Shown in pieces: positions 1-64,000 of a stretch of DNA of 64,000 nt. Both the position numbers and the translations under genes were made by a program. Numbering within the stretch: the stretch's first letter is position 1; every line of letters begins with the position of its first letter. Where the stretch lies: IMG/VR virus record IMGVR_UViG_3300020392_000010, positions 1 through 64,000 of that record. One strand, given 5' to 3'. The notes under the pieces are model-generated. The model worked only from the letters and a program-made list of their open reading frames with translations. It did no database searches and was not told where the DNA came from. The stretch is from a virus.

Positions 1-1072
1 ATTTAACTGCTGCTGCAATACCTGCTTGATCTTGTTCGTCAGCAGATTGAACTAGAGCAAAGAATTGAGTTAACGTATCAATTACATCATCTTTATCATT
101 ATCTAAATCTAAGACTCTTTCTGTGAATTCTTTCAAAGACTGATGACTTGCTGCTAAAGTACTATGAGCATCGTCTTGAGCTTTTTGCTCCTCTGAAATT
201 TCTGATTTATAAGCCTCAAATGCTTTTGCTTCACTCGCTCTTAAAGCTGCAAGATTACTTCTAAACTCTGTTTCTTCTTTCAAAACGTCTGCTGCTCGAG
301 CTGCTCTATCTTTTTCAACTTTAGCTGCTTCTGCAATTCTAGCTGCTTCAACTTCTTCTGCTCGTTGAACTCTCAATTTTTCAACGTCTGCTGCTGTTGT
401 TGCCGTTTCTTCTGCAAGATTACTTCTATACTCTGTTTCTTCTTTTAAGATTGCTGCTGCAGCTGCTTTTGTTTCTTCTGCAAGATTACTTCTATACTCT
501 GTTTCTTCTTTCAAGATTGCTGCTGCAGCTGATTTTGTTTCTTCTGCAAGATCGCTTCTATACTTTGTTTCTTCATTTAAGATTGCTTCTGCTCGAGCTG
601 CTCTATCTTTTTCAACTTTAGCTGCTTCTGCAATTCTAGCTGCTTCAACTGCTGCTGCAGCCGTTGCTGTTTCTTGTGCATGATCTGCAGTATACTTATT
701 AAAGTCTGCTTGGTTAGCTGCAATAGCTTTAAGAATAGCAGCCTCGGCTGTATTATCTTTTTCTAACTCGTCTGATATTTTTTTCAAAGCATCAAATGCC
801 TCAGCGGGAGTACCTCCAAAGATTACCTCTCTTAATGCTTCGATTTTTTGAGCGATTGAGCCAGGAACATCTTTTGCAGCCAAGAGATTAGTAAGTAAAG
901 ACTGTACGTTATCAAAGCCGTCTACGCCTGATAAGCTTATCTCTGATGATAGGATACCTTTAGTTCCACTGAACTCAGCATCCCAAAACTGTCCATTAGC
1001 AATCTTTCCATCAGATTGTGCGTTAAGGATTATAGGGCTCCCTACCTTATTAAATTCTGGTTTATTTTCCAT
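1..1072 (-). CDS. Ala-rich coiled-coil repeat protein, fibre-like (partial)
   Basis: The frame is open from an ATG at 1072 (MENKPEFNKVGSP) to the window edge, 357 codons, so the C-terminus is missing. After about 110 residues it becomes a highly charged, Ala-rich helical repeat built from units such as AAAILKEETEYRSNLAEETK, with a 22-residue period. Such segments in phage usually form trimeric fibre or whisker shafts. It lies next to two tail-type genes on the same strand, which fits a tail or fibre role, but no receptor-binding domain is visible. Function is inferred from composition and context only. Confidence 0.72.
   Translation of the reverse strand, partial: MENKPEFNKVGSPIILNAQSDGKIANGQFWDAEFSGTKGILSSEISLSGVDGFDNVQSLLTNLLAAKDVPGSIAQKIEALREVIFGGTPAEAFDALKKISDELEKDNTAEAAILKAIAANQADFNKYTADHAQETATAAAAVEAARIAEAAKVEKDRAARAEAILNEETKYRSDLAEETKSAAAAILKEETEYRSNLAEETKAAAAAILKEETEYRSNLAEETATTAADVEKLRVQRAEEVEAARIAEAAKVEKDRAARAADVLKEETEFRSNLAALRASEAKAFEAYKSEISEEQKAQDDAHSTLAASHQSLKEFTERVLDLDNDKDDVIDTLTQFFALVQSADEQDQAGIAAAVK
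413..610. repeat. 66-bp tandem repeat inside the fibre-like gene
   Basis: Three near-identical 66-bp units begin at 413, 479 and 545 and encode 22-residue coiled-coil units. A further segment coding for the Ala-Arg-rich part (about 294-352) is repeated at about 591-650. That offset of about 297 bp is 4.5 unit lengths, so the array appears to have grown by unequal exchange. Confidence 0.8.
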
Positions 1073-1195
1073 TTTTATTTAGTTTATTTTTAATGTACGT
1101 AAACCTAAAAATGCATGCCGTTAAACTTCAAAAATAAATTTGAAAAAAATATGTAATAAAATGTGTGATTAAAAATTAATCCCTAACATAATGTA

Positions 1196-1447
1196 TTATC
1201 TATTAAATAGCAAGTTTTTTAAGTTCTTGATGGAATTTGCGTACTGTAGTGGTTCTGTTGAACCTCCACCCATCAAATACTCATTTACATGCTCATCTAA
1301 ATTAGGGGTCTTATCGAATGAAAAGAAGGATTTTCTACCCTTTTTTTCTGTTGAAAACTTGTGACCTTTTACTATAAGATACGCTGACAAGTATAAATCT
1401 GTTGTAGTATATAAATTTAAATTTTCTTTATTTTCGGTGTTATCCAT
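1196..1447 (-). CDS. DUF5659-like small protein
   Basis: This 83-residue protein contains TTTDLYLSAYLIVKGHKF followed by a KKGRKSFFSFD strand and a helical C-terminus ending NLKNLLF. The pattern resembles the small phage and bacterial family DUF5659, whose function is unknown. It sits alone between the fibre-like gene and the tail proteins. A TATAAATA sequence on the same strand lies 35 nt upstream (1483-1490). Confidence 0.62.
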   Translation of the reverse strand: MDNTENKENLNLYTTTDLYLSAYLIVKGHKFSTEKKGRKSFFSFDKTPNLDEHVNEYLMGGGSTEPLQYANSIKNLKNLLFNR

Positions 1448-1540
1448 TGTATAATTATAATTGTTTTTGCTTTATTCTAGTTTATTTATATGCGCTCTAG
1501 GGGCTGTTTTTTTAAAAAAATGAATAAAAATTAAAATAAA

Positions 1541-2167
1541 TCAAATTGTTGCATGATAGTTAATTATTATGTTATTTTTCTCCAATGGGGGTGAAAAAAA
1601 CTGTAAAATATTATTAATTATTTCGTAATCTCCATCATTTCCGCTATGTAATTTTATACCATCAATAAAAACCGATTCGCTGTTCTGCACAGGTGTTGAA
1701 AATAATGTAAATGACTTATTGACACCATCAATATTTCCAGAAGGTATTTCATTTAATACTTCTGTATATTTGTTAGTAACATAATTACATACAAAATGAA
1801 AACTTTCAAGTATATCGAATTTAAAATAAATCGTATTATCTATTATATCATAATCTTTATCTGTTATTAATTGACCATTCATGTATATAAATTCTGTTCC
1901 TTTAACAGGGGAATTTTCAAGTATAGCTATATTAGTTGTAGTAGAGCGATCTATAGCTGGTTCTTCGTTTAATACATCCTTTGCCATTTTTTTATGAAGG
2001 CCCATTCTACCCTGGTTTGGATTGTGGTCTGATGACTTTCTATCTATAAATGGTTTTTTTAGAGCCCTCCATGTAATGCCATTCCACATATAGGCCCTAG
2101 CAGAATTTCCATCTATTCTTATTATTTCTCCAACAGTAGGATCTTTTGGAAACAAGGTTAAATCCAT
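1541..2167 (-). CDS. Putative tail fibre / baseplate-associated protein
   Basis: This 208-residue protein starts with a short motif (GEIIRIDGNSARAYMWNGITWRA region) typical of phage proteins that describe attachment or fibre modules. It then contains two beta-rich repeats, each with a form like FIYMNGQLITDKDYDI and VFIDGIKLHSGNDGDYEI. Paired modules of this type (residues about 75-135 and 140-208) are common in phage tail fibres and adaptors. It is separated by one base from the next upstream gene on the same strand. The exact role is unknown. Confidence 0.55.
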   Translation of the reverse strand: MDLTLFPKDPTVGEIIRIDGNSARAYMWNGITWRALKKPFIDRKSSDHNPNQGRMGLHKKMAKDVLNEEPAIDRSTTTNIAILENSPVKGTEFIYMNGQLITDKDYDIIDNTIYFKFDILESFHFVCNYVTNKYTEVLNEIPSGNIDGVNKSFTLFSTPVQNSESVFIDGIKLHSGNDGDYEIINNILQFFSPPLEKNNIIINYHATI

Positions 2168-2168
2168 G

Positions 2169-2657
2169 TTATAAATCAGTAGTAGTTATTTTTTTCCAAG
2201 AGGTTCCATTATGAAATACATACTCTCTATCTGTATTGTTATATATTAATTCGCCTTCAATAGGTGCAGCTATACTTAATATCTGTTCTTTAGATAAACT
2301 TTCAAAGGTAGTATCTGCTTCATTAGGATGAAGTGATAACCATACAAAATGATCTTTTTCTATTTTAGTATAGATATATGATATTGCGTTAAATGTGTCA
2401 TACCATATATTACCATGATATAATTTAGCACCATTGCTTTCATTAGGGGCGTCTGCCTGTGCAAAAAATTTAAAATTAGACTCGTCAGGCGCTCCTCCAA
2501 AAGATTCTATAACAGTGATTTGACCCGTTCTATCCATTTTAGATAATTTGTTATCATTGCTAGAATCAAAACCTATTAAAAATCCATTTCTAGGTATTCT
2601 AGAAAACTTAATTTTTGAAAAATCTATTTTTGGATAAAGCCTAGCTATCTCTGCCAT
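2169..2657 (-). CDS. Putative virion/tail protein of unknown function
   Basis: This 162-residue protein contains GNIWYDTFNAISYIYTK and a C-terminal EGELIYNNTDREYVFHNGTSWKK. Phage fibre-associated proteins often carry short repeats of the form 'G-x-x-[WY]-...-Y-[VI]-F-[DH]-G-x-x-W'. The same-strand neighbour (1541-2167) carries a similar MWNGITWRA element, so the two probably act together at the tail tip or fibres. The family is not recognised with certainty. Confidence 0.5.
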   Translation of the reverse strand: MAEIARLYPKIDFSKIKFSRIPRNGFLIGFDSSNDNKLSKMDRTGQITVIESFGGAPDESNFKFFAQADAPNESNGAKLYHGNIWYDTFNAISYIYTKIEKDHFVWLSLHPNEADTTFESLSKEQILSIAAPIEGELIYNNTDREYVFHNGTSWKKITTTDL

Positions 2658-2696
2658 TTTGATTTATTTTTTACTATATTATTTATTAAAAGTCGT

Positions 2697-2704
2697 TATA
2701 AATA
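2697..2704 (+). promoter_or_regulatory. TATAAATA late-type promoter motif
   Basis: The exact octamer TATAAATA lies in the intergenic gap 21 nt before the ATG of the plus-strand hydrolase at 2726. The same sequence is the T4 late-promoter element. The spacing matches that of several other plus-strand genes in this window. Confidence 0.55.
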
Positions 2705-2725
2705 AATTAGAACAATCTATAACAT

Positions 2726-3529
2726 ATGAATAGCTATATACAAAATTATGCAAATTGGAGCAGGGTATTTGAAAATGAAGAAGAATACACCAAATATTAC
2801 ATATCTTCAAAGCCTAAATATGTGTATAGGAGAGCAGGCCTCAAAAAAGACAAGACTCCTAATTGGCAATATCAATTAAAAACCGGCGAAAAATATTGGC
2901 ATACTGTTGAAAACGTAGAATCTTTAAAAGAATTAAATTCTCAGTATAAGAAAAATATAGAAAAAGAAAAGCTAGCAAAGCTACAGGGAAACAAGGACTA
3001 TTGGACTTTAGTAACCATAATGGCATGTGAAAATTATACCACTAAAAATTATAGTGGAGCTAAACAAGCAATGGCCGACGTTGCCCAAGCAATATATAAT
3101 AGATATAATACCCCAGGTAAGCCATATGGAAAAACTTTGCAAAAGGTAATACTTTCACCTGGCCAATATCAACCCGTAAGAGACGGTAAAGCTAAAGGTG
3201 CAAAATGGAGCAGTATTAATAATAAAGAAGAAGCCATTGCTGTATATATGAAAACAAAAGGTAGAAAAAAAGAAGAGGCAACTACTCAAATAGAAGATGC
3301 CATGTTTGCACAAAAATCAAGCAAGCTTCGCAGTAATGCAAAAAAGCATGTAGGAAGTAGAACAGAATTTTTAGCAGCTTCTCCCAAATCTAAAGGAGCA
3401 GTTGGAGTAATTGAAAGAAGCCCAAAAGGATATAATAATTGTTTTTATTGGAGATATGCTGGAAAATTAGAATTTTATAATAAAAAACTAGTAGACGCAA
3501 CTGCTTTACCTGATTCAGTCAGTAATTAG
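2726..3529 (+). CDS. SleB-like cell wall hydrolase with N-terminal capsid-targeting-like tag
   Basis: This 267-residue protein has a Hydrolase_2/SleB-type domain over residues about 90-235. Visible features are a Glu in MACENYT, then a helix QAMADVAQAIYNR and ILSPGQYQPV, the usual SleB order. SleB-family enzymes cleave peptidoglycan glycan strands as lytic transglycosylases. The N-terminus (MNSYIQNYANWSRVFEN) resembles the peptide shared by many plus-strand genes here and ends in VFE, close to the (L/I)xE prohead-protease consensus. It may therefore be packaged or virion-associated rather than the lysis enzyme, since a separate amidase is present at 33333-34169. Confidence 0.72.
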   Translation: MNSYIQNYANWSRVFENEEEYTKYYISSKPKYVYRRAGLKKDKTPNWQYQLKTGEKYWHTVENVESLKELNSQYKKNIEKEKLAKLQGNKDYWTLVTIMACENYTTKNYSGAKQAMADVAQAIYNRYNTPGKPYGKTLQKVILSPGQYQPVRDGKAKGAKWSSINNKEEAIAVYMKTKGRKKEEATTQIEDAMFAQKSSKLRSNAKKHVGSRTEFLAASPKSKGAVGVIERSPKGYNNCFYWRYAGKLEFYNKKLVDATALPDSVSN

Positions 3530-3720
3530 GAATTACTTTTTCTTTCAATTATAGAGTATCTACAATTATTATCCGTGTTTGAATTTAAAGTTTCAACCAT
3601 TAGTTTAACTGTTTTTGCATCATTTAGTTCTAATACTTCGCCTAAACTATTATTCATTAAAACCGACTGATTAGTTTTTAAAAAGGTTTTTTTAATTGTG
3701 TAATATACTTTTGATTTCAT
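3526..3720 (-). CDS. Hypothetical small protein
   Basis: This 64-residue, mostly beta-predicted protein (MKSKVYYTIKKTFLKTNQ) overlaps the end of the convergent hydrolase gene by 4 nt. It begins at the last base of the upstream minus-strand gene's stop codon. The tight packing with 3720-3905 and 3902-4621 suggests one operon. No family is recognised. Confidence 0.55.
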   Translation of the reverse strand: MKSKVYYTIKKTFLKTNQSVLMNNSLGEVLELNDAKTVKLMVETLNSNTDNNCRYSIIERKSNS

Positions 3721-3905
3721 TATTTATGTTTATGGTTTTTAACAATAGATGCATAGTAGTAATCTCCTGTGCTTTTAAATTTATTCCATAGGTATTCTAT
3801 AACCTCATCGCTTTTAAACTTCTCTAACAACATGGATGCACTTCTGTGTTTAGCTAGATCCCAGCTATCTTTGGATTCTATTATATCTATTAAACGTTTT
3901 TTCAT
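3720..3905 (-). CDS. Hypothetical small protein
   Basis: This 61-residue basic helical protein (MKKRLIDIIESKDSWDLAKHR) overlaps the upstream exonuclease gene by 4 nt and the downstream gene by 1 nt, as expected for translationally coupled genes. No motif is recognised. It likely belongs to the same early operon as the PolB-like exonuclease. Confidence 0.55.
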   Translation of the reverse strand: MKKRLIDIIESKDSWDLAKHRSASMLLEKFKSDEVIEYLWNKFKSTGDYYYASIVKNHKHK

Positions 3906-4621
3906 TGCTCTATAATATTATAGTTACCTAATTTTAATACTACATTGGCTGTTGCTATCACATCCTTTTCACAATATTTTACTATATCCTCTAACCTATC
4001 TTCTAACCAATATGCGTCAGATACCATACTACCATCCATATTGTCCTTTGGAGTAGGAACATTTAAGGAAGCAGACATTAGGTCTAGTGAAACCCTAGTT
4101 CCTCCCCATGCTCCGAAATTCCAAACATCTGACGTGTCTATAAATGGCATTTCCCAGGGTTTAAGATTATGTAGGTGTAAAAAACTAGGAATAGATAACC
4201 CATTTATAACAGACCTTTTTAAAATAACGGGTATATCAAAACCCTTTATATTATGACCAACAAATTTAAATCCACTAGCATGGAATTTTTCAAATACTTT
4301 TAGTGTATTATGGAGCACTTCTTTTTCATCATGTCCACTGCACGTATGAACATTGCTAGTTACTTCCCCTGTTGAATCTATTTCAACCCTACCAAATGAA
4401 ACGCAGAGTACTTTATTAAATTCAGGATGAAGAGCACCTTTGTAACTGTATAGTTCACTGTCTGTTTTACCTTCATTATCTTCGTAATTTGACCTAAGCC
4501 ATTCACATCTTTTTGACCAAAGCTTTTTCATTCTATCTGATAATTCACTATGATCTTTAAAAGTTGTTGCCGTTTCAACATCAAAGAAAATCATCTTTGT
4601 AATTTCGTTTTTTGTAAACAT
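3902..4621 (-). CDS. PolB-like 3'-5' exonuclease
   Basis: This 239-residue protein has the three exonuclease motifs of the DEDD superfamily. Motif I is FFDVETAT (D14, E16), motif II is VGHNIKGFDIPVILKR, and motif III is YCEKDVIATANV. It matches the predicted PolB-like exonuclease family (DNA_pol_B_exo2 type) and lacks polymerase domains. It may act in replication or repair beside the split polymerase at 26148-27593, which itself lacks an exonuclease domain. It heads a three-gene minus-strand operon with an AGTATA-type promoter motif 17 nt upstream. Confidence 0.8.
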   Translation of the reverse strand: MFTKNEITKMIFFDVETATTFKDHSELSDRMKKLWSKRCEWLRSNYEDNEGKTDSELYSYKGALHPEFNKVLCVSFGRVEIDSTGEVTSNVHTCSGHDEKEVLHNTLKVFEKFHASGFKFVGHNIKGFDIPVILKRSVINGLSIPSFLHLHNLKPWEMPFIDTSDVWNFGAWGGTRVSLDLMSASLNVPTPKDNMDGSMVSDAYWLEDRLEDIVKYCEKDVIATANVVLKLGNYNIIEQ

Positions 4622-4638
4622 ATTGTTTGATTTTTAAA

Positions 4639-4650
4639 TAATATACTAAT
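4639..4650 (-). promoter_or_regulatory. AGTATA-type minus-strand promoter motif (one mismatch)
   Basis: The minus strand reads ATTAGTATATTA, which differs at one position from ATTAGTATAATA seen before other minus-strand genes. It lies 17 nt before the ATG of the exonuclease gene. Confidence 0.4.
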
Positions 4651-4692
4651 TATTCTTTACATTATTAAACTTATTTTTAATTAATTAGTTTT

Positions 4693-4700
4693 TATAAATA
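4693..4700 (+). promoter_or_regulatory. TATAAATA late-type promoter motif
   Basis: The exact TATAAATA lies 21 nt before the ATG at 4722, the same spacing as at 2697-2704. The gap also holds the divergent minus-strand motif at 4639-4650, so it appears to be a two-way promoter region. Confidence 0.58.
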
Positions 4701-4721
4701 ACTAAAAGATCTAATTTAAAA

Positions 4722-5093
4722 ATGAATAAGCACATATTCTCATACTATGATTTTATTAAAGAAAACAAATCAGGCGGTGATTTTTTAACAATGTTAAATC
4801 AAATAGTAATGGACCAAATAGATAAAGAAGTAGACGCTATTTCCGCAACAAATGTTATTAGAGATTTTATAAGTAGCCATATGGAAAATATCTCAATGAA
4901 AATGACAGATCCAGAATTTGTAAAATCATTCTATGAAACTTTACAACCATGGTATCATGAGTATCGAAAAGATTTAGATAAAAGTGAAATAGACTATTTT
5001 ATAGGAAAAAGAGATATGGATAGTCAATCTGACGAGGATATACCTTTAGACAATACAGATGACGAAATTGATGATTTTGAATTTGAAATATAA
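4722..5093 (+). CDS. Tagged acidic cargo/internal virion protein
   Basis: This 123-residue protein begins MNKHIFSYYDFIKENKSGG. The first 15 residues follow the tag pattern [YF]xx[FY][IL]xE, with a predicted prohead-protease cut after IKE. The remainder is helical and ends in a strongly acidic tail (DEDIPLDNTDDEIDDFEFE). No enzymatic family is recognised. It is followed by another gene whose start is almost identical (MNKHISKYSEF), so the two are probably related late cargo genes. Confidence 0.68.
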   Translation: MNKHIFSYYDFIKENKSGGDFLTMLNQIVMDQIDKEVDAISATNVIRDFISSHMENISMKMTDPEFVKSFYETLQPWYHEYRKDLDKSEIDYFIGKRDMDSQSDEDIPLDNTDDEIDDFEFEI

Positions 5094-5107
5094 AAACTTT
5101 AAATAAA

Positions 5108-5953
5108 ATGAATAAGCACATTAGCAAGTACAGTGAATTTAATACCGACATTAAAGCCATATATGAATCAGCTATAGATAGTTTAGTATATAGAGGATTA
5201 TCTTTAGATTTTATAAACAGTAATAGGTTAAATGAATCTGAAGAATGGTATGAAACAGAGGATGAAGATGAAGAAATTACTTCAGGTGAAAAAGCCGCAT
5301 TAACAAGAGGATTAAGTTTAATGACTAAACCACAAATGGCTGCAATATATTTGCTAGCAAAAGGAAAATGTGAAGACGTTGGGGCAGATTATTTAAAAAT
5401 GATAGACGGAATAGAAGCCTTTGGTTATACAGATGAGCATGATGGATCTTTTAATATAACTACACCTGCTTTAGCAGATGCAATAGGAATGGATTCTGAT
5501 AGAACTTTAAATTACACGCTTAAAAAGTTTCAAAACTTAATCGACGGAATTGGGGAAACTGCCTCTCAATCATTGAGTAATAAATTAATTAAAGCACATG
5601 ACGCTTTATCTCAGGCAGATGATGTAAAAATAGCAAATTTTGCATCAGAAACAATGCAAGATGCAAGTAATACAAAAAATAGAGATGCGGCTGATTCTAG
5701 AAAAGAAATAATGTCTGATAAAGCTTCAAAAAGAAGAGAAGAAAATAAAAAAGAAGATGAAAAAATAGGACTTGCTGTTCATGAAATAGTTAAATCATTC
5801 CAAGCGGCTAAGATAGATAAAAAAATATACAGTAAATTTGTTTTTAAAGAAATGGAAAAAACATACCCTGGATTAACATCTGAAAGAATTAAGAATGCTT
5901 ATTTCAAATGGTTAAAACAGAGAGGAATGAACGCATCTGCTTATCTAGCTTAA
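5108..5953 (+). CDS. Tagged internal virion protein, unknown function
   Basis: This 281-residue protein starts MNKHISKYSEFNTDIKAIYES, sharing MNKHI with its upstream neighbour. Possible protease sites are IYE at about residue 19 and LNE at about 38. The middle is helical (TKPQMAAIYLLAKGKC; GMDSDRTLNYTLKKFQ), followed by a long charged region rich in Lys and Glu (residues about 190-225) and a compact C-terminal helical segment. The 14-nt spacing to the upstream gene suggests co-transcription. The function is unknown. Confidence 0.6.
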   Translation: MNKHISKYSEFNTDIKAIYESAIDSLVYRGLSLDFINSNRLNESEEWYETEDEDEEITSGEKAALTRGLSLMTKPQMAAIYLLAKGKCEDVGADYLKMIDGIEAFGYTDEHDGSFNITTPALADAIGMDSDRTLNYTLKKFQNLIDGIGETASQSLSNKLIKAHDALSQADDVKIANFASETMQDASNTKNRDAADSRKEIMSDKASKRREENKKEDEKIGLAVHEIVKSFQAAKIDKKIYSKFVFKEMEKTYPGLTSERIKNAYFKWLKQRGMNASAYLA

Positions 5954-6379
5954 TTCAAATAAAAATCCTATTGTTGCAAAGTATATTAGAAACATTAAAG
6001 CAAAAGACTTTAAAAATAGTACTAATCTAGTATACATAAAACCTGTACTCTTTGCACTATTATAGCATGATATAAATAGTTCATATCTATCATTTTCATC
6101 TAGTTCATCATCTTTTTCTTCTGTACAAGTCATTTCATCCCCTACGCATTTTTGAACAACCCTAACTTTTAATTCTGTTTTAATAAACAAAAATTGAGTT
6201 ATAATTAAAGTCAATATAGGGAGTATGAAATATGTACTAAATTGGGTTTCTATTATGGTTAATATTGTTAATAAGGCATAGTGATGAAATTCTATGTTTC
6301 TAACATATGGAATTTTTGAAAATTTATCAAATTCATCATTATAATACTTAAAAGTATCTACTATTTTTGAAGTTTTCAT
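5945..6379 (-). CDS. Membrane protein, unknown function
   Basis: This 144-residue protein has a hydrophobic pair at about residues 30-65 (ALLTILTIIETQFSTYFILP; LTLIITQFLFI) and a C-terminal segment LVLFLKSFALMFLIYFATIG. That gives about three membrane spans around an acidic loop (EEKDDELDENDRY). The start overlaps the end of the upstream gene by 32 nt, which suggests coupling. No family is recognised. Host membrane modification or superinfection control is possible but unsupported. Confidence 0.6.
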   Translation of the reverse strand: MKTSKIVDTFKYYNDEFDKFSKIPYVRNIEFHHYALLTILTIIETQFSTYFILPILTLIITQFLFIKTELKVRVVQKCVGDEMTCTEEKDDELDENDRYELFISCYNSAKSTGFMYTRLVLFLKSFALMFLIYFATIGFLFELS

Positions 6380-6632
6380 GACATTTATTTAAATTGTTAA
6401 TATCTAAGTCTCTTAAAACTATTGCTTTTTCAAATTCATCGATCGATGCAAAATAATTTTCTAACATTAATACATCAGATTTTTTTATAGAAGTAGGATC
6501 AAATGGAAAAATTAGCACATTATTAGATTCGTATAATAATTCTTCATAATTAAAATTACCAGTAACTAAATTATACCCTAATTCCATTAAATCATGTTCT
6601 TTAAAAATATACTCATTAAACTCATCGTTCAT
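6348..6632 (-). CDS. Hypothetical protein
   Basis: This 94-residue acidic protein (MNDEFNEYIFKEHDLMELGYN) has no recognised family. It begins 4 nt downstream of a perfect ATTAGTATAATA motif, so if that is the promoter -10 the mRNA may be nearly leaderless or the true start may be internal (M16). It is coupled to the membrane protein 5945-6379. Confidence 0.55.
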   Translation of the reverse strand: MNDEFNEYIFKEHDLMELGYNLVTGNFNYEELLYESNNVLIFPFDPTSIKKSDVLMLENYFASIDEFEKAIVLRDLDINNLNKCHENFKNSRYF

Positions 6633-6636
6633 AGTA

Positions 6637-6648
6637 TATTATACTAAT
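6637..6648 (-). promoter_or_regulatory. ATTAGTATAATA minus-strand promoter motif
   Basis: The minus strand reads ATTAGTATAATA exactly, just upstream of the ATG at 6632. The same dodecamer occurs before the sigma-factor and UvdE genes. The spacing to the ATG is unusually short (4 nt). Confidence 0.45.
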
Positions 6649-6671
6649 TTAAATTTTAAAAGTTTACTTGA

Positions 6672-7160
6672 TTATCCTTCTTTTTCAAAGTGATGTAATA
6701 GATCTTGTTGTGTTAATCTCCATTTTCCATCTGTACCTTTTTCGCAAAATAGAGGCAGTATATAAGACATCCATGTACTATAATATCCTCTACTGGGTCT
6801 TACTCTTCTAGTGTTATCGCTAAACATTCCTCTTTCATAATCATACTGAGGTTCTTCTTCGTGTGGTAAGCTAGATGGCCCTGACTGAACCTGCTCTTCT
6901 CCTCCTAATATGTACATCTGTATATCAGTAAAAGTCATTCCTTCGTCTCCAGACTGCCATATTCTTTTAAGAATATCGTATTGCTTTGTTCCTATTCTAA
7001 GTTTTTTAGGTAACGCTCTCCAACTTCCCATAGGCGTAGCTGGCTCTGAAGTTAATTTAATATGCCTATTACCACTTTTTGTAACAATAGTGTCTTCATA
7101 CTCAGGTAGTAGCCATTTATGAGCCAAGCTTATTAAACTAGATTTTTGCTTATCTTTCAT
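6672..7160 (-). CDS. Hypothetical protein with possible winged-helix region
   Basis: This 162-residue protein contains LRIGTKQYDILKRIWQSGDEGMTFTDIQMYILG, which looks like the first helices of a winged-helix fold. A conserved-looking RPSRGYYSTWMSYILPLFCE segment and GKWRLTQQDLLHHF follow. This arrangement suggests DNA binding, but no catalytic motif is visible. It overlaps the upstream zinc-ribbon gene by 1 nt, in an apparent operon with the sigma factor at 7851-8750. Confidence 0.55.
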   Translation of the reverse strand: MKDKQKSSLISLAHKWLLPEYEDTIVTKSGNRHIKLTSEPATPMGSWRALPKKLRIGTKQYDILKRIWQSGDEGMTFTDIQMYILGGEEQVQSGPSSLPHEEEPQYDYERGMFSDNTRRVRPSRGYYSTWMSYILPLFCEKGTDGKWRLTQQDLLHHFEKEG

Positions 7161-7477
7161 TATTTTTTAATTTTCAATTTTTTACGAATGGCTTTAGATC
7201 TACTTTTTATTTTTTCATACTGCTCTAAAGAACCATTTAATTCTATGTATTTTTCTAAACTAGAAGGGTTAAATACAAAGTCATCTATAGATTTATTTAT
7301 AATAAAATTATCTATGTTATCTAGAATGGTTTTTTCATCTATAGGTAACATTTTATCTTTTAAAAAACTTATTAGCTCAAATCCATTTCTACATTCTTCA
7401 CACCACTTGTGATTTGTGTCGTCTTCTAGACTCAATTTTTTACCGCATAATTTACACTTATTTTTATTATCTTTCAT
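7160..7477 (-). CDS. Small zinc-ribbon protein
   Basis: This 105-residue protein starts with CKLCGKKLSLEDDTNHKWCEEC, two CxxC pairs about 15 residues apart that should bind one zinc. The rest is helical and very basic at the end (KSRSKAIRKKLKIKK), so nucleic-acid contact is plausible. It lies between the nuclease-like gene (7493-7861) and a winged-helix-like gene on the same strand. Exact function is unknown. Confidence 0.62.
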   Translation of the reverse strand: MKDNKNKCKLCGKKLSLEDDTNHKWCEECRNGFELISFLKDKMLPIDEKTILDNIDNFIINKSIDDFVFNPSSLEKYIELNGSLEQYEKIKSRSKAIRKKLKIKK

Positions 7478-7492
7478 TACAATATTATTTAT

Positions 7493-7861
7493 TTAAATAT
7501 CATAATTTAAAAAACGTATGAGATAATCCCGGTCTACTTTTTTTCTTTTTCCGGTTAATATATTTTCAAGATATGCGCTATCATATGGAGGATTTCCTCT
7601 AATTATAAACACGGTTACTTTATGTCCAGCTATCTGCTTAACTAGCTTACATAGTAATTTTAATAAAATAGTTTGACCGTAACCTGTTCTTTCATTTAAG
7701 TGCTTACTTTCTATTATTCTTATGTGTTTCTTATCCCTATCATATGTTATTAGGTCTATATTCATAACTGTCATGTTCTTTTTACAGTTTTCAGCAATAA
7801 ATTTATTTAAAGGTGACCCATAATATTTTTCTTCTGTGCCTCGTATTTCGTTATATAACAT
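7493..7861 (-). CDS. PD-(D/E)XK nuclease-like protein
   Basis: This 122-residue protein has MNIDLITYDRDKKHIRIIESKH, which fits the nuclease core D...(E)xK on adjacent strands, followed by a Gln-containing helix (GYGQTILLKLLCK). This layout matches small PD-(D/E)XK or VRR-NUC-type nucleases. It overlaps the 3' end of the sigma-factor gene by 11 nt, implying co-expression. Substrate is unknown. DNA degradation or recombination are possible roles. Confidence 0.6.
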   Translation of the reverse strand: MLYNEIRGTEEKYYGSPLNKFIAENCKKNMTVMNIDLITYDRDKKHIRIIESKHLNERTGYGQTILLKLLCKLVKQIAGHKVTVFIIRGNPPYDSAYLENILTGKRKKVDRDYLIRFLNYDI

Positions 7862-8750
7862 GTTTTTCTTTTTTAATTTTATTTAGTAACACTGGATTAG
7901 CAGCTTTTATTTTTTTAATAGATCTTTTTATCTTTTGCCTAATTGTTTCTTGAGCAGCTATCCCTAATGTACTTGCAATCTGCTGATTAGTGTGAGATTC
8001 AGTATATGGAGGAAGGCCAAGCTTCATTGAAACTATTTGTATTTCCATATTATTTAAAGGTTTAAATAATTCTTTTAAAACAATATTAGAATCACTTTCA
8101 TTTATTTTTTCCATAGTATCATTAGATTCTATATAATTTATTGGGGAATAGTCACTTTCCTCTGATACAGGTGCTTCTAAGGAAACTGTTTTAGTTTCTT
8201 CACCAATTATTCTACATATAGCCCGTATGTCAATCTTAACAGGGTTACTTAATTTCATAAGCTCATCTTGTATTTCATAAGCAGTTGGGAACCTATCATA
8301 AGATTGTACATAATCTGTTTGAATTTTACCTATTTTAGCAGCAGTCTGAATTTGATTTTCAGGTATTTTAATCTGCCTAGAGTTTTTAGAAATACATTCT
8401 CTTATTCTTCTTCTTATATGCCACACTGCATAAGAAATAAATTTAAAGCCCATTGATGGATCAAATTTATCAGCCGCCTCTATCATTCCAAAATTTCCTT
8501 CATTTATTAAATCTTCTAATGATATTATAGAATTTTTTCTCTGATATGCTTTAGCTACACTAATAACAAATCTTAAATTAGAAATAACTAGCTTTTCCTT
8601 TGACAATTGGCATCCTTCTTTAACCTTTAGTGCTAATTCATATTCCTCTTCAGATGATATTTCAGGGATAGCCCTAACATCTTCCATATAGGCGTTAATG
8701 GTATCATTTCTTAAAGTGTATATTTCTTTAGATACTTTAAATTGTCTCAT
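7851..8750 (-). CDS. Sigma-70 family RNA polymerase sigma factor
   Basis: This 299-residue protein is a near-complete group 2/3 sigma factor. Region 1.2 is at residues about 15-45 (DTINAYMEDVRAIPEIS). Region 2 is at 50-125 with LEDLINEGNFGMIEAADKFD and FKFISYAVWHIRRRI for -10 melting and recognition. Region 3 follows, and region 4 at about 230-290 has a helix-turn-helix (HTNQQIASTLGIAAQETI). T4's own late sigma gp55 is much smaller and divergent. This protein instead looks like a captured host-type factor that redirects host polymerase. Its own upstream region carries a perfect ATTAGTATAATA 20 nt before the ATG. Confidence 0.93.
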   Translation of the reverse strand: MRQFKVSKEIYTLRNDTINAYMEDVRAIPEISSEEEYELALKVKEGCQLSKEKLVISNLRFVISVAKAYQRKNSIISLEDLINEGNFGMIEAADKFDPSMGFKFISYAVWHIRRRIRECISKNSRQIKIPENQIQTAAKIGKIQTDYVQSYDRFPTAYEIQDELMKLSNPVKIDIRAICRIIGEETKTVSLEAPVSEESDYSPINYIESNDTMEKINESDSNIVLKELFKPLNNMEIQIVSMKLGLPPYTESHTNQQIASTLGIAAQETIRQKIKRSIKKIKAANPVLLNKIKKEKHVI

Positions 8751-8770
8751 TTACAATTAATATTTTATAA

Positions 8771-8782
8771 TATTATACTAAT
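8771..8782 (-). promoter_or_regulatory. ATTAGTATAATA promoter motif of the sigma-factor gene
   Basis: A perfect minus-strand ATTAGTATAATA lies 20 nt before the sigma-factor ATG. It is divergent from TATAAATA at 8791-8798 on the other strand, so the two promoter classes lie back to back in one 60-bp gap. Confidence 0.55.
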
Positions 8783-8790
8783 TTTTTCTA

Positions 8791-8798
8791 TATAAATA
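8791..8798 (+). promoter_or_regulatory. TATAAATA late-type promoter motif
   Basis: The exact TATAAATA lies 12 nt upstream of the ATG at 8811, a shorter spacing than the 18-22 nt seen elsewhere. It would drive the 8811-16536 cargo block. Confidence 0.5.
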
Positions 8799-8810
8799 AT
8801 ATTGAATACT

Positions 8811-9035
8811 ATGAAACATATAATTAATATAGATAAATTCAATATTAAACTAAACGAGAATAGAGAACCTAAGCTTAGTCAGTTTGTATTAGATAACTTA
8901 AGTGATCTTAAATCTAAACTATATTATTATGACGGTAATTTTGCATTTTTAAAATCAGTAAAAGAACAATACAAAAGAAAAGGTTATTTAACAGACACTC
9001 AATGGAAAGCTGTTTATAATTGTTTTAACAAATAA
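8811..9035 (+). CDS. Small tagged cargo protein
   Basis: The start is placed at the ATG at 8811 (MKHIINIDKFNIKLNEN) rather than an upstream TTG at 8802. This gives the tag pattern seen in its neighbours and a predicted cut after LNE at residue 16. The mature 58 residues are helical (KFVLDNLSDLKSKLYYY-like) and unrecognised. The next gene starts almost identically (MKHILKINEY), so the two may be products of one duplicated leader. Confidence 0.62.
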   Translation: MKHIINIDKFNIKLNENREPKLSQFVLDNLSDLKSKLYYYDGNFAFLKSVKEQYKRKGYLTDTQWKAVYNCFNK

Positions 9036-9045
9036 ATATATTAGA

Positions 9046-12000
9046 ATGAAGCACATACTAAAAATTAATGAATACGTAGAGGAAATAGTTGAAAAACCTA
9101 TTATCAAAAAAGCTATAGAGGCTCCAGCAACGGTTGAGACAATGTTAAAAAGAATAGCTAATAGATTCAATAGTTTAATTAGTAAAAGCTCTAACGAATC
9201 ACTAGATGATAACCTAGGTCTTTCTAAAGATTTTATGGATAGTTTAAAAGGTCAGTTTGAACCTGAAGACGTTCAAGGTGCAATGCAAGATAGTGAAGAT
9301 ATATTAAGATTACTCTCGTCTATACGCCAAACTGAGTCTGAAATGTCAGAAGAAGATAAAAAAGATAAAGCTATGGAAATAGTTTTAGACATATTTAATG
9401 GTAAAGGCTTTGATATAAGCAAGTTAGATTTTAAACTAGATATATTAAACGACAGTGATTTAATGGATGCTAAATCTAATATTATAGGTGTACCGCCTGA
9501 AGAATTTAAAGAAGTTAAAAAAGAAATAGAAGAAGAAAATCCTAAACTTAAAAAAGAAATAGACGTAAGAGCTATTCAAAATGCATTAACACAAGGCTTT
9601 GCTACTTCTATAAAAGATGATTTTGTAACAGGCGATAACGAAATAGAAGGCGTTAGTTTTGGAGACTACTATTCTTTAATGAATAAAACATTTGGACTTT
9701 ATTCAAAAGTTCCAAAAGAATTGATGCATCAAGTAATGACTCAATCACCCGCGCTAGGTAGAGTTGAACTAGTTTGGAACGAAGATAAAAATAAGTATAC
9801 AATAGAAGCAAGTGGATATACTATTTTAATATTAGTACACGAAATGGTAAAAGGAATACTTGAGCTTATATCATTGCATAGAGACCCAAAGTTAGATGCA
9901 GAGGATGAAGAAACGATGATGGCTTTATCTGGAACACAATTCTCAGAAAGAGACGGTTTACAATATGGCCCAGGCATGGTAAATAAATTTAAAGAATTTT
10001 TCTTAAAGGTTGAAGATAATTTATTAAAAGATAGGGAAATACAAGAAAGAAACCCTGCAATGATGCTTAATGTATTATCTAGGTTTTACAAATTAGAAGA
10101 CGATTTATTTCTAAGAGTAAGTAAAGCTATATTCAGTGATGATGAAAATAAACCATACGAATTATTTGAAGAATTCTACATAGATGGATTGCAAGGAATG
10201 GGCTTTAGAAGAAGAGACGATGGTCCACAAGATCCTTCAGATGATCCAGGCGATGGTCCAACCCCACCAAGCGACGATGCCCTAAGAGACTTATTAAGTG
10301 GAGCGGGTATTTCGCTTAATTTTGATCCGCCTTTAACAGAAGTAAACAAACATATATTTGGATTTAATCTATATCAAATATTAGAAAGTAAAAAAGATTT
10401 ACTAGATAAGTGGTCTAAATCAGTAGATAGAAGTGTAGTGGTAGATTATATTTCAAAGTTTAATAGAATAACTAATAATCCTAAAGGTGAATTACAAAAT
10501 ATGTTAGTTTCAAAAATACCAGGTGTTAGAGTAGAGCAAGACCTTAATGCTAGAAGAAACATTGAACAGTATAGTTTTCCAGAGCTAAGAGCCCTGGTCG
10601 ATTACATTGCTAAAAAAATAAAAATACCAGTTGTAAGTAGCTTAAAACAAGGTGACATTAACCCAGCTATTTCCACAATACAGGACAAACTCGGTTTAGA
10701 GAAAACTGGATTTTATGATAATACCTTAGAAAATAAAGTTAGAGAATTTCAAAAAAACTTTACAGAAACTATCTCGGATGATTATGATTGGAGAGAAATA
10801 TATGACAAATATCAAAACGTAGGTTTAACTAACCTTTCTGCTAAAGAAAAAATACAACTTGCTAAAAGTGCTGAATTTATAAAAACAGTTGAAGAAATTA
10901 TAAAAGAAAAAGAAGTTCAAATAAGAAATAAAGTTGCAAATGAACTTGAGAATCTACCAGATGGAAAAGAAAGAAATTTACTAGAAGACGAAATACTTGT
11001 TGAATTTGAAAAAATAACAAATATTAAAAGAGAATTAAAAACTATAAGAAGTATTTTAGGAGGAGGAATCGCTAAACCTAGTGGTAAAATGGATCAGGCT
11101 ACAATAAGTGCACTGGCCTTTGATAAAGGAATATCTAAACTAGAAGGACTAGGGGATAATGGTACACTTAAACCAGTGGGCGGAGAGCTAGTGGTAGACA
11201 ATGTAAACTATAGAATACACAGGGTTTTAGGACATAACTTTTGTGTTCAAACTAGAGAATCTTTTGAAAGAGTATTGAGAGAAGCAGGTGCTACTCAAGG
11301 TGCTTCATATGGATGGTGTATTGCTCAATCTGAAAACTGGTATCGTTCATATAGAACAAATGCATCGAAAAAACAAACTATTTATTTTGTAGAAAATAAA
11401 CAACGTGCAAAATATGAAGCTGAGAAATGGGCACAGTGGCTCAGTCAAAGAAGAAACGGAGGAGAAAGTAATTATTTAAGGTGGAGGGTTGAGCAAGCCC
11501 CGGGTCCAATGACTGGTGCATATGAAAAAATAATTGAAGAAGGAAATAGAAAATTCTATGATAATTTTCATATAGCAGTTGTTTTTGTAAAAGAGAATCC
11601 GGGTAATCCAAACGCTTTCTGGTTAGTAGGAGCATCTAACAATGGACAATGGGGAGACAGCACAGGTAGCAATAAACATTTAAGTTTTAAACAAATATTT
11701 GATAAAATATGGCCTGCTACTGAAGACATGTCTATTAGAAAACCAGAATGGTCAACAGGTGGAGGAGGACCAGTAAGGCCAACTATTCAAGTAACAGATG
11801 AAATAATAAAATTACCTTTTTATCATGTTCCATCCAGTAACGAAGCAAAGGATCTAGAAGAAAATGTATTCTTACCCTTTGAAGTTTCAAAGAGAGAAAG
11901 AAACGAAAGAAATTCAAGGTCAATTGAAAGTCAATTGAGTAATTCTAGCATATCAGATAGCGAGTTTAATGATCTAAACTTCGATCAAAAACAACAGTGG

Positions 12001-13200
12001 ATACAAAATATATTTTTAACTCAGGGAATGATAACTGAATTTTTAGACAATAGAAATAAGTCAGGTATAAATATAAAAATTTGGAAGGTATTACCAGAAC
12101 CCCTTAAAGAGCTCTATATAAAAGGAACAGTGGGTGCAACTTTACCTATTGAACATTTAGATGAAATAAAAGAAAGTCCTAAGTTAATTAAGTTATATCA
12201 AGATTTTGTTAAGAGAAGACTCGTAGGCCCTGACGGTGAAGGAGGAATAATAGATAAGCTTAAAGAAACATCAAGGTATTCAGAATTAAAAAAACTAATA
12301 CTTAGTAATAGTGATTTAGATTTAATAAGTAAACCCTATGACTTTAGTGAACTAAAAAGAGGTAAAGCTGAAGTAGAGCAAAAGTTAAAGGATTTTCCGC
12401 TGTCAGGTAAACTAAGTACTAGGCAATCTATGATGAGAGATATTAAATCCAGAAGAATTAAACTGGAACAATATATGAATTTAATATTAAGATATAGACA
12501 GGAATTATCTGGAGCTTTAGACAGAATTAAAAAAGAAGATGGTAATAGCATAACTATAAGTAGAAAAAACTTAGAAGAATTTAAAAGAATAGAGGACAGT
12601 ATAGAATATTCTAAAATTTTACAAGGCGCTAACTCTAGATTTGATTTTCCAACAAAATCAACTGATGAAAACGGTAATAAATTAAAATTCTTTAGTGATA
12701 TCGTTGAAAAAAATCCTGAAATAGATAAATTAACAACAGATTGGAAAAAGGTACCTAATTACTTTGATAAATTAAGTAAAGGTTTAAAAACTGGAAATGA
12801 AAAAGTTAGTAAAACATTAAGAACAGCTATTATAAAATTAATACATGTTATACTCGCTAGATCAGGTGCACCTATTGAACCAAATAGTTCATCTAAAATT
12901 TTAGAGTATAAAAAAGAATTAGAAAATGCTTTTAATTATATTAAAAATATGAGTGGAGACAATGAATTTGCAATAAGTAGTTTCTTAACAGCAGCTCTTG
13001 GTTATTTTAGAATTTTTGAATATGCTAAAAAAATGAGAAAGGAACAAGCTGATAAACTTTATGAATTATATGATGAAGTATTAGCTAAACATCCATTCTT
13101 AATATCTAGCGGTGGATTTAAAAAGTCTAGTACAATGCTAGGAAAACCAAAAGAGTCAGATTCTAGAGCAAATAGGCCATGGCATCAAGAGGAACTGTAA
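9046..13200 (+). CDS. Giant tagged internal virion protein with peptidoglycan-binding and WC(I/T)A-type domains
   Basis: This 1384-residue protein begins MKHILKINEYVEEIVEK, with IxE-type sites. Residues about 395-412 form an Asp/Pro-rich linker (DDGPQDPSDDPGDGPTPP). A second tag-like peptide follows inside the protein at about 434-447 (NKHIFGFNLYQILE). A peptidoglycan-binding-1-like domain lies at about 530-575 (GDINPAISTIQDKLGL...FYDNTLENKVREFQ). A domain at about 720-880 has GHNFCVQTRESFE, GWCIAQSENWYRSYR and HIAVVFVKE, and resembles an uncharacterised phage domain marked by WCTA-like motifs. The C-terminal third is helical and charged. It is probably cleaved into two or more packaged proteins. 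Confidence 0.75.
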   Translation: MKHILKINEYVEEIVEKPIIKKAIEAPATVETMLKRIANRFNSLISKSSNESLDDNLGLSKDFMDSLKGQFEPEDVQGAMQDSEDILRLLSSIRQTESEMSEEDKKDKAMEIVLDIFNGKGFDISKLDFKLDILNDSDLMDAKSNIIGVPPEEFKEVKKEIEEENPKLKKEIDVRAIQNALTQGFATSIKDDFVTGDNEIEGVSFGDYYSLMNKTFGLYSKVPKELMHQVMTQSPALGRVELVWNEDKNKYTIEASGYTILILVHEMVKGILELISLHRDPKLDAEDEETMMALSGTQFSERDGLQYGPGMVNKFKEFFLKVEDNLLKDREIQERNPAMMLNVLSRFYKLEDDLFLRVSKAIFSDDENKPYELFEEFYIDGLQGMGFRRRDDGPQDPSDDPGDGPTPPSDDALRDLLSGAGISLNFDPPLTEVNKHIFGFNLYQILESKKDLLDKWSKSVDRSVVVDYISKFNRITNNPKGELQNMLVSKIPGVRVEQDLNARRNIEQYSFPELRALVDYIAKKIKIPVVSSLKQGDINPAISTIQDKLGLEKTGFYDNTLENKVREFQKNFTETISDDYDWREIYDKYQNVGLTNLSAKEKIQLAKSAEFIKTVEEIIKEKEVQIRNKVANELENLPDGKERNLLEDEILVEFEKITNIKRELKTIRSILGGGIAKPSGKMDQATISALAFDKGISKLEGLGDNGTLKPVGGELVVDNVNYRIHRVLGHNFCVQTRESFERVLREAGATQGASYGWCIAQSENWYRSYRTNASKKQTIYFVENKQRAKYEAEKWAQWLSQRRNGGESNYLRWRVEQAPGPMTGAYEKIIEEGNRKFYDNFHIAVVFVKENPGNPNAFWLVGASNNGQWGDSTGSNKHLSFKQIFDKIWPATEDMSIRKPEWSTGGGGPVRPTIQVTDEIIKLPFYHVPSSNEAKDLEENVFLPFEVSKRERNERNSRSIESQLSNSSISDSEFNDLNFDQKQQWIQNIFLTQGMITEFLDNRNKSGINIKIWKVLPEPLKELYIKGTVGATLPIEHLDEIKESPKLIKLYQDFVKRRLVGPDGEGGIIDKLKETSRYSELKKLILSNSDLDLISKPYDFSELKRGKAEVEQKLKDFPLSGKLSTRQSMMRDIKSRRIKLEQYMNLILRYRQELSGALDRIKKEDGNSITISRKNLEEFKRIEDSIEYSKILQGANSRFDFPTKSTDENGNKLKFFSDIVEKNPEIDKLTTDWKKVPNYFDKLSKGLKTGNEKVSKTLRTAIIKLIHVILARSGAPIEPNSSSKILEYKKELENAFNYIKNMSGDNEFAISSFLTAALGYFRIFEYAKKMRKEQADKLYELYDEVLAKHPFLISSGGFKKSSTMLGKPKESDSRANRPWHQEEL

Positions 13201-13253
13201 TAATTACACTATAGCACATAGATAAATAAATAAGTAAAACAACCCAAATAGAA

Positions 13254-15206
13254 ATGAAAATAGTAAAATCTTTTAATCAATGGCAATCATTAAATGAAAA
13301 TGAAAACCTAGATCTTAAAACTGATAAAACCGAAGAAATAAAGTCAGAAAGTAAAGATAGAAAACGAAATAGAAGAAAATATAGAAAAGATAATTGGATA
13401 TCTGATTCTGGCGCTGAATATGTTTTAACTAAAAAAAGAGAAAAAGATCCGGATAAAGATACATTCGTATTAAAAGGAAAAAACAAAAAGAGTCCAGTAT
13501 GGGATGAAAATGGAAAAATCGTAGATGACGTAAAAGATTTTTTAACTCATGACTTAATGGGAGGATCTAATGAAGGAAAATACGATGAAGACTCTATTCA
13601 AATAGAAAAATACAAAGAAGGAAATAAAGACAGGGTTAAGTTTAGCATAGCATTAAATAAAGAACAAGAAGATTCAAAAGAAGATTCAAAAGAAGAGGAA
13701 TCTGAAAAAGGTGGAAAGTATGAAAAAATAGAACTTCCTAAGAATAGAGAGGGAGAAACTAGAATAGAAGTTGGTGAAGAAAGCGAAGCTCTTCTAAAAA
13801 TAAAAGAACTTATTAGAGCAGCTTATAGTAAAAAAGTAACTCTTGGAAATGAATTTGGAATGGGTTGGTTAGACAGTAAAAAACTTGAAGAAACTGATAT
13901 AAATGGTTGGGTTATTCCTTTTAGATTGGCATTTGGTATGAAAAGTGCAAACTTTATATCACAGGGACTTGTTGATGAAATGGTAGACCAGGCTAATAAA
14001 TGGGAATCAGGATCATCTACAGAAGAAGTGGCTTCAAATGAATCCGGTTTATTTAAATTTTCCGACTTTGTAATGATAACTGAAGATTTTGATATAGCGC
14101 TAGCTCAAAAGGAAATAAACAAGGCCGCTGAAGCAACACCTGCTGCTAAAAAAGAAGAACCTGCTGAAACAAGCTCAAACACAGATAGTTCTGGTTCTGG
14201 CTCAGGTTCTACTGGAGGAGAATCAGCTTCTGGAGATGGCGATGGATTATTAACTGATGAACAGGCAATTAAGTATAGAACATGGGCCAATAGCGATGAG
14301 GTACTTAAAAAGGCATATGGTAAACCGAGTCAATTTGATTTAGATGAAACAGGTACTAATAACAGCTATGTTAAAAGATCTTACGGTCAAGCTAAGGCCG
14401 ATATGGATAAACAGACTGGACCTATGGCAGATGAAAAATATAGAACAGCCCTTTCAGCAATAACGGGTGGAGGTACTGCCGCAGCTACTGAAGGAGAAGG
14501 ATATCTAATGGGATATATTCAATATAAAGGAAAAGTTAGTCAACAATATGTACCAGGTGACATTGTCGCTGGGACTAAAGTTTATGAAACAGATAACAGT
14601 CGTATAGCTGTACACTTTGCTAATCCTAGACCTAAAATGGGAGCAGTTAAAGCAGGTCAAATAGTAACATTCAAAGACGGATGGGATGCTGCTGACTTTG
14701 GATATGTAGTAGATGATGTATGGAAAGATTCAAGCGGTAACCTAGGAGCAATATACATTTTCTCACCAAGTTATGTAAAAGAGTACGGAAAACCTAACAA
14801 AGATAGAAGCTTTGAAGGTAAAGCACGTATTGTAGTTACTGATCAAATGAAAACGTCTAATTTAAAAGATAGATTTATTAGAAACGCAACTGACGATAAT
14901 ACAGCCATATGGTGCTGTAACAAGATTGTAACATTCTGGGGTAATGCTTCAAACTTTAAAGCATTTAAAGGAACCTTTAATGATAACGAAGCCGGTGCAA
15001 TTGCACTATTTACAACTTGGTGGAATAAAAATATAAAACCAAATATTGATAAACTTAGAAAGAATGATCCAAATAAAAAGACTCTGACTTCTTTATTTAG
15101 CACTATTGTAAATAAAGCAGAGGGTAGTACATCTAATGACACTGCTAGATGGTCAATATCTACTTTAAGTGGTAGTAAGAGTTATAGTGTAGATACAGAT
15201 TTTTAA
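13254..15206 (+). CDS. Large tagged internal virion protein
   Basis: This 650-residue protein begins MKIVKSFNQWQSLNENEN, with a predicted cut after LNE. A very charged segment of about 150 residues follows. An internal tag-like peptide FKFSDFVMITE occurs at about residues 266-277. An Ala/Ser/Gly linker (about 300-330, GSGSGSTGGESASGDGDG) leads to a C-terminal globular part with GYLMGYIQYKGK and IWCCNKIVTFWGN. No enzyme family is recognised. A GATAAATA variant of the late motif lies upstream. It shares with the 1384-aa protein the plan of leader, first part, internal tag and second part. Confidence 0.68.
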   Translation: MKIVKSFNQWQSLNENENLDLKTDKTEEIKSESKDRKRNRRKYRKDNWISDSGAEYVLTKKREKDPDKDTFVLKGKNKKSPVWDENGKIVDDVKDFLTHDLMGGSNEGKYDEDSIQIEKYKEGNKDRVKFSIALNKEQEDSKEDSKEEESEKGGKYEKIELPKNREGETRIEVGEESEALLKIKELIRAAYSKKVTLGNEFGMGWLDSKKLEETDINGWVIPFRLAFGMKSANFISQGLVDEMVDQANKWESGSSTEEVASNESGLFKFSDFVMITEDFDIALAQKEINKAAEATPAAKKEEPAETSSNTDSSGSGSGSTGGESASGDGDGLLTDEQAIKYRTWANSDEVLKKAYGKPSQFDLDETGTNNSYVKRSYGQAKADMDKQTGPMADEKYRTALSAITGGGTAAATEGEGYLMGYIQYKGKVSQQYVPGDIVAGTKVYETDNSRIAVHFANPRPKMGAVKAGQIVTFKDGWDAADFGYVVDDVWKDSSGNLGAIYIFSPSYVKEYGKPNKDRSFEGKARIVVTDQMKTSNLKDRFIRNATDDNTAIWCCNKIVTFWGNASNFKAFKGTFNDNEAGAIALFTTWWNKNIKPNIDKLRKNDPNKKTLTSLFSTIVNKAEGSTSNDTARWSISTLSGSKSYSVDTDF

Positions 15207-15224
15207 AAAAATATTTTAAATAAA

Positions 15225-15557
15225 ATGGGAATGAAATATACAGTAAATTTAACGGATGAAAATATTCAAGCATTAATGGATGATCCAGAGATGGATGGAA
15301 TAACGTTAGAAGGAACAGCAACAGACGGTACTAAAGTGCAGGTTACTATGGTTAAAACAGCCGCCGCAGATATGAAAACGGATGCAACCGTGGAAGAACC
15401 AGTTGATACTATGTCAACTGAAGACGATTCAGCTGAGCTAGGAAACATAGCTCCAGAAGAGGAAGCAGCTATGATGAATGCAACGGAAGAAAGCTACGGT
15501 TTTACTAATGAAAGTACTATTTCAAGCTTTGATAACTTTTTAAAAACAAGAAAATAA
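15225..15557 (+). CDS. Small acidic virion/cargo protein with C-terminal tag-like motif
   Basis: This 110-residue protein (starting MGMKYTVNLTDE) has no N-terminal tag but ends STISSFDNFLKTRK. That matches the FxxF[IL]x core of the tag without the cleavable Glu. It begins with a beta segment and continues with a long acidic, Ala/Glu/Asp-rich part. It lies in the late block between the 650-aa protein and a helix-turn-helix protein. The ATG at 15231 is an alternative start. Function is unknown. Confidence 0.6.
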   Translation: MGMKYTVNLTDENIQALMDDPEMDGITLEGTATDGTKVQVTMVKTAAADMKTDATVEEPVDTMSTEDDSAELGNIAPEEEAAMMNATEESYGFTNESTISSFDNFLKTRK

Positions 15558-15559
15558 AT

Positions 15560-15859
15560 ATGAAAAAGTGGATTTGTATACTTATAGATAAAATAACCTT
15601 TGGTAAAGTTTGTTTAAGTTGGTGTGAAATAGAACCTGCTAAAATAGAAGAAAAACCTGTAAAGCCAGTTAAGCTTACTAAAAGGCCAGCTAAAGCTAAA
15701 CCTATTTCTAAAAAGAAAACTTCTATTACAAAAGAAATGAAAAAACAATTTGTAAAAGATAAAGCTAACGGTATGAGTTTTAAAGCAATTGGTAAAAAGC
15801 ATGGAGTAGCTGCTAGTTCAGTAAGCTATCATATTAAAAAATCAAAAGATAATGGATAA
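15560..15859 (+). CDS. Helix-turn-helix protein (resolvase-type HTH)
   Basis: This 99-residue protein has a Cys-containing N-terminus, a Lys/Pro-rich linker (KPVKPVKLTKRPAKAKP) and a C-terminal helix-turn-helix, KDKANGMSFKAIGKKHGVAASSVSYHIKK. The HTH resembles those of Hin-type recombinases and small phage regulators, but no catalytic domain is attached. It starts 2 nt after the preceding stop and overlaps the next gene by 8 nt, so it is coupled to late cargo genes. It could be a DNA-binding packaged protein or a late regulator. Confidence 0.62.
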   Translation: MKKWICILIDKITFGKVCLSWCEIEPAKIEEKPVKPVKLTKRPAKAKPISKKKTSITKEMKKQFVKDKANGMSFKAIGKKHGVAASSVSYHIKKSKDNG

Positions 15860-16244
15860 TAAAAGAATACTTACATTTGGTGAATTTACAAAAGCCTATT
15901 CAAAGGGTGATCAATTTTCTGCCACAGGGAATGATGAAAAAAGCGTAGATAAATTACAAAATGCAGCGGATTCTTTAACAGAGAATCCCATAGTAGATGG
16001 TAGTAAAGGTGATATGGATTCTGTTGATAGTAAACCAGCTACTAAATTTATTAAGACTGATTATGAGAAAAGTCCGGATATTCCCAATGGACCTGTTAAA
16101 TTAAAAGATGTAGATCAAGAAGAATCAACAGAGGATACCGACAATAACGATGATTCTGAAGAAAAAGCTAAACCTGTTAAAAAGGTAAAAAAAGAATCTA
16201 AAAAATCAGAAGAAGACCAGAGAGAAGAATCTGGAGAATATTAA
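15852..16244 (+). CDS. Low-complexity acidic cargo-like protein
   Basis: This 130-residue protein starts MDNKRILTFGEFTKAYSKG, which fits the aromatic FxxF part of the tag but lacks the following (L/I)xE. The rest is disordered in composition, with an Asp/Glu/Ser-rich stretch and a Lys/Glu-rich end (KAKPVKKVKKESKK). It overlaps the HTH gene and is followed after 1 nt by 16246-16536. It is probably an internal or scaffold-associated protein, but that is inference. Confidence 0.52.
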   Translation: MDNKRILTFGEFTKAYSKGDQFSATGNDEKSVDKLQNAADSLTENPIVDGSKGDMDSVDSKPATKFIKTDYEKSPDIPNGPVKLKDVDQEESTEDTDNNDDSEEKAKPVKKVKKESKKSEEDQREESGEY

Positions 16245-16245
16245 T

Positions 16246-16536
16246 ATGAGTAACGATGTAAAAGAAGGAATGGGATTTTTTGAATTCATGTCTTCTTCTC
16301 ATCTAGGAGGAACCGGTAATAGGTATGAATATGGAAATGATCCAATTTCAATGGAAGAAAAACAAAACGTAAAAGATTTACTTGAACATATAAATGCCTT
16401 ATCCGGTGCAGCCTTAAACGCTATATCTAAAGATAGTGAATATAATAATGTATACATTAAGAGACGCCTTATACACGCTAAAAAAGAAGTTAGAGAGGCT
16501 TATTTGAGAATAATGGATTCTATTAAAAAAGATTAA
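16246..16536 (+). CDS. Hypothetical small late protein
   Basis: This 96-residue protein (MSNDVKEGMGFFEFMSSSHLGG) contains FFEFM near the start and a helical C-terminal half (KQNVKDLLEHINALSGAAL; KKEVREAYLRIMDSIKK). It ends the 8811-16536 plus-strand block and overlaps the convergent DNA-glycosylase gene by 4 nt. No family is recognised. Confidence 0.5.
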   Translation: MSNDVKEGMGFFEFMSSSHLGGTGNRYEYGNDPISMEEKQNVKDLLEHINALSGAALNAISKDSEYNNVYIKRRLIHAKKEVREAYLRIMDSIKKD

Positions 16537-17354
16537 CCATAAAAATTAGGGCTGGGTAAACCTGAATAATGATCCCATTTATCATCTTCAATCATCTTCC
16601 ATTGATGCCTAGGTCTATACCATATTGTTCTCCCGGTTCCATCTTTTTCCCTAATCATGTCACTGTTACCATAGCATTTCATAAAATTACCTGACTCTTT
16701 TAAGAATGGATTTTTCCAATCTTTAATGCTCCCTCCGCCCATAACATAAGCTAATTCTGGCATGTATTTACAAAGCTTTAATATATCTGGATATTTTTCT
16801 ATTGCTTCATTTGCTTTCATAAATGGGCTTAAATCCTCGATTCTATAAATTATTTCAGCCCTTAAATAGTTACCTATTCCATTAAAATACTTTTGATTTA
16901 AAAGAATTTCACATATAGGTTTATCAAATATTTTTTTATGTAGATTCTCTTTAACATTTTTTACAAACCCTTCAAAGTCTAATGTTGGATCTGGACCACG
17001 GTCCTTTGACCATTCCTGTCCTGGCCACCATTTACCAAATCTTCTCATATCAATAAATGATAATGACATTCCACAGGTTGATTCAAAAATAATATGCGAA
17101 TGTTTATGTTCTTTACCTGTTTTAGTCATTCTAAAATAACCTGACATACCCATTGTCATTCTTATAGGGTAATTGTTTAGATACACTATTAATTCCTTAC
17201 CTCTACTTTTAGCTTTAATAGTAAACAATGGATGTTTTTGAAATAAGGGTTTCCATTTATGTTCTGGATTATTCTTGACTTTATTAAAAGTTTTTCCTTT
17301 AACTGTTTGATTTATATAATCTGCTGTTAATCTAAGTTCTGCTAATTCTGGCAT
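16533..17354 (-). CDS. Formamidopyrimidine-DNA glycosylase / endonuclease VIII-like, zinc-less finger
   Basis: The start is set at the ATG at 17354, giving MPELAELRLTADYINQ: Pro2 and Glu3 are the catalytic residues of the Fpg/Nei family, so the longer frame upstream is not used. The 273-residue product has the N-terminal beta domain, the helix-two-turn-helix (residues about 150-200, EILLNQKYFNGIGNYLRAEI) and a C-terminal finger reading GRTIWYRPRHQ. The usual zinc cysteines (YCPxCQ form) are replaced, so it is a zinc-less finger as in NEIL1-type enzymes. It probably removes oxidised bases from phage DNA. Confidence 0.9.
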   Translation of the reverse strand: MPELAELRLTADYINQTVKGKTFNKVKNNPEHKWKPLFQKHPLFTIKAKSRGKELIVYLNNYPIRMTMGMSGYFRMTKTGKEHKHSHIIFESTCGMSLSFIDMRRFGKWWPGQEWSKDRGPDPTLDFEGFVKNVKENLHKKIFDKPICEILLNQKYFNGIGNYLRAEIIYRIEDLSPFMKANEAIEKYPDILKLCKYMPELAYVMGGGSIKDWKNPFLKESGNFMKCYGNSDMIREKDGTGRTIWYRPRHQWKMIEDDKWDHYSGLPSPNFYG

Positions 17355-17355
17355 A

Positions 17356-17526
17356 TTATTTTTTTTTATTTGGTGGAAATCTACCCCAATTACCGTGGCC
17401 ATCGTAATCTATCATATCATCTTTTAAAGTAGGCATATCTTCTATTTCTTTTTTAGTAGAAAACATAAAAAAGATAATATAAGTAGTAAATACTATAAAA
17501 CCAACGATAAATATTAAAAATACCAC
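17356..17526 (-). CDS. Tiny membrane protein (GTG start), paralogue of its neighbour
   Basis: This 56-residue protein reads as GTG start, VFLIFIVGFIVFTTYIIFF, then a soluble tail ending NWGRFPPNKKK. The GTG directly follows the stop of 17527-17697 (TAAGTG), and its own stop lies one base upstream of the Fpg ATG, so the three are coupled. Its single membrane span aligns with that of the next gene (LIF..G..VF.TY...F), indicating tandem duplication. Function is unknown. A lysis accessory or membrane anchor is possible. Confidence 0.55.
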   Translation of the reverse strand: MVFLIFIVGFIVFTTYIIFFMFSTKKEIEDMPTLKDDMIDYDGHGNWGRFPPNKKK

Positions 17527-17697
17527 TTATCGTTTGTTTTTTTGAATTTTAATCTTTGGGTTTAATTTTTCTTTTTTTACATTAAACCTTCCTTGTTCTT
17601 TTTCCTGCTGCTTATGGGCTCGGTTGATCATTCTAATTAAAAAATACATGTATGTTACGAATATAACTAAGCCTATGCTAAATATTAAAATGTCCAT
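17527..17697 (-). CDS. Tiny membrane protein
   Basis: This 56-residue protein starts MDILIFSIGLVIFVTYMYFL (one membrane span). It then has RMINRAHKQQEKEQGRFNVK and a very basic C-terminus (KIKIQKNKR), giving an N-out, basic cytoplasmic tail prediction. It is read from the ATG at 17697 and stops at 17527. It is the upstream paralogue of 17356-17526. Confidence 0.6.
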   Translation of the reverse strand: MDILIFSIGLVIFVTYMYFLIRMINRAHKQQEKEQGRFNVKKEKLNPKIKIQKNKR

Positions 17698-17701
17698 AAC
17701 T

Positions 17702-17866
17702 TTACTTTTTTAATGTGTTAAAAAAACAGCCTAATCCTAGTATAGAAGGAACCCATATTCCTACGAACATTCCTTCATCTTTATATCCCATAAACCATAA
17801 AGATACTGAGAATAAAAAACTAATAAAAGCTAATAGTATTGGGTAATATTTTTCTAATTGTTTCAT
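17702..17866 (-). CDS. Tiny two-span membrane protein
   Basis: This 54-residue protein starts MKQLEKYYPILLAFISFLF and contains a second span VGIWVPSILGLGCFF, separated by a short loop GYKDEGM. This two-helix hairpin is a form common in small holins and antiholins. It is the first of three consecutive tiny membrane genes on the minus strand, 4 nt before the next ATG and 10 nt after the NifU-like gene. The holin assignment is speculative. Confidence 0.55.
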   Translation of the reverse strand: MKQLEKYYPILLAFISFLFSVSLWFMGYKDEGMFVGIWVPSILGLGCFFNTLKK

Positions 17867-17876
17867 ATTTAATTTA

Positions 17877-18107
17877 TTATATTGTTTCTACTTTTTTAAT
17901 TTCAGGGTCTAGTGCTTTTAGATTAGACTCTAATCCGGTTTTAATAGTTATAGGGCTAATAGAACATGTTTTACATGCTCCTAGTAATTCTACTATTATT
18001 GTTTTATCATCTGTAATTTCTACTAACTCCATATCTCCGCCATCATCTTTTAAATATGGTCTTAAATCGTCTATTGCTTTTAAAACCATTTGTTCTATGT
18101 TTGACAT
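17877..18107 (-). CDS. NifU-like Fe-S cluster scaffold domain protein
   Basis: This 76-residue protein is the stand-alone C-terminal NifU domain: VLKAIDDLRPYLKDDGGDMELVEI followed by VELLGACKTCSIS with CxxC at C45 and C48. Such proteins carry iron-sulfur clusters to apo-enzymes. In a phage it could supply clusters to a phage or host metalloenzyme during infection. It is 3 nt downstream of 18111-18326 and leads into the tiny membrane genes on the same strand. Confidence 0.88.
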   Translation of the reverse strand: MSNIEQMVLKAIDDLRPYLKDDGGDMELVEITDDKTIIVELLGACKTCSISPITIKTGLESNLKALDPEIKKVETI

Positions 18108-18110
18108 AAT

Positions 18111-18326
18111 TTAATTTTTCCAATTTAACAATATATCTTCTAAGTCTTCTAGTATTATTTTAAGATTTTGTTCATAGGAAGCTCCATATGAACAAGGGTC
18201 TTCATTATCTATGTGCATTCTTATTTGATTAAGCCTATTGATTGCATCAGTTTTAAGTTTAGCTTTAAGAATTTCACTTCTATAATTATCTGTTTCAGTG
18301 ATTTTTTTTCTTTTTTTGAAAAACAT
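18111..18326 (-). CDS. Hypothetical small helical protein
   Basis: This 71-residue protein has a basic N-terminus (MFFKKRKKITETDNYRSEIL) and two amphipathic helices (DAINRLNQIRMHID; QNLKIILEDLEDILLNW). It is the first gene of the minus-strand operon that includes the NifU-like, tiny membrane and Fpg genes. An AGTATAATA motif lies 19 nt upstream. No family is recognised. Confidence 0.58.
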   Translation of the reverse strand: MFFKKRKKITETDNYRSEILKAKLKTDAINRLNQIRMHIDNEDPCSYGASYEQNLKIILEDLEDILLNWKN

Positions 18327-18345
18327 AGTTGATATTGATTTATAA

Positions 18346-18356
18346 TATTATACTAA
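18346..18356 (-). promoter_or_regulatory. TTAGTATAATA minus-strand promoter motif
   Basis: The minus strand reads TTAGTATAATA 19 nt before the ATG at 18326. The spacing agrees with those of the sigma-factor gene (20 nt) and 34478 (19 nt). It would drive the 18326-16533 operon. Confidence 0.52.
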
Positions 18357-18391
18357 ATAATTCTAAATATATAAAATAAAGCCCTACTAAT

Positions 18392-18655
18392 ATGAAAAAT
18401 TGGAATCAAATATTTGAACGTCATGATGAAGAATGGCCTCAAGAAATACTTTCAATGACAGTAGATCAGCTATTAGATAAATTAAAAGAAATGAATCTAA
18501 GCGACGAGTATAGTACTATTGAAAATATTTTAAACACTCATTGTATGGGAGATTCTATGGGTATGGATGAAATGCCAACCTTCGATGAAATAGCAAATAG
18601 AGAACCCACTCCATTTGATTCAATGATGGATAAAGATTCATGGATGGATTTATAA
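18392..18655 (+). CDS. Small tagged acidic cargo protein
   Basis: This 87-residue protein starts MKNWNQIFERHDEEW, a variant of the tag with IFE at residues 7-9. It is acidic and Met-rich (DSMGMDEMPTFDEI; MMDKDSWMD). A TATAAAATA variant of the late motif lies in the upstream gap. It heads a plus-strand block of tagged proteins that leads into baseplate gp25. No family is recognised. Confidence 0.58.
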   Translation: MKNWNQIFERHDEEWPQEILSMTVDQLLDKLKEMNLSDEYSTIENILNTHCMGDSMGMDEMPTFDEIANREPTPFDSMMDKDSWMDL

Positions 18656-18665
18656 AATACCCGGT

Positions 18666-19700
18666 ATGATAAAAAGTTACGAACAATATATTAAAGAGCA
18701 CTTTGGAGCTATAACAATTGAGTATCCGCCGGAAGACCTGTTTACTAGAAACCCAAGTGTACCAACACCTTTAGCATTAAACACTCACGTAGGAGGAGCT
18801 GGTAGAATGCCTATGCATTGGAACAATTCTCCGTATCTTTCAGGAGGATTTGGAGGATCTGGATATGGAAGATTTGGATCTGATCCAGATGCAGGGAATA
18901 ATAATAATGACATAGGTACTCTATATACTGAAATGGACCAGTATGTATCTAGTTTATTGGATAAAGTAAAAGCAGAGTTAGATTTGCATGTTATTACTAA
19001 AACTGAAAACGGTGAATATGAAAAAATATTAGATGAAATAAAGAAAAATATATCTAGTAAAAAACTTATTTTAGATGAAGATTATTTAGACCCAGAAGAA
19101 GGCACTATAAACTATTGGATGATGGATTCTGAAATAATATTTGAAGTTGAAATGGAGACTCCACCTACTAGCGGTGTTCCTGGAACTTATTATGATCCGC
19201 CAGAACCAGGTGAGTCTGGTGAATATGAAACAACAGTATGGTCTTCTGTTTCAGATGAAACCCCTATTGATCCTACACCAGGGATAGGATCAATGGAGGA
19301 CGTGATTAGTACATTCAATAAATATAAGAGATTTATACAAATAACAATGTATAATGAAGGATTAAATAAGGTATATGATATGATGCAATCAACTATAAAC
19401 AACATAGGCGGTTGGATTGATTCAGAGTATGAAGAATTAGATCATGAGTATTTTGATGTTGGAGGCACTTCTTCAAAAGAAGAAGCAGGAGAAGTAGTTG
19501 ATAATCTAGGTATACTATATTATATTTTTAGAATAGTTACGGTACCGCTTGGATCAATTCAAAAAGATAGAGCAGAGATGCAAAAGGTAGCTTATAGGCG
19601 TCCACCTAAAAATCAATATAAATTATCGGATAAATGTCTATTATTACTATCTAATGTAATTAATATACCCGATATCTTAAAATCACAACCCAGAGAATGA
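18666..19700 (+). CDS. Tagged virion protein, unknown function
   Basis: This 344-residue protein begins MIKSYEQYIKEHFGAI, a clear YxxYIxE tag with the predicted cut after IKE. A Gly-rich stretch follows (SGGFGGSGYGRFGSDPDAG), then a helical domain, a Pro-rich acidic linker (PPEPGESGEYET) and a C-terminal helical domain. Its last codons overlap the next tagged gene (ATGA-type overlap). It is probably an internal or structural protein. Catalytic residues are not visible. Confidence 0.63.
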   Translation: MIKSYEQYIKEHFGAITIEYPPEDLFTRNPSVPTPLALNTHVGGAGRMPMHWNNSPYLSGGFGGSGYGRFGSDPDAGNNNNDIGTLYTEMDQYVSSLLDKVKAELDLHVITKTENGEYEKILDEIKKNISSKKLILDEDYLDPEEGTINYWMMDSEIIFEVEMETPPTSGVPGTYYDPPEPGESGEYETTVWSSVSDETPIDPTPGIGSMEDVISTFNKYKRFIQITMYNEGLNKVYDMMQSTINNIGGWIDSEYEELDHEYFDVGGTSSKEEAGEVVDNLGILYYIFRIVTVPLGSIQKDRAEMQKVAYRRPPKNQYKLSDKCLLLLSNVINIPDILKSQPRE

Positions 19701-19921
19701 AAAATTATATTAAAAACTTTAAAGGATTTATAGCAGAGTCTATTGAAACAAACACTAAAGAAGTGCAACTGTTAGATCAAAAAAAAGCTTTACAGGAAAA
19801 ATTAAAGCAAACGACTGATGATATTCAAAAAACCCAAATAGAATCCGATATTTCTAAACTAGATATAGAGATAGAAAAAATTAGACAAATAGAGAAACAA
19901 GAAGAGGCCAATGAAGCATAA
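19697..19921 (+). CDS. Small tagged coiled-coil cargo protein
   Basis: This 74-residue protein starts MKNYIKNFKGFIAESIET, nearly the same form as T4 internal-protein leaders that end FIAEA. The predicted cut is after IAE. The remainder is a single long charged coiled coil (QKKALQEKLKQTTDDIQKTQ). It overlaps both neighbours, so 18666-20363 is translationally coupled. The first 21 nt are also identical at 30667 and 30926. Confidence 0.7.
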   Translation: MKNYIKNFKGFIAESIETNTKEVQLLDQKKALQEKLKQTTDDIQKTQIESDISKLDIEIEKIRQIEKQEEANEA

Positions 19922-20363
19922 TAAACAACATATAAAAAAGATAGAAGACTTTTTAAATGAAGAAAAAGATAATGTAGTTTACAATACTAATTATGCAGGT
20001 ATGGTAAATGGCGCAATTGCTAATCTTTACACTAATATAATGGCAATTGCTCAAGAACTAGCTAATGAAAAACTAGCTAGAGATCCCTACAATAGCACTG
20101 GAGATATAGAAGAGGTAGATATATCAAGAGCTCTTAATTTAATTTTTCATAGTGATTGGAAAAAAAATATGAAAGAAAAATGCCTACAGGGTATTCAATT
20201 AAATGCTGCAAATAGAGCTAATAAAAAAGATGATATATCCAATAAAAAGAATCAAAGAGCCTTGGCTAGATTACATAAAAATGACAATACTATTGAAATA
20301 GACACTACTGATGTTAGATTTAGCGATCAGGCGTCAGGAAATGGACCTGGATCTAATCAATAA
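19911..20363 (+). CDS. Tagged virion protein, unknown function
   Basis: This 150-residue protein starts MKHNKQHIKKIEDFLNEEKDN, with a predicted cut after LNE at residues 15-17. The mature part has a hydrophobic helix-rich centre (GMVNGAIANLYTNIMAIAQE) and a disordered tail ending SGNGPGSNQ. It overlaps 19697-19921 by 11 nt and precedes two structural genes. No family is recognised. Confidence 0.62.
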   Translation: MKHNKQHIKKIEDFLNEEKDNVVYNTNYAGMVNGAIANLYTNIMAIAQELANEKLARDPYNSTGDIEEVDISRALNLIFHSDWKKNMKEKCLQGIQLNAANRANKKDDISNKKNQRALARLHKNDNTIEIDTTDVRFSDQASGNGPGSNQ

Positions 20364-20387
20364 ATTTTTTAAAATAAATAAAATTAG

Positions 20388-21122
20388 ATGACTGAAGAAG
20401 AATTAATAAAAGACATTAATGAGGAAATAACATTTTCAGGAATGTTACCTTACTCTTTACCTGAAAAAGAAGTAAAAAGACAACTTGAAATAGGTACAAG
20501 ATATTTTTGGGATAACTGGAGACATGCGGTTGAACCTAGATATTTAACGTTACCTAAAGAGTTGTTTATGTCTAAACATTTTAAAAAAATACGTCAAATT
20601 CAGTTACCTGATTGCGTACAGTTTGTTACACAGTGCAAAGAACCTACAGGAGGTTCTATTTTTGGAACAATGGATAGGGACTTTTCAGAGTCAAAATTTA
20701 TAGGTTCAGAGGTGTTTCTAACGCCTTTTATAGGGGAAAGTATAATGTATAGAACAGTCATATTTAGTTTTCTAGATTTAACGAGGGGGCTTGTACTAGA
20801 CACTATAGCCTACGATTATAATAAAAATAGTAAATTATTAACTATTGTTGGAAGAACCCCAAAAGTAGACGCAGTTATACAATTTTATAAAAAGTTAGAG
20901 GTTGACAAACTATATGAAGATGAAATCTTTCAAAGATGGGTAAGGGCTAAATGTAAAGTAAGGCTTGCTCATATGTTACAAACCTTTAAATACACACTGC
21001 CTGGTAATGTAGCAATAAGTTATGAATCAATTACATCAACAGCCGAAGCAGAAATAAAGGCAGTTGAAGATATGATGAGTAAAGAAAATACACCGGATTG
21101 GATTTACTTATACAGACAATAA
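20388..21122 (+). CDS. Putative neck/connector or baseplate structural protein
   Basis: This 244-residue untagged protein has the form of a phage structural protein, with helical N-terminal (KEVKRQLEIGTRYFWDNW), beta-rich middle and helical C-terminal parts (RWVRAKCKVRLAHMLQTF). It is followed 14 nt later by baseplate gp25. T4-like genomes often place connector or tail-completion genes near such genes, but I cannot assign it to gp13, gp14, gp15 or another T4 product from sequence alone. Confidence 0.55.
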   Translation: MTEEELIKDINEEITFSGMLPYSLPEKEVKRQLEIGTRYFWDNWRHAVEPRYLTLPKELFMSKHFKKIRQIQLPDCVQFVTQCKEPTGGSIFGTMDRDFSESKFIGSEVFLTPFIGESIMYRTVIFSFLDLTRGLVLDTIAYDYNKNSKLLTIVGRTPKVDAVIQFYKKLEVDKLYEDEIFQRWVRAKCKVRLAHMLQTFKYTLPGNVAISYESITSTAEAEIKAVEDMMSKENTPDWIYLYRQ

Positions 21123-21136
21123 AATAATATACTAAA

Positions 21137-21511
21137 ATGGGAACTAGTCTTAAAGACATATATATGAGATCGGAAGATGATCCAAATTATAAAAAGGGAA
21201 TACTACAAGTCTCTGATAATACAGAGGAAGCAATATCTCAAATAAAAATGACTGTTCTTACAGAAAAAGGTAGTGTGCTAGGAGAACCTAATTTTGGGTT
21301 AGATGTTAATAAATATCTTTTTGACTTTGATACGGATCCATTTGGATTATCAAATGAAGCCAATGAACAAATAGAAAGATATGTTTCCTCTTCTAAAATA
21401 AAAAATATTGACGTAACGCCTGCTAAATATACCGATGAAAAAGATAGAGACGTTTTTGTGTTAAAAATAAATATAGACGGAGATAATCCATTTGGAATAT
21501 TCTACGGATAA
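21137..21511 (+). CDS. 25: Baseplate wedge protein gp25-like
   Basis: This 124-residue protein contains the gp25/GPW family core: NTEEAISQIKMTVLTEKGS, then GEPNFGLDVNKYLFD and a C-terminal strand RDVFVLKINID. The family forms the inner baseplate wedge of contractile tails (T4 gp25, P2 W). Length is normal for the family. It is the last gene of a plus-strand block and is convergent with the portal gene, with only 18 nt between the stops. Confidence 0.85.
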   Translation: MGTSLKDIYMRSEDDPNYKKGILQVSDNTEEAISQIKMTVLTEKGSVLGEPNFGLDVNKYLFDFDTDPFGLSNEANEQIERYVSSSKIKNIDVTPAKYTDEKDRDVFVLKINIDGDNPFGIFYG

Positions 21512-21529
21512 ATTAATTAAGCGAAAATG

Positions 21530-23269
21530 TTATAATTGACCTTCTCCTTTAGTTTCACCACCATCCACTACTTCACCTCCTCCTTCAGGGGCTGCTGCGT
21601 CTCCTCCTGGAGCGGCTGCTGCTGCTCCTGCTGCTCCTGCGTCTGGGGCTCCAGCTGCATCGGCTCCTCCTGGAGCGGCTGCTGCTTGTTGCTCAGCTTC
21701 TTCTTTTTCCTCCTGTTCCTGTATGATGTAATTTTTATTAGTTGCAATTTCATCATCGGACATTTTGAGTTCTTTTCTAATTAGATACTCAGTAGAGAAA
21801 TATGGAGTGCCGTCGTCATTCATTACACCTTTCATAGCAGTAAAGCTAGCTAATCTCTTGTTAGCTACTTCTCTTTCTTTCATTTCTTCAAATAAATTAT
21901 CATTGTTAAATACAACACCTATAGCATTCTTAAACTTATGATCTCCTTTTATTTGAGGTATATCTAATTCCATTTGTAACCACAGCGGTTTAGTTATAAG
22001 TTCTTGTATAGTTGTTCTAATTCTATTTATGAATTTATTATATCTTATTTCTTCACGGGTTATACCTTCTGCATTAAGTGTAAATGCTCCCATTCCAGAT
22101 TGACCTTCCCAACGTGAATATGGTATTTTAGAATCCATTTTTAATTTCTTTAAAAAGTGATTAAGTAACTCGGAACCAGATAAATTAGGACCGGGATATT
22201 GTAAAGGTTCTATTTTTACCTGTTCATTTCTATCATTAACCGGAAGAATATAATTTTTATAGAATAAAATGTTAGGTTGTCCATTTACTTTTATTTCACC
22301 TGATTCATTATCAAAGTTAATATCCTCTTTAAGAATATTTAAAAACTCCCTGACATCTTCCTGTGCCTTTTGAATTGATTTAGAACCAACGGGTACCGTT
22401 GTAGTTAATCTAATAGGCGCATTCATAACGTGCCATATTACTTTACTTTGTTCTATTATTCTTAATAGGTTAAATGATCTAATTAATCGTTCTACAAAGC
22501 TAACTCTCTTTGTTCTAAAATGATTAGAATAAGATAGGTAAATTATTTGAGAATCAGTAAGCGTTCTGGTTTCTGTACTATTAGGAGTGTATTGAGTCCA
22601 TTGTAGAAATAATTTACCTGCATTATCTTTTGATAATTGAGGAACTACGCTAGTTGGATCTAATTCCTTATATCCTATTATCTCTCTAGGTTTTTGAGGA
22701 TTATCATATATTATTTCAAAGGCTAAATGGCCTTCTACTAAATATTGATATACATATTGCCAGGCAGATATACCTTCTCCAAAGCCCCATGAATTGTATA
22801 TTTTATGAAAGTTTTCATTATATTTTCTTATTACATTATCTTGATATTTTAATCTCTGTTCCTTTGAATTTCCTTTATACATCATTTTACCCACTGGGTC
22901 AGAAGGTTGACAAAACATGTTTTCGTCATCATATACAATTACATCATCGGTAATTGTTTCTAGTACAAATTCTATTTCCCCATTAGATGCAATGTCTCTA
23001 AGTCTTTCTCTTTTTATAGCGTAATCTAATTGAAAGAACGCAACAGCCTTTGTTCTTAATTGAGAAGTAGTATCAGAGATTGCCATAGACATTCTCATCA
23101 TTTCGTTTTGACCATATTGTTCATTACTTCTAGCCATTAATTGACTTTCAATAAACCCTATAGCTTGTGAATTTTTGAGAAGCAGGTCTTCATGCCTTAC
23201 ATTAAATCTACTTAATGCAGATAATCTACTACTTAATCTATTTACTGTATTTTCTAAAAATCCTGCCAT
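21530..23269 (-). CDS. 20: Portal protein gp20-like
   Basis: This 579-residue protein matches T4-type portals, with DISTSS-free core motifs such as IVYDDENMFC, SWGFGEGISAWQYVYQYL, DPTSVVPQ and FNLLRIIEQSKVIWHVMNAP. The dodecameric portal forms the DNA entry vertex and head-tail junction. T4 gp20 is about 524 aa; the extra length is a C-terminal Ala/Gly/Pro/Asp-rich tail of about 60 residues beginning near EEKEEAEQQAAAA. The tail is encoded by a GC-rich patch unlike its surroundings. The order portal, unknown, gp4 on one strand suggests a head-completion operon. Confidence 0.9.
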   Translation of the reverse strand: MAGFLENTVNRLSSRLSALSRFNVRHEDLLLKNSQAIGFIESQLMARSNEQYGQNEMMRMSMAISDTTSQLRTKAVAFFQLDYAIKRERLRDIASNGEIEFVLETITDDVIVYDDENMFCQPSDPVGKMMYKGNSKEQRLKYQDNVIRKYNENFHKIYNSWGFGEGISAWQYVYQYLVEGHLAFEIIYDNPQKPREIIGYKELDPTSVVPQLSKDNAGKLFLQWTQYTPNSTETRTLTDSQIIYLSYSNHFRTKRVSFVERLIRSFNLLRIIEQSKVIWHVMNAPIRLTTTVPVGSKSIQKAQEDVREFLNILKEDINFDNESGEIKVNGQPNILFYKNYILPVNDRNEQVKIEPLQYPGPNLSGSELLNHFLKKLKMDSKIPYSRWEGQSGMGAFTLNAEGITREEIRYNKFINRIRTTIQELITKPLWLQMELDIPQIKGDHKFKNAIGVVFNNDNLFEEMKEREVANKRLASFTAMKGVMNDDGTPYFSTEYLIRKELKMSDDEIATNKNYIIQEQEEKEEAEQQAAAAPGGADAAGAPDAGAAGAAAAAPGGDAAAPEGGGEVVDGGETKGEGQL

Positions 23270-23302
23270 TATATGTAATTATATTTTATAAATATTTATC
23301 TA

Positions 23303-23980
23303 TTAAAAGAATTTAGATTCAAATCTTTCAAATATTCCCTGTAATCCTCCAATCTTTTGATTGAATGTAATACCATTTGAAGTTATTCCCATATTATATA
23401 AACTAGGAAGAGTGTTCCAATCTAGTAATCTAACTTTCTTTATACTATTTATCTCATAGTTTTTAACTGCAAAGCTAACATTAGCATTAACTACTTTGTT
23501 CATAAAAGATTCACTTACAGCTAAGAAAGGTTGTAAATATTGTTGATTTCTAAGCCTCTCTTTTAAAGGAGCTTCTATTGTTTTTAAATCTTCACTAACA
23601 TAAGGCTCTATAAAATTGTTTTTAACATTCATTAATGCATAATAAGAATCTAGCACAAGCCTCCTATACTTTGGTTCCATTAGCTTTAAATTAAGAATGG
23701 ATTGATAGTTTTCATTGTTTAAACTTAAGGCGATGCCAATGGGCATTATATCATAATAAGGCTTTTTTGTTATATTTAGCTTTTCCCCTATATTTTCTTT
23801 ATATTCTTGCTGATCAAAAGGTATTAACTCAGGGGATATTTGAAAACCAGGGTCTATACCTAATGAATACATGTGACCAGGTATAAGAGAAGGTGTCATG
23901 GCTATGCCATGATCTTCTACAATTTTAAAAGGATCTTCTATTTGGTATTTTAAGCTTATTTCTCTTAGTAACTTAGCCAT
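23303..23980 (-). CDS. Hypothetical head/connector-associated protein
   Basis: This 225-residue protein (MAKLLREISLKYQIEDPFKI) contains MTPSLIPGHMYSLGIDPGF and a Pro-rich central part. It lies between gp4 and the portal gene on the same strand, so a role in head assembly, portal or completion is reasonable by context. No family is recognised. A weaker AGAATAAT-type motif lies 16 nt upstream (about 23997-24008). Confidence 0.58.
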   Translation of the reverse strand: MAKLLREISLKYQIEDPFKIVEDHGIAMTPSLIPGHMYSLGIDPGFQISPELIPFDQQEYKENIGEKLNITKKPYYDIMPIGIALSLNNENYQSILNLKLMEPKYRRLVLDSYYALMNVKNNFIEPYVSEDLKTIEAPLKERLRNQQYLQPFLAVSESFMNKVVNANVSFAVKNYEINSIKKVRLLDWNTLPSLYNMGITSNGITFNQKIGGLQGIFERFESKFF

Positions 23981-24032
23981 ATATTTTATTGCTTAATATT
24001 ATTCTACAATATCTGTGTAAAAAGTTTTGTTT

Positions 24033-24548
24033 CTATCTAAAGTTATTAAATAGAAAGTTTTCAGTTATTATTCCAAATTTTATTCCTTTGGAATCAGCGT
24101 AATCTTTTGCAGCCTCGAATTTAGCTCTATTTACTAGATATGCTTTAGTGTGACTGAGATATTGCTTCATTTGTTTTTCAGTCATTTTTTTAACAGGTTT
24201 AGGGGGCTGGGTATATTTTAAGGGTTTTATTTCTAAAATCCATTTTTTAAAGTTTCCACTCTTATCTTTTGTTACAATATATGCATCTACCCAGTATTTA
24301 CAAGTTTTTTTACTAACTGGATTCCAATAGGCTATACCTACTGGTTCTGAGGAATATTTTAATATTTTTTCATTGTCATCGCAAAACTTTAAAAATTTAT
24401 ATTCCCAACTAGATCGGTATATTATTTGAGAAACGTCGCCTTCGTATTTTTCAGGATTTTTAGGAACAAAATATCCTTGCCTAATTTTTCCTCTTCTAGG
24501 TTTAAGAGTATCTTTTATACTTTTAGACTTATTATTTTTATTAGACAT
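24033..24548 (-). CDS. 4: Head completion protein gp4-like (nuclease-like)
   Basis: This 171-residue protein shows the gp4/gp50-65-type order: KPRRGKIRQGYFVPKNPEKY, IIYRSSWEYKFLKFCDDN, SEPVGIAYWNP, KYWVDAYIV and WILEIKPLKYTQPP. T4 gp4 is needed for head completion before tail joining. The E-x-K of the last motif and the D of the earlier strand suggest a PD-(D/E)XK-type nuclease fold. It starts on the stop of the EF-hand protein gene (TAATG overlap). Confidence 0.88.
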   Translation of the reverse strand: MSNKNNKSKSIKDTLKPRRGKIRQGYFVPKNPEKYEGDVSQIIYRSSWEYKFLKFCDDNEKILKYSSEPVGIAYWNPVSKKTCKYWVDAYIVTKDKSGNFKKWILEIKPLKYTQPPKPVKKMTEKQMKQYLSHTKAYLVNRAKFEAAKDYADSKGIKFGIITENFLFNNFR

Positions 24549-24973
24549 TAATCATCAGCATTATCTCCAATGAAGGCATCGGCCTTTTTAGGGTCTAATT
24601 TACCTTGTTCTACGAGCTTTACTACCAATGCTGACATTGCTAAATTTTCAGGAACACCGTCTTTATCCATCATTTCTATTTCGTTAGAGTCATACGCATT
24701 TTTTAAGTCGTTGTATGCTTCTTCAGCTGCTCTTTCAACATCTTCTTCAGAACCAACTGCATCTACTAAATCTTCTATTATATCTTCAGCTAAATTTAGT
24801 TCACTAACTGTTTCTTCATCCTCGCTTGGACCTTCTCCCATAGTGTCTTCTATTGCTTTTCCTCTTTTTATTTCATAAGAAGATAATTCATTGTTTTTAT
24901 CAAGGTCCGCTTTTTCTGGGTTCTTTAGACCGTGATTTTTAAACTCAGCTAATGTTTTTATTAATTTTTCCAT
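24548..24973 (-). CDS. Acidic protein with one EF-hand-like calcium loop
   Basis: This 141-residue, very acidic protein has DLDKNNELSSYE at about residues 23-34. That matches an EF-hand or dockerin calcium loop (D at 1 and 3, N at 5, Leu at 8, Glu at 12). The rest is helical with Glu/Asp clusters. Its N-terminus (MEKLIKTLAEFKNHG) has a faint resemblance to the cargo tag but is on the minus strand. It is translationally coupled to gp4, so a virion or head-maturation role is possible. Confidence 0.62.
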   Translation of the reverse strand: MEKLIKTLAEFKNHGLKNPEKADLDKNNELSSYEIKRGKAIEDTMGEGPSEDEETVSELNLAEDIIEDLVDAVGSEEDVERAAEEAYNDLKNAYDSNEIEMMDKDGVPENLAMSALVVKLVEQGKLDPKKADAFIGDNADD

Positions 24974-25004
24974 TTTAATAATTAGTATTATTTTTTTTAT
25001 TTAT

Positions 25005-26144
25005 TTACAAATACAGTATGTCAAACATTGAATTTGTAAAATAAGCATTTAAAGTGCTATTAAACTCTTTAATATTAAACATTGGACCATTTATTGAGCT
25101 TAAAAAAACATATAATGAATTTACATCATTTATTTTTTTAATGTCTATTAATTCATGAGGAAAATCTTTCTTTAAATCTTTTATTAATTTTGACCACATA
25201 AAAACCGTATATCCATCCTGTAAAAGTTTTATTGATTGATTTTTACCTGCTTTATCATTGTCAAACAATATTCTAAATTTAGTTTCTTCAGATAACATTG
25301 AGATTGTTTCTTTAATTTTTCCAGTACCAGTTGAGGCTATTCCATTATATAGAAACATAGAATCAAACTGCCCTTCACAAATAGTTATAATTTTTTTAAA
25401 ATCTACATTAAGAATATTAAATATATTGTTTAATGAATCTATTTCATTTAACTGATCTTTGGACATAAATAACCTGGAAATATCCTTATCTATTTCGGAA
25501 TAATTCATCATTTTGTATTTAGGGCCTCTATAATTATCATCTATTGCCCTAACCGAATACCCTAATATCTTATTAGATACATCATCCTTGTTAAAGATGA
25601 ATATTTTTTCTGATTTAGAATCTTCATAACAACATTCTAAAAAAGAATTACATATATCTAGTTTTCTAGCTTTTGCATAACCTTTACAATTAGAATTTTT
25701 TGATTTTTTTATTCTAGTTAAAGAAAACCTATGTGTAAAATAATCTATGTCTAATAATTTCTCTTTTAGATTGTCGTTTATTAAAAAATTAAGAAGAGAT
25801 AATTTTTTTCTAGATTTTACATTAGCTTCTAGTTCTCCTTTAACAAACATATCAGGTGGCATTAGACTATATTCCTGACAATATTTAGCTATAAATTTAT
25901 CCAGGGTCATAAATATCATACAACCATCATTATAGCATTTATAAGTTTTACTTTCTAAGTATATGTTTCCTCTTTTTTTAGATTTCTTTTTTTCAGAATC
26001 ACCGCATATAGGACATGCTAGGTTTATTTTTTTAGGATTTGAAAAATCTATTTCTTGTTTTATTGAGTCGTTTGGAAAACGGTTTGAAACTAAATCTTTT
26101 AAGAAATTAGGGAGAGTAGTATTAGTATCTAAATCGATTATCAT
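25005..26144 (-). CDS. DNA primase (DnaG/gp61-like)
   Basis: This 379-residue protein has an N-terminal zinc-binding motif, ACPICGDSEKKKSKKRG followed by KTYKCYNDGCM (CxxC then C...C). A TOPRIM-like core follows later, with ICEGQFDSMFLYNG, a STGTGK segment and RILFDNDKAG (acidic cluster). The primase makes RNA primers for lagging-strand synthesis. It lies 3 nt from the DNA polymerase gene on the same strand, forming a replication pair. Confidence 0.87.
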   Translation of the reverse strand: MIIDLDTNTTLPNFLKDLVSNRFPNDSIKQEIDFSNPKKINLACPICGDSEKKKSKKRGNIYLESKTYKCYNDGCMIFMTLDKFIAKYCQEYSLMPPDMFVKGELEANVKSRKKLSLLNFLINDNLKEKLLDIDYFTHRFSLTRIKKSKNSNCKGYAKARKLDICNSFLECCYEDSKSEKIFIFNKDDVSNKILGYSVRAIDDNYRGPKYKMMNYSEIDKDISRLFMSKDQLNEIDSLNNIFNILNVDFKKIITICEGQFDSMFLYNGIASTGTGKIKETISMLSEETKFRILFDNDKAGKNQSIKLLQDGYTVFMWSKLIKDLKKDFPHELIDIKKINDVNSLYVFLSSINGPMFNIKEFNSTLNAYFTNSMFDILYL

Positions 26145-26147
26145 CTA

Positions 26148-27593
26148 TTAAAATTTAAGTTCTACTTGAGGTTTTTCTTCTTGGGAATACTCTTCTAATT
26201 CTATTTTTAATCTTTTTGCTGTTCTTTTTCTAAATTGATGTAATTTAGAATTTGGAACAACCTTTGTATTTAACCCATACTTAGATATTATACTTAAATA
26301 TTCTGTAAAGTCATCGTTTTTTATTTCAGCATTAGGGTTACCTATTATATTCCAAAATCTTTCAGGTATTTCTTCATACTCTAATGTCTTTTCATTTATT
26401 ATATAAAGAGGATATTTGTCTTCATCGCTCAGTGGTTTCTTAGAACCTGTTTTAACCATTTCTATATTTCTCTTTAAATGAACATTAAATTCTGTTAAAC
26501 CTAAAGCCACTAACTGTCTATTGATAGGTTCAACTATTAATGAAAAAAATTGCTTATCATAATCTAGAGGTAGAGCTACTTCAGTTGGATAGTTTCCAGG
26601 CGAATAAGCAAACACATCCCAGCCTTTGTCATTTTCTTTAGGGTAATAGTATTTTATTTTTTCTCCTTCTTTTACTTTTTCGTATTTTCCAATTAAGTTA
26701 TTAGTTACAAGTAAATGATTATAGTAAGCAGCAGCTCTTGCGTAAATAGGAATACCTTTTAGCAGTGTTAATTTATTTTCATTTTTTACATATTTGTCAT
26801 ACACTCTACAACTAAATGTTTGAGCAAGTTCATCAGTTGTTTTTAATTTCATTTCTTTTTTAATAGACTCAAAAATAGGAACTAAGTCTTCTTCTGGATT
26901 TATAGACCTTCCTTTTTCTAATATTATTTTTGTAAGATTAGACAAATGATTTCTTGCCCATATTGGATAAGAACCCTTTATCATTTCTAAACCTTTGAAT
27001 ACTTCGTATTCTTTATTATTTTCTTTTAATAAAGATTGATTTGAGTTAGGCTCATATGAAACCCTAAGTGCATAATTTTTCTTTTTAAGCCACATTGCTT
27101 TTGCGGATAAATTCTCTAATTCAAAATTTTGTTGATTAACAGTGTTAAAGTGTTTACCATACTTATCAAAAGCAGTATTGAAATATTCAGCTAATCTATA
27201 TTCATCTATTTTAATACATAATTTTAAGTATTGATCCTCTGTTAATTCAGGCAATCCTTTTATGGAATTTATAGCTGAACCAAACTCTACATATATAGAG
27301 TCAGTGTCAGTATAGATAGCTGCCTCTGATTCTATTTTTTCTATTTTATATTTATCTACACCTAATTTTTGATGAAGCTCTTTATCTAAATGCCAGCGTT
27401 CTTTAAAGTAATAATTCACAGCTTTAATTGTAAATTTAATCAAGTCCTGCCCTTGTAAAGTTATACTTTGAGCTAAATCAACATTAAAGAAGTAAAACCA
27501 TTTATTTCCAAATGCACCATATATAGAGTTAATAAGTAATTTAATTGCAAGTTGTTCTAAGTCTAATTTTTTGTATAAAGATTCCTTATTCAT
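26148..27593 (-). CDS. 43: Family-B DNA polymerase, C-terminal part (split polymerase)
   Basis: This 481-residue product begins just before motif B (KLLINSIYGAFGNKW) and includes motif C (YTDTDSIYVEF). It continues through thumb-like sequence to a C-terminus. The exonuclease domain and motif A (DxxSLYPS) of T4 gp43 (about 900 aa) are absent upstream, and the preceding sequence is a plus-strand gene. The polymerase must therefore be split, with its N-terminal half encoded elsewhere, or be a remnant. No nonsense codons are present. Confidence 0.88.
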   Translation of the reverse strand: MNKESLYKKLDLEQLAIKLLINSIYGAFGNKWFYFFNVDLAQSITLQGQDLIKFTIKAVNYYFKERWHLDKELHQKLGVDKYKIEKIESEAAIYTDTDSIYVEFGSAINSIKGLPELTEDQYLKLCIKIDEYRLAEYFNTAFDKYGKHFNTVNQQNFELENLSAKAMWLKKKNYALRVSYEPNSNQSLLKENNKEYEVFKGLEMIKGSYPIWARNHLSNLTKIILEKGRSINPEEDLVPIFESIKKEMKLKTTDELAQTFSCRVYDKYVKNENKLTLLKGIPIYARAAAYYNHLLVTNNLIGKYEKVKEGEKIKYYYPKENDKGWDVFAYSPGNYPTEVALPLDYDKQFFSLIVEPINRQLVALGLTEFNVHLKRNIEMVKTGSKKPLSDEDKYPLYIINEKTLEYEEIPERFWNIIGNPNAEIKNDDFTEYLSIISKYGLNTKVVPNSKLHQFRKRTAKRLKIELEEYSQEEKPQVELKF

Positions 27594-27614
27594 TATAAAA
27601 TATTTATTATCTTT

Positions 27615-27622
27615 TATAAATA
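27615..27622 (+). promoter_or_regulatory. TATAAATA late-type promoter motif
   Basis: The exact TATAAATA lies 20 nt before the ATG at 27643. This supports choosing that ATG rather than the in-frame upstream codons starting at 27571. Confidence 0.55.
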
Positions 27623-27642
27623 ATCTAAAGAAGGTTTTAAAT

Positions 27643-28197
27643 ATGTTTTATAAAAAATTTCCATTTTTAAAATCTTTTCCATTTGATCACTATGAAATAT
27701 CTGGAGGAGAAGAAACGGGCAATAAAGAAGGAAAATTAAGTGAATTATTTGATGATGAATTATACAATTTTAAGTATTTTTCTAGAGATAAGGATATTAC
27801 TATATCTTTTTATGATAGCGATATTGAATTTTTAAATAGAATATCTAGTGAAATTAAATCACTTGACTCTATTAGAAAAAGTATTGATAAAGGTTTAAAT
27901 TCAGATGACATGTTAATAAAATTTTCATCAATAAGAAAAGCAAAAACTTTTTTAAAGAAAGTTAAATCCCCAGCAGAGGACGCCGGTACATTTAAAACCG
28001 TACTAAATGGTTTACAAGAAATTAACGAAGTTAATTTATCTAAGGATATTATTAAAAAAATAGATAAATTAGACAAAAAATTAAAGGATGAAAAACTAAA
28101 TGTTAACGAGTCAATAACAATAGATTCATATTTAGATTTTCAATTACATCACGCTAAGATAATGTTAGGCGTTGTTATAGCATCAAAAATACACTAA
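27643..28197 (+). CDS. Hypothetical late protein
   Basis: The start at 27643 (MFYKKFPFLKSFPFDHYEIS) is preferred because it is the first ATG after a late-type motif 20 nt upstream. The longer frame would run through the promoter and the divergent polymerase start. The 184-residue product is helical and Lys/Asp-rich, with no recognised family. It is followed 8 nt later by PhoH. Confidence 0.55.
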   Translation: MFYKKFPFLKSFPFDHYEISGGEETGNKEGKLSELFDDELYNFKYFSRDKDITISFYDSDIEFLNRISSEIKSLDSIRKSIDKGLNSDDMLIKFSSIRKAKTFLKKVKSPAEDAGTFKTVLNGLQEINEVNLSKDIIKKIDKLDKKLKDEKLNVNESITIDSYLDFQLHHAKIMLGVVIASKIH

Positions 28198-28205
28198 ATA
28201 TATAT

Positions 28206-28967
28206 ATGAGCAGAAAAAGCAGAAGAAATAAAAGGCTATCAGAAGCCGAAATTCAAGAGGTAGAAGAATTTGTATGGAGTAGAAATGTGGAAGAGGATAA
28301 ATTTTTACAAACTATGTCTATAAATACTAAATGCAAAACTAACAATCAAAAGGTATTAGTTAATTCTATAAAACAAAATATGATAACTATATGCAGCGGC
28401 CTCCCTGGATCTGGAAAAACTTTTTTATCTTGCTCAGAAGCACTTAAACTAATAAAATCAAGGCCTAAATATAAGAGAATAGTGCTAGTAAAATCCATTA
28501 CACCTCTTAAAAATGAAGAAATAGGACATTTGCCAGGGGACTTAAAAGAAAAAATGGCACCTATAATGGAATCATTTACTGACAATATTAGAAAGCTAAT
28601 TGGTAAAACTAGAATGGAAAAACTAATAGAATTAGGAGTAATAGAAATTGTACCTATTGCTTTTGCTAGGGGTAGAAGTATAGATAATTCTATTATATTA
28701 ATAGATGAAGCTCAAAACATATCATTAGATAATATTAGAACGCTAATGACAAGAATAGGTGATAACTCTAAAATGGTAATTATGGGTGATGTCAAACAAA
28801 AGGATATAAGAAATAAAAAAGACAGTTCCCTAGAAATAGTTTTAAATAAGTTTAAAGACGTAGAAGGTTTTGGATGCGTTGAACTAAGAGACCCAGAAGA
28901 CGTAGTTAGAAATCCTATTATTAAAGTAGTTGAGCAGATATTTGATAGTATGGAAGATAAAAAATAG
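28206..28967 (+). CDS. phoH: PhoH-like ATPase
   Basis: This 253-residue protein has Walker A GLPGSGKT (residues 65-72) and Walker B IILIDEAQN, with the PhoH-type motif around MTRIGDNSKMVIMGD. PhoH-like genes are frequent auxiliary genes in marine phages. Their exact role is unsettled. The family assignment is firm and the biological role is not. It is co-directional with the upstream 184-aa gene. Confidence 0.9.
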   Translation: MSRKSRRNKRLSEAEIQEVEEFVWSRNVEEDKFLQTMSINTKCKTNNQKVLVNSIKQNMITICSGLPGSGKTFLSCSEALKLIKSRPKYKRIVLVKSITPLKNEEIGHLPGDLKEKMAPIMESFTDNIRKLIGKTRMEKLIELGVIEIVPIAFARGRSIDNSIILIDEAQNISLDNIRTLMTRIGDNSKMVIMGDVKQKDIRNKKDSSLEIVLNKFKDVEGFGCVELRDPEDVVRNPIIKVVEQIFDSMEDKK

Positions 28968-29078
28968 CAGATAAATTACACAAAAATTAAAAAATTAGCA
29001 CGGTAATTTTAAATAATTTTATTTTTAAAAAAAGCTGCATCGACTATAAAATAAATAAAATAAAAAATTTAAAAAACA

Positions 29079-30563
29079 ATGATATTTCCAAGAGACATTA
29101 TAGCAAAATTAAAATGGAAACTGCTAGGTAAAGGCTTATTCAGTCAATGGCAAGATAGCCTAACCTACGGTCCTCCATACGGACCGCCCCCAATCTCAGG
29201 GCCTAACTGGGATAATCCTGATGATTATAGTTCTCTTCAAGCAAGAGGATTAGTTGGCGAATTAACTGATAATTCAGAAGGTATTCGAGTTTTAGAAGAC
29301 CAAATACAAGATATTGATGATTTAATTAGCACTGCAAAAGATTACTTGGAAAATGCTCAGGAATATCCTGTTCAAGTATTCGAATTATTAGAATTTGCTT
29401 GGAATTTATGTGCAAATGATCCAGTGTATGAAAGCGACTTAAATATAGAAGGTTTTGGAAATGCAGCATTTAAAGCATACGTTAAAACAGGCGCTGCACC
29501 AAATGAAGTAATTCAAAACGGAGAAGAATTAGTATCAGCACTAAAATCACAAGAATTTAGATATTTTCCAGGCGCAACTTTAGATAACAGAAAAGCCGCA
29601 ATTGAAAACGTTATCGAGGCTAGGCATGAGAAACTTATGATAGAATTTGAAAATTTAATTCAAAGATCTTGGATTAATGGAAAACTATTTAGAGAATTAG
29701 ACCCTAGTAAGAAAATATATGAAATATGGAAAAACTTTGAAGCAACATGGTTAGTAAAAGTTTTTGAAGGATTTCTTTCCGAGAGTCAAATTGCAAGCAT
29801 TGTTACACCAAAGAAAAAAGGCGCATTAGAAGTCGTGGAAGAGTTTATTAAAGCAATTCCATTTAGATTGACCGAGGATGTTCAAAAAATGAATAAGGAA
29901 ATCTTTGTGACTGGCATGCAAATTAAACCTGCTGAAAAAGGCGAAGAGAAAGAAGAAACAGAAATCTATGACAAGCTTAATATTCAAATGGCAGCAATAG
30001 CAGCTAAAATTCAAAAAGAGATTGAAGAATTAGGAAAAAGCGAAGCTCAGCAGAATATAAATGATAAACACGAAGCAGAGATGGCTAATGTAAATAAAAA
30101 TATAGAAGAATCTTTAGAAGTTTTAAATAAAGATAATCCATATAAGCCAGATGATCTTGAAATACTTAAGAAAGAATACGCTGCGATTGTAGAAGCATCT
30201 CTTACTAATAAAGATTTACTTGAAATAAGAATAGAGGAAATAAAACAGGCTGTTGAGGAAGCAAATGATGCAAGAAAGGAAGTAAGAGACAAATTAGATT
30301 CAGATGTTAGAGAAATAATTGAAAATAATAGTACTCTACCTCCAGCAATCGATCTTTTAACAACAGAGGTTAACTTTGACGAAATTATTGGTAAAATTTT
30401 AGAAGCAGCTTCTAGAGGAGATCAATCAATAACTTTTGAAAATCTATCAATACAAGAAGCATACCTATGTATGATTAAGGGTTATGAAGTAAAAGCAATA
30501 GATGATATTACGTTTAAAATTAGCTGGACTAGAGCTAATGTCTTTGCGGAATCACAAAAATAA
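29079..30563 (+). CDS. Putative abundant virion protein, unknown
   Basis: This 494-residue protein begins MIFPRDIIAKLKWKLLGKGL, then a short Pro/Gly-rich segment (GPPYGPPPISGPNWDNPDD). Beyond it are long charged helices, including an extended coiled coil at about residues 285-410. Its own upstream gap (111 nt) holds ACTATAAAATA and an A-rich leader. It is followed by a strong intrinsic terminator (30587-30614). That isolated, terminated layout, like the capsid gene, suggests high late expression. It lacks the cargo tag. No family is recognised. Confidence 0.6.
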   Translation: MIFPRDIIAKLKWKLLGKGLFSQWQDSLTYGPPYGPPPISGPNWDNPDDYSSLQARGLVGELTDNSEGIRVLEDQIQDIDDLISTAKDYLENAQEYPVQVFELLEFAWNLCANDPVYESDLNIEGFGNAAFKAYVKTGAAPNEVIQNGEELVSALKSQEFRYFPGATLDNRKAAIENVIEARHEKLMIEFENLIQRSWINGKLFRELDPSKKIYEIWKNFEATWLVKVFEGFLSESQIASIVTPKKKGALEVVEEFIKAIPFRLTEDVQKMNKEIFVTGMQIKPAEKGEEKEETEIYDKLNIQMAAIAAKIQKEIEELGKSEAQQNINDKHEAEMANVNKNIEESLEVLNKDNPYKPDDLEILKKEYAAIVEASLTNKDLLEIRIEEIKQAVEEANDARKEVRDKLDSDVREIIENNSTLPPAIDLLTTEVNFDEIIGKILEAASRGDQSITFENLSIQEAYLCMIKGYEVKAIDDITFKISWTRANVFAESQK

Positions 30564-30586
30564 TTTACAATAGTTTAATTATATTT

Positions 30587-30614
30587 AAAAAGGGAATCAC
30601 AAGATTCCCTTTTT
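30587..30614 (+). terminator. Intrinsic terminator
   Basis: A perfect 12-bp stem (AAAAAGGGAATC / GATTCCCTTTTT) with a 4-nt loop is followed by T residues. It ends the 29079-30563 transcript. The GGGAATC core is identical to that after the capsid gene (60626-60650). Confidence 0.88.
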
Positions 30615-30666
30615 TTGTATGTTATATTTTGATATATAAAAATATATTAAAAAAAGAAAAATAGAT

Positions 30667-30915
30667 ATGAAAAATTATATTAAAAATTTTAGCCAATATC
30701 AAAAGATCAACGAAGAAAAAGGTTGTAGTTATGGAAGCGATCCAAGTAACAGTGATTTTAAAATATACTCGTCTAGTGGATCATTAATGCGTACATCTAA
30801 AAATGGAAAATGCGGAGATGTAACTAGAGAAGATTGTGAAAAAGCATGTAAAGATGGTTCTATGAAGAAGCATAAAAACGGCTATCAATACTGTGAAGGT
30901 TATCCAAAAAAATAA
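30667..30915 (+). CDS. Small tagged Cys-rich cargo protein
   Basis: This 82-residue protein starts MKNYIKNFSQYQKINEEKG, with a predicted cut after INE. The mature part has five or so Cys (GCSYG, KCGDVTREDCEKACKDG, YQYCEGY), suggesting a small disulfide-bonded or metal-binding domain. The first 21 coding bases match those of 19697 and 30926. It is followed 10 nt later by another tagged Cys-rich gene. Confidence 0.65.
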   Translation: MKNYIKNFSQYQKINEEKGCSYGSDPSNSDFKIYSSSGSLMRTSKNGKCGDVTREDCEKACKDGSMKKHKNGYQYCEGYPKK

Positions 30916-30925
30916 AAGCACAACT

Positions 30926-31174
30926 ATGAAAAATTATATTAAAAATAGTGAACAGTTTATAAAATTAAACGAAAATAAAGACCAGCCTGTCTTTATTGAT
31001 ACTCAATGCGATGACATTCAATCATATTGCGATAGTATAAAACAGTGCTGTGCTAAAGCTAAAAGAATTAAAGGAGGTGATATGTTTCCTAAAGGCGGAG
31101 GTCAAACGTTAGAGACTCTATGCAAACAACTAAAAGAAGTTGAAGCTAAAATCAACTCAATGGTAGCGGGTTAA
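30926..31174 (+). CDS. Small tagged Cys-rich cargo protein
   Basis: The start is placed at the ATG at 30926 (MKNYIKNSEQFIKLNEN) because it gives the shared leader and the (L/I)xE site LNE. The longer frame from 30893 overlaps the previous gene. The product has clustered Cys residues (TQCDDIQSYCDSIKQCCAKA, LCKQL) and looks helical. It overlaps the convergent UvsW gene by 4 nt. Confidence 0.63.
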   Translation: MKNYIKNSEQFIKLNENKDQPVFIDTQCDDIQSYCDSIKQCCAKAKRIKGGDMFPKGGGQTLETLCKQLKEVEAKINSMVAG

Positions 31175-32880
31175 AGATTAACTTCATGTTTTTTAATAGG
31201 AAACGATTGTTCAATGTAAATTTTTTCCCTAACCTCAGAATGACGAATTGAATATCCATCTAGTTTATCGACAAGGTCCCATATGGTGACCTTGTTTTTA
31301 TTTGCAAGCTTTCTCATTCCTCGACCTATCGCTTGCCTAATTGTAATTTCAGCTTTAGTGGTTTCTGCAAAAACAATATGATGAACATTCTTAAGGTCAA
31401 TACCGGTTGCAAAGGTTCCAAAACTAGCAACTATTATAACACCTTCGTTTTTTTCCATTGCATCTTTATATTCATCCCGTTGTTCACTCTCAACACCTCC
31501 ATCTATGTAATAGGTGTCCCTGTTCCACTCCTGAAGTTTCTTACATATATTCTTACCATATTCGTTTTTAATATCTGAGAAGAGAATCAAAGTGTTCTTA
31601 CCGAACTTTTGTATCATACCACTTATTAGGTTTAACCTCTCTTGACTTTCAAATATAATTCCTTTTTCAAGGGTTAGCATTTCTCTACCATACTCTTTGT
31701 TATCCTTGTACATTCGTTTAATTTCATCTGAACTCTTTCTCATTTTAATGTATTCTTGAGCTGCCGAGTTTGATTTATTATATGTTAAGTATACCATACG
31801 AATAGATACATTAGGAGAGTACCCGTGATCTATTAAGTGCTTTGCTGAGAGAGTCATAACCAGCGGTCCGACTTTCTCCTGTATCTTATAAAAATCAGAA
31901 TACTCTTCAGAAACCTTTGCGGTTCCCGATAGCCCTAATTTATATCTCCAGTTTTCACATGCTGAAATGATATTAGAGATAGATGAACCTCTAGATTTAT
32001 GAGTTTCATCTACGTTAACTACACTATATGATTCAAACATTCTAAAAGATTTAGAATATTTAATTTTTTCTTTAAGATTAGTTACTTTATTAACTGCTTT
32101 TTCAAGTTCTTTTTCTTTAGGTTTTTTAAGCTTTTCCAATTTTAATTTCTTTTTAACAGCCGAGGTTAATTGAGAGTCAAGACTTTTTTCTTCAAAATTA
32201 ATTAAACTCTGATATGTTGATATAACTAGATCTGCTTCTTTAAATTCCTCTTCTGAGAATTTATTTTTACCACCTATCATTAGGATATTCCAATTTACTA
32301 ATCCGTTAGAATACATTTTAAATTTTTCTTCGGTTTGACCAACTAATGAAATATTAGGAACTATCATTAGGGCTTTATTATGCCTATTGATAATCCCTTC
32401 ATGTTTTAAATAAGAATTAAAGATATAAAAGATTAAGGTTTTACCTGCTGAAGTTGCAAGCTCTTGGGTACAATATTTATATTGAAGTGCTTTGTAACCT
32501 GCTTCAAATTGATAGTCTCTTGGATATATACTGTTACCATGTTCATCTATTACATTATCAAAAAGTTTATCTACAAATTCAGTGTAATTATCTTTACTAT
32601 ATTCTAAATTTAAAGTTTCTTTTAACCCGGATATTTTAAAAGAGATCCCTGTTTTTTTAGAAAAAGAGTATATTTCTTTCCAAAGTCCTATTGGTATTTC
32701 ATTTTCTTTTGTTAAAAAATTATCCATACCGTCCCATATACCTCTATCTACAAGTACATTAAAATCTCCATCCTTTGATTTTTTAGTAAAATGATCTCGT
32801 AGTCTACCTTTTTCAGTGTCGTTATCCCACTCAATTAGTTTTATAAGATTCTTAGTTTTGAATACTTTAAACTTAAGCAT
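31171..32880 (-). CDS. uvsW: UvsW-like DNA/RNA helicase
   Basis: This 569-residue SF2 helicase has motif I ATSAGKTLI, motif II VDETH (DExH-type), motif III GLSGTA, and motifs V/VI FATGIDLKNV and RQAIGRGMRK. T4 UvsW processes recombination and stalled-fork structures and removes origin R-loops at the switch to late replication. Length is close to T4's about 587. It is the last gene of the 34478-31171 minus operon (3 nt from the previous gene). Confidence 0.9.
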   Translation of the reverse strand: MLKFKVFKTKNLIKLIEWDNDTEKGRLRDHFTKKSKDGDFNVLVDRGIWDGMDNFLTKENEIPIGLWKEIYSFSKKTGISFKISGLKETLNLEYSKDNYTEFVDKLFDNVIDEHGNSIYPRDYQFEAGYKALQYKYCTQELATSAGKTLIFYIFNSYLKHEGIINRHNKALMIVPNISLVGQTEEKFKMYSNGLVNWNILMIGGKNKFSEEEFKEADLVISTYQSLINFEEKSLDSQLTSAVKKKLKLEKLKKPKEKELEKAVNKVTNLKEKIKYSKSFRMFESYSVVNVDETHKSRGSSISNIISACENWRYKLGLSGTAKVSEEYSDFYKIQEKVGPLVMTLSAKHLIDHGYSPNVSIRMVYLTYNKSNSAAQEYIKMRKSSDEIKRMYKDNKEYGREMLTLEKGIIFESQERLNLISGMIQKFGKNTLILFSDIKNEYGKNICKKLQEWNRDTYYIDGGVESEQRDEYKDAMEKNEGVIIVASFGTFATGIDLKNVHHIVFAETTKAEITIRQAIGRGMRKLANKNKVTIWDLVDKLDGYSIRHSEVREKIYIEQSFPIKKHEVNL

Positions 32881-32883
32881 ATA

Positions 32884-33321
32884 TTATCCTAATAGCTTTT
32901 CTAAGTCTAACCTAGTTTTTAAACCAAATAAAACATTATCTACTGTTTTTATAGAACCATCCATAAAAGATATTTGATTTTCTATAATCTCTACTGTTTC
33001 TTGCATGTCAGTAGTCTTGCCGTCTACTATAACCTTTTTTTCATGACCCTGATATCTCATGTTTTGATTAGAAACACTTTCCCATTCTTTTCCTCTTTTT
33101 TGTCTATATGACTTTTTTAATTTAGAAAGAGTATCTATTAAAGTGTGATTATCTTCTAAAAGTCTTTGTCTTATGCTTAGGAAAAAAACCTGAACCTCTT
33201 TAAAATCTTTAATATTGCTTAACTTTTCAATATTTCTTCGAATTTCTAAAGAGTAATTATCACGCTCTTTTCTAAACTTATCAGAAATATTTTCTTTAGG
33301 GGATTTTGTAGTATTTTCCAT
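32884..33321 (-). CDS. Hypothetical helical protein
   Basis: This 145-residue basic, helical protein (TTKSPKENISDKFRKERDNY) lies between UvsW and the amidase on one strand. Its long helices (KLSNIKDFKEVQVFFLSIRQ; LIDTLSKLKKSYRQKRGKEW) suggest a coiled-coil or nucleic-acid-associated role. No family is recognised. Confidence 0.55.
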   Translation of the reverse strand: MENTTKSPKENISDKFRKERDNYSLEIRRNIEKLSNIKDFKEVQVFFLSIRQRLLEDNHTLIDTLSKLKKSYRQKRGKEWESVSNQNMRYQGHEKKVIVDGKTTDMQETVEIIENQISFMDGSIKTVDNVLFGLKTRLDLEKLLG

Positions 33322-33332
33322 AAAAATATTAT

Positions 33333-34169
33333 TTAAACCGGTTTTTTATTTTCAATTTCTTTAATCATTTCAAAGTGAATTTTTGCAATTCTATCTCTAC
33401 CTTCTTCGCTTAATAATAATCTAGACTCTTCTCTATTTGTCATAAAAAAGTTCTCCGAAAGAATAGATGGCATAACCACTTTACGTAATACCCAGAAATT
33501 TGCTTCTTTATCTGCGTCACCATCTCTTGTATCCATTCTCATTTTATGATCTGGAAACTCTGCTTTTGCTTTTTCATGCAACACCTGTGCAATTTTATCC
33601 GATTTAGTTTCTCCTACTGTTGTATATACTGACCAACCGTGTGCAGATTCTTTGTTAAATCCATTAGCATGTACTGAAACATAAATACATTTTTTACCAT
33701 CACTTTGTTGTCTCTCTCTATATATATCATTTGCTTTATCAGTTCTCCATCTTAATGATAAATCTTTTTCTGTATCAACTAAATTAATGCATTCAATGCC
33801 TTCTTTTTCACATAGGTTAATTATTCTTTTTACAACTGCTCTGTTGAATTCTCCCTCAAATAATTGTGTACCATCTTCCCAAACAGGGGATCTTTTACCG
33901 GCTGTTTGATATACACCATCGATTATACCACCATGGCCATTATCTAATATCCATACGTATCCCTTATCGTTTTTGATACTTGTATTTCTACTCTGTATTT
34001 TACTCCACGTTTTTGGTCCAACTATACCGTCTGTTTCTAAACCCTGTTGGGCTTGAAATCTCATAACAGCTAATTCTGTTGCTGGTCCAAAATCTCCATC
34101 TATTGTAATATTTAATGACTCTTGAAGTTTTTTTACTTCTTCACCTTTACTTCCTTTTTTTAATAGCAT
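33333..34169 (-). CDS. N-acetylmuramoyl-L-alanine amidase (endolysin) with peptidoglycan-binding domain
   Basis: This 278-residue enzyme has an N-terminal PG_binding_1 domain (residues 1-60; KGEEVKKLQESLNITIDGDFG). A zinc-dependent Amidase_3 domain follows, with H79 in NGHGG, a Glu near 105-107 and H167 in SVHANG, and ENFFM near the end. It cleaves the amide between muramic acid and L-alanine. No signal peptide is seen, so release of the host wall would need a holin. The gene is the middle of a minus operon. Confidence 0.93.
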   Translation of the reverse strand: MLLKKGSKGEEVKKLQESLNITIDGDFGPATELAVMRFQAQQGLETDGIVGPKTWSKIQSRNTSIKNDKGYVWILDNGHGGIIDGVYQTAGKRSPVWEDGTQLFEGEFNRAVVKRIINLCEKEGIECINLVDTEKDLSLRWRTDKANDIYRERQQSDGKKCIYVSVHANGFNKESAHGWSVYTTVGETKSDKIAQVLHEKAKAEFPDHKMRMDTRDGDADKEANFWVLRKVVMPSILSENFFMTNREESRLLLSEEGRDRIAKIHFEMIKEIENKKPV

Positions 34170-34172
34170 TTT

Positions 34173-34478
34173 TTAATGGTTATTTTTGTAATCTACGAGA
34201 GCGGTTATTACGTCTGTGAACTGGGCACTATTTAAATTTACTTTTAAATTTGAATGCTCTTTATTAATAAAATTTTCCGCTTCTCTTCTAAGCTTTTCGT
34301 ATGAAGTTTTTTCTTTAACAGGGTGTTTGTAAACCGAATCTTTAGTTTGCCTAAGTTCATTTATTGTTCTTTTTTTAACAGTCCTTGATTTGTAATCGGG
34401 CATCTTGTGAAAAAGCTTAGATTCGCCTGAAAAATCCATACCTGAAAAGCCTGGTTTTAATTTATTTTCTTCACTCAT
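34173..34478 (-). CDS. Hypothetical small basic protein
   Basis: This 101-residue protein (GMDFSGESKLFHKMPDYKS) is rich in Lys and Arg and ends with LNSAQFTDVITALVDY. It is the first gene before the amidase and starts 19 nt after a TATTATACTG (minus CAGTATAATA) motif. No family is recognised. Confidence 0.52.
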   Translation of the reverse strand: MSEENKLKPGFSGMDFSGESKLFHKMPDYKSRTVKKRTINELRQTKDSVYKHPVKEKTSYEKLRREAENFINKEHSNLKVNLNSAQFTDVITALVDYKNNH

Positions 34479-34497
34479 GTTTATAAAATTGTTTTAA

Positions 34498-34507
34498 TAT
34501 TATACTG
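34498..34507 (-). promoter_or_regulatory. CAGTATAATA minus-strand promoter motif
   Basis: The minus strand reads CAGTATAATA 19 nt before the ATG at 34478. It matches the AGTATAATA core and spacing of the sigma-factor and 18326 genes. It would drive the operon to UvsW. Confidence 0.5.
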
Positions 34508-34509
34508 TT

Positions 34510-34980
34510 TTAGGAAAAAAAGTTTATAAATTTATAGTAAGTTGATCCTACTTTAAAGTGATCTTCTGGAAAAACTTCATCTTGAGAAAGAGTTGAAACT
34601 ATTTCATTCCCTATTATATTAGATTCGTCTTTGGTTTTAACATGTATATTAGGTTTATCTTTTCTACCTATTAAGTAATTTATTAAATCATACTTTTCAA
34701 AATCCTCTTTTTCTATTTTTAAACATTTATTAATGAATAGTGATGGGCATTTTCTAGTTCCTTTTCCAAAACCATTATAATACGATTGTTTTACGCAATT
34801 ATCCTTACAGGTATTTAAAAAATTAAGATAGCCTTCCCTATCCTTGAAATTTATTATTGTAAAATTTCCAAGAGACTGTATACAATCTCTTATAGAATTC
34901 CAGTTAGCATTAGAACTTGATTGTATGTCTTTCATTTCAAGATCATCAAACTCTTCAAAAACTTTTATGTACTTTTGCAT
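34510..34980 (-). CDS. Hypothetical protein with tag-like N-terminus
   Basis: This 156-residue protein begins MQKYIKVFEEFDDLEMKD. That resembles the MKNYIKNF-type leader, but its Glu context (DLE) does not fit (L/I)xE well, and it is on the minus strand with the non-structural genes. The central part contains several Cys (CKDNCVKQSYY, RKCPSLFINKC), suggesting metal binding. No family is recognised. The leader similarity may be real or chance. Confidence 0.5.
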   Translation of the reverse strand: MQKYIKVFEEFDDLEMKDIQSSSNANWNSIRDCIQSLGNFTIINFKDREGYLNFLNTCKDNCVKQSYYNGFGKGTRKCPSLFINKCLKIEKEDFEKYDLINYLIGRKDKPNIHVKTKDESNIIGNEIVSTLSQDEVFPEDHFKVGSTYYKFINFFS

Positions 34981-35023
34981 GCTGTATTATATAAAACTTT
35001 TTTTTATTTATTTGTAAAACATA

Positions 35024-35033
35024 TAGTATAATG
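35024..35033 (+). promoter_or_regulatory. Plus-strand TAGTATAAT-type promoter motif
   Basis: TAGTATAATG lies 24 nt before the ATG of the nucleotide kinase (35058). It is the only clear plus-strand occurrence of the class otherwise seen before minus genes, which fits the kinase being an early or metabolic gene. Confidence 0.4.
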
Positions 35034-35057
35034 GTACAGTTATAAAATAAAGCAATA

Positions 35058-35657
35058 ATGATAGTAATTATAGAAGGATCACAAGGGTCCGGCAAAACTC
35101 ATATGATAAATTATTTAAAGTCAAACGAGTGGGGCGATAACGTATTATTTTACAAATATGAACACGTATCTCATATGAAAAACATGGGATTTGAAGACAT
35201 GGAACCAAAGGACTCTTTTCACTATTTTACGCTATCTAATACACTTACTATTCTAGAGTTACATAAAACCGTTTTAAAAGATAAAATAATAGTATTTGAT
35301 AGAGGAATATTTTCAGCATATGTGTGGTCTATTTTAAGAAATAGAATGGATAGAAGTAGGCTTAATAAAGAATTATCTAAACTATTAGATAGCTCTTTAT
35401 ATGAAAATTGTCATGTAATTAGAATAATATCTGAAAGTAAAGAAATAAGAGCGCACAGTGATATATTCGATACTTTTACAAATAATATAAAAGAAAATTT
35501 TTTATTTGACAAAGTATTCGAAGATAATATGGAAAATTTAGAATGTGATAAGCGAAATAATTCATATAATGAGATGATTAACTATAGGGACTTTTTAAGC
35601 GAAGCTGTTATGATGAACATATTTAGTAAAAAAATTAATATAAATAAACTAAAATAG
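35058..35657 (+). CDS. Deoxynucleoside/thymidylate kinase-like P-loop kinase
   Basis: This 199-residue protein has the P-loop GSQGSGKT (residues 7-14) and IIVFDRGIFSAYVWS, matching the DRx motif of thymidylate or deoxynucleoside kinases. It would supply dNTP precursors for phage DNA. The LID region is not clearly diagnostic, so substrate is unknown. It is preceded by a minus-class promoter motif on the plus strand and followed by a tagged cargo gene 11 nt later. Confidence 0.78.
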   Translation: MIVIIEGSQGSGKTHMINYLKSNEWGDNVLFYKYEHVSHMKNMGFEDMEPKDSFHYFTLSNTLTILELHKTVLKDKIIVFDRGIFSAYVWSILRNRMDRSRLNKELSKLLDSSLYENCHVIRIISESKEIRAHSDIFDTFTNNIKENFLFDKVFEDNMENLECDKRNNSYNEMINYRDFLSEAVMMNIFSKKININKLK

Positions 35658-35667
35658 TGTTTATTCA

Positions 35668-36213
35668 ATGAAAAATTTAGTAACCAAATATAGCGATTTT
35701 ATATTTGAAAAAAAGAAATCTTCTTTAAAAGGTATTTCTTCTGAAAATATTATTAAAAAAATAGAGGCAGTAATGGATGTATTGCCTAACGATGTACAAT
35801 TTGGAGTACCCTCTGATAATTTAGGCCAATCTACTTCCTATAAGTCTCCAGGTGACGCTATTCAAAGAATAAAAGATATCACTCATTACTATAATAAGAG
35901 AAAAGAAGATGTTAAATTCTACTGCTGGTCTATTACTTTTAAAGGAGACTTTAATGCTTCACAAGAACTTGAAGATAAAATGGAAGAAGCAGATGGATTA
36001 TTTCATGAAGATAAGGCTAAGTATGGAAAAATAGACATGATAAAGGTTAGAGATTATGTTCAAACAAATCCAGAGGACGCAGATGAATTTAAAAGTTTTT
36101 CAATATCATTAGATAGCGCCTCTTCTAGAAAATTTGGTATGAAACTATCATCTGGAACTTCTAATGATAAAACAAAAGAGAAAGAATCAGAAGAATCTGA
36201 AGATGAATTTTAA
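35668..36213 (+). CDS. Tagged cargo protein
   Basis: This 181-residue protein starts MKNLVTKYSDFIFEKKKSS, a YxxFIxE tag with the cut after IFE. The middle part is a compact mixed fold (FYCWSITFKGDFNASQELED) and the end is acidic (KEKESEESEDEF). No family is recognised. It sits between the kinase and the ligase fusion. Confidence 0.63.
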   Translation: MKNLVTKYSDFIFEKKKSSLKGISSENIIKKIEAVMDVLPNDVQFGVPSDNLGQSTSYKSPGDAIQRIKDITHYYNKRKEDVKFYCWSITFKGDFNASQELEDKMEEADGLFHEDKAKYGKIDMIKVRDYVQTNPEDADEFKSFSISLDSASSRKFGMKLSSGTSNDKTKEKESEESEDEF

Positions 36214-36238
36214 AATATAAATTACTTAAAAAACAAGT

Positions 36239-38152
36239 ATGGCAGGAATAAGACACTTAAAAGAAGTCCATGATAAAATGGGAGAAGACTTCTTAAATAA
36301 ATTATTTAATGAGTACCTTATAGTTAATGAAAAAGTAAATGGAAGTTTTCTAGGATTTAAAAAAGACAGAGAAAATGACGAATTTAAATTCTTTAATAAG
36401 AGAAACGAAATAGGTTACATAGATAGGGTCTTATCAAAATTTTATAACGATCCTATTAACCATATTAAAAATTTAGAAAAAGACAAGATTCAAAAAATTC
36501 CATCGAATATGTATTTTGGTTTAGAATACATATCTAATACCTCATCAAATGTAGAAGATTATGGAAGATTACCGAAAAATGGATTATTACTTAATTTTAT
36601 ACACGAATTAGACGAAGAAGGTGGGGTAATAAAAACAATACAAGATAAACATATACTAGATGAATGGGCTAATTTTTTAGAAATAGATGGACCAACTATA
36701 GTTTTTGAAGGAAAATTAAACGATGATCAAAAAGTTGAAATCATGGATTTTATATACAGCCCTGCTGAAGAACTATTAGAAAAATTTAAAACGAGATCTT
36801 TTATAAAATACGTTATATCTATTTTAAATAAAGATTTTAAAGAAAGTTTTTTAGAAAATAGCATAGTTAGAGATATAAACGGATTAGTGTTTAGATTTTA
36901 CGAAGGGGATAGAGAAAATCCTAGTTCAAAATCTTTTCTTGCTAAATTAATAGACCCTATATTTCAAAATAAAATGAGTACCCAAGAGGTAAAAAGAGAA
37001 GAAAATAAATCTCAAGATTATACATGGTTAATTGTAATAGATTTAATGAATTTTATAGAAATGTATGACCTAAAAACAATCAATAGTTGGAAAATAGTAG
37101 GAGATTCATTTCAAGAAAGATATGTTAAATTTGTAAATAGAGTATTTAGAGAATTTATAGATAAGTATAAAGACAAATACGAAGGAATACAATTAAATAA
37201 ACCTGAGTTTCTAGATAGTGATGAATTTGATCTAAATATGGACATGATAAATGATCCATATATTATAGATTTAATAAAAGAAAGCGATACAAATAAAGAA
37301 ATTTATAAAATCCTATTAAACTTTTTTAGAAAAAAAAGAAAAAAAGTAAATTCTAACCTATTTGATAGTAATCTATTAAAGCAACTAAATATACAGGTTG
37401 ATAAGATAAAAAAGATTTTGTTGAAAGAAAAGGTTTTTGAAGGGTTTTTTCCAACGTTTAACGAGTATGTAGGCGAATCAGGAGAGTTTGAACCAATGAC
37501 AATTCAAGGTTTTTCAAAAGAAAAAAGATCAATAGCTAAGCCTAAAAAAGTAAATCTGCTAATAGGCGATTTTCAACCTATACACTTAGGGCATATAAAA
37601 GCTGCCGAAAAATTAAAATCTAAAAACAATTTTCCAGTAGTATTAATAGCAGTTGTTAAAAATGAAAAAAATAAGAATAATCCATTTTCAGAAGCATCTA
37701 TTAAAAAAATGCTAAATGACGTTGAACAAGAATATGGAAGCTTTATTGAAAAGGCAATTATATTAAAAACAGGTGGAATAGAAGAAATTATAGGTTCTTT
37801 AAAACCATCTTATGTACCTATATTATGGGGCACTAATAAAAATAGACTAAATAGATACGCTATTCAATTAGGGTATTTAAAAAAGAGAGACGTTTCACTT
37901 GACTTAAATAAGGATTTTAAGCTAGTTGAAATACCTAAATTTCAATCTTCATCTGAAATAAGAAATATTATAAAAGATGAAAAGTACAAGGAGTTTAAAA
38001 GACTTGTACCAGATTCAGTAGTTTCTAATTTTTATAATTTAAAAAAAGAAATAGATCAATTAAATGAATCTAAAAAAGAAACTATTTCTGAGATAAATAA
38101 TAAAGAATCTAATATCTCAGAAAATGAAAAAGAAATCAAAGAAGAACAGTAG
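36239..38152 (+). CDS. RNA/DNA ligase-like domain fused to an HxGH nucleotidyltransferase
   Basis: This 637-residue protein has two catalytic parts. The N-terminal part contains a nucleotidyltransferase (ligase) motif I, VNEKVNGSFLGF (K32-x-N-G), motif III-like YFGLEYI and motif IV-like NGLVFRFYEGD. The C-terminal part has the adenylyltransferase signature GDFQPIHLGHIKAAE (residues about 442-456) and a late SSSEIR at about 568, as in NMN adenylyltransferases. A helical linker joins them. The enzyme may ligate nucleic acid and make or recycle an NAD-type or other nucleotide. Whether both activities work together is unknown. Confidence 0.82.
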   Translation: MAGIRHLKEVHDKMGEDFLNKLFNEYLIVNEKVNGSFLGFKKDRENDEFKFFNKRNEIGYIDRVLSKFYNDPINHIKNLEKDKIQKIPSNMYFGLEYISNTSSNVEDYGRLPKNGLLLNFIHELDEEGGVIKTIQDKHILDEWANFLEIDGPTIVFEGKLNDDQKVEIMDFIYSPAEELLEKFKTRSFIKYVISILNKDFKESFLENSIVRDINGLVFRFYEGDRENPSSKSFLAKLIDPIFQNKMSTQEVKREENKSQDYTWLIVIDLMNFIEMYDLKTINSWKIVGDSFQERYVKFVNRVFREFIDKYKDKYEGIQLNKPEFLDSDEFDLNMDMINDPYIIDLIKESDTNKEIYKILLNFFRKKRKKVNSNLFDSNLLKQLNIQVDKIKKILLKEKVFEGFFPTFNEYVGESGEFEPMTIQGFSKEKRSIAKPKKVNLLIGDFQPIHLGHIKAAEKLKSKNNFPVVLIAVVKNEKNKNNPFSEASIKKMLNDVEQEYGSFIEKAIILKTGGIEEIIGSLKPSYVPILWGTNKNRLNRYAIQLGYLKKRDVSLDLNKDFKLVEIPKFQSSSEIRNIIKDEKYKEFKRLVPDSVVSNFYNLKKEIDQLNESKKETISEINNKESNISENEKEIKEEQ

Positions 38153-38573
38153 TCAAAGAAACTATAAAAAGTATTTTGACAATAGAATGGGCAAAGGCGC
38201 GCCTGAAAAGCTAAAAAATGCAGTCCTTCAGCATCCAGACGATACTGATGATTCTATATATGGCTATATGCAAAAGAATAAATCTAGAAACATGTGGGTT
38301 ATGAACTTTGATCAATACAAAAAAGCAGGAGGTGTATCAGAATCATTAAATGAAGATGAATGGACAGATGATATACTTGATAATCTTGGAAAAGAAAGCA
38401 ATGAAGATTGGTGGACTGAAAAAAATTCAGAAGAACTAAATATGCACTCATTAGAAAGAGATTTAATGAAATTAGTAAATAAATATTCAGGTAAAATAGG
38501 AATAGATTCATATGGATCTATTGATGCAATATACAAGATCTTAGATGGAATGTTTGAAAGAGTAGAAAAATAA
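38124..38573 (+). CDS. Hypothetical protein with internal tag-like segment
   Basis: This 149-residue protein starts within the end of the ligase gene (28-nt overlap). The ATG at 38188 (MGKGAPEKLKNAVLQ) is an alternative start. At about residues 54-74 it carries VMNFDQYKKAGGVSESLNED, which resembles the cargo tag with an LNE site, although inside rather than at the N-terminus. If cut there, the C-terminal 74 residues would remain. No family is recognised. Confidence 0.55.
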   Translation: MKKKSKKNSSQRNYKKYFDNRMGKGAPEKLKNAVLQHPDDTDDSIYGYMQKNKSRNMWVMNFDQYKKAGGVSESLNEDEWTDDILDNLGKESNEDWWTEKNSEELNMHSLERDLMKLVNKYSGKIGIDSYGSIDAIYKILDGMFERVEK

Positions 38574-38592
38574 TTATTTAATACTTTTCTAA

Positions 38593-38600
38593 TATAAATA
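38593..38600 (+). promoter_or_regulatory. TATAAATA late-type promoter motif
   Basis: The exact TATAAATA lies 22 nt before the ATG at 38623. Confidence 0.55.
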
Positions 38601-38622
38601 ATAAAAAGCTATTTTATTATAA

Positions 38623-40317
38623 ATGAATTTCCTGAATAAAATAAAGGGTTTTAACTTTTCAAATAAACTTTTAGAGGAAACCAAAGAAACCATAGATAAA
38701 GACATAGAATCTATAGGTAAAAGATTAGAGGACGAAGTAGGAGGAAACGAAGATGAAATTATTATAGATTCTATACTAGACGACATTTCATACGAAATAT
38801 TAAATAGAAAAGATGAAGAAAAAGTAGATGATGTAATTAAAATTTTTTCAGACTCTAAAAAAATAGACTATTTTTCTAAGTATAAAGAAAATAAATCTAA
38901 AAAGATTAATAGTATAAGTAAGTCTTTAAATAAAATATCTAAAAATTTATACAGCGATAAAGATAAAGAGAGGGAAAAATCAAACAGTGAATTTATAACA
39001 GCAGTTACTAATCTAAACCTTGAAATAGATAGGGCTAATAAATTAACTGAAATATACAAAATAAATTCAGATAAAGAATTAGACGAAAATTCAAACGCTG
39101 AAAAAACAAAAAAATTAGCTGAAAAAAATTCTTTCATTGAAAAGGCTATTTCTGCCTATAAAAAATTAGCTAAAAAAGTAATAAGCCATCTTAATAAAAG
39201 AGTAGATAAGAATATTGAGGAAGATAATGAAATGATTATTGATGACATAGAAAACACATTTGATGAAAGTGGAATATCAGTAATTAACATAAATATCAAT
39301 GGAAAAGAATTAAACGTACAAGACGAAATAGAAAAAGTAAAGAAAAAAGAAGAAATTAAAAAACCCCAAGAAACAAGAAGTCAAAGGTCTTTTATAAAAG
39401 AAACTATATCTAAATTAAAAAATTCATATATACCAGAGGAAAGAGATGGTATTATAATTAAACCAGGCGGATTTTTTAGTAATGTTCTTAATATAAAGTC
39501 TTCATATAACGATGTTCTTTTAAATATAATACAGCGCCGAGCCATTGATTTAGGCGAAGACATGTCTTATTTGGAAAAAGAAAGCACCGATGTTAAACAT
39601 CAAATAGCATACTTAGAATCTACTAAATATTTTTTAGATTATATGATAGATACATACATAACAATTAAAAAAGATAAAGACAAATTAAAAAGATTAGTCA
39701 ATACCATATATCTAGATAAAGCTGCCTATATAAGAAATAAAAATTTAGCTAGAAAAATAAATATGTCAGATTTTGCTGGATTAAAAATAAAAAGAGAAGT
39801 AAAAATACCTCTTTATAAAACAGTTAACATTCCTATTTCTAATAAAGATATAGTTGCTAATTCTAAATTTAGCAAATTTAAAGAAGCTATGAAAGGTTTA
39901 TCTGGTATAATGGGATGGCAAAAAAGTTACGTCGATCAAGGTAGGGCAAGCGCAAATAAGCAACAAAATAAAGCTATTCTTCAAGGAATTACTAATATTT
40001 CTAAATCTATAGCAGGGGCATTAGGTGGAGATAAGGCTAAGAATAGAGTAGACCTAGCATCTAGAAGAGTAGGAAATACTCTTAATTTAGAATTGAAAGA
40101 AGATATGATAGCACCTATAGATTCTGGAGGATCTCCAGGTACATCTTTCGATACACCTCAGTCACTCGCAGGTGGAATGGATATGTTTTCTAAACTAGGA
40201 CCGGGTAAGCCTCTAAAAAGAAAGAAAAGAAAAAAGAAGAAGAAAAAGAAATCTAAAAAGACTACAAATGCTATTATATCATTTGACACATTTATAAATA
40301 AAAATAAATCCTTTTAA
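38623..40317 (+). CDS. Large coiled-coil structural/cargo protein with C-terminal tag-like motif
   Basis: This 564-residue protein has long Lys/Glu-rich coiled coils over about residues 40-400. A C-terminal region follows with GSPGTSFDTPQSLAGG and a Lys cluster (KRKKRKKKKKKKSKK). It ends TNAIISFDTFINKNKSF, which fits the tag core FxxF[IL]x but lacks a cleavable Glu. The N-terminus MNFLNKIKGFNFSNKLLEE has a possible LLE site. It could be an internal-head DNA-associated protein, given the basic tail, or a tail protein. No family is recognised. Confidence 0.58.
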   Translation: MNFLNKIKGFNFSNKLLEETKETIDKDIESIGKRLEDEVGGNEDEIIIDSILDDISYEILNRKDEEKVDDVIKIFSDSKKIDYFSKYKENKSKKINSISKSLNKISKNLYSDKDKEREKSNSEFITAVTNLNLEIDRANKLTEIYKINSDKELDENSNAEKTKKLAEKNSFIEKAISAYKKLAKKVISHLNKRVDKNIEEDNEMIIDDIENTFDESGISVINININGKELNVQDEIEKVKKKEEIKKPQETRSQRSFIKETISKLKNSYIPEERDGIIIKPGGFFSNVLNIKSSYNDVLLNIIQRRAIDLGEDMSYLEKESTDVKHQIAYLESTKYFLDYMIDTYITIKKDKDKLKRLVNTIYLDKAAYIRNKNLARKINMSDFAGLKIKREVKIPLYKTVNIPISNKDIVANSKFSKFKEAMKGLSGIMGWQKSYVDQGRASANKQQNKAILQGITNISKSIAGALGGDKAKNRVDLASRRVGNTLNLELKEDMIAPIDSGGSPGTSFDTPQSLAGGMDMFSKLGPGKPLKRKKRKKKKKKKSKKTTNAIISFDTFINKNKSF

Positions 40318-40319
40318 AT

Positions 40320-40571
40320 ATGCAATACGTTAAAGATATTTTTACAGAAGACAAAAATGATGGAAAATATTCATCTAAAAAGACATTAGGTATAATTTCA
40401 GGTGTTTTAGTATGTTTAGCATTTTTAGGAGATGGTTTTCATTGGTTTACAGTAAACGAAGGATTATTTAATTCAATGTTAATATTTTCTGGAACCATGC
40501 TAGGCGTATCTACTGCGACTAAAATATTTAAAAAAAGTGAGCCTGTAAAAAGCGAAGAAAGTAATGGTTAA
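40320..40571 (+). CDS. Two-span membrane protein, holin candidate
   Basis: This 83-residue protein has a charged N-terminus, then spans LGIISGVLVCLAFLGDGFHWF and SMLIFSGTMLGVSTATKIF, and a short acidic/basic tail. The two-helix hairpin and size fit class II-like holins, and a holin is needed for the amidase (33333-34169). It lies between a coiled-coil protein and a Cys-rich tagged protein in late transcription direction. The holin assignment is not proven. Confidence 0.6.
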   Translation: MQYVKDIFTEDKNDGKYSSKKTLGIISGVLVCLAFLGDGFHWFTVNEGLFNSMLIFSGTMLGVSTATKIFKKSEPVKSEESNG

Positions 40572-40989
40572 AAATTACAACAAATATCTAAAAGAAAATT
40601 GCGGCTGTATTGGAAATGAAGCTAGTGTAGAAATAGCTCCTATAGAATTATTTAGTAAAATAGCTAATTCTCTACCAACTAAACAGGATACATGTCCTAG
40701 TTGTTCTAAATTTCCAGAAGATTGCGGCTGTAAAGGAAATTGTGGGAATTGCGGCGATGAAAATGGAAATTGTGATTGTAGTATTAATCAGGACATATCA
40801 ATAGGTGATATGGTTAGAAATGTAAACCAAAGCTGTCCTCAGTTTAAATCAGTAGGTAGAGTTGTAGATATGCCTAATAACAATTCCGTAACATTTACTG
40901 TTGTAAGACCAGGCGGAGATTCTTCAATAGGCCAGTTGTTAAACGCTACTAGGGATCAAATTACAGTAGACGAGAAATATCGTATATAA
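40564..40989 (+). CDS. Tagged Cys-rich cargo protein
   Basis: This 141-residue protein begins MVKNYNKYLKENCGC, a clear YxxYLxE tag with the cut after LKE. A segment with eleven Cys follows (GCIGN, CPSCSKFPEDCGCKGNC, CGDENGNCDCS), arranged in CxxC and CxC pairs that suggest metal binding. The C-terminal half is a small beta domain (GDMVRNVNQSC, VGRVVDMPNNNSVTFTVV) of SH3-like appearance. It overlaps the holin candidate by 8 nt. Confidence 0.68.
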   Translation: MVKNYNKYLKENCGCIGNEASVEIAPIELFSKIANSLPTKQDTCPSCSKFPEDCGCKGNCGNCGDENGNCDCSINQDISIGDMVRNVNQSCPQFKSVGRVVDMPNNNSVTFTVVRPGGDSSIGQLLNATRDQITVDEKYRI

Positions 40990-41051
40990 AATTTAAAACT
41001 TCATTTTTATTTTCTTGTTAGATATATAATAAAAAAGATTATTTTCTAAAA

Positions 41052-43091
41052 ATGGGAGAAGGTAGGTTTCCAGGTTTGAACATAGGCAAAGGCAATGGTC
41101 TAGAAAATTTAAATATAAAGAACATTTTAGGGGGAAAAGCAACTGATCCATTTAGAACAGGAGGTAACGGTGCAGCCGGCGATGCTTTACTTGAAATGCA
41201 AGAAGTAGATTTACAAAAAGATGAAACTGCACGTATTCCAAATACACAGGAGGAAACAGTAAAAGCGGCTCCCTCTAGGTTTAACCCATTTAACGTATTT
41301 AGATTTAGAAAATTTGGTTTAGCACAGGGTGCATATGATTTAAAAAAGCATTCAGATACTCACCTTTATGGAGCAAGTGAAGGTTTAACGGCTCCTAAAG
41401 ACCAAAACGTATTTAGTCAAGCTTTTAATTACATTAGTAATGTTCCTATTTCAAAAGAAGATGATCTTAAAGACTTTAATGTTGGAGAATACCAAAAAAC
41501 ACAGAGAAACCCAACCGCTGCTCAAATAATAGAAAATTTTAGAGACGATAGTAATTTTAAAGTATTAGGACCTACTCCATTTGCATACAATGATTTTATA
41601 TTTTGTACACACTATGGTAAAATACCAAATAATAGATTAATTGCGCTTAGAAGATATCCGGGACCGGTTGAAGATAGCCTAAGACAATTCAATGCCGCAG
41701 CTGAAGAGGTTGTTAACGTTCCACTTGCACAGGCCCTTACCTATTATGGAACTGGAACAGGTAACGATATAAATAACGTATTACCAATTAGCTGGGACGT
41801 TCCATGGGAGAAGAAAACCGCAGAGGTTAATGAGATTGACGGAAATGAAATACTTGTAGACGATGTAATAGCAGCAGCAGGTATTGAAAAAGGAGATAAA
41901 CAGGCTTTAATTAGAGCCGCGATAGCTTCTCAAAAGGGGAACCAAGGTGCTCTTGAAGTAGCTGGATATGATAAAGAATTACAAGACTATATTAGAAAAG
42001 CATATGGTCCGGATGGCCCGTACTGGAACAGGGTACTAGGACCTGTGAATGTTGTAAATTCAACTAGAATGAGAAAAAGAGGAATGGGAACAACTATGTT
42101 TGATGCTCCTATTAAGCTTAAATTCAGTTATACTTTAAGATCATTTAATTTTGTTAACCCAAGGGTTGCATTTTTAGATTTAATGACAAATATATTGAGT
42201 CTTACATATAACACTGCTCCTTTTTGGGGAGGAGGATATCGATACTTTAAGAATCCAGGGGTGACTATTTCAAGTGCAGGTAGTGCATTAATAGAACAGG
42301 GTAAAATAGTAGAAGGTGTAATATTAACCCTTAATGAATGGATGAAAAGCGCATCTGGAGCAACTGCTCAATTATTAAATCAAGTATCTGACGCTCTTGA
42401 AAAAACAACTGGTGGAAAGCCACCAACAAGAAAAGAAACCCCATTAAAATATAGAAAAGCAGATGGTAAAACTTTAACTCAAACGGGTATGGATTTAACA
42501 AACGCAGTAATGGCAGGTAGGGCTGAATCTCTTATGCAAGCCCCTCTTTCATATAGGTCTCTGCTAGAAGGCCGGCCTGTTGGAGAATGGCATATGACAG
42601 TAGGTAACCCAATGGACCCAATGGCAGCTATGGGTAACCTAATATGCACAGCCTGTGATATGAAATTTAGTAACGAACTAGGGGCAGATGATTTTCCTAA
42701 ATCAGTTGACTTTACAGTTACCCTTACTCATGGAAGACCTAGAGCCAAGCAAGATATAGAGAGTATATTTAACCTAGGTGGAGGACCTTTATCATTCAGC
42801 AAAGTTGTTGCTCCAAGTTCTACTAAAAATACATTCGGAGGAGAGCCTAGTAATCTAACCAATATGGAAGGAGCAGAGGGTAATGTTAAAGTAGGCGTAA
42901 TTAGGGGAAGCGGAGGCGCTAACACAGGCGTTAGTGAATATAATTTACAAGAAAAAGAAGCAGAGTATAAAGCCGATCCTCTTAAAGGTGATGACAGTAA
43001 CCCATATGCCGGAAGAGTAGGTAATCACTATGGTTCTATTTTTGGAAATTCCTCTCTTTTAAAGGATTACATAAAAATGTCAGCTACATAA
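41052..43091 (+). CDS. Tail/baseplate structural protein with tube-like C-terminal domain
   Basis: This 679-residue protein starts a co-linear run of tail genes. It contains a long N-terminal part and a C-terminal segment, GNPMDPMAAMGNLICTACDMKF followed by KSVDFTVTLTHGRPR. This resembles the tube-domain strands of tail-tube initiators and caps, and a similar segment occurs in 45143-46267. The order (this gene, gp53-like, hub, tube-like, spike) resembles baseplate-hub operons. The exact T4 counterpart (gp48 or gp54) is inferred. Confidence 0.62.
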   Translation: MGEGRFPGLNIGKGNGLENLNIKNILGGKATDPFRTGGNGAAGDALLEMQEVDLQKDETARIPNTQEETVKAAPSRFNPFNVFRFRKFGLAQGAYDLKKHSDTHLYGASEGLTAPKDQNVFSQAFNYISNVPISKEDDLKDFNVGEYQKTQRNPTAAQIIENFRDDSNFKVLGPTPFAYNDFIFCTHYGKIPNNRLIALRRYPGPVEDSLRQFNAAAEEVVNVPLAQALTYYGTGTGNDINNVLPISWDVPWEKKTAEVNEIDGNEILVDDVIAAAGIEKGDKQALIRAAIASQKGNQGALEVAGYDKELQDYIRKAYGPDGPYWNRVLGPVNVVNSTRMRKRGMGTTMFDAPIKLKFSYTLRSFNFVNPRVAFLDLMTNILSLTYNTAPFWGGGYRYFKNPGVTISSAGSALIEQGKIVEGVILTLNEWMKSASGATAQLLNQVSDALEKTTGGKPPTRKETPLKYRKADGKTLTQTGMDLTNAVMAGRAESLMQAPLSYRSLLEGRPVGEWHMTVGNPMDPMAAMGNLICTACDMKFSNELGADDFPKSVDFTVTLTHGRPRAKQDIESIFNLGGGPLSFSKVVAPSSTKNTFGGEPSNLTNMEGAEGNVKVGVIRGSGGANTGVSEYNLQEKEAEYKADPLKGDDSNPYAGRVGNHYGSIFGNSSLLKDYIKMSAT

Positions 43092-43690
43092 TGATTACTT
43101 TAAAAACATTATTAAATAAGTACAGTGTTACTAAAGAAAACGGAGATGTTTTACCAGACATAACCAGGGGTTCTATAAACATTGATCGTAAAGATGAATT
43201 AAGATCATCTAGTAGGGTTATAGTCGATGAAGACACTGTTATGAGACCTGATCTTATTGCTGTTGCTCTATACAACGACCAAAGCATGCTAGACTTATTG
43301 TTAAAGTACAATGCAGTTTCAAACCCATTTTCATTATATGTAGGTCAAATTCTATATGCGCCAAATGCAGATGACCTGGCTAAAATAGTAGAAACTCCTT
43401 CGGTAATAAAAGACATAGGGGACGTACAAGTAGACGAAACTGAATCAATATTTGTTGATCCAAAAACAGATAAAGATAAAAATAGACTTGACCTTCTTAA
43501 AAAACAAAATAAAGGAGGCGAAGTGTTACCAAGTAACGTAAATAAAAAAGGAGATAAGAACATTAAAATTAAAAATGGAAAACTTGTATTTGGAGAAGAC
43601 GTTACTTCTGTAAATAGAGAAGACTGTCCAGAACCAATATCTAGAGCCAATCTTAAAAAAGCATTAATAAAAAATAACCTTTTTGGATAA
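43091..43690 (+). CDS. Baseplate wedge protein with LysM/gp53-like domain
   Basis: This 199-residue protein has a segment PDLIAVALYNDQSMLDLLLKYNAVSNPFSLYVGQILYAPNADD-type (residues about 57-98) that matches the LysM-like domain of T4 gp53-type wedge proteins. A linker and C-terminal EPISRANLKKALIKNNLFG follow. It overlaps the preceding structural gene by 1 nt and the following hub gene by 1 nt. This supports assignment to the baseplate, though T4 gp53 is not matched over its whole length. Confidence 0.72.
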   Translation: MITLKTLLNKYSVTKENGDVLPDITRGSINIDRKDELRSSSRVIVDEDTVMRPDLIAVALYNDQSMLDLLLKYNAVSNPFSLYVGQILYAPNADDLAKIVETPSVIKDIGDVQVDETESIFVDPKTDKDKNRLDLLKKQNKGGEVLPSNVNKKGDKNIKIKNGKLVFGEDVTSVNREDCPEPISRANLKKALIKNNLFG

Positions 43691-45132
43691 TGGCGTTTAA
43701 GCATGTATTAAAAGCTTCACTTAGTCCAAATATTCCTCTAAAAGAAATGGCCGTGTGGAACAATACAGGAAAAGGAGGAGGCCCTCAAGAAAAACATTAT
43801 CAAGCGGCTCCTAGTTCTAGTAATAACAAAGAAACCATGGGTAATAATTCCCCAATGATTCAAATAAATGATTTTGATTTTGATATAAAAGACATAGAAA
43901 CAGTTGTAATTGATGAAACTGGCTTTTTACCTAGGATAAAGGTAATATATGAAGATTCAAAAGGGTGGTTTTCACCAGTTCAGTTTCCTAATAAAAATCC
44001 AATATTAAGCCTATATGTTAAATCTACTCATGAAAAGATGAAACCTATTAGAAATGATTACATTATAACTAGCATTAAAGGGGGAACCACTAAAATAATA
44101 ATAGGTGAATTGTTTATACCTGAATTATATACTAACGTATCTAAAAGCTACCCCGGAATGACATCTAAAGATTGCCTTTATAAAGTATGTGAAGAACTTG
44201 GATTAGGATTTCAGGCAAATGAAACAACTCCAAGCGATTCTATGAATTGGATAAATCCAAACTGTAATTCTAAAGACTTTATAAATCATGTTGCTAAATA
44301 CTCTTATCAGAATGACGATAGTTTTTTTCATGTATTTATAGACAAGTATTACCATTTAAATTATGTTGAAACTAATATACAACTTGAACAAGATGGTGAA
44401 TTTGATAATACTATATTTACAGGATCTCAGGATTATAATATATCAAAGGATATACAAGTAGAAGCAACTAAGCAAATGGAAGCTCTTCCACAGGGGTTAA
44501 TAGAAAGCCCTAAGCCATTACAGGGCGCAAACATAATAAAAGAAAAGCACTTAATAACAGAGAATGGAGAGATACTAGTAAATGAAGGATTTAAAAAAAG
44601 AGTATATTATTATGATACATATCTTGAAGAAGAAGACCCTATGGATAAACTGGTTGATTTTTATGTAAAACCTATTAAAACTAAATTAGAATCAAAAAGA
44701 AAAACAGATCTTTCACCAACAAATGAAAGTTTAAAAAACACAGAATCTAGATATTGGGTAAATATACAATATTCAAATGTTCATCAAAATTTCGTAGCGG
44801 CTGAAGCTATTAATTCACATAATCATTCAGAATTAAATAAGATTAAAATGGTGGCTACTACAAAAGGTATTAATTTTAATACAACTAGAGGAATGAGAGT
44901 CCCTGTTGGAATCTATGAAACTGATATTGATAACGCATACTATAAAACATGGGAAGAAAAATCAGATGATAATAAAGAAGATGTAGCATTTCAAGAAAAG
45001 TTTGCATTTAATGAGTTTCTTTCGGGTATATATTATTCTACCGGAAATAAACATATATATGAAAAAGGTGGCGTTTTTAAAACAGAATTACTGCTATCTA
45101 AACGTGATTGGATTAAAAATCCAAAGAAATAA
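43690..45132 (+). CDS. Baseplate hub protein (gp27/GpD-like)
   Basis: This 480-residue protein has hub features: IDDFDFDIKD at the start, KDCLYKVCEELGLGFQANET and FFHVFIDKYYHLNYVE in the middle, and tube-like strands. T4 gp27 and P2 D form the trimeric hub that carries the spike. It is followed by a tube-like protein and a spike protein. No lysozyme is attached. Confidence 0.75.
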   Translation: MAFKHVLKASLSPNIPLKEMAVWNNTGKGGGPQEKHYQAAPSSSNNKETMGNNSPMIQINDFDFDIKDIETVVIDETGFLPRIKVIYEDSKGWFSPVQFPNKNPILSLYVKSTHEKMKPIRNDYIITSIKGGTTKIIIGELFIPELYTNVSKSYPGMTSKDCLYKVCEELGLGFQANETTPSDSMNWINPNCNSKDFINHVAKYSYQNDDSFFHVFIDKYYHLNYVETNIQLEQDGEFDNTIFTGSQDYNISKDIQVEATKQMEALPQGLIESPKPLQGANIIKEKHLITENGEILVNEGFKKRVYYYDTYLEEEDPMDKLVDFYVKPIKTKLESKRKTDLSPTNESLKNTESRYWVNIQYSNVHQNFVAAEAINSHNHSELNKIKMVATTKGINFNTTRGMRVPVGIYETDIDNAYYKTWEEKSDDNKEDVAFQEKFAFNEFLSGIYYSTGNKHIYEKGGVFKTELLLSKRDWIKNPKK

Positions 45133-45142
45133 ATATTAATAT

Positions 45143-46267
45143 ATGCCAGTAAATTTTTTAAATACGGAAAGACACTTAAGTAACTTTAGAAAAGGAATAG
45201 TAAGAGATCAATTTGACGAACCTACTTATTTAACTTTCTCTCTAGATTTTACGTTCGATGATATGTATAGGGGTGATGACTTTTTAGCAATAAGCCCTCT
45301 ATTTAATGTCAAAGAAGGTAAAAGTCAAAGTGCTATAAATTATCTTATTCAAAGAGGTCATACCGACAAAGCAAATCAACTATCTGTTTTTAATAAGTTA
45401 CTAAAATATTTAAGAGACGATACCCCTTGGTATTTTCAAAAAGTAAGAGGGTTAGATGCTATTTGGAAAAAAGCAACTAACATGGATGAGCCTATGAAAG
45501 GGGGTGAAATAACAGTAGAAACATTAGAAGCGGTTGATTTAAGAATGGCGGAACTCGCAGACCTTTATAGAAATTCAATATATGATAAACAATACATGAG
45601 AGAACGAGTTCCAGATAATCTAAGATGGTTTTCAATGGACATATATGTTGCGGAATTTAGAAACTTAAGAAATACATTACCTTCTTTAATTAATTTAGGA
45701 ACTGGCATTAACATAGGAGGACCGAATTTAGCAGGACTTGCTGGAGCAGGTAACGCTATAGGAAATGTTTTAGATAATTTTGGATATTTAAAATTTAAAT
45801 GTAGACAGTGTGAATTTGATTTTAGCGATTCATTCCCAGGTAAAGGAACTATGGAAATATCAGGAGGAGATATGGAAACAAGCCAATTTACAATAAAGAT
45901 AGGGTGGATGGAAGAAGAAAATCATTATTCATCAGGTAGCGTAACATATGATGACGCAACCAGTGCCAGAATGAGAGGAAGTAATACATGGGATAGCGCC
46001 AGTCTAGGTAATAATTTAGATTCAGCAACTAGTTTCTTAACAGGGTTACCGATCGTTGGAAATAAAATAAGTACAGTTGGTGCAAAAGCTTCTGAAGGAA
46101 TATCATCTGTTCTAAATACGCCTAATAAATTAATAAATCAAGGGGTTCAAGAATTAACACAGCTTGTTGATCAGGGCAATTTTGGATTAAGCAATAGTGT
46201 TGGTTATGATTATCAAGAAGGAAGAGTAGCGCCTAGAAATACTGCGGTTCCAAAAAAACCTCTTTAA
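45143..46267 (+). CDS. Tail-tube-like baseplate protein
   Basis: This 374-residue protein has a C-terminal core, CRQCEFDFSDSFPGKGTMEI followed by ETSQFTIKIGWMEEE, corresponding to the tube-fold segment also seen in 41052-43091. A Ser/Gly/Ala-rich region and a basic end follow (EGRVAPRNTAVPKKPL). It lies between hub and spike genes. A tube-initiator or cap-like role is a reasonable inference. Confidence 0.6.
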   Translation: MPVNFLNTERHLSNFRKGIVRDQFDEPTYLTFSLDFTFDDMYRGDDFLAISPLFNVKEGKSQSAINYLIQRGHTDKANQLSVFNKLLKYLRDDTPWYFQKVRGLDAIWKKATNMDEPMKGGEITVETLEAVDLRMAELADLYRNSIYDKQYMRERVPDNLRWFSMDIYVAEFRNLRNTLPSLINLGTGINIGGPNLAGLAGAGNAIGNVLDNFGYLKFKCRQCEFDFSDSFPGKGTMEISGGDMETSQFTIKIGWMEEENHYSSGSVTYDDATSARMRGSNTWDSASLGNNLDSATSFLTGLPIVGNKISTVGAKASEGISSVLNTPNKLINQGVQELTQLVDQGNFGLSNSVGYDYQEGRVAPRNTAVPKKPL

Positions 46268-46287
46268 AATAAATTGTAGAATAATAC

Positions 46288-47058
46288 ATGGAGAAAGAAT
46301 TAATTAATAAACAATTCTTAGGAACAGTTGAAGATTCTAGAGACCCTGATTTAGAAGGAAAATGCAAGGTTAGAGTATTTGGTATACATGGAGAAAAAAT
46401 ACCTATAGAAGATTTACCTTGGGCTTATCCAAAACAAAAATCATTATATTTTGGTAAAGATGGAAAAGCAGGCGCCATATCTATACCCAAGGACGGAGCA
46501 GTTGTAGCCGTTAGATTTGATAATGGAAACATATATTCCCCTGAATATTATGCAGTACAGGAATTAGCAGATGACATAAAAGAAGAATTACAAAAAGAAG
46601 GTGAATATCATGGATCTCATTTTTTATTATTTGATGGAGATGAAGAATTAAAAGTATGGTTTACTAAGGAAAAAGGAATAACCATGCAACTAAAAGGATC
46701 TAGAATAAATATAGGTCAGGATAAAAAGATTGAAATAGAGCACGATCAAACACAATCAATTATTACATTAAAAGGATCAGAAATAGAAGTAATAGCAGAT
46801 AGTAAAATAAGCCTATCTTCAAATACTAAGATAGAACTTAACTCAAACGATATACATGTAAATGGAAAAAACGTTGTGTTAGGACCAAATAAATCACTTG
46901 CACAACCTGCAGTTTTAGGTACTTCACTTGTAACTGCTCTTTCTACAATGGCCGCTGTTATAGACACTAAATGGCCTCCAACCCCAGGGGCAACCACTGC
47001 TTCTATAACTCAAATACAACAAACTTTTTTATCTAAAACAACTAAGGTGACTCCTTAA
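46288..47058 (+). CDS. Baseplate spike protein (gp5/VgrG OB-fold and beta-helix type)
   Basis: This 256-residue protein starts with an OB-fold motif, FLGTVEDSRDPDLEGKCKVR followed by VFGIHGEK and LPWAYPK, typical of gp5/gpV/VgrG spikes. A region with KGSEIEVIADSKISLSS repeats then suggests a beta-helix needle. There is no lysozyme domain, unlike T4 gp5. Its end overlaps the convergent minus gene by 4 nt. Confidence 0.82.
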   Translation: MEKELINKQFLGTVEDSRDPDLEGKCKVRVFGIHGEKIPIEDLPWAYPKQKSLYFGKDGKAGAISIPKDGAVVAVRFDNGNIYSPEYYAVQELADDIKEELQKEGEYHGSHFLLFDGDEELKVWFTKEKGITMQLKGSRINIGQDKKIEIEHDQTQSIITLKGSEIEVIADSKISLSSNTKIELNSNDIHVNGKNVVLGPNKSLAQPAVLGTSLVTALSTMAAVIDTKWPPTPGATTASITQIQQTFLSKTTKVTP

Positions 47059-47663
47059 CGATAAAGATTACTAATATGTTCATATGGAAAATACTTATTT
47101 ATTCTAGAATTAGGAGTAACAGAGACTACGTTAAATCCTCGCGTCTGTAAAACTCTAAAATTATTTAGTATTCTAGAAAATCTAGAATCGTACCACTTTT
47201 TATCAGCGTCATTACCTATGCCTTCTATCCTATTTTTTTTCCAAAAGTGACTAGGTGTTTTCCACGCTAAACTAACACCTGAAATATAAAAAGTAGTATC
47301 CTTTTTACTAAATGTATTTCTTTCTAAAATATCGATAGCCGTTGTTACGCAATCAGGGAATTTTTTTTTATTTGGTCTAGGGTATAGCTCAATATAGTCA
47401 GGCATAGCTATTCTATTCCTAACACATTGTTTTTCAAGCCAATCGCTTGATACTATTTTAGTGTGTTTTTTAAGTTGCTCTAATTCCCTTGGGCAATTAT
47501 CTAATTCTTGAAATATTTTAGGATCATTAAAAAACAAATAATTAGGTATAAGCTTCATCCAGGCCCTATTGGTTCCTACTGTTATTACATTTTGTGAAAT
47601 TCTGGTAAAGTCTATTCTATCAATAGAAGGACCATTGCCAATAAGTAATACTTTATTTTTCAT
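47055..47663 (-). CDS. DUF115/sialyltransferase-like Rossmann protein
   Basis: This 202-residue protein begins MKNKVLLIGNGPSIDRIDFT, with the GNGPS nucleotide-sugar motif and VITVGTNRAWMKLIPNYLF. That pattern is shared by DUF115-type and bacterial GT42-type sialyltransferase folds. It is the last gene of a minus block with HAD, GT2 and GH16 genes. It is one of three such Rossmann proteins in this island (also 53052-53684 and 55180-55788). Substrate is unknown. Confidence 0.65.
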   Translation of the reverse strand: MKNKVLLIGNGPSIDRIDFTRISQNVITVGTNRAWMKLIPNYLFFNDPKIFQELDNCPRELEQLKKHTKIVSSDWLEKQCVRNRIAMPDYIELYPRPNKKKFPDCVTTAIDILERNTFSKKDTTFYISGVSLAWKTPSHFWKKNRIEGIGNDADKKWYDSRFSRILNNFRVLQTRGFNVVSVTPNSRINKYFPYEHISNLYR

Positions 47664-47955
47664 TTAACCAGTCGTAAGAATTCATATTTTTATCATCTAT
47701 GAATAGATCATAGGCGGGTTTTCCCATTTTTAATTCATGGAATTTTAAACCCCATTTATTTAATTGATACATGGTAATGTTTCTATGGTCAATACCACTA
47801 ACAGTGCCCCTTGCTGTCCACATTATTATAGTATTGCCCTTATCATATAACGTATTAACTTTATCTATAGCTTCAGGTATAGGGTACGCTGTATCATATC
47901 TCATAGGCTCAGCTAGCCTGCATATAGTATCGTCTATGTCTATGTAAATTACCAT
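47653..47955 (-). CDS. HAD-like phosphatase
   Basis: This 100-residue protein has the HAD motif I YIDIDDTIC (D6, D8) and MWTARGT, with IDDKNMNSYDWL near the end. Small proteins of this type accompany capsule or LPS sugar pathways and probably remove phosphate from a sugar or polyol phosphate. It overlaps the downstream gene by 11 nt. Confidence 0.78.
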   Translation of the reverse strand: MVIYIDIDDTICRLAEPMRYDTAYPIPEAIDKVNTLYDKGNTIIMWTARGTVSGIDHRNITMYQLNKWGLKFHELKMGKPAYDLFIDDKNMNSYDWLNEK

Positions 47956-47991
47956 CTTTTTGTTTTATCTATCTTGTATATAAATACTAAA

Positions 47992-48801
47992 TTAAAAATC
48001 ATAATTATTTTTTTCAAAACATTTTACATAAAATGGAAAGCTAATATACATTACATGTTTAATTTCATTTTCAGTAGCTATCCTAGATATGTATTCAAAA
48101 TCTTCAAACTTATTTTGTGAATTAGTATCGCACCATTCCCATTTAGGGTATCCTCTTTTATGTATAATATTTGCGGTTGAAGCAGATACGACATCTTTAC
48201 TTGAACCCTTTATTACGTCTTTTAAAGAAATCCACATATCAGGTAATCCGTTTATTTTAAATGGCTCTCCTCTCTTTTGTTTTATTATTGATCCTTCAGG
48301 TTTTTCTCCGTTAGAAATATTATCATATTTTTTATAATTATATACTAAGCTGTTATTTATAATATAGCGTATATCTAATGAACTTTCTTTTTTAGGAAAA
48401 TCTGATATTTTTTTTATCATATTACATAACTTGAAAATAGAATTTTTTAAAATATAATCATCTGAATCTAGATACATTATCCAATCTCCCTTTGCATTTT
48501 CTACCCCTTTTTGCTTTGGTAATCCTCGTTTATAATTGCCATTTGAATTCATAAGTGTTTCATCAGATTTAGGTATTTTAATTAATCTAATATCTTTGTA
48601 GTGTTTAAAATACGTATTGTATATTTGTTCAGTTATGGTGCATCCATCGGAGACTATTATGAGTTCCCAATTTTCTATGGTTTGCAATATTACAGAGTAC
48701 ACTGCTCTTATGAATTTTGATTTTGGGTTTTTTCTAGATTCAGGGTAATCCCCTAAATAAGATTGCATTATAATACTTACGTTAATTTCATTTTTTATCA
48801 T
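47992..48801 (-). CDS. Family 2 glycosyltransferase
   Basis: This 269-residue protein has the GT2 start VSIIMQSYLGD, a strand ELIIVSDGCT, the conserved helix and QKGVENAKGDWIMYLDSDDYI containing DxDD. It transfers a sugar from a nucleotide sugar to an unknown acceptor. It overlaps the GH16 gene by 14 nt, so the two are coupled. No membrane segment is seen. Confidence 0.85.
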   Translation of the reverse strand: MIKNEINVSIIMQSYLGDYPESRKNPKSKFIRAVYSVILQTIENWELIIVSDGCTITEQIYNTYFKHYKDIRLIKIPKSDETLMNSNGNYKRGLPKQKGVENAKGDWIMYLDSDDYILKNSIFKLCNMIKKISDFPKKESSLDIRYIINNSLVYNYKKYDNISNGEKPEGSIIKQKRGEPFKINGLPDMWISLKDVIKGSSKDVVSASTANIIHKRGYPKWEWCDTNSQNKFEDFEYISRIATENEIKHVMYISFPFYVKCFEKNNYDF

Positions 48802-49492
48802 AAGGGGTATACTTAAAATTTTTGCAAATCATTTCTGATACATGGTCTGTGCTTTTTAAACTAGCGTGTTCTTTTTTTATACTGTTGTTTATAATTACAT
48901 TTAAAGTTTTTCCACGTAAATGAGATACTGTAAAATTATCAGTTATATCTCTTACTAATTTATTATCAAAGTATATTTTAATTTCGTTTTCTTTCCATTC
49001 TAAACTATATTTGTGAAAATCTTTGCTAGGGCATTTCCAACCTAGCCAGTGGTTTTCAGCACCTATACTATAATTATGTGGCTCTTTTCCTAGATGCACA
49101 TTTGTTTGTACTTTAAAAAAATTTCCCCATAATGCGTCTATATTCCAATTAAAATAGCTTGATTTTTTATTTGAATACCCTTCAAATACGTCTATTTCAG
49201 GTGGCCAACTTTCCCATGCCCACATCCAAAAAGCCGGCCATAAATAAGGTCCTTTTGGTAATTTAATATCTATGTCAAATCTACCATATCCAAATTTTTC
49301 AGTACAGTGAATTAGCCCTACCCCATATGGTGAAGTAACACCGTCTATTTCCTTTGGGTTGTAATGAGTTTTTAATATTAGATCCTCTCCTTGTATTTCA
49401 ACAGCCGATTTATCATACCAACATTCTGGTTTTCCAGGGTGCATAAGACCCCATCTCTCTCCAACTTTCCATGTGTATCCTTGCCATTTCAT
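48788..49492 (-). CDS. Family 16 glycoside hydrolase
   Basis: This 234-residue protein has the GH16 active-site ExDxxE as EIDVFEG (E99, D101, E104) inside WPPEIDVFEGYS, and flanking motifs LILKTHYNPKE and FGYGRFDIDIKLP. GH16 enzymes cut beta-1,3/1,4-linked polysaccharides such as laminarin, agar or carrageenan. Substrate is not predictable from these residues. No signal peptide is seen, so a virion-associated depolymerase is possible. The start has no long leader. Confidence 0.87.
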   Translation of the reverse strand: MKWQGYTWKVGERWGLMHPGKPECWYDKSAVEIQGEDLILKTHYNPKEIDGVTSPYGVGLIHCTEKFGYGRFDIDIKLPKGPYLWPAFWMWAWESWPPEIDVFEGYSNKKSSYFNWNIDALWGNFFKVQTNVHLGKEPHNYSIGAENHWLGWKCPSKDFHKYSLEWKENEIKIYFDNKLVRDITDNFTVSHLRGKTLNVIINNSIKKEHASLKSTDHVSEMICKNFKYTPYDKK

Positions 49493-49585
49493 AAAATTAA
49501 TATTTATTATTATATATTAATGCCTATTTTATCAACTGTGTGTTAAATGTAAATATCAACATGCAGCTGCCTTATAAATAAATAT

Positions 49586-50158
49586 ATGAAAAACAAAGAA
49601 CTACTTAAGGATTTAAAAGAATATGATAGATTTGGAAAAGATAAAGAAATATCTAAGGAAATATCTAAGGAAATAGGCGTTAGCGAATCAGTATTTACAT
49701 ATGGTTCTACTCCATATGAAACAGCTTTAGCATTAATAAAATCAGTTAATAAAAAACCTAGTAGATTTGTAGTTGTTGGAACAAGTATAGGTTGGATGAA
49801 TTTTTACTGGAATGAAATATATCCAAATATACCCTCTCTAGGTATAGACATACACTATGGTAGAATTGAATTTGGAAATTCTTTAATTAAAAAACATAAA
49901 CTATCTAATATAGAATTAAAAGTAGATGATTTATATAAATTTTCATTTAAAGATACTGATTTAATATGGTTAAGCAACTGCTGTTTTGATACAAATGAAA
50001 ATGCGAAAATAGTAAATGATATAATTGCAAAAAACCCTAATGTTTCTATAATTTCATATAAACCGTTTGATTCTAGCGTAAGGAGTAAAGTTACTAGACA
50101 CAGTTTAGCCGTTAGCTGGATGCCACTTCAACCCTTTTGGGTGTATGATACGAAATAA
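49586..50158 (+). CDS. SAM-dependent methyltransferase-like protein
   Basis: This 190-residue protein has RFVVVGTSIGWMNFYWNEIY, the site equivalent to the SAM-binding loop, and then SLGIDIHYGRIEFGNSLIKK with the acidic strand end, a Rossmann methyltransferase pattern. The C-terminus ends HSLAVSWMPLQPFWVYD. It heads a four-gene operon that also encodes a SET-type protein. Substrate is unknown. Confidence 0.62.
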   Translation: MKNKELLKDLKEYDRFGKDKEISKEISKEIGVSESVFTYGSTPYETALALIKSVNKKPSRFVVVGTSIGWMNFYWNEIYPNIPSLGIDIHYGRIEFGNSLIKKHKLSNIELKVDDLYKFSFKDTDLIWLSNCCFDTNENAKIVNDIIAKNPNVSIISYKPFDSSVRSKVTRHSLAVSWMPLQPFWVYDTK

Positions 50159-50167
50159 ATTTATAAA

Positions 50168-51136
50168 ATGAAAAAATTTGATATAGCATATGTTTCTTCA
50201 AATATTTCATTTCTATTAGACTGTTATATTAATTCTTACAAAGGTTTAAATCTTTGTATAATAGATATGAAAGATGATTTAGGTGGGGCATGGCAAATAT
50301 CAGATGCTAGAGTACATTTACAATGGGTAAGTAATGAACATAAAAAATATATTTCTGTCATTAATGAGGACTTAAAAAAAGTTGATAGTAAATTTCAAAT
50401 AAAAGGGCCGCTTAAAAATGTTAAAACAATAGAGGATAAAAAATATACAGATTATTCACTTTATCACATTAATTTGGGTTCTAATTTGTTTATAGAAGAG
50501 CTTGTTGAAAAAATTAAACGTAAAAACAATGTTGAAATAATTAAAGATAATATTAAAGAAGTTACGTTAGAGAATAATGTTTTTAATATTTTTGGTAAAG
50601 AAACTTACTTATCTAACAAATTATATTTGACTAATAATTTAAAATTAGATAAAATAGCTTTAAATAAAAAGGAATATAAATTGTATTCACAGGATAAAAA
50701 ATATAATCACCTTTTTATTGAGGTTAAATCTAAAGATATTAAACCGTTAGACATTTTAATATGTGAAGGAAATGGCTTTAAATGGGATGGTAGAGAAATG
50801 TTTAATGCTGAAAAACAAAAAATTCATAGAAATTTGAATAATTCTTTGTTCTTTATGATAAACGTAAGTGAGTTATATAAAGATTTAAAAAATACTCAAC
50901 TTTTTTCATGTCGAATAAAAAATAAAAACTTTATAGAAGATTTTAAAAATTATTTACTTTATAACAATATAACAGAAAAAGATGTGGAAATAAAAATATT
51001 AGAAGATGATGAGTATACCCAACATAGGCTCATAAATGCATACGCAATACCAAAAACCAAAAATTTAGAAATATTTACACAGATGAATTATTTTAAATAT
51101 TTAGTAAAATTAAATCAATTGAGAAATGAATATTAA
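50168..51136 (+). CDS. Possible flavin/NAD-binding-like protein, unknown
   Basis: This 322-residue protein begins FDIAYVSSNISFLLDCYINS and has LCIIDMKDDLGGAWQIS. That recalls the second glycine segment of Rossmann flavoproteins (GGxW), but the usual GxGxxG is not intact. The C-terminal half is unrecognised. It overlaps the SET-domain gene by 11 nt. The enzyme class is uncertain, so I assign only a possible Rossmann-type fold. Confidence 0.5.
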   Translation: MKKFDIAYVSSNISFLLDCYINSYKGLNLCIIDMKDDLGGAWQISDARVHLQWVSNEHKKYISVINEDLKKVDSKFQIKGPLKNVKTIEDKKYTDYSLYHINLGSNLFIEELVEKIKRKNNVEIIKDNIKEVTLENNVFNIFGKETYLSNKLYLTNNLKLDKIALNKKEYKLYSQDKKYNHLFIEVKSKDIKPLDILICEGNGFKWDGREMFNAEKQKIHRNLNNSLFFMINVSELYKDLKNTQLFSCRIKNKNFIEDFKNYLLYNNITEKDVEIKILEDDEYTQHRLINAYAIPKTKNLEIFTQMNYFKYLVKLNQLRNEY

Positions 51137-51758
51137 AAAAGGATACAGTATACCTAAATGTTTAGAACTAAGACAATCGCCATTGCACGGACTCGGCTGC
51201 TTTGCAATAGAATTTATTCCAGCTGGTAGTAATTTAGGTATTTGTCACTATTATGACTATAGTGAAAGACCAGTTAAACATTTAAGAAACCCCATGGTTG
51301 GTTTTTTTAATTACTCAGTCAATAAAAACGCATGGCTACCTATAGTGAAAAAAGAATTTATAAATGGAAACGGTTGGGTTACTGAACTGGTAACAACCAA
51401 AGATATAGAAAAAGGTGAAGAAATTTTATTAAGGTATAGTTGGTATGACCCTACAAAACCTGATACTAAAAAAAATAAACACTACATTCCCTTACCGGAT
51501 TGTGTTTCTATTGAAAAAAGAAATGGGGTGTATACCCTCTATGCAACTAAGGATATTATGAAAGATTTTGATTTTGGGTATTCTCATAGTTATTATGATA
51601 AATCAGATTTATATGAGCCTAATCCAATAGGAGGATATTTGCTGGAATCTACTATACCTAATTGTGATATGTTTAAAAAAGATAAAGAGCTATATTTAAA
51701 ATCAAAAAGAAATATAAAAAAAGGAGAATCAATAAGCGTAAATTATGAAGTATTATAA
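51126..51758 (+). CDS. Tandem SET-domain-like protein
   Basis: This 210-residue protein has two SET-like halves. The first has LHGLGCFAIEFIPAG, GFFNYSVNKNAW and DIEKGEEILLRYSWYDP. The second has VYTLYATKDIMKDFDFGYSH, GGYLLESTIPNCDMF and RNIKKGESISVNYE. The N-x-x and GExx[LI]xxxY elements are SET signatures. SET proteins methylate lysines in proteins. Two such units in tandem in a phage protein are uncommon. It overlaps both neighbours. Confidence 0.78.
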   Translation: MNIKKGYSIPKCLELRQSPLHGLGCFAIEFIPAGSNLGICHYYDYSERPVKHLRNPMVGFFNYSVNKNAWLPIVKKEFINGNGWVTELVTTKDIEKGEEILLRYSWYDPTKPDTKKNKHYIPLPDCVSIEKRNGVYTLYATKDIMKDFDFGYSHSYYDKSDLYEPNPIGGYLLESTIPNCDMFKKDKELYLKSKRNIKKGESISVNYEVL

Positions 51759-52503
51759 TTATTTACCGCCTAGCTTAACTCAGTGGTCCCCTGAATTTGA
51801 TTGCTCGTACATTTACCCTAAGTATAAAACATATATTGAAAATAATTATATGTTAACTCTAAGGCATAAAAATAAAATAGAATGTGAAACCATGAAAAAA
51901 CTTTATAACAAATATGAAGTTAAAAAGTTTTTTGAAAAGCACGGTTTAAATATACCTACACTATATTGTTATTCTACTAAAGATTCTGATATTTCACATG
52001 CGTTAAGAGAAAAATATGTTGCTAAACCTGCTCACATGTCAGAGAATGATGGAGTTTTTATTAACGATAAAGACTTTGAAAAAGTAGATAAAAAACTTAG
52101 AGAATGTTTAAAGTCTTCACCAAGATCAACTGAACCGGAAATGATGAAACAAGCTGAAAAAGGCATGTTAGTTGAAGAGTATATTGAACATGATTATGAA
52201 TTTAAGGTATTTGTACTATATGGGTGCCCAATAGTTGGTGATTTAAGAAACGGATCAAAAGAATGGCATAGAGTAGATATGATAGATAAAAACAATAATT
52301 ATTTTAATTGGAATAAGGAATACGAAATATGTAAACATATTGCAAAAGAACTAAAAATAGATTTTTTTAGAATAGATTTTTTTTACAATAAAAAAGAGGA
52401 CAAATTTTATGCAGGGGAAATGGCATTTAGACCTTCTACGCTACTTGGTAAAGAAATAGAAAAATTTATACTCTCTAAGTGGAAAAAAATGGCTAAATAC
52501 TAA
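51745..52503 (+). CDS. TupA-like ATP-grasp protein
   Basis: This 252-residue protein has ATP-grasp features: LREKYVAKPAHMSENDGVF for nucleotide binding, LVEEYIEHDYEFKVFVLYG and a metal-binding end, FFRIDFFYNKKEDKFYAGEM. It is nearest to TupA-like ATP-grasp enzymes that join carboxylates and amines. It completes the methyltransferase, unknown, SET and ATP-grasp operon. The convergent membrane gene overlaps its end. Confidence 0.78.
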   Translation: MKYYNYLPPSLTQWSPEFDCSYIYPKYKTYIENNYMLTLRHKNKIECETMKKLYNKYEVKKFFEKHGLNIPTLYCYSTKDSDISHALREKYVAKPAHMSENDGVFINDKDFEKVDKKLRECLKSSPRSTEPEMMKQAEKGMLVEEYIEHDYEFKVFVLYGCPIVGDLRNGSKEWHRVDMIDKNNNYFNWNKEYEICKHIAKELKIDFFRIDFFYNKKEDKFYAGEMAFRPSTLLGKEIEKFILSKWKKMAKY

Positions 52504-52940
52504 GAAATTATAAGCTTTCCACAAACTATACCAAGTGCTCCAAATACTATTAGCAAAATCAAACCTAACCATGATCCTTTAGTGGCTCTTTTAGAATTCA
52601 TTGCAAATGCAAAATAATAAGAAGCCGCTACAAAAAACAAAATAATGTTTGAAAACAAATCATTTTTAGAAGGATTAGTGTATATAACTAATATAGATGC
52701 AAGAAACGCTTGAGCAAATGGAAATAACGCTGCGAGAACTATTGTGTATGGTTTTTCATAGTTTACCTTAAGCCACCTAGTAAAAATCCTGGTCCTTACC
52801 TGAAGGCCTTTTATCAGCGTTCTTCTCTTAATATTATACGATATATATGAAGCTCTAAGGTTTAAATAAAGCACAAGAGTATACGTAAATATTCCAAGAG
52901 TAGGAAGTGCAAAAATACATAGAAACATTAAAATATCCAT
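52500..52940 (-). CDS. Multi-span membrane protein
   Basis: This 146-residue protein has about four hydrophobic segments: ILMFLCIFALPTLGIFTYTL, IVLAALFPFAQAFLASILV, FSNIILFFVAASYYFAFAM and LGLILLIVFGALGIVCGKLI. A basic cytoplasmic loop (RRTLIKGLQVRTR) lies near residue 40. No family is recognised. It sits between the SET/ATP-grasp operon and the sialic-acid genes. Transport or membrane anchoring is possible. Confidence 0.65.
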   Translation of the reverse strand: MDILMFLCIFALPTLGIFTYTLVLYLNLRASYISYNIKRRTLIKGLQVRTRIFTRWLKVNYEKPYTIVLAALFPFAQAFLASILVIYTNPSKNDLFSNIILFFVAASYYFAFAMNSKRATKGSWLGLILLIVFGALGIVCGKLIIS

Positions 52941-53051
52941 CGCTGAAATACGTTTATTCTTATATAATAATGGGCTCTCACATAATATGTGATTACGTAA
53001 TATTTTATTGTTAAATATTAAAAATAATTGTAAAATTGCACACTTAATCAG

Positions 53052-53684
53052 CTATATGCCTAATATATTTGATATGTACTCATCGGCTTGTACTTTACCC
53101 GATAATATATGATTTTTTATAATCTCATTTTGAAGAAATTGCTTATGAAATTTTAGTCTTCCTTTGTTTAATTCTCCTGGGTCAGATGTCTCTGGAATAT
53201 AATTCTTGATGTGATGGTTATTGAAATCTGTCTCTGAATACATAGACATTCCAGTTATGTAAAATGATTCAGGGTTCATGTTAATTATTTCATCTATGAT
53301 ATAAGTTCCCATTAAAGGAGCTGCCTTAATACGCTTTTTATATTTAAAAAATTCCTTATGTATTAGTCTTATTTTAAGATTAGGGTTTCTATATCTCATA
53401 TATAATTTTCTATAGTCATATTTTAAAGATAAATATTTTAAACCATTTATTCTATAGTCTTTAATAGACATATCCCCATGTATGGCAAAATGCTGATTTA
53501 CATACAAAGAATCACAACGCTTACCGTAATCTTTTTGTAATTCTTTAATTACAGGAAATGCACCGTTTGTTCTAATTACAATATCGTGAGAATCTATAAA
53601 CAGTCCTTTCTTTTTACCAATTAAAGTAACCGCGGGACCTACAAATATTACTCGCTTACCTTTAATAAAGTTACTATAATCCAC
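53052..53684 (-). CDS. GT29-like sialyltransferase-like protein
   Basis: This 210-residue protein starts with GKRVIFVGPAVTLIGKKKG and continues GLFIDSHDIVIRTNGAFPV. This matches the donor-binding start of GT29-type sialyltransferases (small-motif form GPS...IDxHD.V.R.N). It is the last gene of the NeuA-NeuB operon. It most likely transfers a nonulosonic acid from a CMP-activated donor. Acceptor is unknown. Confidence 0.72.
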   Translation of the reverse strand: MDYSNFIKGKRVIFVGPAVTLIGKKKGLFIDSHDIVIRTNGAFPVIKELQKDYGKRCDSLYVNQHFAIHGDMSIKDYRINGLKYLSLKYDYRKLYMRYRNPNLKIRLIHKEFFKYKKRIKAAPLMGTYIIDEIINMNPESFYITGMSMYSETDFNNHHIKNYIPETSDPGELNKGRLKFHKQFLQNEIIKNHILSGKVQADEYISNILGI

Positions 53685-53688
53685 TTGT

Positions 53689-54546
53689 TTATTTTCTAAG
53701 AGATTTCATTTTTTCAAGTTCTGATCCTATTACTTTTCTTGGACCATACCCTGACATAGCTTTTTCTATGTCTCTAATACCTTTTACTAGTTTTATAAGT
53801 CCGCCCGGTTCAACTGAAGCCATTTGATCAGAACCCCATAATGTTCTGTCTAATGTAATATGCCTTTCTATCCAAGTAGCACCTATTGGAATAGTAGCCA
53901 TTGTAGTGACTAATCCAAATTCATGCCCTGAATATCCAACTTCTGATTCTGTATTTTTAATAAGCCATTTTATATAGCCTAAATTAAGTTCATTTATAGG
54001 CGAAGGATATGTTGAATTGGTGTGCATTATTACTTCTGGTTTACAGGTTTTAATGCACTTTTGAACCTCTTCTTCTGTACTCATTCCGGTGCTTATTATC
54101 AAAAAATCAGACTTGTCTTTTGCATACGAACATAGGTCAATGTTTGTTATTAAAGCAGATGGAATCTTCATAATAAAACTACCATGGTTAGAATAATTAT
54201 TGTCTGTAATAAAGTCAACGGATAACTTATCCCAAACTGAAACAAACCAACCTATTTCTTTTTCTTGACAATACCTGTCTATTTCGTCAAACTCTTTCTT
54301 ACCAAATTCTATATCATGCTTATACTGAATATATGTAATTTCTTCTTCTCTCCATGGAACACGCTTAGGTTTATTTTTTTGATCATCAGGTACGCATATA
54401 TCGGGTGTTCTTTTTTGAAATTTTACCCAATTACAACCTGCTACACACGCTGCGTCTATTAGTTTTTTTGCGTTATCTAAAAACTTAGATTTATCGTTTC
54501 CATATGCATAATTTATGCCTATTTCAGCTATTATTTTTACAGCCAT
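53689..54546 (-). CDS. neuB: N-acetylneuraminate synthase (NeuB) without SAF domain
   Basis: This 285-residue protein has the NeuB TIM-barrel marks: IIAEIGINYAYGND, CNWVKFQKRTPD, IISTGMSTEEEV, MHTNSTYPSP, SEVGYSGHEFGLV and WIERHITLDR. NeuB condenses phosphoenolpyruvate with an N-acetylmannosamine-type sugar to make sialic or other nonulosonic acid. The C-terminal antifreeze-like SAF domain (about 60 residues in cellular NeuB) is missing. It is flanked by NeuA and a sialyltransferase-like gene. Confidence 0.88.
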   Translation of the reverse strand: MAVKIIAEIGINYAYGNDKSKFLDNAKKLIDAACVAGCNWVKFQKRTPDICVPDDQKNKPKRVPWREEEITYIQYKHDIEFGKKEFDEIDRYCQEKEIGWFVSVWDKLSVDFITDNNYSNHGSFIMKIPSALITNIDLCSYAKDKSDFLIISTGMSTEEEVQKCIKTCKPEVIMHTNSTYPSPINELNLGYIKWLIKNTESEVGYSGHEFGLVTTMATIPIGATWIERHITLDRTLWGSDQMASVEPGGLIKLVKGIRDIEKAMSGYGPRKVIGSELEKMKSLRK

Positions 54547-54547
54547 G

Positions 54548-55183
54548 CTATTTTTTATTTTTTTTAAACTCGTTTAAATCATCTAACGTATCTACATCTA
54601 TCACTTTTTTATTTATGGGTAAAAAATAAGTATTGTTATTATATAAGTTATTATTTAAATTATTTATTACATTTGACTTAAACAAACATATATAATGACT
54701 TAATTCAAAGCATTCAGGGTAATCTTGTCTTCTATATAAATCATGATGAAAAAGTTGAGAACCTTTGTTATTTTTTTCCTCTTTTAGCATCAAAAAAGGA
54801 CTAATATCTAGTGGGTGCTTACATAATAAAGAGTCTAGATTAAGCGAGTCAAAACAAACCATAGCTGTTTGAACATCTTTCCATTTCCTAAGCGGATAGG
54901 TTAAATATAACATTAAAATCGTTTCATCTAGTATATTTAAAGTATCTATAGTATATTTCATTATATCTTTAGAAGAAGCTTTATCAGAAGACACCTCTGG
55001 TGTTCTATTTAAAACATTAAACTTATATTTAATGGCCTGTTTTTTTATATGTTCGTCATCTGTAGTTACATATGTTAAGTGCTTCATTGCTTCTGGTATA
55101 ATATTAGCAGTATATTCAAATAGTTTTCTATTTTTTAAAGGAACGCCTTTTGAACCTTTTCTAGCTGGTATAATTATTTTCAT
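54548..55183 (-). CDS. neuA: Acylneuraminate cytidylyltransferase (NeuA)
   Basis: This 211-residue protein has IPARKGSKGVPLKN at the N-terminus (CTP site), TYVTTDDEHIK, LYLTYPLRKWKDV, and VIDVDTLDDLNEF near the end. It activates a nonulosonic acid to its CMP form for transfer. It overlaps the upstream sialyltransferase-like gene by 4 nt and is 1 nt from NeuB, so synthesis and activation are coupled. Confidence 0.87.
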   Translation of the reverse strand: MKIIIPARKGSKGVPLKNRKLFEYTANIIPEAMKHLTYVTTDDEHIKKQAIKYKFNVLNRTPEVSSDKASSKDIMKYTIDTLNILDETILMLYLTYPLRKWKDVQTAMVCFDSLNLDSLLCKHPLDISPFLMLKEEKNNKGSQLFHHDLYRRQDYPECFELSHYICLFKSNVINNLNNNLYNNNTYFLPINKKVIDVDTLDDLNEFKKNKK

Positions 55184-55788
55184 AAAGATTTAAATTTTTC
55201 TATTGATATTTTAGGTAATGAATCTATTTTACTATCTTGACTTAAATTATAAAAGTCTACGTTTCTTTTATTTAATTGTAACTTTAATACTCTATAGCCT
55301 TCGTTAACTTGTTTCAATTTATTCATTTGCGATAAAGGATGATCACCATCTTTTATATAAAAGTGATGAGGTGTAAAATCAACGCCTATTAACCCTATTT
55401 TTGAAAAACCCATTTTATAAGCTATGCATACGGCTACATAAGGTGAATTTAAACAGTAATCAACTTTATTATCTGAATCTAGATTGGAAAGCCTACGATT
55501 TCCTAGCTCAAAAATTATTGTTTTTTTATTATTCCAGCCTTTTACGCATGTAAATAAAGCTTTAGTAGAAGATTCAGTTATTAAATTTCTTCTATTTTGA
55601 TTAAATCTAATTGGGTGATCTGTTACTACTAAATAAGTAGGGGTAAATAGTGCTGGTACATCATTAACACCTATTGTTATAAAGTTTTTATAGTTACTTT
55701 TTATTTTATTTAAAGACACGCCGCAACCGCATACTATAACAGACTCTCCTTTATGAATATTTTTAAAGTTTGATAAAGTATTTGTCAT
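55180..55788 (-). CDS. Sialyltransferase-like protein (GT42/DUF115 type)
   Basis: The start is set at the ATG at 55788 (MTNTLSNFKNIHKGESVIVCG). A longer frame from 55839 has a hydrophobic, poorly supported extension. The 202-residue protein has VIVCGCGVSLNKIKSNYKN, FITIGVNDVPALF and KIGLIGVDFTPHHFYIKDGD, as in GT42-type or DUF115 sialyltransferase-like folds. It is the first gene of the operon with NeuA, NeuB and a GT29-like gene. Confidence 0.7.
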   Translation of the reverse strand: MTNTLSNFKNIHKGESVIVCGCGVSLNKIKSNYKNFITIGVNDVPALFTPTYLVVTDHPIRFNQNRRNLITESSTKALFTCVKGWNNKKTIIFELGNRRLSNLDSDNKVDYCLNSPYVAVCIAYKMGFSKIGLIGVDFTPHHFYIKDGDHPLSQMNKLKQVNEGYRVLKLQLNKRNVDFYNLSQDSKIDSLPKISIEKFKSL

Positions 55789-55843
55789 TTTCGATATATA
55801 AATTAAACTACATTGTTTTATACAAAAAAACCTAATCAATGTT

Positions 55844-56788
55844 TTGAATAAAAATTATTATAAAATATTAGAAGTAGAAGAAAACGCTACTCAAAAAGAT
55901 ATAAAGGCATCATATAGAAAATTAGCTAAAAAATATCACCCCGATACAAATAAAGAAAATAAATCATATGAAGAAAAATTTAAACAAGTAGCTGAGGCAT
56001 ATGATACACTAGGAGATTCTGAAAAAAGAAAAAACTACGATGAATCTAGAAGAAATCCATATCAAAGAAATAATTTTGGAGGATTTAAACAATCCGGATT
56101 TGGATTTGAAGGAGGGTTTGGATTTGACGAATTTGTAAAAAGCGCATTTAATAGAAATAGCGCAAGAAATAATAATACCAGTAGATTAAATATAAAAGTT
56201 AAAACACAGGCTGATCTACAGGATTTAATTAATGAATCTGAAATAAAAGTTTTATTTGAGAGAAAACTTTTTGATAAATCAAAAGAAAATAAAGAAATAA
56301 AGTTTAAAATAGATTTAAGAAAAAGAAAATATGATATTAGAAAAATATCAAATGATTATGTTATAGTCATAAAACTATCGGGTTTAGGGGACGAACTAAA
56401 AGGAATACGAAATAACGCATGGGGAGGATCAGAAGAATTTCATGCAATAGGTGATCTAATAGTTGAAATAAAAATAATATCTAAAGTTGATTTTAAAATA
56501 GAAGACGGAAACATACATGAAAACATAAACATAAACCTATATGATGTGCTGTTTAATAAAGACAGGGACTACATAGTAAATTCTGCCCTTGGTAAAAAAT
56601 ATAGATTAGATATATGTAATCCAAAAAATTTAAGCTCTTTAAAATTTACTGTTAAATCTAATGGAGTAGTAGGTAATAATAATAAATTAGGAGACTATGT
56701 TGCTAACTTAATAGTTAACTCTCCAGATTTAAGTAAAATGAATAATCAAGACTTAAAAAATTTAAAGGATATTTTATCTAAAGTATAA
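55844..56788 (+). CDS. DnaJ-like J-domain protein
   Basis: This 314-residue protein has a J-domain over residues 1-65 with [20 protein letters not shown] and KYHPDTNKE (HPD intact), then a Gly/Phe-rich part and DnaJ-like beta segments ending NLKDILSKV. The start is a TTG at 55844, because the nearby ATG at 55839 is out of frame and stops after two codons. DnaJ proteins stimulate Hsp70. Placement before the capsid protease and MCP suggests help with capsid folding. Confidence 0.85.
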
Positions 56789-56834
56789 CTTTATACGTGT
56801 ATAGTATTTTTTTATTTTTTATACTGTTTTTCTT

Positions 56835-56842
56835 TATAAATA
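56835..56842 (+). promoter_or_regulatory. TATAAATA late-type promoter motif of the capsid operon
   Basis: The exact TATAAATA lies 18 nt before the GTG at 56861. It would drive the protease-scaffold and major capsid genes. Confidence 0.6.
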
Positions 56843-56860
56843 ATAAAAAATAGATTTTGC

Positions 56861-58864
56861 GTGAATAATTCAAGCTTAAAACCAAGTAATTTCATAGACG
56901 TTTCTGATAAAAAAGAAAATGATTTAGTATTGATCGTTGAAAACGTAGGTGAAAAACTTAATGTAAAAACCAATGAAACTAACAACACTATTTTAGAAGG
57001 TGTATGCGCAGTTTTTGGACAAAAGAATAACAATCAAAGAGTTTACGAAAAAGATGAATACTTGCCTCATCTAGAATACTTAAAGGAAAAAATTAAGACA
57101 AGGCAACTTGTTGGAGATTTAGATCATCCGCCTTCTTTTGAAGTTACTCTTAAAAGCGCTTCTCATATAATTGAAGGCTTAGACCATGATGGAGGAGATA
57201 AAGTAAACATTAAACTTAGAATTTTAGAAAACACGCCAAATGGAAAAATTGCAAAAGCATTAATAGATGGAGGAGTTAATATATCTATTTCATCGAGAGC
57301 AGCAGGTCAAGTTTTAAACGAAGGTAAAGTTAAACTTCATAGAATATTTACATACGATTTAGTTGCTGAACCGGGGTTTACAGAAGCTGTTTTAAAGAAA
57401 ACAGTTAACGAATCCTTAAAAGAAAATTTCGAAATGATAACTGAAAATTATAGTTTATTAAAAGAAAATTCTTTTATAAATAAAGAAAAGTTAGAAGATA
57501 TCTCTGAAAATTTAAATTTTTCAAATAATTATAAATTTTACAAGATAAATAACAAAAATAATAAAGAGCTGACTAATAGTTTAAGCAATCAAAATAATAA
57601 GAGCAAAATGAACGAGTATGTTAATAAAAATGATATGAATCATTATACTGAGATAGTTAAAGAGAAATTTGAATCATTACAAGCTGAAATGGACAAAATT
57701 AAGTCTGTTAATGAAGCTGATTCAAAAGAGGTGAAAACAACAGATGTTTCACCAACTTCAGGTATTGGAAAATACGTTAATTATTTAGCTGAAAAAGTAG
57801 AAAACTTAACTAAGTACACTGACTACTTGTCTGGTAAATTAAACCAATCTGTTAAGTACACTGAACATGTAGCCGAAACTACTAACAATAGTATAGAATA
57901 TCAAAACTACATTGGTGAAAAACTTAATCAGAGTTTAAATTATCAAAACTATTTAGGTGAAAACTTAAATAAAAGCATTAATTACCAAGATTATTTAAAA
58001 GAGAACTTAAATAAAAGTATTAATTATCAAACATACCTTGCTGAAGAATTAGATAAAGGCATTCAATATACTGAATATGTAGCAGAAGGTGCTAATAAAG
58101 GAATTGAATTTGCTGAATATATTGCTGAAAATGCTCAAATGAATAGAGAATACGTTGAATACGTAGCAGAAAAATCTTCAAAAGGAATTAGTTATGCTGA
58201 ATATATTGCTGAATCATTAAACTCAGGTAAATTTACTCCTAATTCTAACTTATTAAGCAATGTTAGCGGATTAAATGAAAACAAGCAAATTGAAATGATT
58301 ACTGAAGGAATAGATGCTGTAATAAACACAGTCAAAAGTGAATCAGCTAGTGCCGTACTAGAAAATAAATATCCTTTCTTAAAAGTATTATCTGAAAAGA
58401 AAAAAGAAGCATTTTATGATCTAGATACTAATACTAAACAAGCTGTTGTAGAAGCAGTTAGAGCTTCAGTATGGTTTAATGAAGCAGATGTAACTGGTAT
58501 TATTAGTGCAGTCGTAGAAAACGCTAATAAGTCTATTCCAAACCATCTTAGATATATGCCAGATGAGTATAAAGCATCTTGGGAGAAGATGAATGAAGCT
58601 GAAAAAAATCAAATTCATACTAAAACTCAACTTTATACTTTAAATACTCCTTATCAAGTTAAATCTTTCTGGGATGAAATAGATTTCAGAGGAATTAATG
58701 AAAGAATTGAAAGAGAAAAAGAAAATAGAAAATTACAACAAATCAACGAGAGCCAAAGTACAGAAGGTGCAATCCCGGTAGACAGGGTAGTTGATATGAC
58801 GAGAGGTTACTCTCAGACTTACATAGACTCTCTTATGAGAGGTGCGGAAAATCGCAACAAATAA
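56861..58864 (+). CDS. Prohead protease (gp21-like) fused to scaffold core (gp22-like)
   Basis: This 667-residue protein starts at GTG. Residues about 40-185 form the protease, with H89 in VGDLDHPPS, the SISSRAAG Ser near 142-145 and YDLVAEPGFTEAVL. A Ser/Asn-rich linker leads to residues 305-458, eleven 14-residue repeats such as YQNYLGENLNKSIN, then a helical C-terminus. T4 makes gp21 and gp22 as separate proteins. An in-frame ATG at 57608 (MNEYVNKNDMNHYTE) could start a scaffold-only product of 418 residues. Confidence 0.9.
   Translation: MNNSSLKPSNFIDVSDKKENDLVLIVENVGEKLNVKTNETNNTILEGVCAVFGQKNNNQRVYEKDEYLPHLEYLKEKIKTRQLVGDLDHPPSFEVTLKSASHIIEGLDHDGGDKVNIKLRILENTPNGKIAKALIDGGVNISISSRAAGQVLNEGKVKLHRIFTYDLVAEPGFTEAVLKKTVNESLKENFEMITENYSLLKENSFINKEKLEDISENLNFSNNYKFYKINNKNNKELTNSLSNQNNKSKMNEYVNKNDMNHYTEIVKEKFESLQAEMDKIKSVNEADSKEVKTTDVSPTSGIGKYVNYLAEKVENLTKYTDYLSGKLNQSVKYTEHVAETTNNSIEYQNYIGEKLNQSLNYQNYLGENLNKSINYQDYLKENLNKSINYQTYLAEELDKGIQYTEYVAEGANKGIEFAEYIAENAQMNREYVEYVAEKSSKGISYAEYIAESLNSGKFTPNSNLLSNVSGLNENKQIEMITEGIDAVINTVKSESASAVLENKYPFLKVLSEKKKEAFYDLDTNTKQAVVEAVRASVWFNEADVTGIISAVVENANKSIPNHLRYMPDEYKASWEKMNEAEKNQIHTKTQLYTLNTPYQVKSFWDEIDFRGINERIEREKENRKLQQINESQSTEGAIPVDRVVDMTRGYSQTYIDSLMRGAENRNK
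57773..58234 (+). repeat. 42-bp scaffold repeats encoding YxxY[LIV]xE units
   Basis: Eleven consecutive 42-bp units encode 14-residue repeats, for example YQNYIGEKLNQSLN, YQDYLKENLNKSIN and YAEYIAESLNSGKF. Seven contain exact (L/I)xE, a potential prohead-protease site, and three more have VAE. The pattern also matches the cargo tags. Confidence 0.9.
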
Positions 58865-58881
58865 AAAAAATCAAATAGAAA

Positions 58882-60585
58882 ATGTCACGTACAAAAGTTT
58901 TTAAACGTACTTCAGATTCTAGAATCCTTAATACTTGGAAGCCATTATTGGAAAGCCATGGTGTTAGTGCTGAAAGCGGGAAACAAGAGTGGTTAGCAGA
59001 ATATGCTCACAACCATGCTATTTTTGATAATAGCGCTCCTGTATTTGAGCAAACTGCACCTGGGTTGTTTTTTCAACAACCAGGTTCTGTATTAGGTAGA
59101 GGCGCTGCTGTAGCACCTACTGCCAGTCAGACGCCTTTTTCAGATGCTGGTGTTAAAGGTTCTTATGCCGATTCTGGTTCTGGAGATAAGTTTCCATCGT
59201 TACTTCCAGTTGCTATTCAAGTAGCTGCAAAAACGATTGGGTTTGATCTTGTTCCTGTTGTGCCTATGGATTCTCCTGTTGGGTTCTTACCTTACTTAGA
59301 TTATTTATATGCAGGCGGTCGAACAGATTCAGAATTTGAACCATATATGGTTAAAATTGAAGGAGCAACAGTAGATGCTCTTGAAACTGCAGGTTTCGCC
59401 GGAGTTAATGACGGAACAAACGCCAATCAGGCAATCACAATCGCTGGTGCTCAAGGTTCTTACGAATTAGTAGGATTCTCAAGAGTAGATGGTTTATTAA
59501 TAATGAAAGTTCTTAATGACGGTCTTAACCCAGCTGCAAGTGTTGATGCTGACCTTTCAGGTAATAATATTACTGCGATTGGTTCAACGAACGGTACTTT
59601 CCAAATAGCTGGAGCGGTATCATTGGTTTCTGCTTTAGAAAACCATATCTCTGGATTTACATCTCAGTCAACTGAGGTTCAAGATCCTGATTTTGTTGGT
59701 CCTTACTTACCTGAAACAGGTGGTGTTCCTGGATCAATGACAAGAGAACAAAGTGAATTGTCTAAATACAGACAAATGGGTCTTAGAATGTTCACTAAAT
59801 TTGTTGAAGCTAAATCTGATCAAGTGTCTATCTCAGCATCTGTTGAGCAGATCCAAGATCTTAACAGAGTTTGGAACTTCGACGTTATCTCTATGTTAGA
59901 GAACGTTGCAGTTAACGAACTTGCACAGTCTATCAACAAAAGATTGGTTGACAGAATCTTCACATTAGCTGATGATCACAATGTTGAAGTAAACATGGTA
60001 GAGGGCGCTGGAATCACTACACTAGACTTAAATGCTGGTACCGGTGGTTTTGAGAACACTTCTACTCTTCAAAGAAGATTAGTCACTAAGATTCTTGAAT
60101 TAGCAAACTTAATTTACCATAGAGGTAGATTTGGTGCTGGTACATTCATGATTACCAACGGTAGAGTTGCATCTGCATTAGCTGATGTTGCTGGTTACTC
60201 AATTGCACAGGCTCCATCTGATATGGGCGGTGTTGCTGGTAACCTATACCCAGCTGGTAAAGTTTATGGTGTTCAAGTATATGTTGATCCTAACTTAAGC
60301 TTTGGAGATTCTAGAATCTGCATTGGTCGTAAAGGATCTGATGAAGAACCAGGTGTTAAATTCTTACCATATATTATGGCTGAGTCTTTACAAACTATCT
60401 CAGAAGGTACTTTCTCACCAAAAATTGGAATGAAATCACGTTATGCGATTACTGAAGCAGGATGGCATCCAGAAACTCAATATGTAAATATGGAAGTTAC
60501 TGGAGACTTAGCTGTTCTTACAGGCGGAGCTGCCCCAAGTGGACCAGCTACACCATCACCAGTTGCACCAATAGTTGCACCATAA
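58882..60585 (+). CDS. 23: Major capsid protein gp23-like
   Basis: This 567-residue protein has the T4 gp23 N-terminal signature RILNTWKPLLESHGV and WLAEYAHNHAIFDN. It continues with VAAKTIGFDLVPVVPMDSPV, RQMGLRMFTKFVEAKSD and GAGTFMITNGRVASALADV. The N-terminal about 60 residues are likely removed by the prohead protease, as in T4. It starts 17 nt after the scaffold gene and ends in a strong terminator. Codon use looks less A/T-biased than in its neighbours, as expected for a highly expressed gene. Confidence 0.95.
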   Translation: MSRTKVFKRTSDSRILNTWKPLLESHGVSAESGKQEWLAEYAHNHAIFDNSAPVFEQTAPGLFFQQPGSVLGRGAAVAPTASQTPFSDAGVKGSYADSGSGDKFPSLLPVAIQVAAKTIGFDLVPVVPMDSPVGFLPYLDYLYAGGRTDSEFEPYMVKIEGATVDALETAGFAGVNDGTNANQAITIAGAQGSYELVGFSRVDGLLIMKVLNDGLNPAASVDADLSGNNITAIGSTNGTFQIAGAVSLVSALENHISGFTSQSTEVQDPDFVGPYLPETGGVPGSMTREQSELSKYRQMGLRMFTKFVEAKSDQVSISASVEQIQDLNRVWNFDVISMLENVAVNELAQSINKRLVDRIFTLADDHNVEVNMVEGAGITTLDLNAGTGGFENTSTLQRRLVTKILELANLIYHRGRFGAGTFMITNGRVASALADVAGYSIAQAPSDMGGVAGNLYPAGKVYGVQVYVDPNLSFGDSRICIGRKGSDEEPGVKFLPYIMAESLQTISEGTFSPKIGMKSRYAITEAGWHPETQYVNMEVTGDLAVLTGGAAPSGPATPSPVAPIVAP

Positions 60586-60625
60586 TAGCATTTCAGTTTA
60601 ATTTTAACAGAGAAGTTATAATATT

Positions 60626-60650
60626 AAAGGGAATCTTAACGATTCCCTTT
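60626..60650 (+). terminator. Intrinsic terminator of the capsid operon
   Basis: A perfect 10-bp stem (AAAGGGAATC / GATTCCCTTT) with loop TTAAC and a T run follows the major capsid gene. The GGGAATC core is the same as in 30587-30614. Confidence 0.92.
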
Positions 60651-60658
60651 TTTTATGT

Positions 60659-60913
60659 TTAATAATTTGGATTTAAAGTAACTGAATATTTAGCGGCTAT
60701 AGATCTTAATTTCTTTTTAGATATTCCTTCTAAGAAGCCCTCATTAATAATCATTCCTTCACCTGAGGGATCATTCGATATGTCTTCTTCATTACCACTA
60801 AATACTTGAAAAAAGTAACCTGGAGTGAACCCAGGGACTTCGTCATATCCATAACATACTTCTACCGGCTCTCCATTTTTAGGATTTATACCTATTGTGT
60901 TTATTCTACTCAT
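60659..60913 (-). CDS. Hypothetical small protein
   Basis: This 84-residue protein (MSRINTIGINPKNGEPVEVC) has a beta-rich middle with GFTPGYFFQVFSGNE and a helical end. It overlaps the upstream gene by 4 nt and lies on the minus strand just beyond the capsid terminator. No family is recognised. Confidence 0.55.
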   Translation of the reverse strand: MSRINTIGINPKNGEPVEVCYGYDEVPGFTPGYFFQVFSGNEEDISNDPSGEGMIINEGFLEGISKKKLRSIAAKYSVTLNPNY

Positions 60914-61449
60914 TTTATATCTTTTCTAATTACATTTAAGTACTCGTGAGCAACAGATAATACAGTATTTAGTGTAAAAAGAGGTTGATTTGCTTCAGCG
61001 TAAGTACGATCAGCCTCCTCTTTATTAAGATAATACTCTTTTTTAAACTTTTCAATAGTACACCCTGTTACGTTTATAAATGCTTGATCTAACCTACCTC
61101 TTCTTAAAAACAGATAATGTTGCCAATTTCCTGTTTCTATATAGGCCTCTATAGCGTCTTTAGCTCGTAATAACGATAAGTCTTCTTTTTCTTTAAATAA
61201 TTTTACAGCTTGTAATTTTTGACCTTTTCTAACAAGAAGTTCTACAGAAGGTATCCAACTAGGCTTATACCAACTATCTAACATTTTTTTAATCTCCTTA
61301 TCAGTTTTATCTGAAAATTCCCCAAGTGATATATCTTCCTTAGACTTTTTAATAGGATTTGCATCTAATATAGATTTCTTTTTATTAGGAAATTTCCTAT
61401 TATTGTAACTAAATTCTCCTCTATTAGGTTTATTCCTTAATTTTTTCAT
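60910..61449 (-). CDS. Hypothetical protein with bL12-C-terminal-like helix pair
   Basis: This 179-residue protein has a basic N-terminal tail (KLRNKPNRGEFSYNNRKFPN). It contains GQKLQAVKLFKEKEDLSLLRAKDAI, which resembles the C-terminal domain of ribosomal protein bL12, a domain that binds translation factors. The rest is unrecognised. It overlaps the downstream and upstream small genes, in the UvdE direction. A role at the ribosome is speculative. Confidence 0.58.
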   Translation of the reverse strand: MKKLRNKPNRGEFSYNNRKFPNKKKSILDANPIKKSKEDISLGEFSDKTDKEIKKMLDSWYKPSWIPSVELLVRKGQKLQAVKLFKEKEDLSLLRAKDAIEAYIETGNWQHYLFLRRGRLDQAFINVTGCTIEKFKKEYYLNKEEADRTYAEANQPLFTLNTVLSVAHEYLNVIRKDIK

Positions 61450-61606
61450 TTTGTTTATTAAGTTTTCTATATTGCATGATCACATCTTTTTTATAACTTA
61501 AATGTTTATTCACATAAACATGTAGTTCTTTACCCGCATCTGCGTAATTTGGGTTATCAAGCACTATTTTGACTATTTCTGAAATAGTATTCTTTTCTTC
61601 TTTCAT
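61430..61606 (-). CDS. Hypothetical small protein
   Basis: This 58-residue protein reads from the ATG at 61606 as MKEEKNTISEIVKIVLDNP, continues with YADAGKELHVYVNKHLSYKK, and overlaps the start of the next gene by 20 nt. It is helical and charged, with no recognised family. It lies 6 nt after the UvdE stop codon, so it may be read from the same transcript. Confidence 0.55.
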   Translation of the reverse strand: MKEEKNTISEIVKIVLDNPNYADAGKELHVYVNKHLSYKKDVIMQYRKLNKQNEKIKE

Positions 61607-61612
61607 ATTGTA

Positions 61613-62803
61613 TTATAAGTTTAATTTTAAAGTTTTATTCACCTTAGATTCTATAGTAGGCCTAAGTTCCATACTGTGTGATTTTTTTACATAATCAAAT
61701 AAGGCTAGTTCTTTTGATTTTGCTTCTATTTCTATATCAAAAAGATTGCCAATTTGAGGAATAGCGTCATATAAGTAATCTGCATGAGACCTTTCCATAA
61801 CAGAACTATCTTCATTTAGTCTTTTACTGCTACTAAAGTGAGCAAGTGGACGCACACTAGCTGGCCAGGTTGAAGCAGCTAGTTTGGCAGCTTTTTCTTG
61901 AGATAAACCACCTGTGCAAAACAAGTGATGAAAGAAATCGAATGTAATAGGAATATTAATATGTTTGTATAAACCTTCGTATAGATCAATTACGCTATAT
62001 TGACTAGCTTTATCGTCATTTTCTACAACAAGACGCGCTTTAGTAGATTCAGAAAGTTTACTAAAGTTTTTTACAAACCTAGATAATGTTTCTTTTTTAT
62101 TACCATAGGCACCTCCTACATGAATATTTAAACTATAGTTGTGATTTTTAGGTAAGCCCATTAAATCTAGTATAGTAGAATGCTTGTCTAATTCGTTTAT
62201 AGAGTTGTAAACTATTTTTTCGTTTGGACTAGGAAGTACACAAAATTGACCTGGATGAAAGCCTACTCTTAGATTGTTTTCCAGTATGTACTTTCCTATT
62301 TCTGCAAGTTTGCTTTTTATTTGATTGTAATTTGGTAATTGATTGAAATCATATTCGCTCATCCATGGAAAAAGACTACTAGACATTCTGAATATTCTTA
62401 TATTGTTTTTAGCATTCCATTTAAGAATAACTAAAAGATCTTCTACATTTTGTATAGCTAGGTTACCTGCTTTTTTACATAGCCATTCCATGTAACCTTT
62501 TTTTGAAACATCATAATCTGATATTTGAACTGTTTTATCTACTAATGTTCTTTTAGTTATAGATTTAAAGGTTCTAAAGCTAGTGTTAAGGGAACTAGCA
62601 GACTTTCCTTTTTCATCATATACTAGAGTTGAATCATACCATTTTTCTATTATGCTTTCGTCTGTTATATGTACTTGATTACAATTTTTATGTAACCATT
62701 TATTAACGCTATATTCAACAACAGGACTTTGCATTCCCCTGTTAGTTGATATATTATGTTCTTTCAATGTAAGGTTTATACAACAGTATCCTAAGTTATT
62801 CAT
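61613..62803 (-). CDS. uvdE: UV damage endonuclease (UvdE/UvsE)
   Basis: This 396-residue protein has the UvdE start LGYCCINLTL and the barrel motifs MSSSLFPWMSE, RVGFHPGQFCVL, LNIHVGGAYGNK, RLVVENDDKASQYSV and PITFDFFHH. It nicks DNA 5' to UV photoproducts and other lesions. It begins at the ATG at 62803, with a perfect ATTAGTATAATA just upstream. It probably repairs sunlight damage in phage DNA, which suits a surface-water host. Confidence 0.93.
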   Translation of the reverse strand: MNNLGYCCINLTLKEHNISTNRGMQSPVVEYSVNKWLHKNCNQVHITDESIIEKWYDSTLVYDEKGKSASSLNTSFRTFKSITKRTLVDKTVQISDYDVSKKGYMEWLCKKAGNLAIQNVEDLLVILKWNAKNNIRIFRMSSSLFPWMSEYDFNQLPNYNQIKSKLAEIGKYILENNLRVGFHPGQFCVLPSPNEKIVYNSINELDKHSTILDLMGLPKNHNYSLNIHVGGAYGNKKETLSRFVKNFSKLSESTKARLVVENDDKASQYSVIDLYEGLYKHINIPITFDFFHHLFCTGGLSQEKAAKLAASTWPASVRPLAHFSSSKRLNEDSSVMERSHADYLYDAIPQIGNLFDIEIEAKSKELALFDYVKKSHSMELRPTIESKVNKTLKLNL

Positions 62804-62808
62804 ATTTA

Positions 62809-62820
62809 TATTATACTAAT
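62809..62820 (-). promoter_or_regulatory. ATTAGTATAATA minus-strand promoter motif of UvdE
   Basis: The minus strand reads ATTAGTATAATA 5 nt before the UvdE ATG. A second, imperfect copy (plus-strand 62830-62844, with a two-base insertion) lies 26 nt before the ATG and may be the functional one. Confidence 0.45.
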
Positions 62821-62886
62821 AATTTATGATATTATACACTAAATTAAAAAATAGTTTAAATAAATAAACAAGAGAAGCGTATTTGT

Positions 62887-63681
62887 ATGAAAAATTTTAT
62901 AGAAACATTTAAGATATTTGAATCAAAAAATCGGGTAAACGGATTAGAAGAGTTTATTAACACGTTAAAGGAAAATTTTAAAGAATATCACAGTGTAATA
63001 GATGATTTAAAATCATACATATTAAAATCTGGATGCGAAGCTATTGGGTTTGACACCCTATATGGTGCTTCTGGAATATCAAAAACCGATAAATGTGTAA
63101 TTGCAGATAAAGTACTTAAAGAACCTATTGAAAAAGCACTTTACGTAATACTTCACGAAGTATCTCATCAGTATCAATATTCTAAGTATGGAAAAAACGT
63201 AATGTGGGATTCATATAATTCTAATATAGATATAGAAAAAGCGGTCGACCTGCTAATGAATATTGAATTAGTAGCAGATAGATTAGCTATTATCAAAACT
63301 AAACATTTATTAGATTCAAATGGCGTAAAAAACTACAAAGAAGTAACGGCAGTCTATCCTAAAATGTCTAGGCAATATTTTAAAAGTCATTTAGAATCCT
63401 TAAGAAAAAGCGTAAATGATAAAAAAATAGAAGACGTAGATGGTGTAAACAATATGATGCACAATAAACTTAAAGAAAAACCAAAACCTATTGTATTTAA
63501 AAATCATAATAGACCAAAGCCTAAGCAATTTAAAAATCAAATAGAAATAGATAGAATATTAGATAAATTATCCGATACAGGCTGGTCTAGTTTAACTGAC
63601 TCTGAAAAATCTACATTAAGATCTGCTAGTAATAAACCAAGTAGTAAGCCGCCTAGTAGCAATCAGTTAAACCTATTTTAA
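62887..63681 (+). CDS. Tagged HExxH zinc metalloprotease-like cargo protein
   Basis: This 264-residue protein begins MKNFIETFKIFESKN, a tag variant with IFE at residues 10-12. HEVSH occurs at residues 90-94 and ELVAD at 127-131, the order of an ImmA/IrrE-like gluzincin (HExxH then Glu in an E..AD helix). The C-terminal about 90 residues are basic and Pro-rich (KPKPIVFKNHNRPKPKQF). A packaged zincin could enter the host with DNA and cut a host factor. The substrate is unknown. Confidence 0.75.
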   Translation: MKNFIETFKIFESKNRVNGLEEFINTLKENFKEYHSVIDDLKSYILKSGCEAIGFDTLYGASGISKTDKCVIADKVLKEPIEKALYVILHEVSHQYQYSKYGKNVMWDSYNSNIDIEKAVDLLMNIELVADRLAIIKTKHLLDSNGVKNYKEVTAVYPKMSRQYFKSHLESLRKSVNDKKIEDVDGVNNMMHNKLKEKPKPIVFKNHNRPKPKQFKNQIEIDRILDKLSDTGWSSLTDSEKSTLRSASNKPSSKPPSSNQLNLF

Positions 63682-63696
63682 ATAAATAAAAATAAA

Positions 63697-63924
63697 ATGA
63701 AAGAATTTTTAAATATAGGTCAATTAATATTGTGCCTAACATTCTGTATATTATGGCCATCCTGGTTAAAAGACGGGTATCTAGAAAACGGTTACTTAAT
63801 AATCGCAACGTTTATAGCTGCATATGGAGGATTTATAGCTGGTTTATACTGGTATATTAAAAATAAATTTAAATGGAAAAGTTGGAAAGAAATTTGGAAT
63901 AAAATTACTTCCAAAAAACATTAA
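63697..63924 (+). CDS. Two-span membrane protein
   Basis: This 75-residue protein has two hydrophobic stretches, IGQLILCLTFCILWPSWL and YLIIATFIAAYGGFIAGLYW, with a short loop LKDGYLENG and a basic tail (KNKFKWKSWKEIWNK). It is 16 nt after the zincin gene on the same strand. It is a second holin-like candidate. Confidence 0.6.
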   Translation: MKEFLNIGQLILCLTFCILWPSWLKDGYLENGYLIIATFIAAYGGFIAGLYWYIKNKFKWKSWKEIWNKITSKKH

Positions 63925-64000
63925 CTGATATAAGCAATACTGCTAAAATGAGAGATACAATTACTTTTAAAGTAATAGTTTCATTAAAAAAGTAGTTTAC
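63905..64000 (-). CDS. C-terminal part of a membrane protein (partial)
   Basis: The minus frame is open from the window edge to a TAA at 63905 and reads ...FNETITLKVIVSLIL then AVLLISVNVFWK. This looks like a membrane span. It overlaps the convergent 75-aa gene by 20 nt. The start lies outside the window. Confidence 0.4.
   Translation of the reverse strand, partial: VNYFFNETITLKVIVSLILAVLLISVNVFWK

Follow-up and report, generated by a model that had tools for sequence, protein, structure and literature searches.

A second, internal capsid-targeting-like tag at the joint of a probable head-protein fusion in a T4-like virus

The 1384-aa protein P0001 (158.5 kDa; 9046..13200, + strand) of a T4-like virus probably unites two internal head proteins in one chain, a cargo precursor that would be docked in the prohead core and cut there by the S77 prohead protease. 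The window, which is the whole 64,000-nucleotide stretch of DNA analysed here, covers positions 1-64000 of a virus record in IMG/VR that is 85 kb long, and the virus is T4-like in having a portal protein, a Gp23-type capsid protein, and a Peptidase_S77 prohead protease. The P0001 ORF runs without an internal stop, and its full extent is matched by full-length relatives. We infer that the protein is packaged in the head.

A whole-protein scan of IMG/VR and INPHARED for close relatives of P0001 gave no match, and relatives were reached through the portal protein instead; their records are metagenomic, some of them partial. Full-length relatives are encoded by G005/G047 (64% identity), G003 (43%), and G004, which together with the window provide four full-length proteins from distinct, divergent viruses. 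Pfam and NCBIfam searches of P0001 returned PG_binding_1 only, with no embedded self-cutting peptidase and no known effector domain, and searches of PHROGs and NCBIfam gave no usable match.

Alignment and motif enrichment identified an N-terminal leader in P0001, MKHILKINEYVEE (residues 1-13; 9046..9084, + strand). A T4-type capsid-targeting-sequence (CTS) leader spans about 10-20 aa and holds an aromatic pair and [LI]xE; the P0001 leader, MKHILKINEYVEEIVE, contains INE and IVE, with candidate cuts after INE9 and after IVE16, and is a near rather than a perfect fit because Ile occupies the place of the first aromatic residue. The tag class itself is real, since the leader motif ([FY]xx[FYW] ... 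[ILV]xE) is 8-9 fold commoner at protein N-termini than elsewhere in six related records (p 1e-24 to 1e-35).

Alignment, matrix score, and conservation point to a second, capsid-targeting-like tag inside the protein, NKHIFGFNLYQILE (residues 434-447; 10345..10386, + strand). The sequence-only reading had likened these residues to the leader of the gene at 4722 and had placed them after an Asp/Pro linker, and both statements hold: NKHIFGFNLYQILE lies exactly there, the gene at 4722 starts MNKHIFSYYDFIKE, and the linker RDDGPQDPSDDPGDGPTPPSD, an Asp/Pro-rich variable segment according to its sequence and conservation scores, precedes the tag at residues 390-410 (10213..10275, + strand). LTE432 stands ahead of the tag and ILE447 at its end. 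Scored against a weight matrix built from the other leaders, with the P0001 family excluded, the internal tag reaches 13.7 bits; shuffles gave 1.8 such matches expected per 215,138 residues, or about 0.012 for P0001, so that the tag taken alone is suggestive and only mildly surprising. Its spacing, YQILE, differs from that of the commonest leader, FIxE.

What makes the internal tag solid is its conservation in position. It occurs at the same aligned place in all four full-length proteins, as KHIFGFNLYQILE, KHIFGWNIYQLLE, KHVNSFNIFSLLE, and RHVLNYQMYEIFE, and ends in ILE, LLE, LLE, and IFE in the window, G005/G047, G003, and G004, respectively ([IL]xE in 4/4); the site upstream of it is SYE rather than LxE in G003. 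The column conservation score of the internal tag is 2.39, compared with 2.38 for the N-terminal leader, 1.07 and 0.58 for the flanks, and 0.13 for the linker. A T4-type CTS-tagged head protein would have its tag at the N-terminus only, and this conserved second copy makes P0001 a variant arrangement of a T4-type CTS-tagged protein.

The sequence ahead of the internal tag, the ND domain (residues 28-425; 9127..10320, + strand), is homologous over its full length to an uncharacterised protein of ~430-500 aa that is widespread among phages. Many free ND proteins, among the best 80 loci of 386 confirmed candidates, are ~430 aa long and end in ...DDFLGSLGIS[RL]S, to which P0001 residues 410-425 (DDALRDLLSGAGISLN; RDLLSGAGISLN) correspond. 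The domain thus stops at residue ~425, as in its free homologues, which puts the internal tag exactly at the joint. Free ND proteins of ~500 aa in G045, G015, G023, and G017 bear both an N-terminal leader and a C-terminal tag-like element that comes after L[GP]E|S and aligns with the internal tag of P0001, and the full-length relative in G004 has LGES and the tag inside the protein. Given this alignment, the internal tag is at least as likely to be the tail tag of ND as the head tag of the second protein. A structure model of ND from 53 sequences reached a pLDDT of 80.6 and a pTM of 0.80, a first model from 9 sequences having been poor (pLDDT 50); Foldseek found no PDB fold match for the ND model and matched one uncharacterised viral protein.

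The second half of P0001 (residues 448-1384, 107.6 kDa, pI 9.1; 10387..13197, + strand) was examined by profile searches and hhalign. It comprises a PG_binding_1-like segment at 533-572, a WCIA domain at 757-760, and a helical C-terminus. For the WC(I/T)A-type domain proposed earlier, the WCIA motif is present at 757-760; the peptidoglycan-binding domain proposed with it is weak in P0001 itself (PG_binding_1, E 0.015-0.03) and has an E value of 2.3e-5 in an ortholog. Comparison of this half with 42 WC proteins by hhalign gave E values of 5e-5 to 8e-5 at a probability of 61-67%, and comparison with a shallow WC profile of 4 members gave nothing significant. The comparison with 42 members suggests a moderate kinship to the WC proteins.

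The WC proteins are free, tagged neighbours of the ND genes in many of these phages, with lengths of 480-730 aa. In several lineages, ND and WC form one ORF: L251 (1028 aa), L252 (1121 aa), L259 (1118 aa), and L274-276 (1267 aa), the fusions of L252 and L259 also taking in an upstream tagged gene of ~90 aa. Fusions in lineages other than that of P0001 join two to three tagged genes, and tags and cleavage motifs are retained at each joint. The ND-WC joints consist of tag-like sequence, [LIV]xE (4/4 fusions), and then N[ILV]xxAK, for example YLKE|SLRIKLIKKINE|SKYSHISSFNQFKKKVEISVNE|NISTAK and SYEKYHQIFE|NVKAAK; free WC proteins start in the same manner, with [LIVM]xE|[NS]..AK. A cleavage motif is likewise present at the joint in 4/4 P0001-type proteins. 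Mapping the fused state onto a tree of 43 ND domains takes 4 changes, of which well-supported branches force at least 3, and a history with a single change is found in 0% of bootstrap trees. In this tree, which is midpoint-rooted and does not give the direction of change, the branch of P0001-type proteins is the most divergent. The WC-type tagged protein has paralogues arranged in tandem in L283 (7570-9225 and 9250-10890, both - strand) and also in L254 and L256.

The proposal that P0001 is a polyprotein of two cargoes is borne out in part. In its favour are the conserved inner motif with flanking L/IxE, the S77 protease, and the separate genes found in relatives, in which ND is free and WC-type proteins are free beside it; the second half of P0001 itself was found only fused, in four distinct viruses, and no free gene for it was found among the relatives. 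As the first protein stands alone in relatives and independent joinings have kept their tags, the chain is probably cut inside the phage's own shell.

The candidate for such cutting is encoded in the same genome. A 667-aa protein (56861..58864, + strand) combines a T4 gp21-type (S77) prohead protease, recognised by Peptidase_S77 at residues 45-153 (PF03420, E 7.6e-11, over the cut-off), with a scaffold-like region. Fused to the protease in this region are eleven tag-like repeats of 14 residues (57761-58216) in perfect period, with the consensus LNKSINYTEYLAEK from five phages, and four relatives show them in the same register. At their core the repeats have [YF]xx[YH][LIV]xE, which resembles the cargo tags and the T4 leader MKTYQEFIAE. 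A matrix built from the scaffold repeats alone found excess matches at protein N-termini (14/55, p 5e-5), the tag-scaffold likeness being modest for any one tag. Downstream, the major capsid protein of the Gp23 family (58882..60585, + strand) has the N-terminus LNTWKPLLE|S, conserved in G004 and G013 as WKP[LV]LE|[SN]; this is a probable propeptide site of the same S77 protease.

Taken together, these features suggest the following course for P0001. Both tags, the N-terminal and the inner one (aromatic-xx-aromatic ... [IL]xE), would each dock the protein into the prohead core, probably by mimicry of one 14-residue repeat of the protease-scaffold protein that this virus encodes. During maturation, cuts by the S77 protease would follow [LI]xE and fall near residue 9 or 16, behind LTE432, and behind ILE447. 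The predicted products are an acidic ND protein of ~48 kDa (pI 4.5), a 15-residue tag peptide, VNKHIFGFNLYQILE, and a basic second protein of ~108 kDa (pI 9.1) with the PG-binding-like and WC-type domains. The ND protein and the second protein would stay in the head, and ejection with the DNA may follow. More tentatively, and with rather less than even confidence, we propose that the T4-type cargo tag is a detached scaffold repeat: the core would be built by the protease-scaffold fusion with its eleven repeats, cargo would join through one or several copies of this unit at its head, middle, or tail, and the protease would dice the scaffold as well as the cargo polyproteins, using one shared motif.

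The main rival to a cut fusion is that the inner tag serves as a second scaffold-binding site for loading a very long protein that stays intact. At least two tags occur in one protein in many relatives, some of them not between recognisable domains, and PMC9026906 indicates that CTS targeting and processing rest on different residues, so that docking without cutting is possible; the motif by itself is no predictor of cutting either, because P0001 has 26 LxE/IxE sites and most lie within domains. We nevertheless regard an uncut anchor as unlikely, as [IL]xE is retained at the end of the inner tag in every full-length protein, independent fusions keep [LIV]xE where their parts join, and the sites lie in a variable linker beside the natural end of ND. 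A fossil of fusion, in which the C-terminal tag of a free ND protein was trapped when the next gene was joined and is now without function, would agree with the alignment of the inner tag to the tail element of free ND and with the recurrence of the fusions. The inner tag, however, matches the leader in conservation even as the sequence around it drifts, in relatives that are 43-64% identical overall, and the cleavage motif is retained; with the motif conserved, a fossil tag is less likely than an uncut anchor and, in our judgement, improbable.

Two other readings are harder still to sustain. The loose form of the motif arises by chance at 0.00064 per residue, or ~0.9 times in a protein of this length, and a short amphipathic helix might resemble a leader by chance; this is very improbable given that position and form are conserved in four viruses, that free ND proteins have tag-like ends, and that tags stand at the joints of independent fusions. 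Least credible of all is translation from an internal start at the tag, which would yield a separately made, N-tagged second half. The tag does resemble an N-terminal leader (MNKHIFSYYDF versus VNKHIFGFNLY), and in T4 the annotation of gene 21' gives a product of an internal start, but the codon before NKHI is GTA in the window and GTT, CTT, and TTG in the relatives, which means that no start codon is conserved there; neither the window nor two of the three relatives has one at the tag. In the window, residues 420-479 contain a single start-like codon, GTG465, which lies on the downstream side of the tag. A fusion docked by two tags and cut after [LI]xE remains the reading we favour.

Compared with known systems, this arrangement is closest to the tagged internal proteins of T4 (IPI, IPII, IPIII, and Alt, with gp21), where many proteins likewise bear a short aromatic-xx-aromatic-[IL]xE leader and where the S77 protease and the [LI]xE site are shared; the T4 record has MKTYQEFIAE|A for IPII and IPIII. 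According to PMC9026906, residues 4 and 7 of the T4 CTS serve targeting, whereas residues 8 and 10 serve processing; gp21 cleaves behind L/I-X-E, internal proteins are co-purified with the scaffold gp22, and Alt is also processed at its C-terminus. The CTSs of T4 are N-terminal on single cargo, whereas here there are internal or C-terminal copies and the cargo genes are fused. Another difference is that a single protein here holds both the protease and the scaffold-like region with its tag-like repeats; inspection of T4 gp22 by eye found no obvious repeats of this type. In phiKZ and SPN3US, a distant prohead protease of the gp21 type likewise processes inner-body and ejection proteins; it cleaves many head proteins behind xxE, and a propeptide receives several cuts. 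Mostly long propeptides are removed in those phages, however, and the accessible portions of the literature describe no joint tags between two cargoes and no split-versus-fused relatives. Polyvalent proteins, described from phages and conjugative elements (Iyer et al. 2017, PMC5512222), also carry several domains in one delivered chain, are likened to polyproteins, and are thought to be cut into units. Their cutter is an embedded metallopeptidase, whereas in our case the prohead protease would cut, and each unit in P0001 has its own packaging tag.

No report of internal CTS copies or cargo fusions was found in the accessible parts of the open-licence literature. If the proposed processing is true, it would represent a polyprotein strategy for phage head cargo with the prohead protease as cutter, a packaging tag may lie within a protein or at its end, and many large unannotated phage proteins would resolve into predictable sets of packaged products. 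Imitation of a scaffold repeat also offers a concrete, testable idea of how a CTS acts.

P0001 appears to be one case of a wider pattern, as internal or terminal second tags, often in the form NES-tag-NE, are present in other proteins of several of these phages. Eight non-N-terminal tag matches exceed 16 bits, a score that no shuffle reached; two of the eight lie within 20 residues of the ORF start and may reflect mis-called starts. Just upstream of P0001, sequence and gene placement identify a small tagged gene of 77 aa (MNTMKHIINIDKFNIKLNE...; 8802..9035, + strand), placed like the ~90-aa tagged gene that is fused ahead of ND in L252 and L259. The next tagged cargo gene downstream (650 aa; 13254..15206, + strand) carries the tag NESGLFKFSDFVMITE internally, at residues 262-277 (14037-14084), and this tag aligns in two orthologues. 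It is followed by a small acidic protein of 110 aa (15225..15557, + strand) whose sole tag-like element is its C-terminal end, NESTISSFDNFLKTRK, and a small acidic protein in L089 (8690-8980) similarly ends in ESVLLKFDDFLKL. Outside the window, at G000:70529-71458 (L096 10529-11458), lies a tagged protein with an internal tag (ESNESVLPNFTKFINES); likewise, the protein at 17884-19350 of L108 in G004 has two internal tags and is extended by PG-binding-like-looking sequence. Apart from the tagged proteins, a 481-aa DNA polymerase ORF in the window (26148-27593) matches only the C-terminal part (503-839) of an 856-position T4-type family, and this polymerase may be split.
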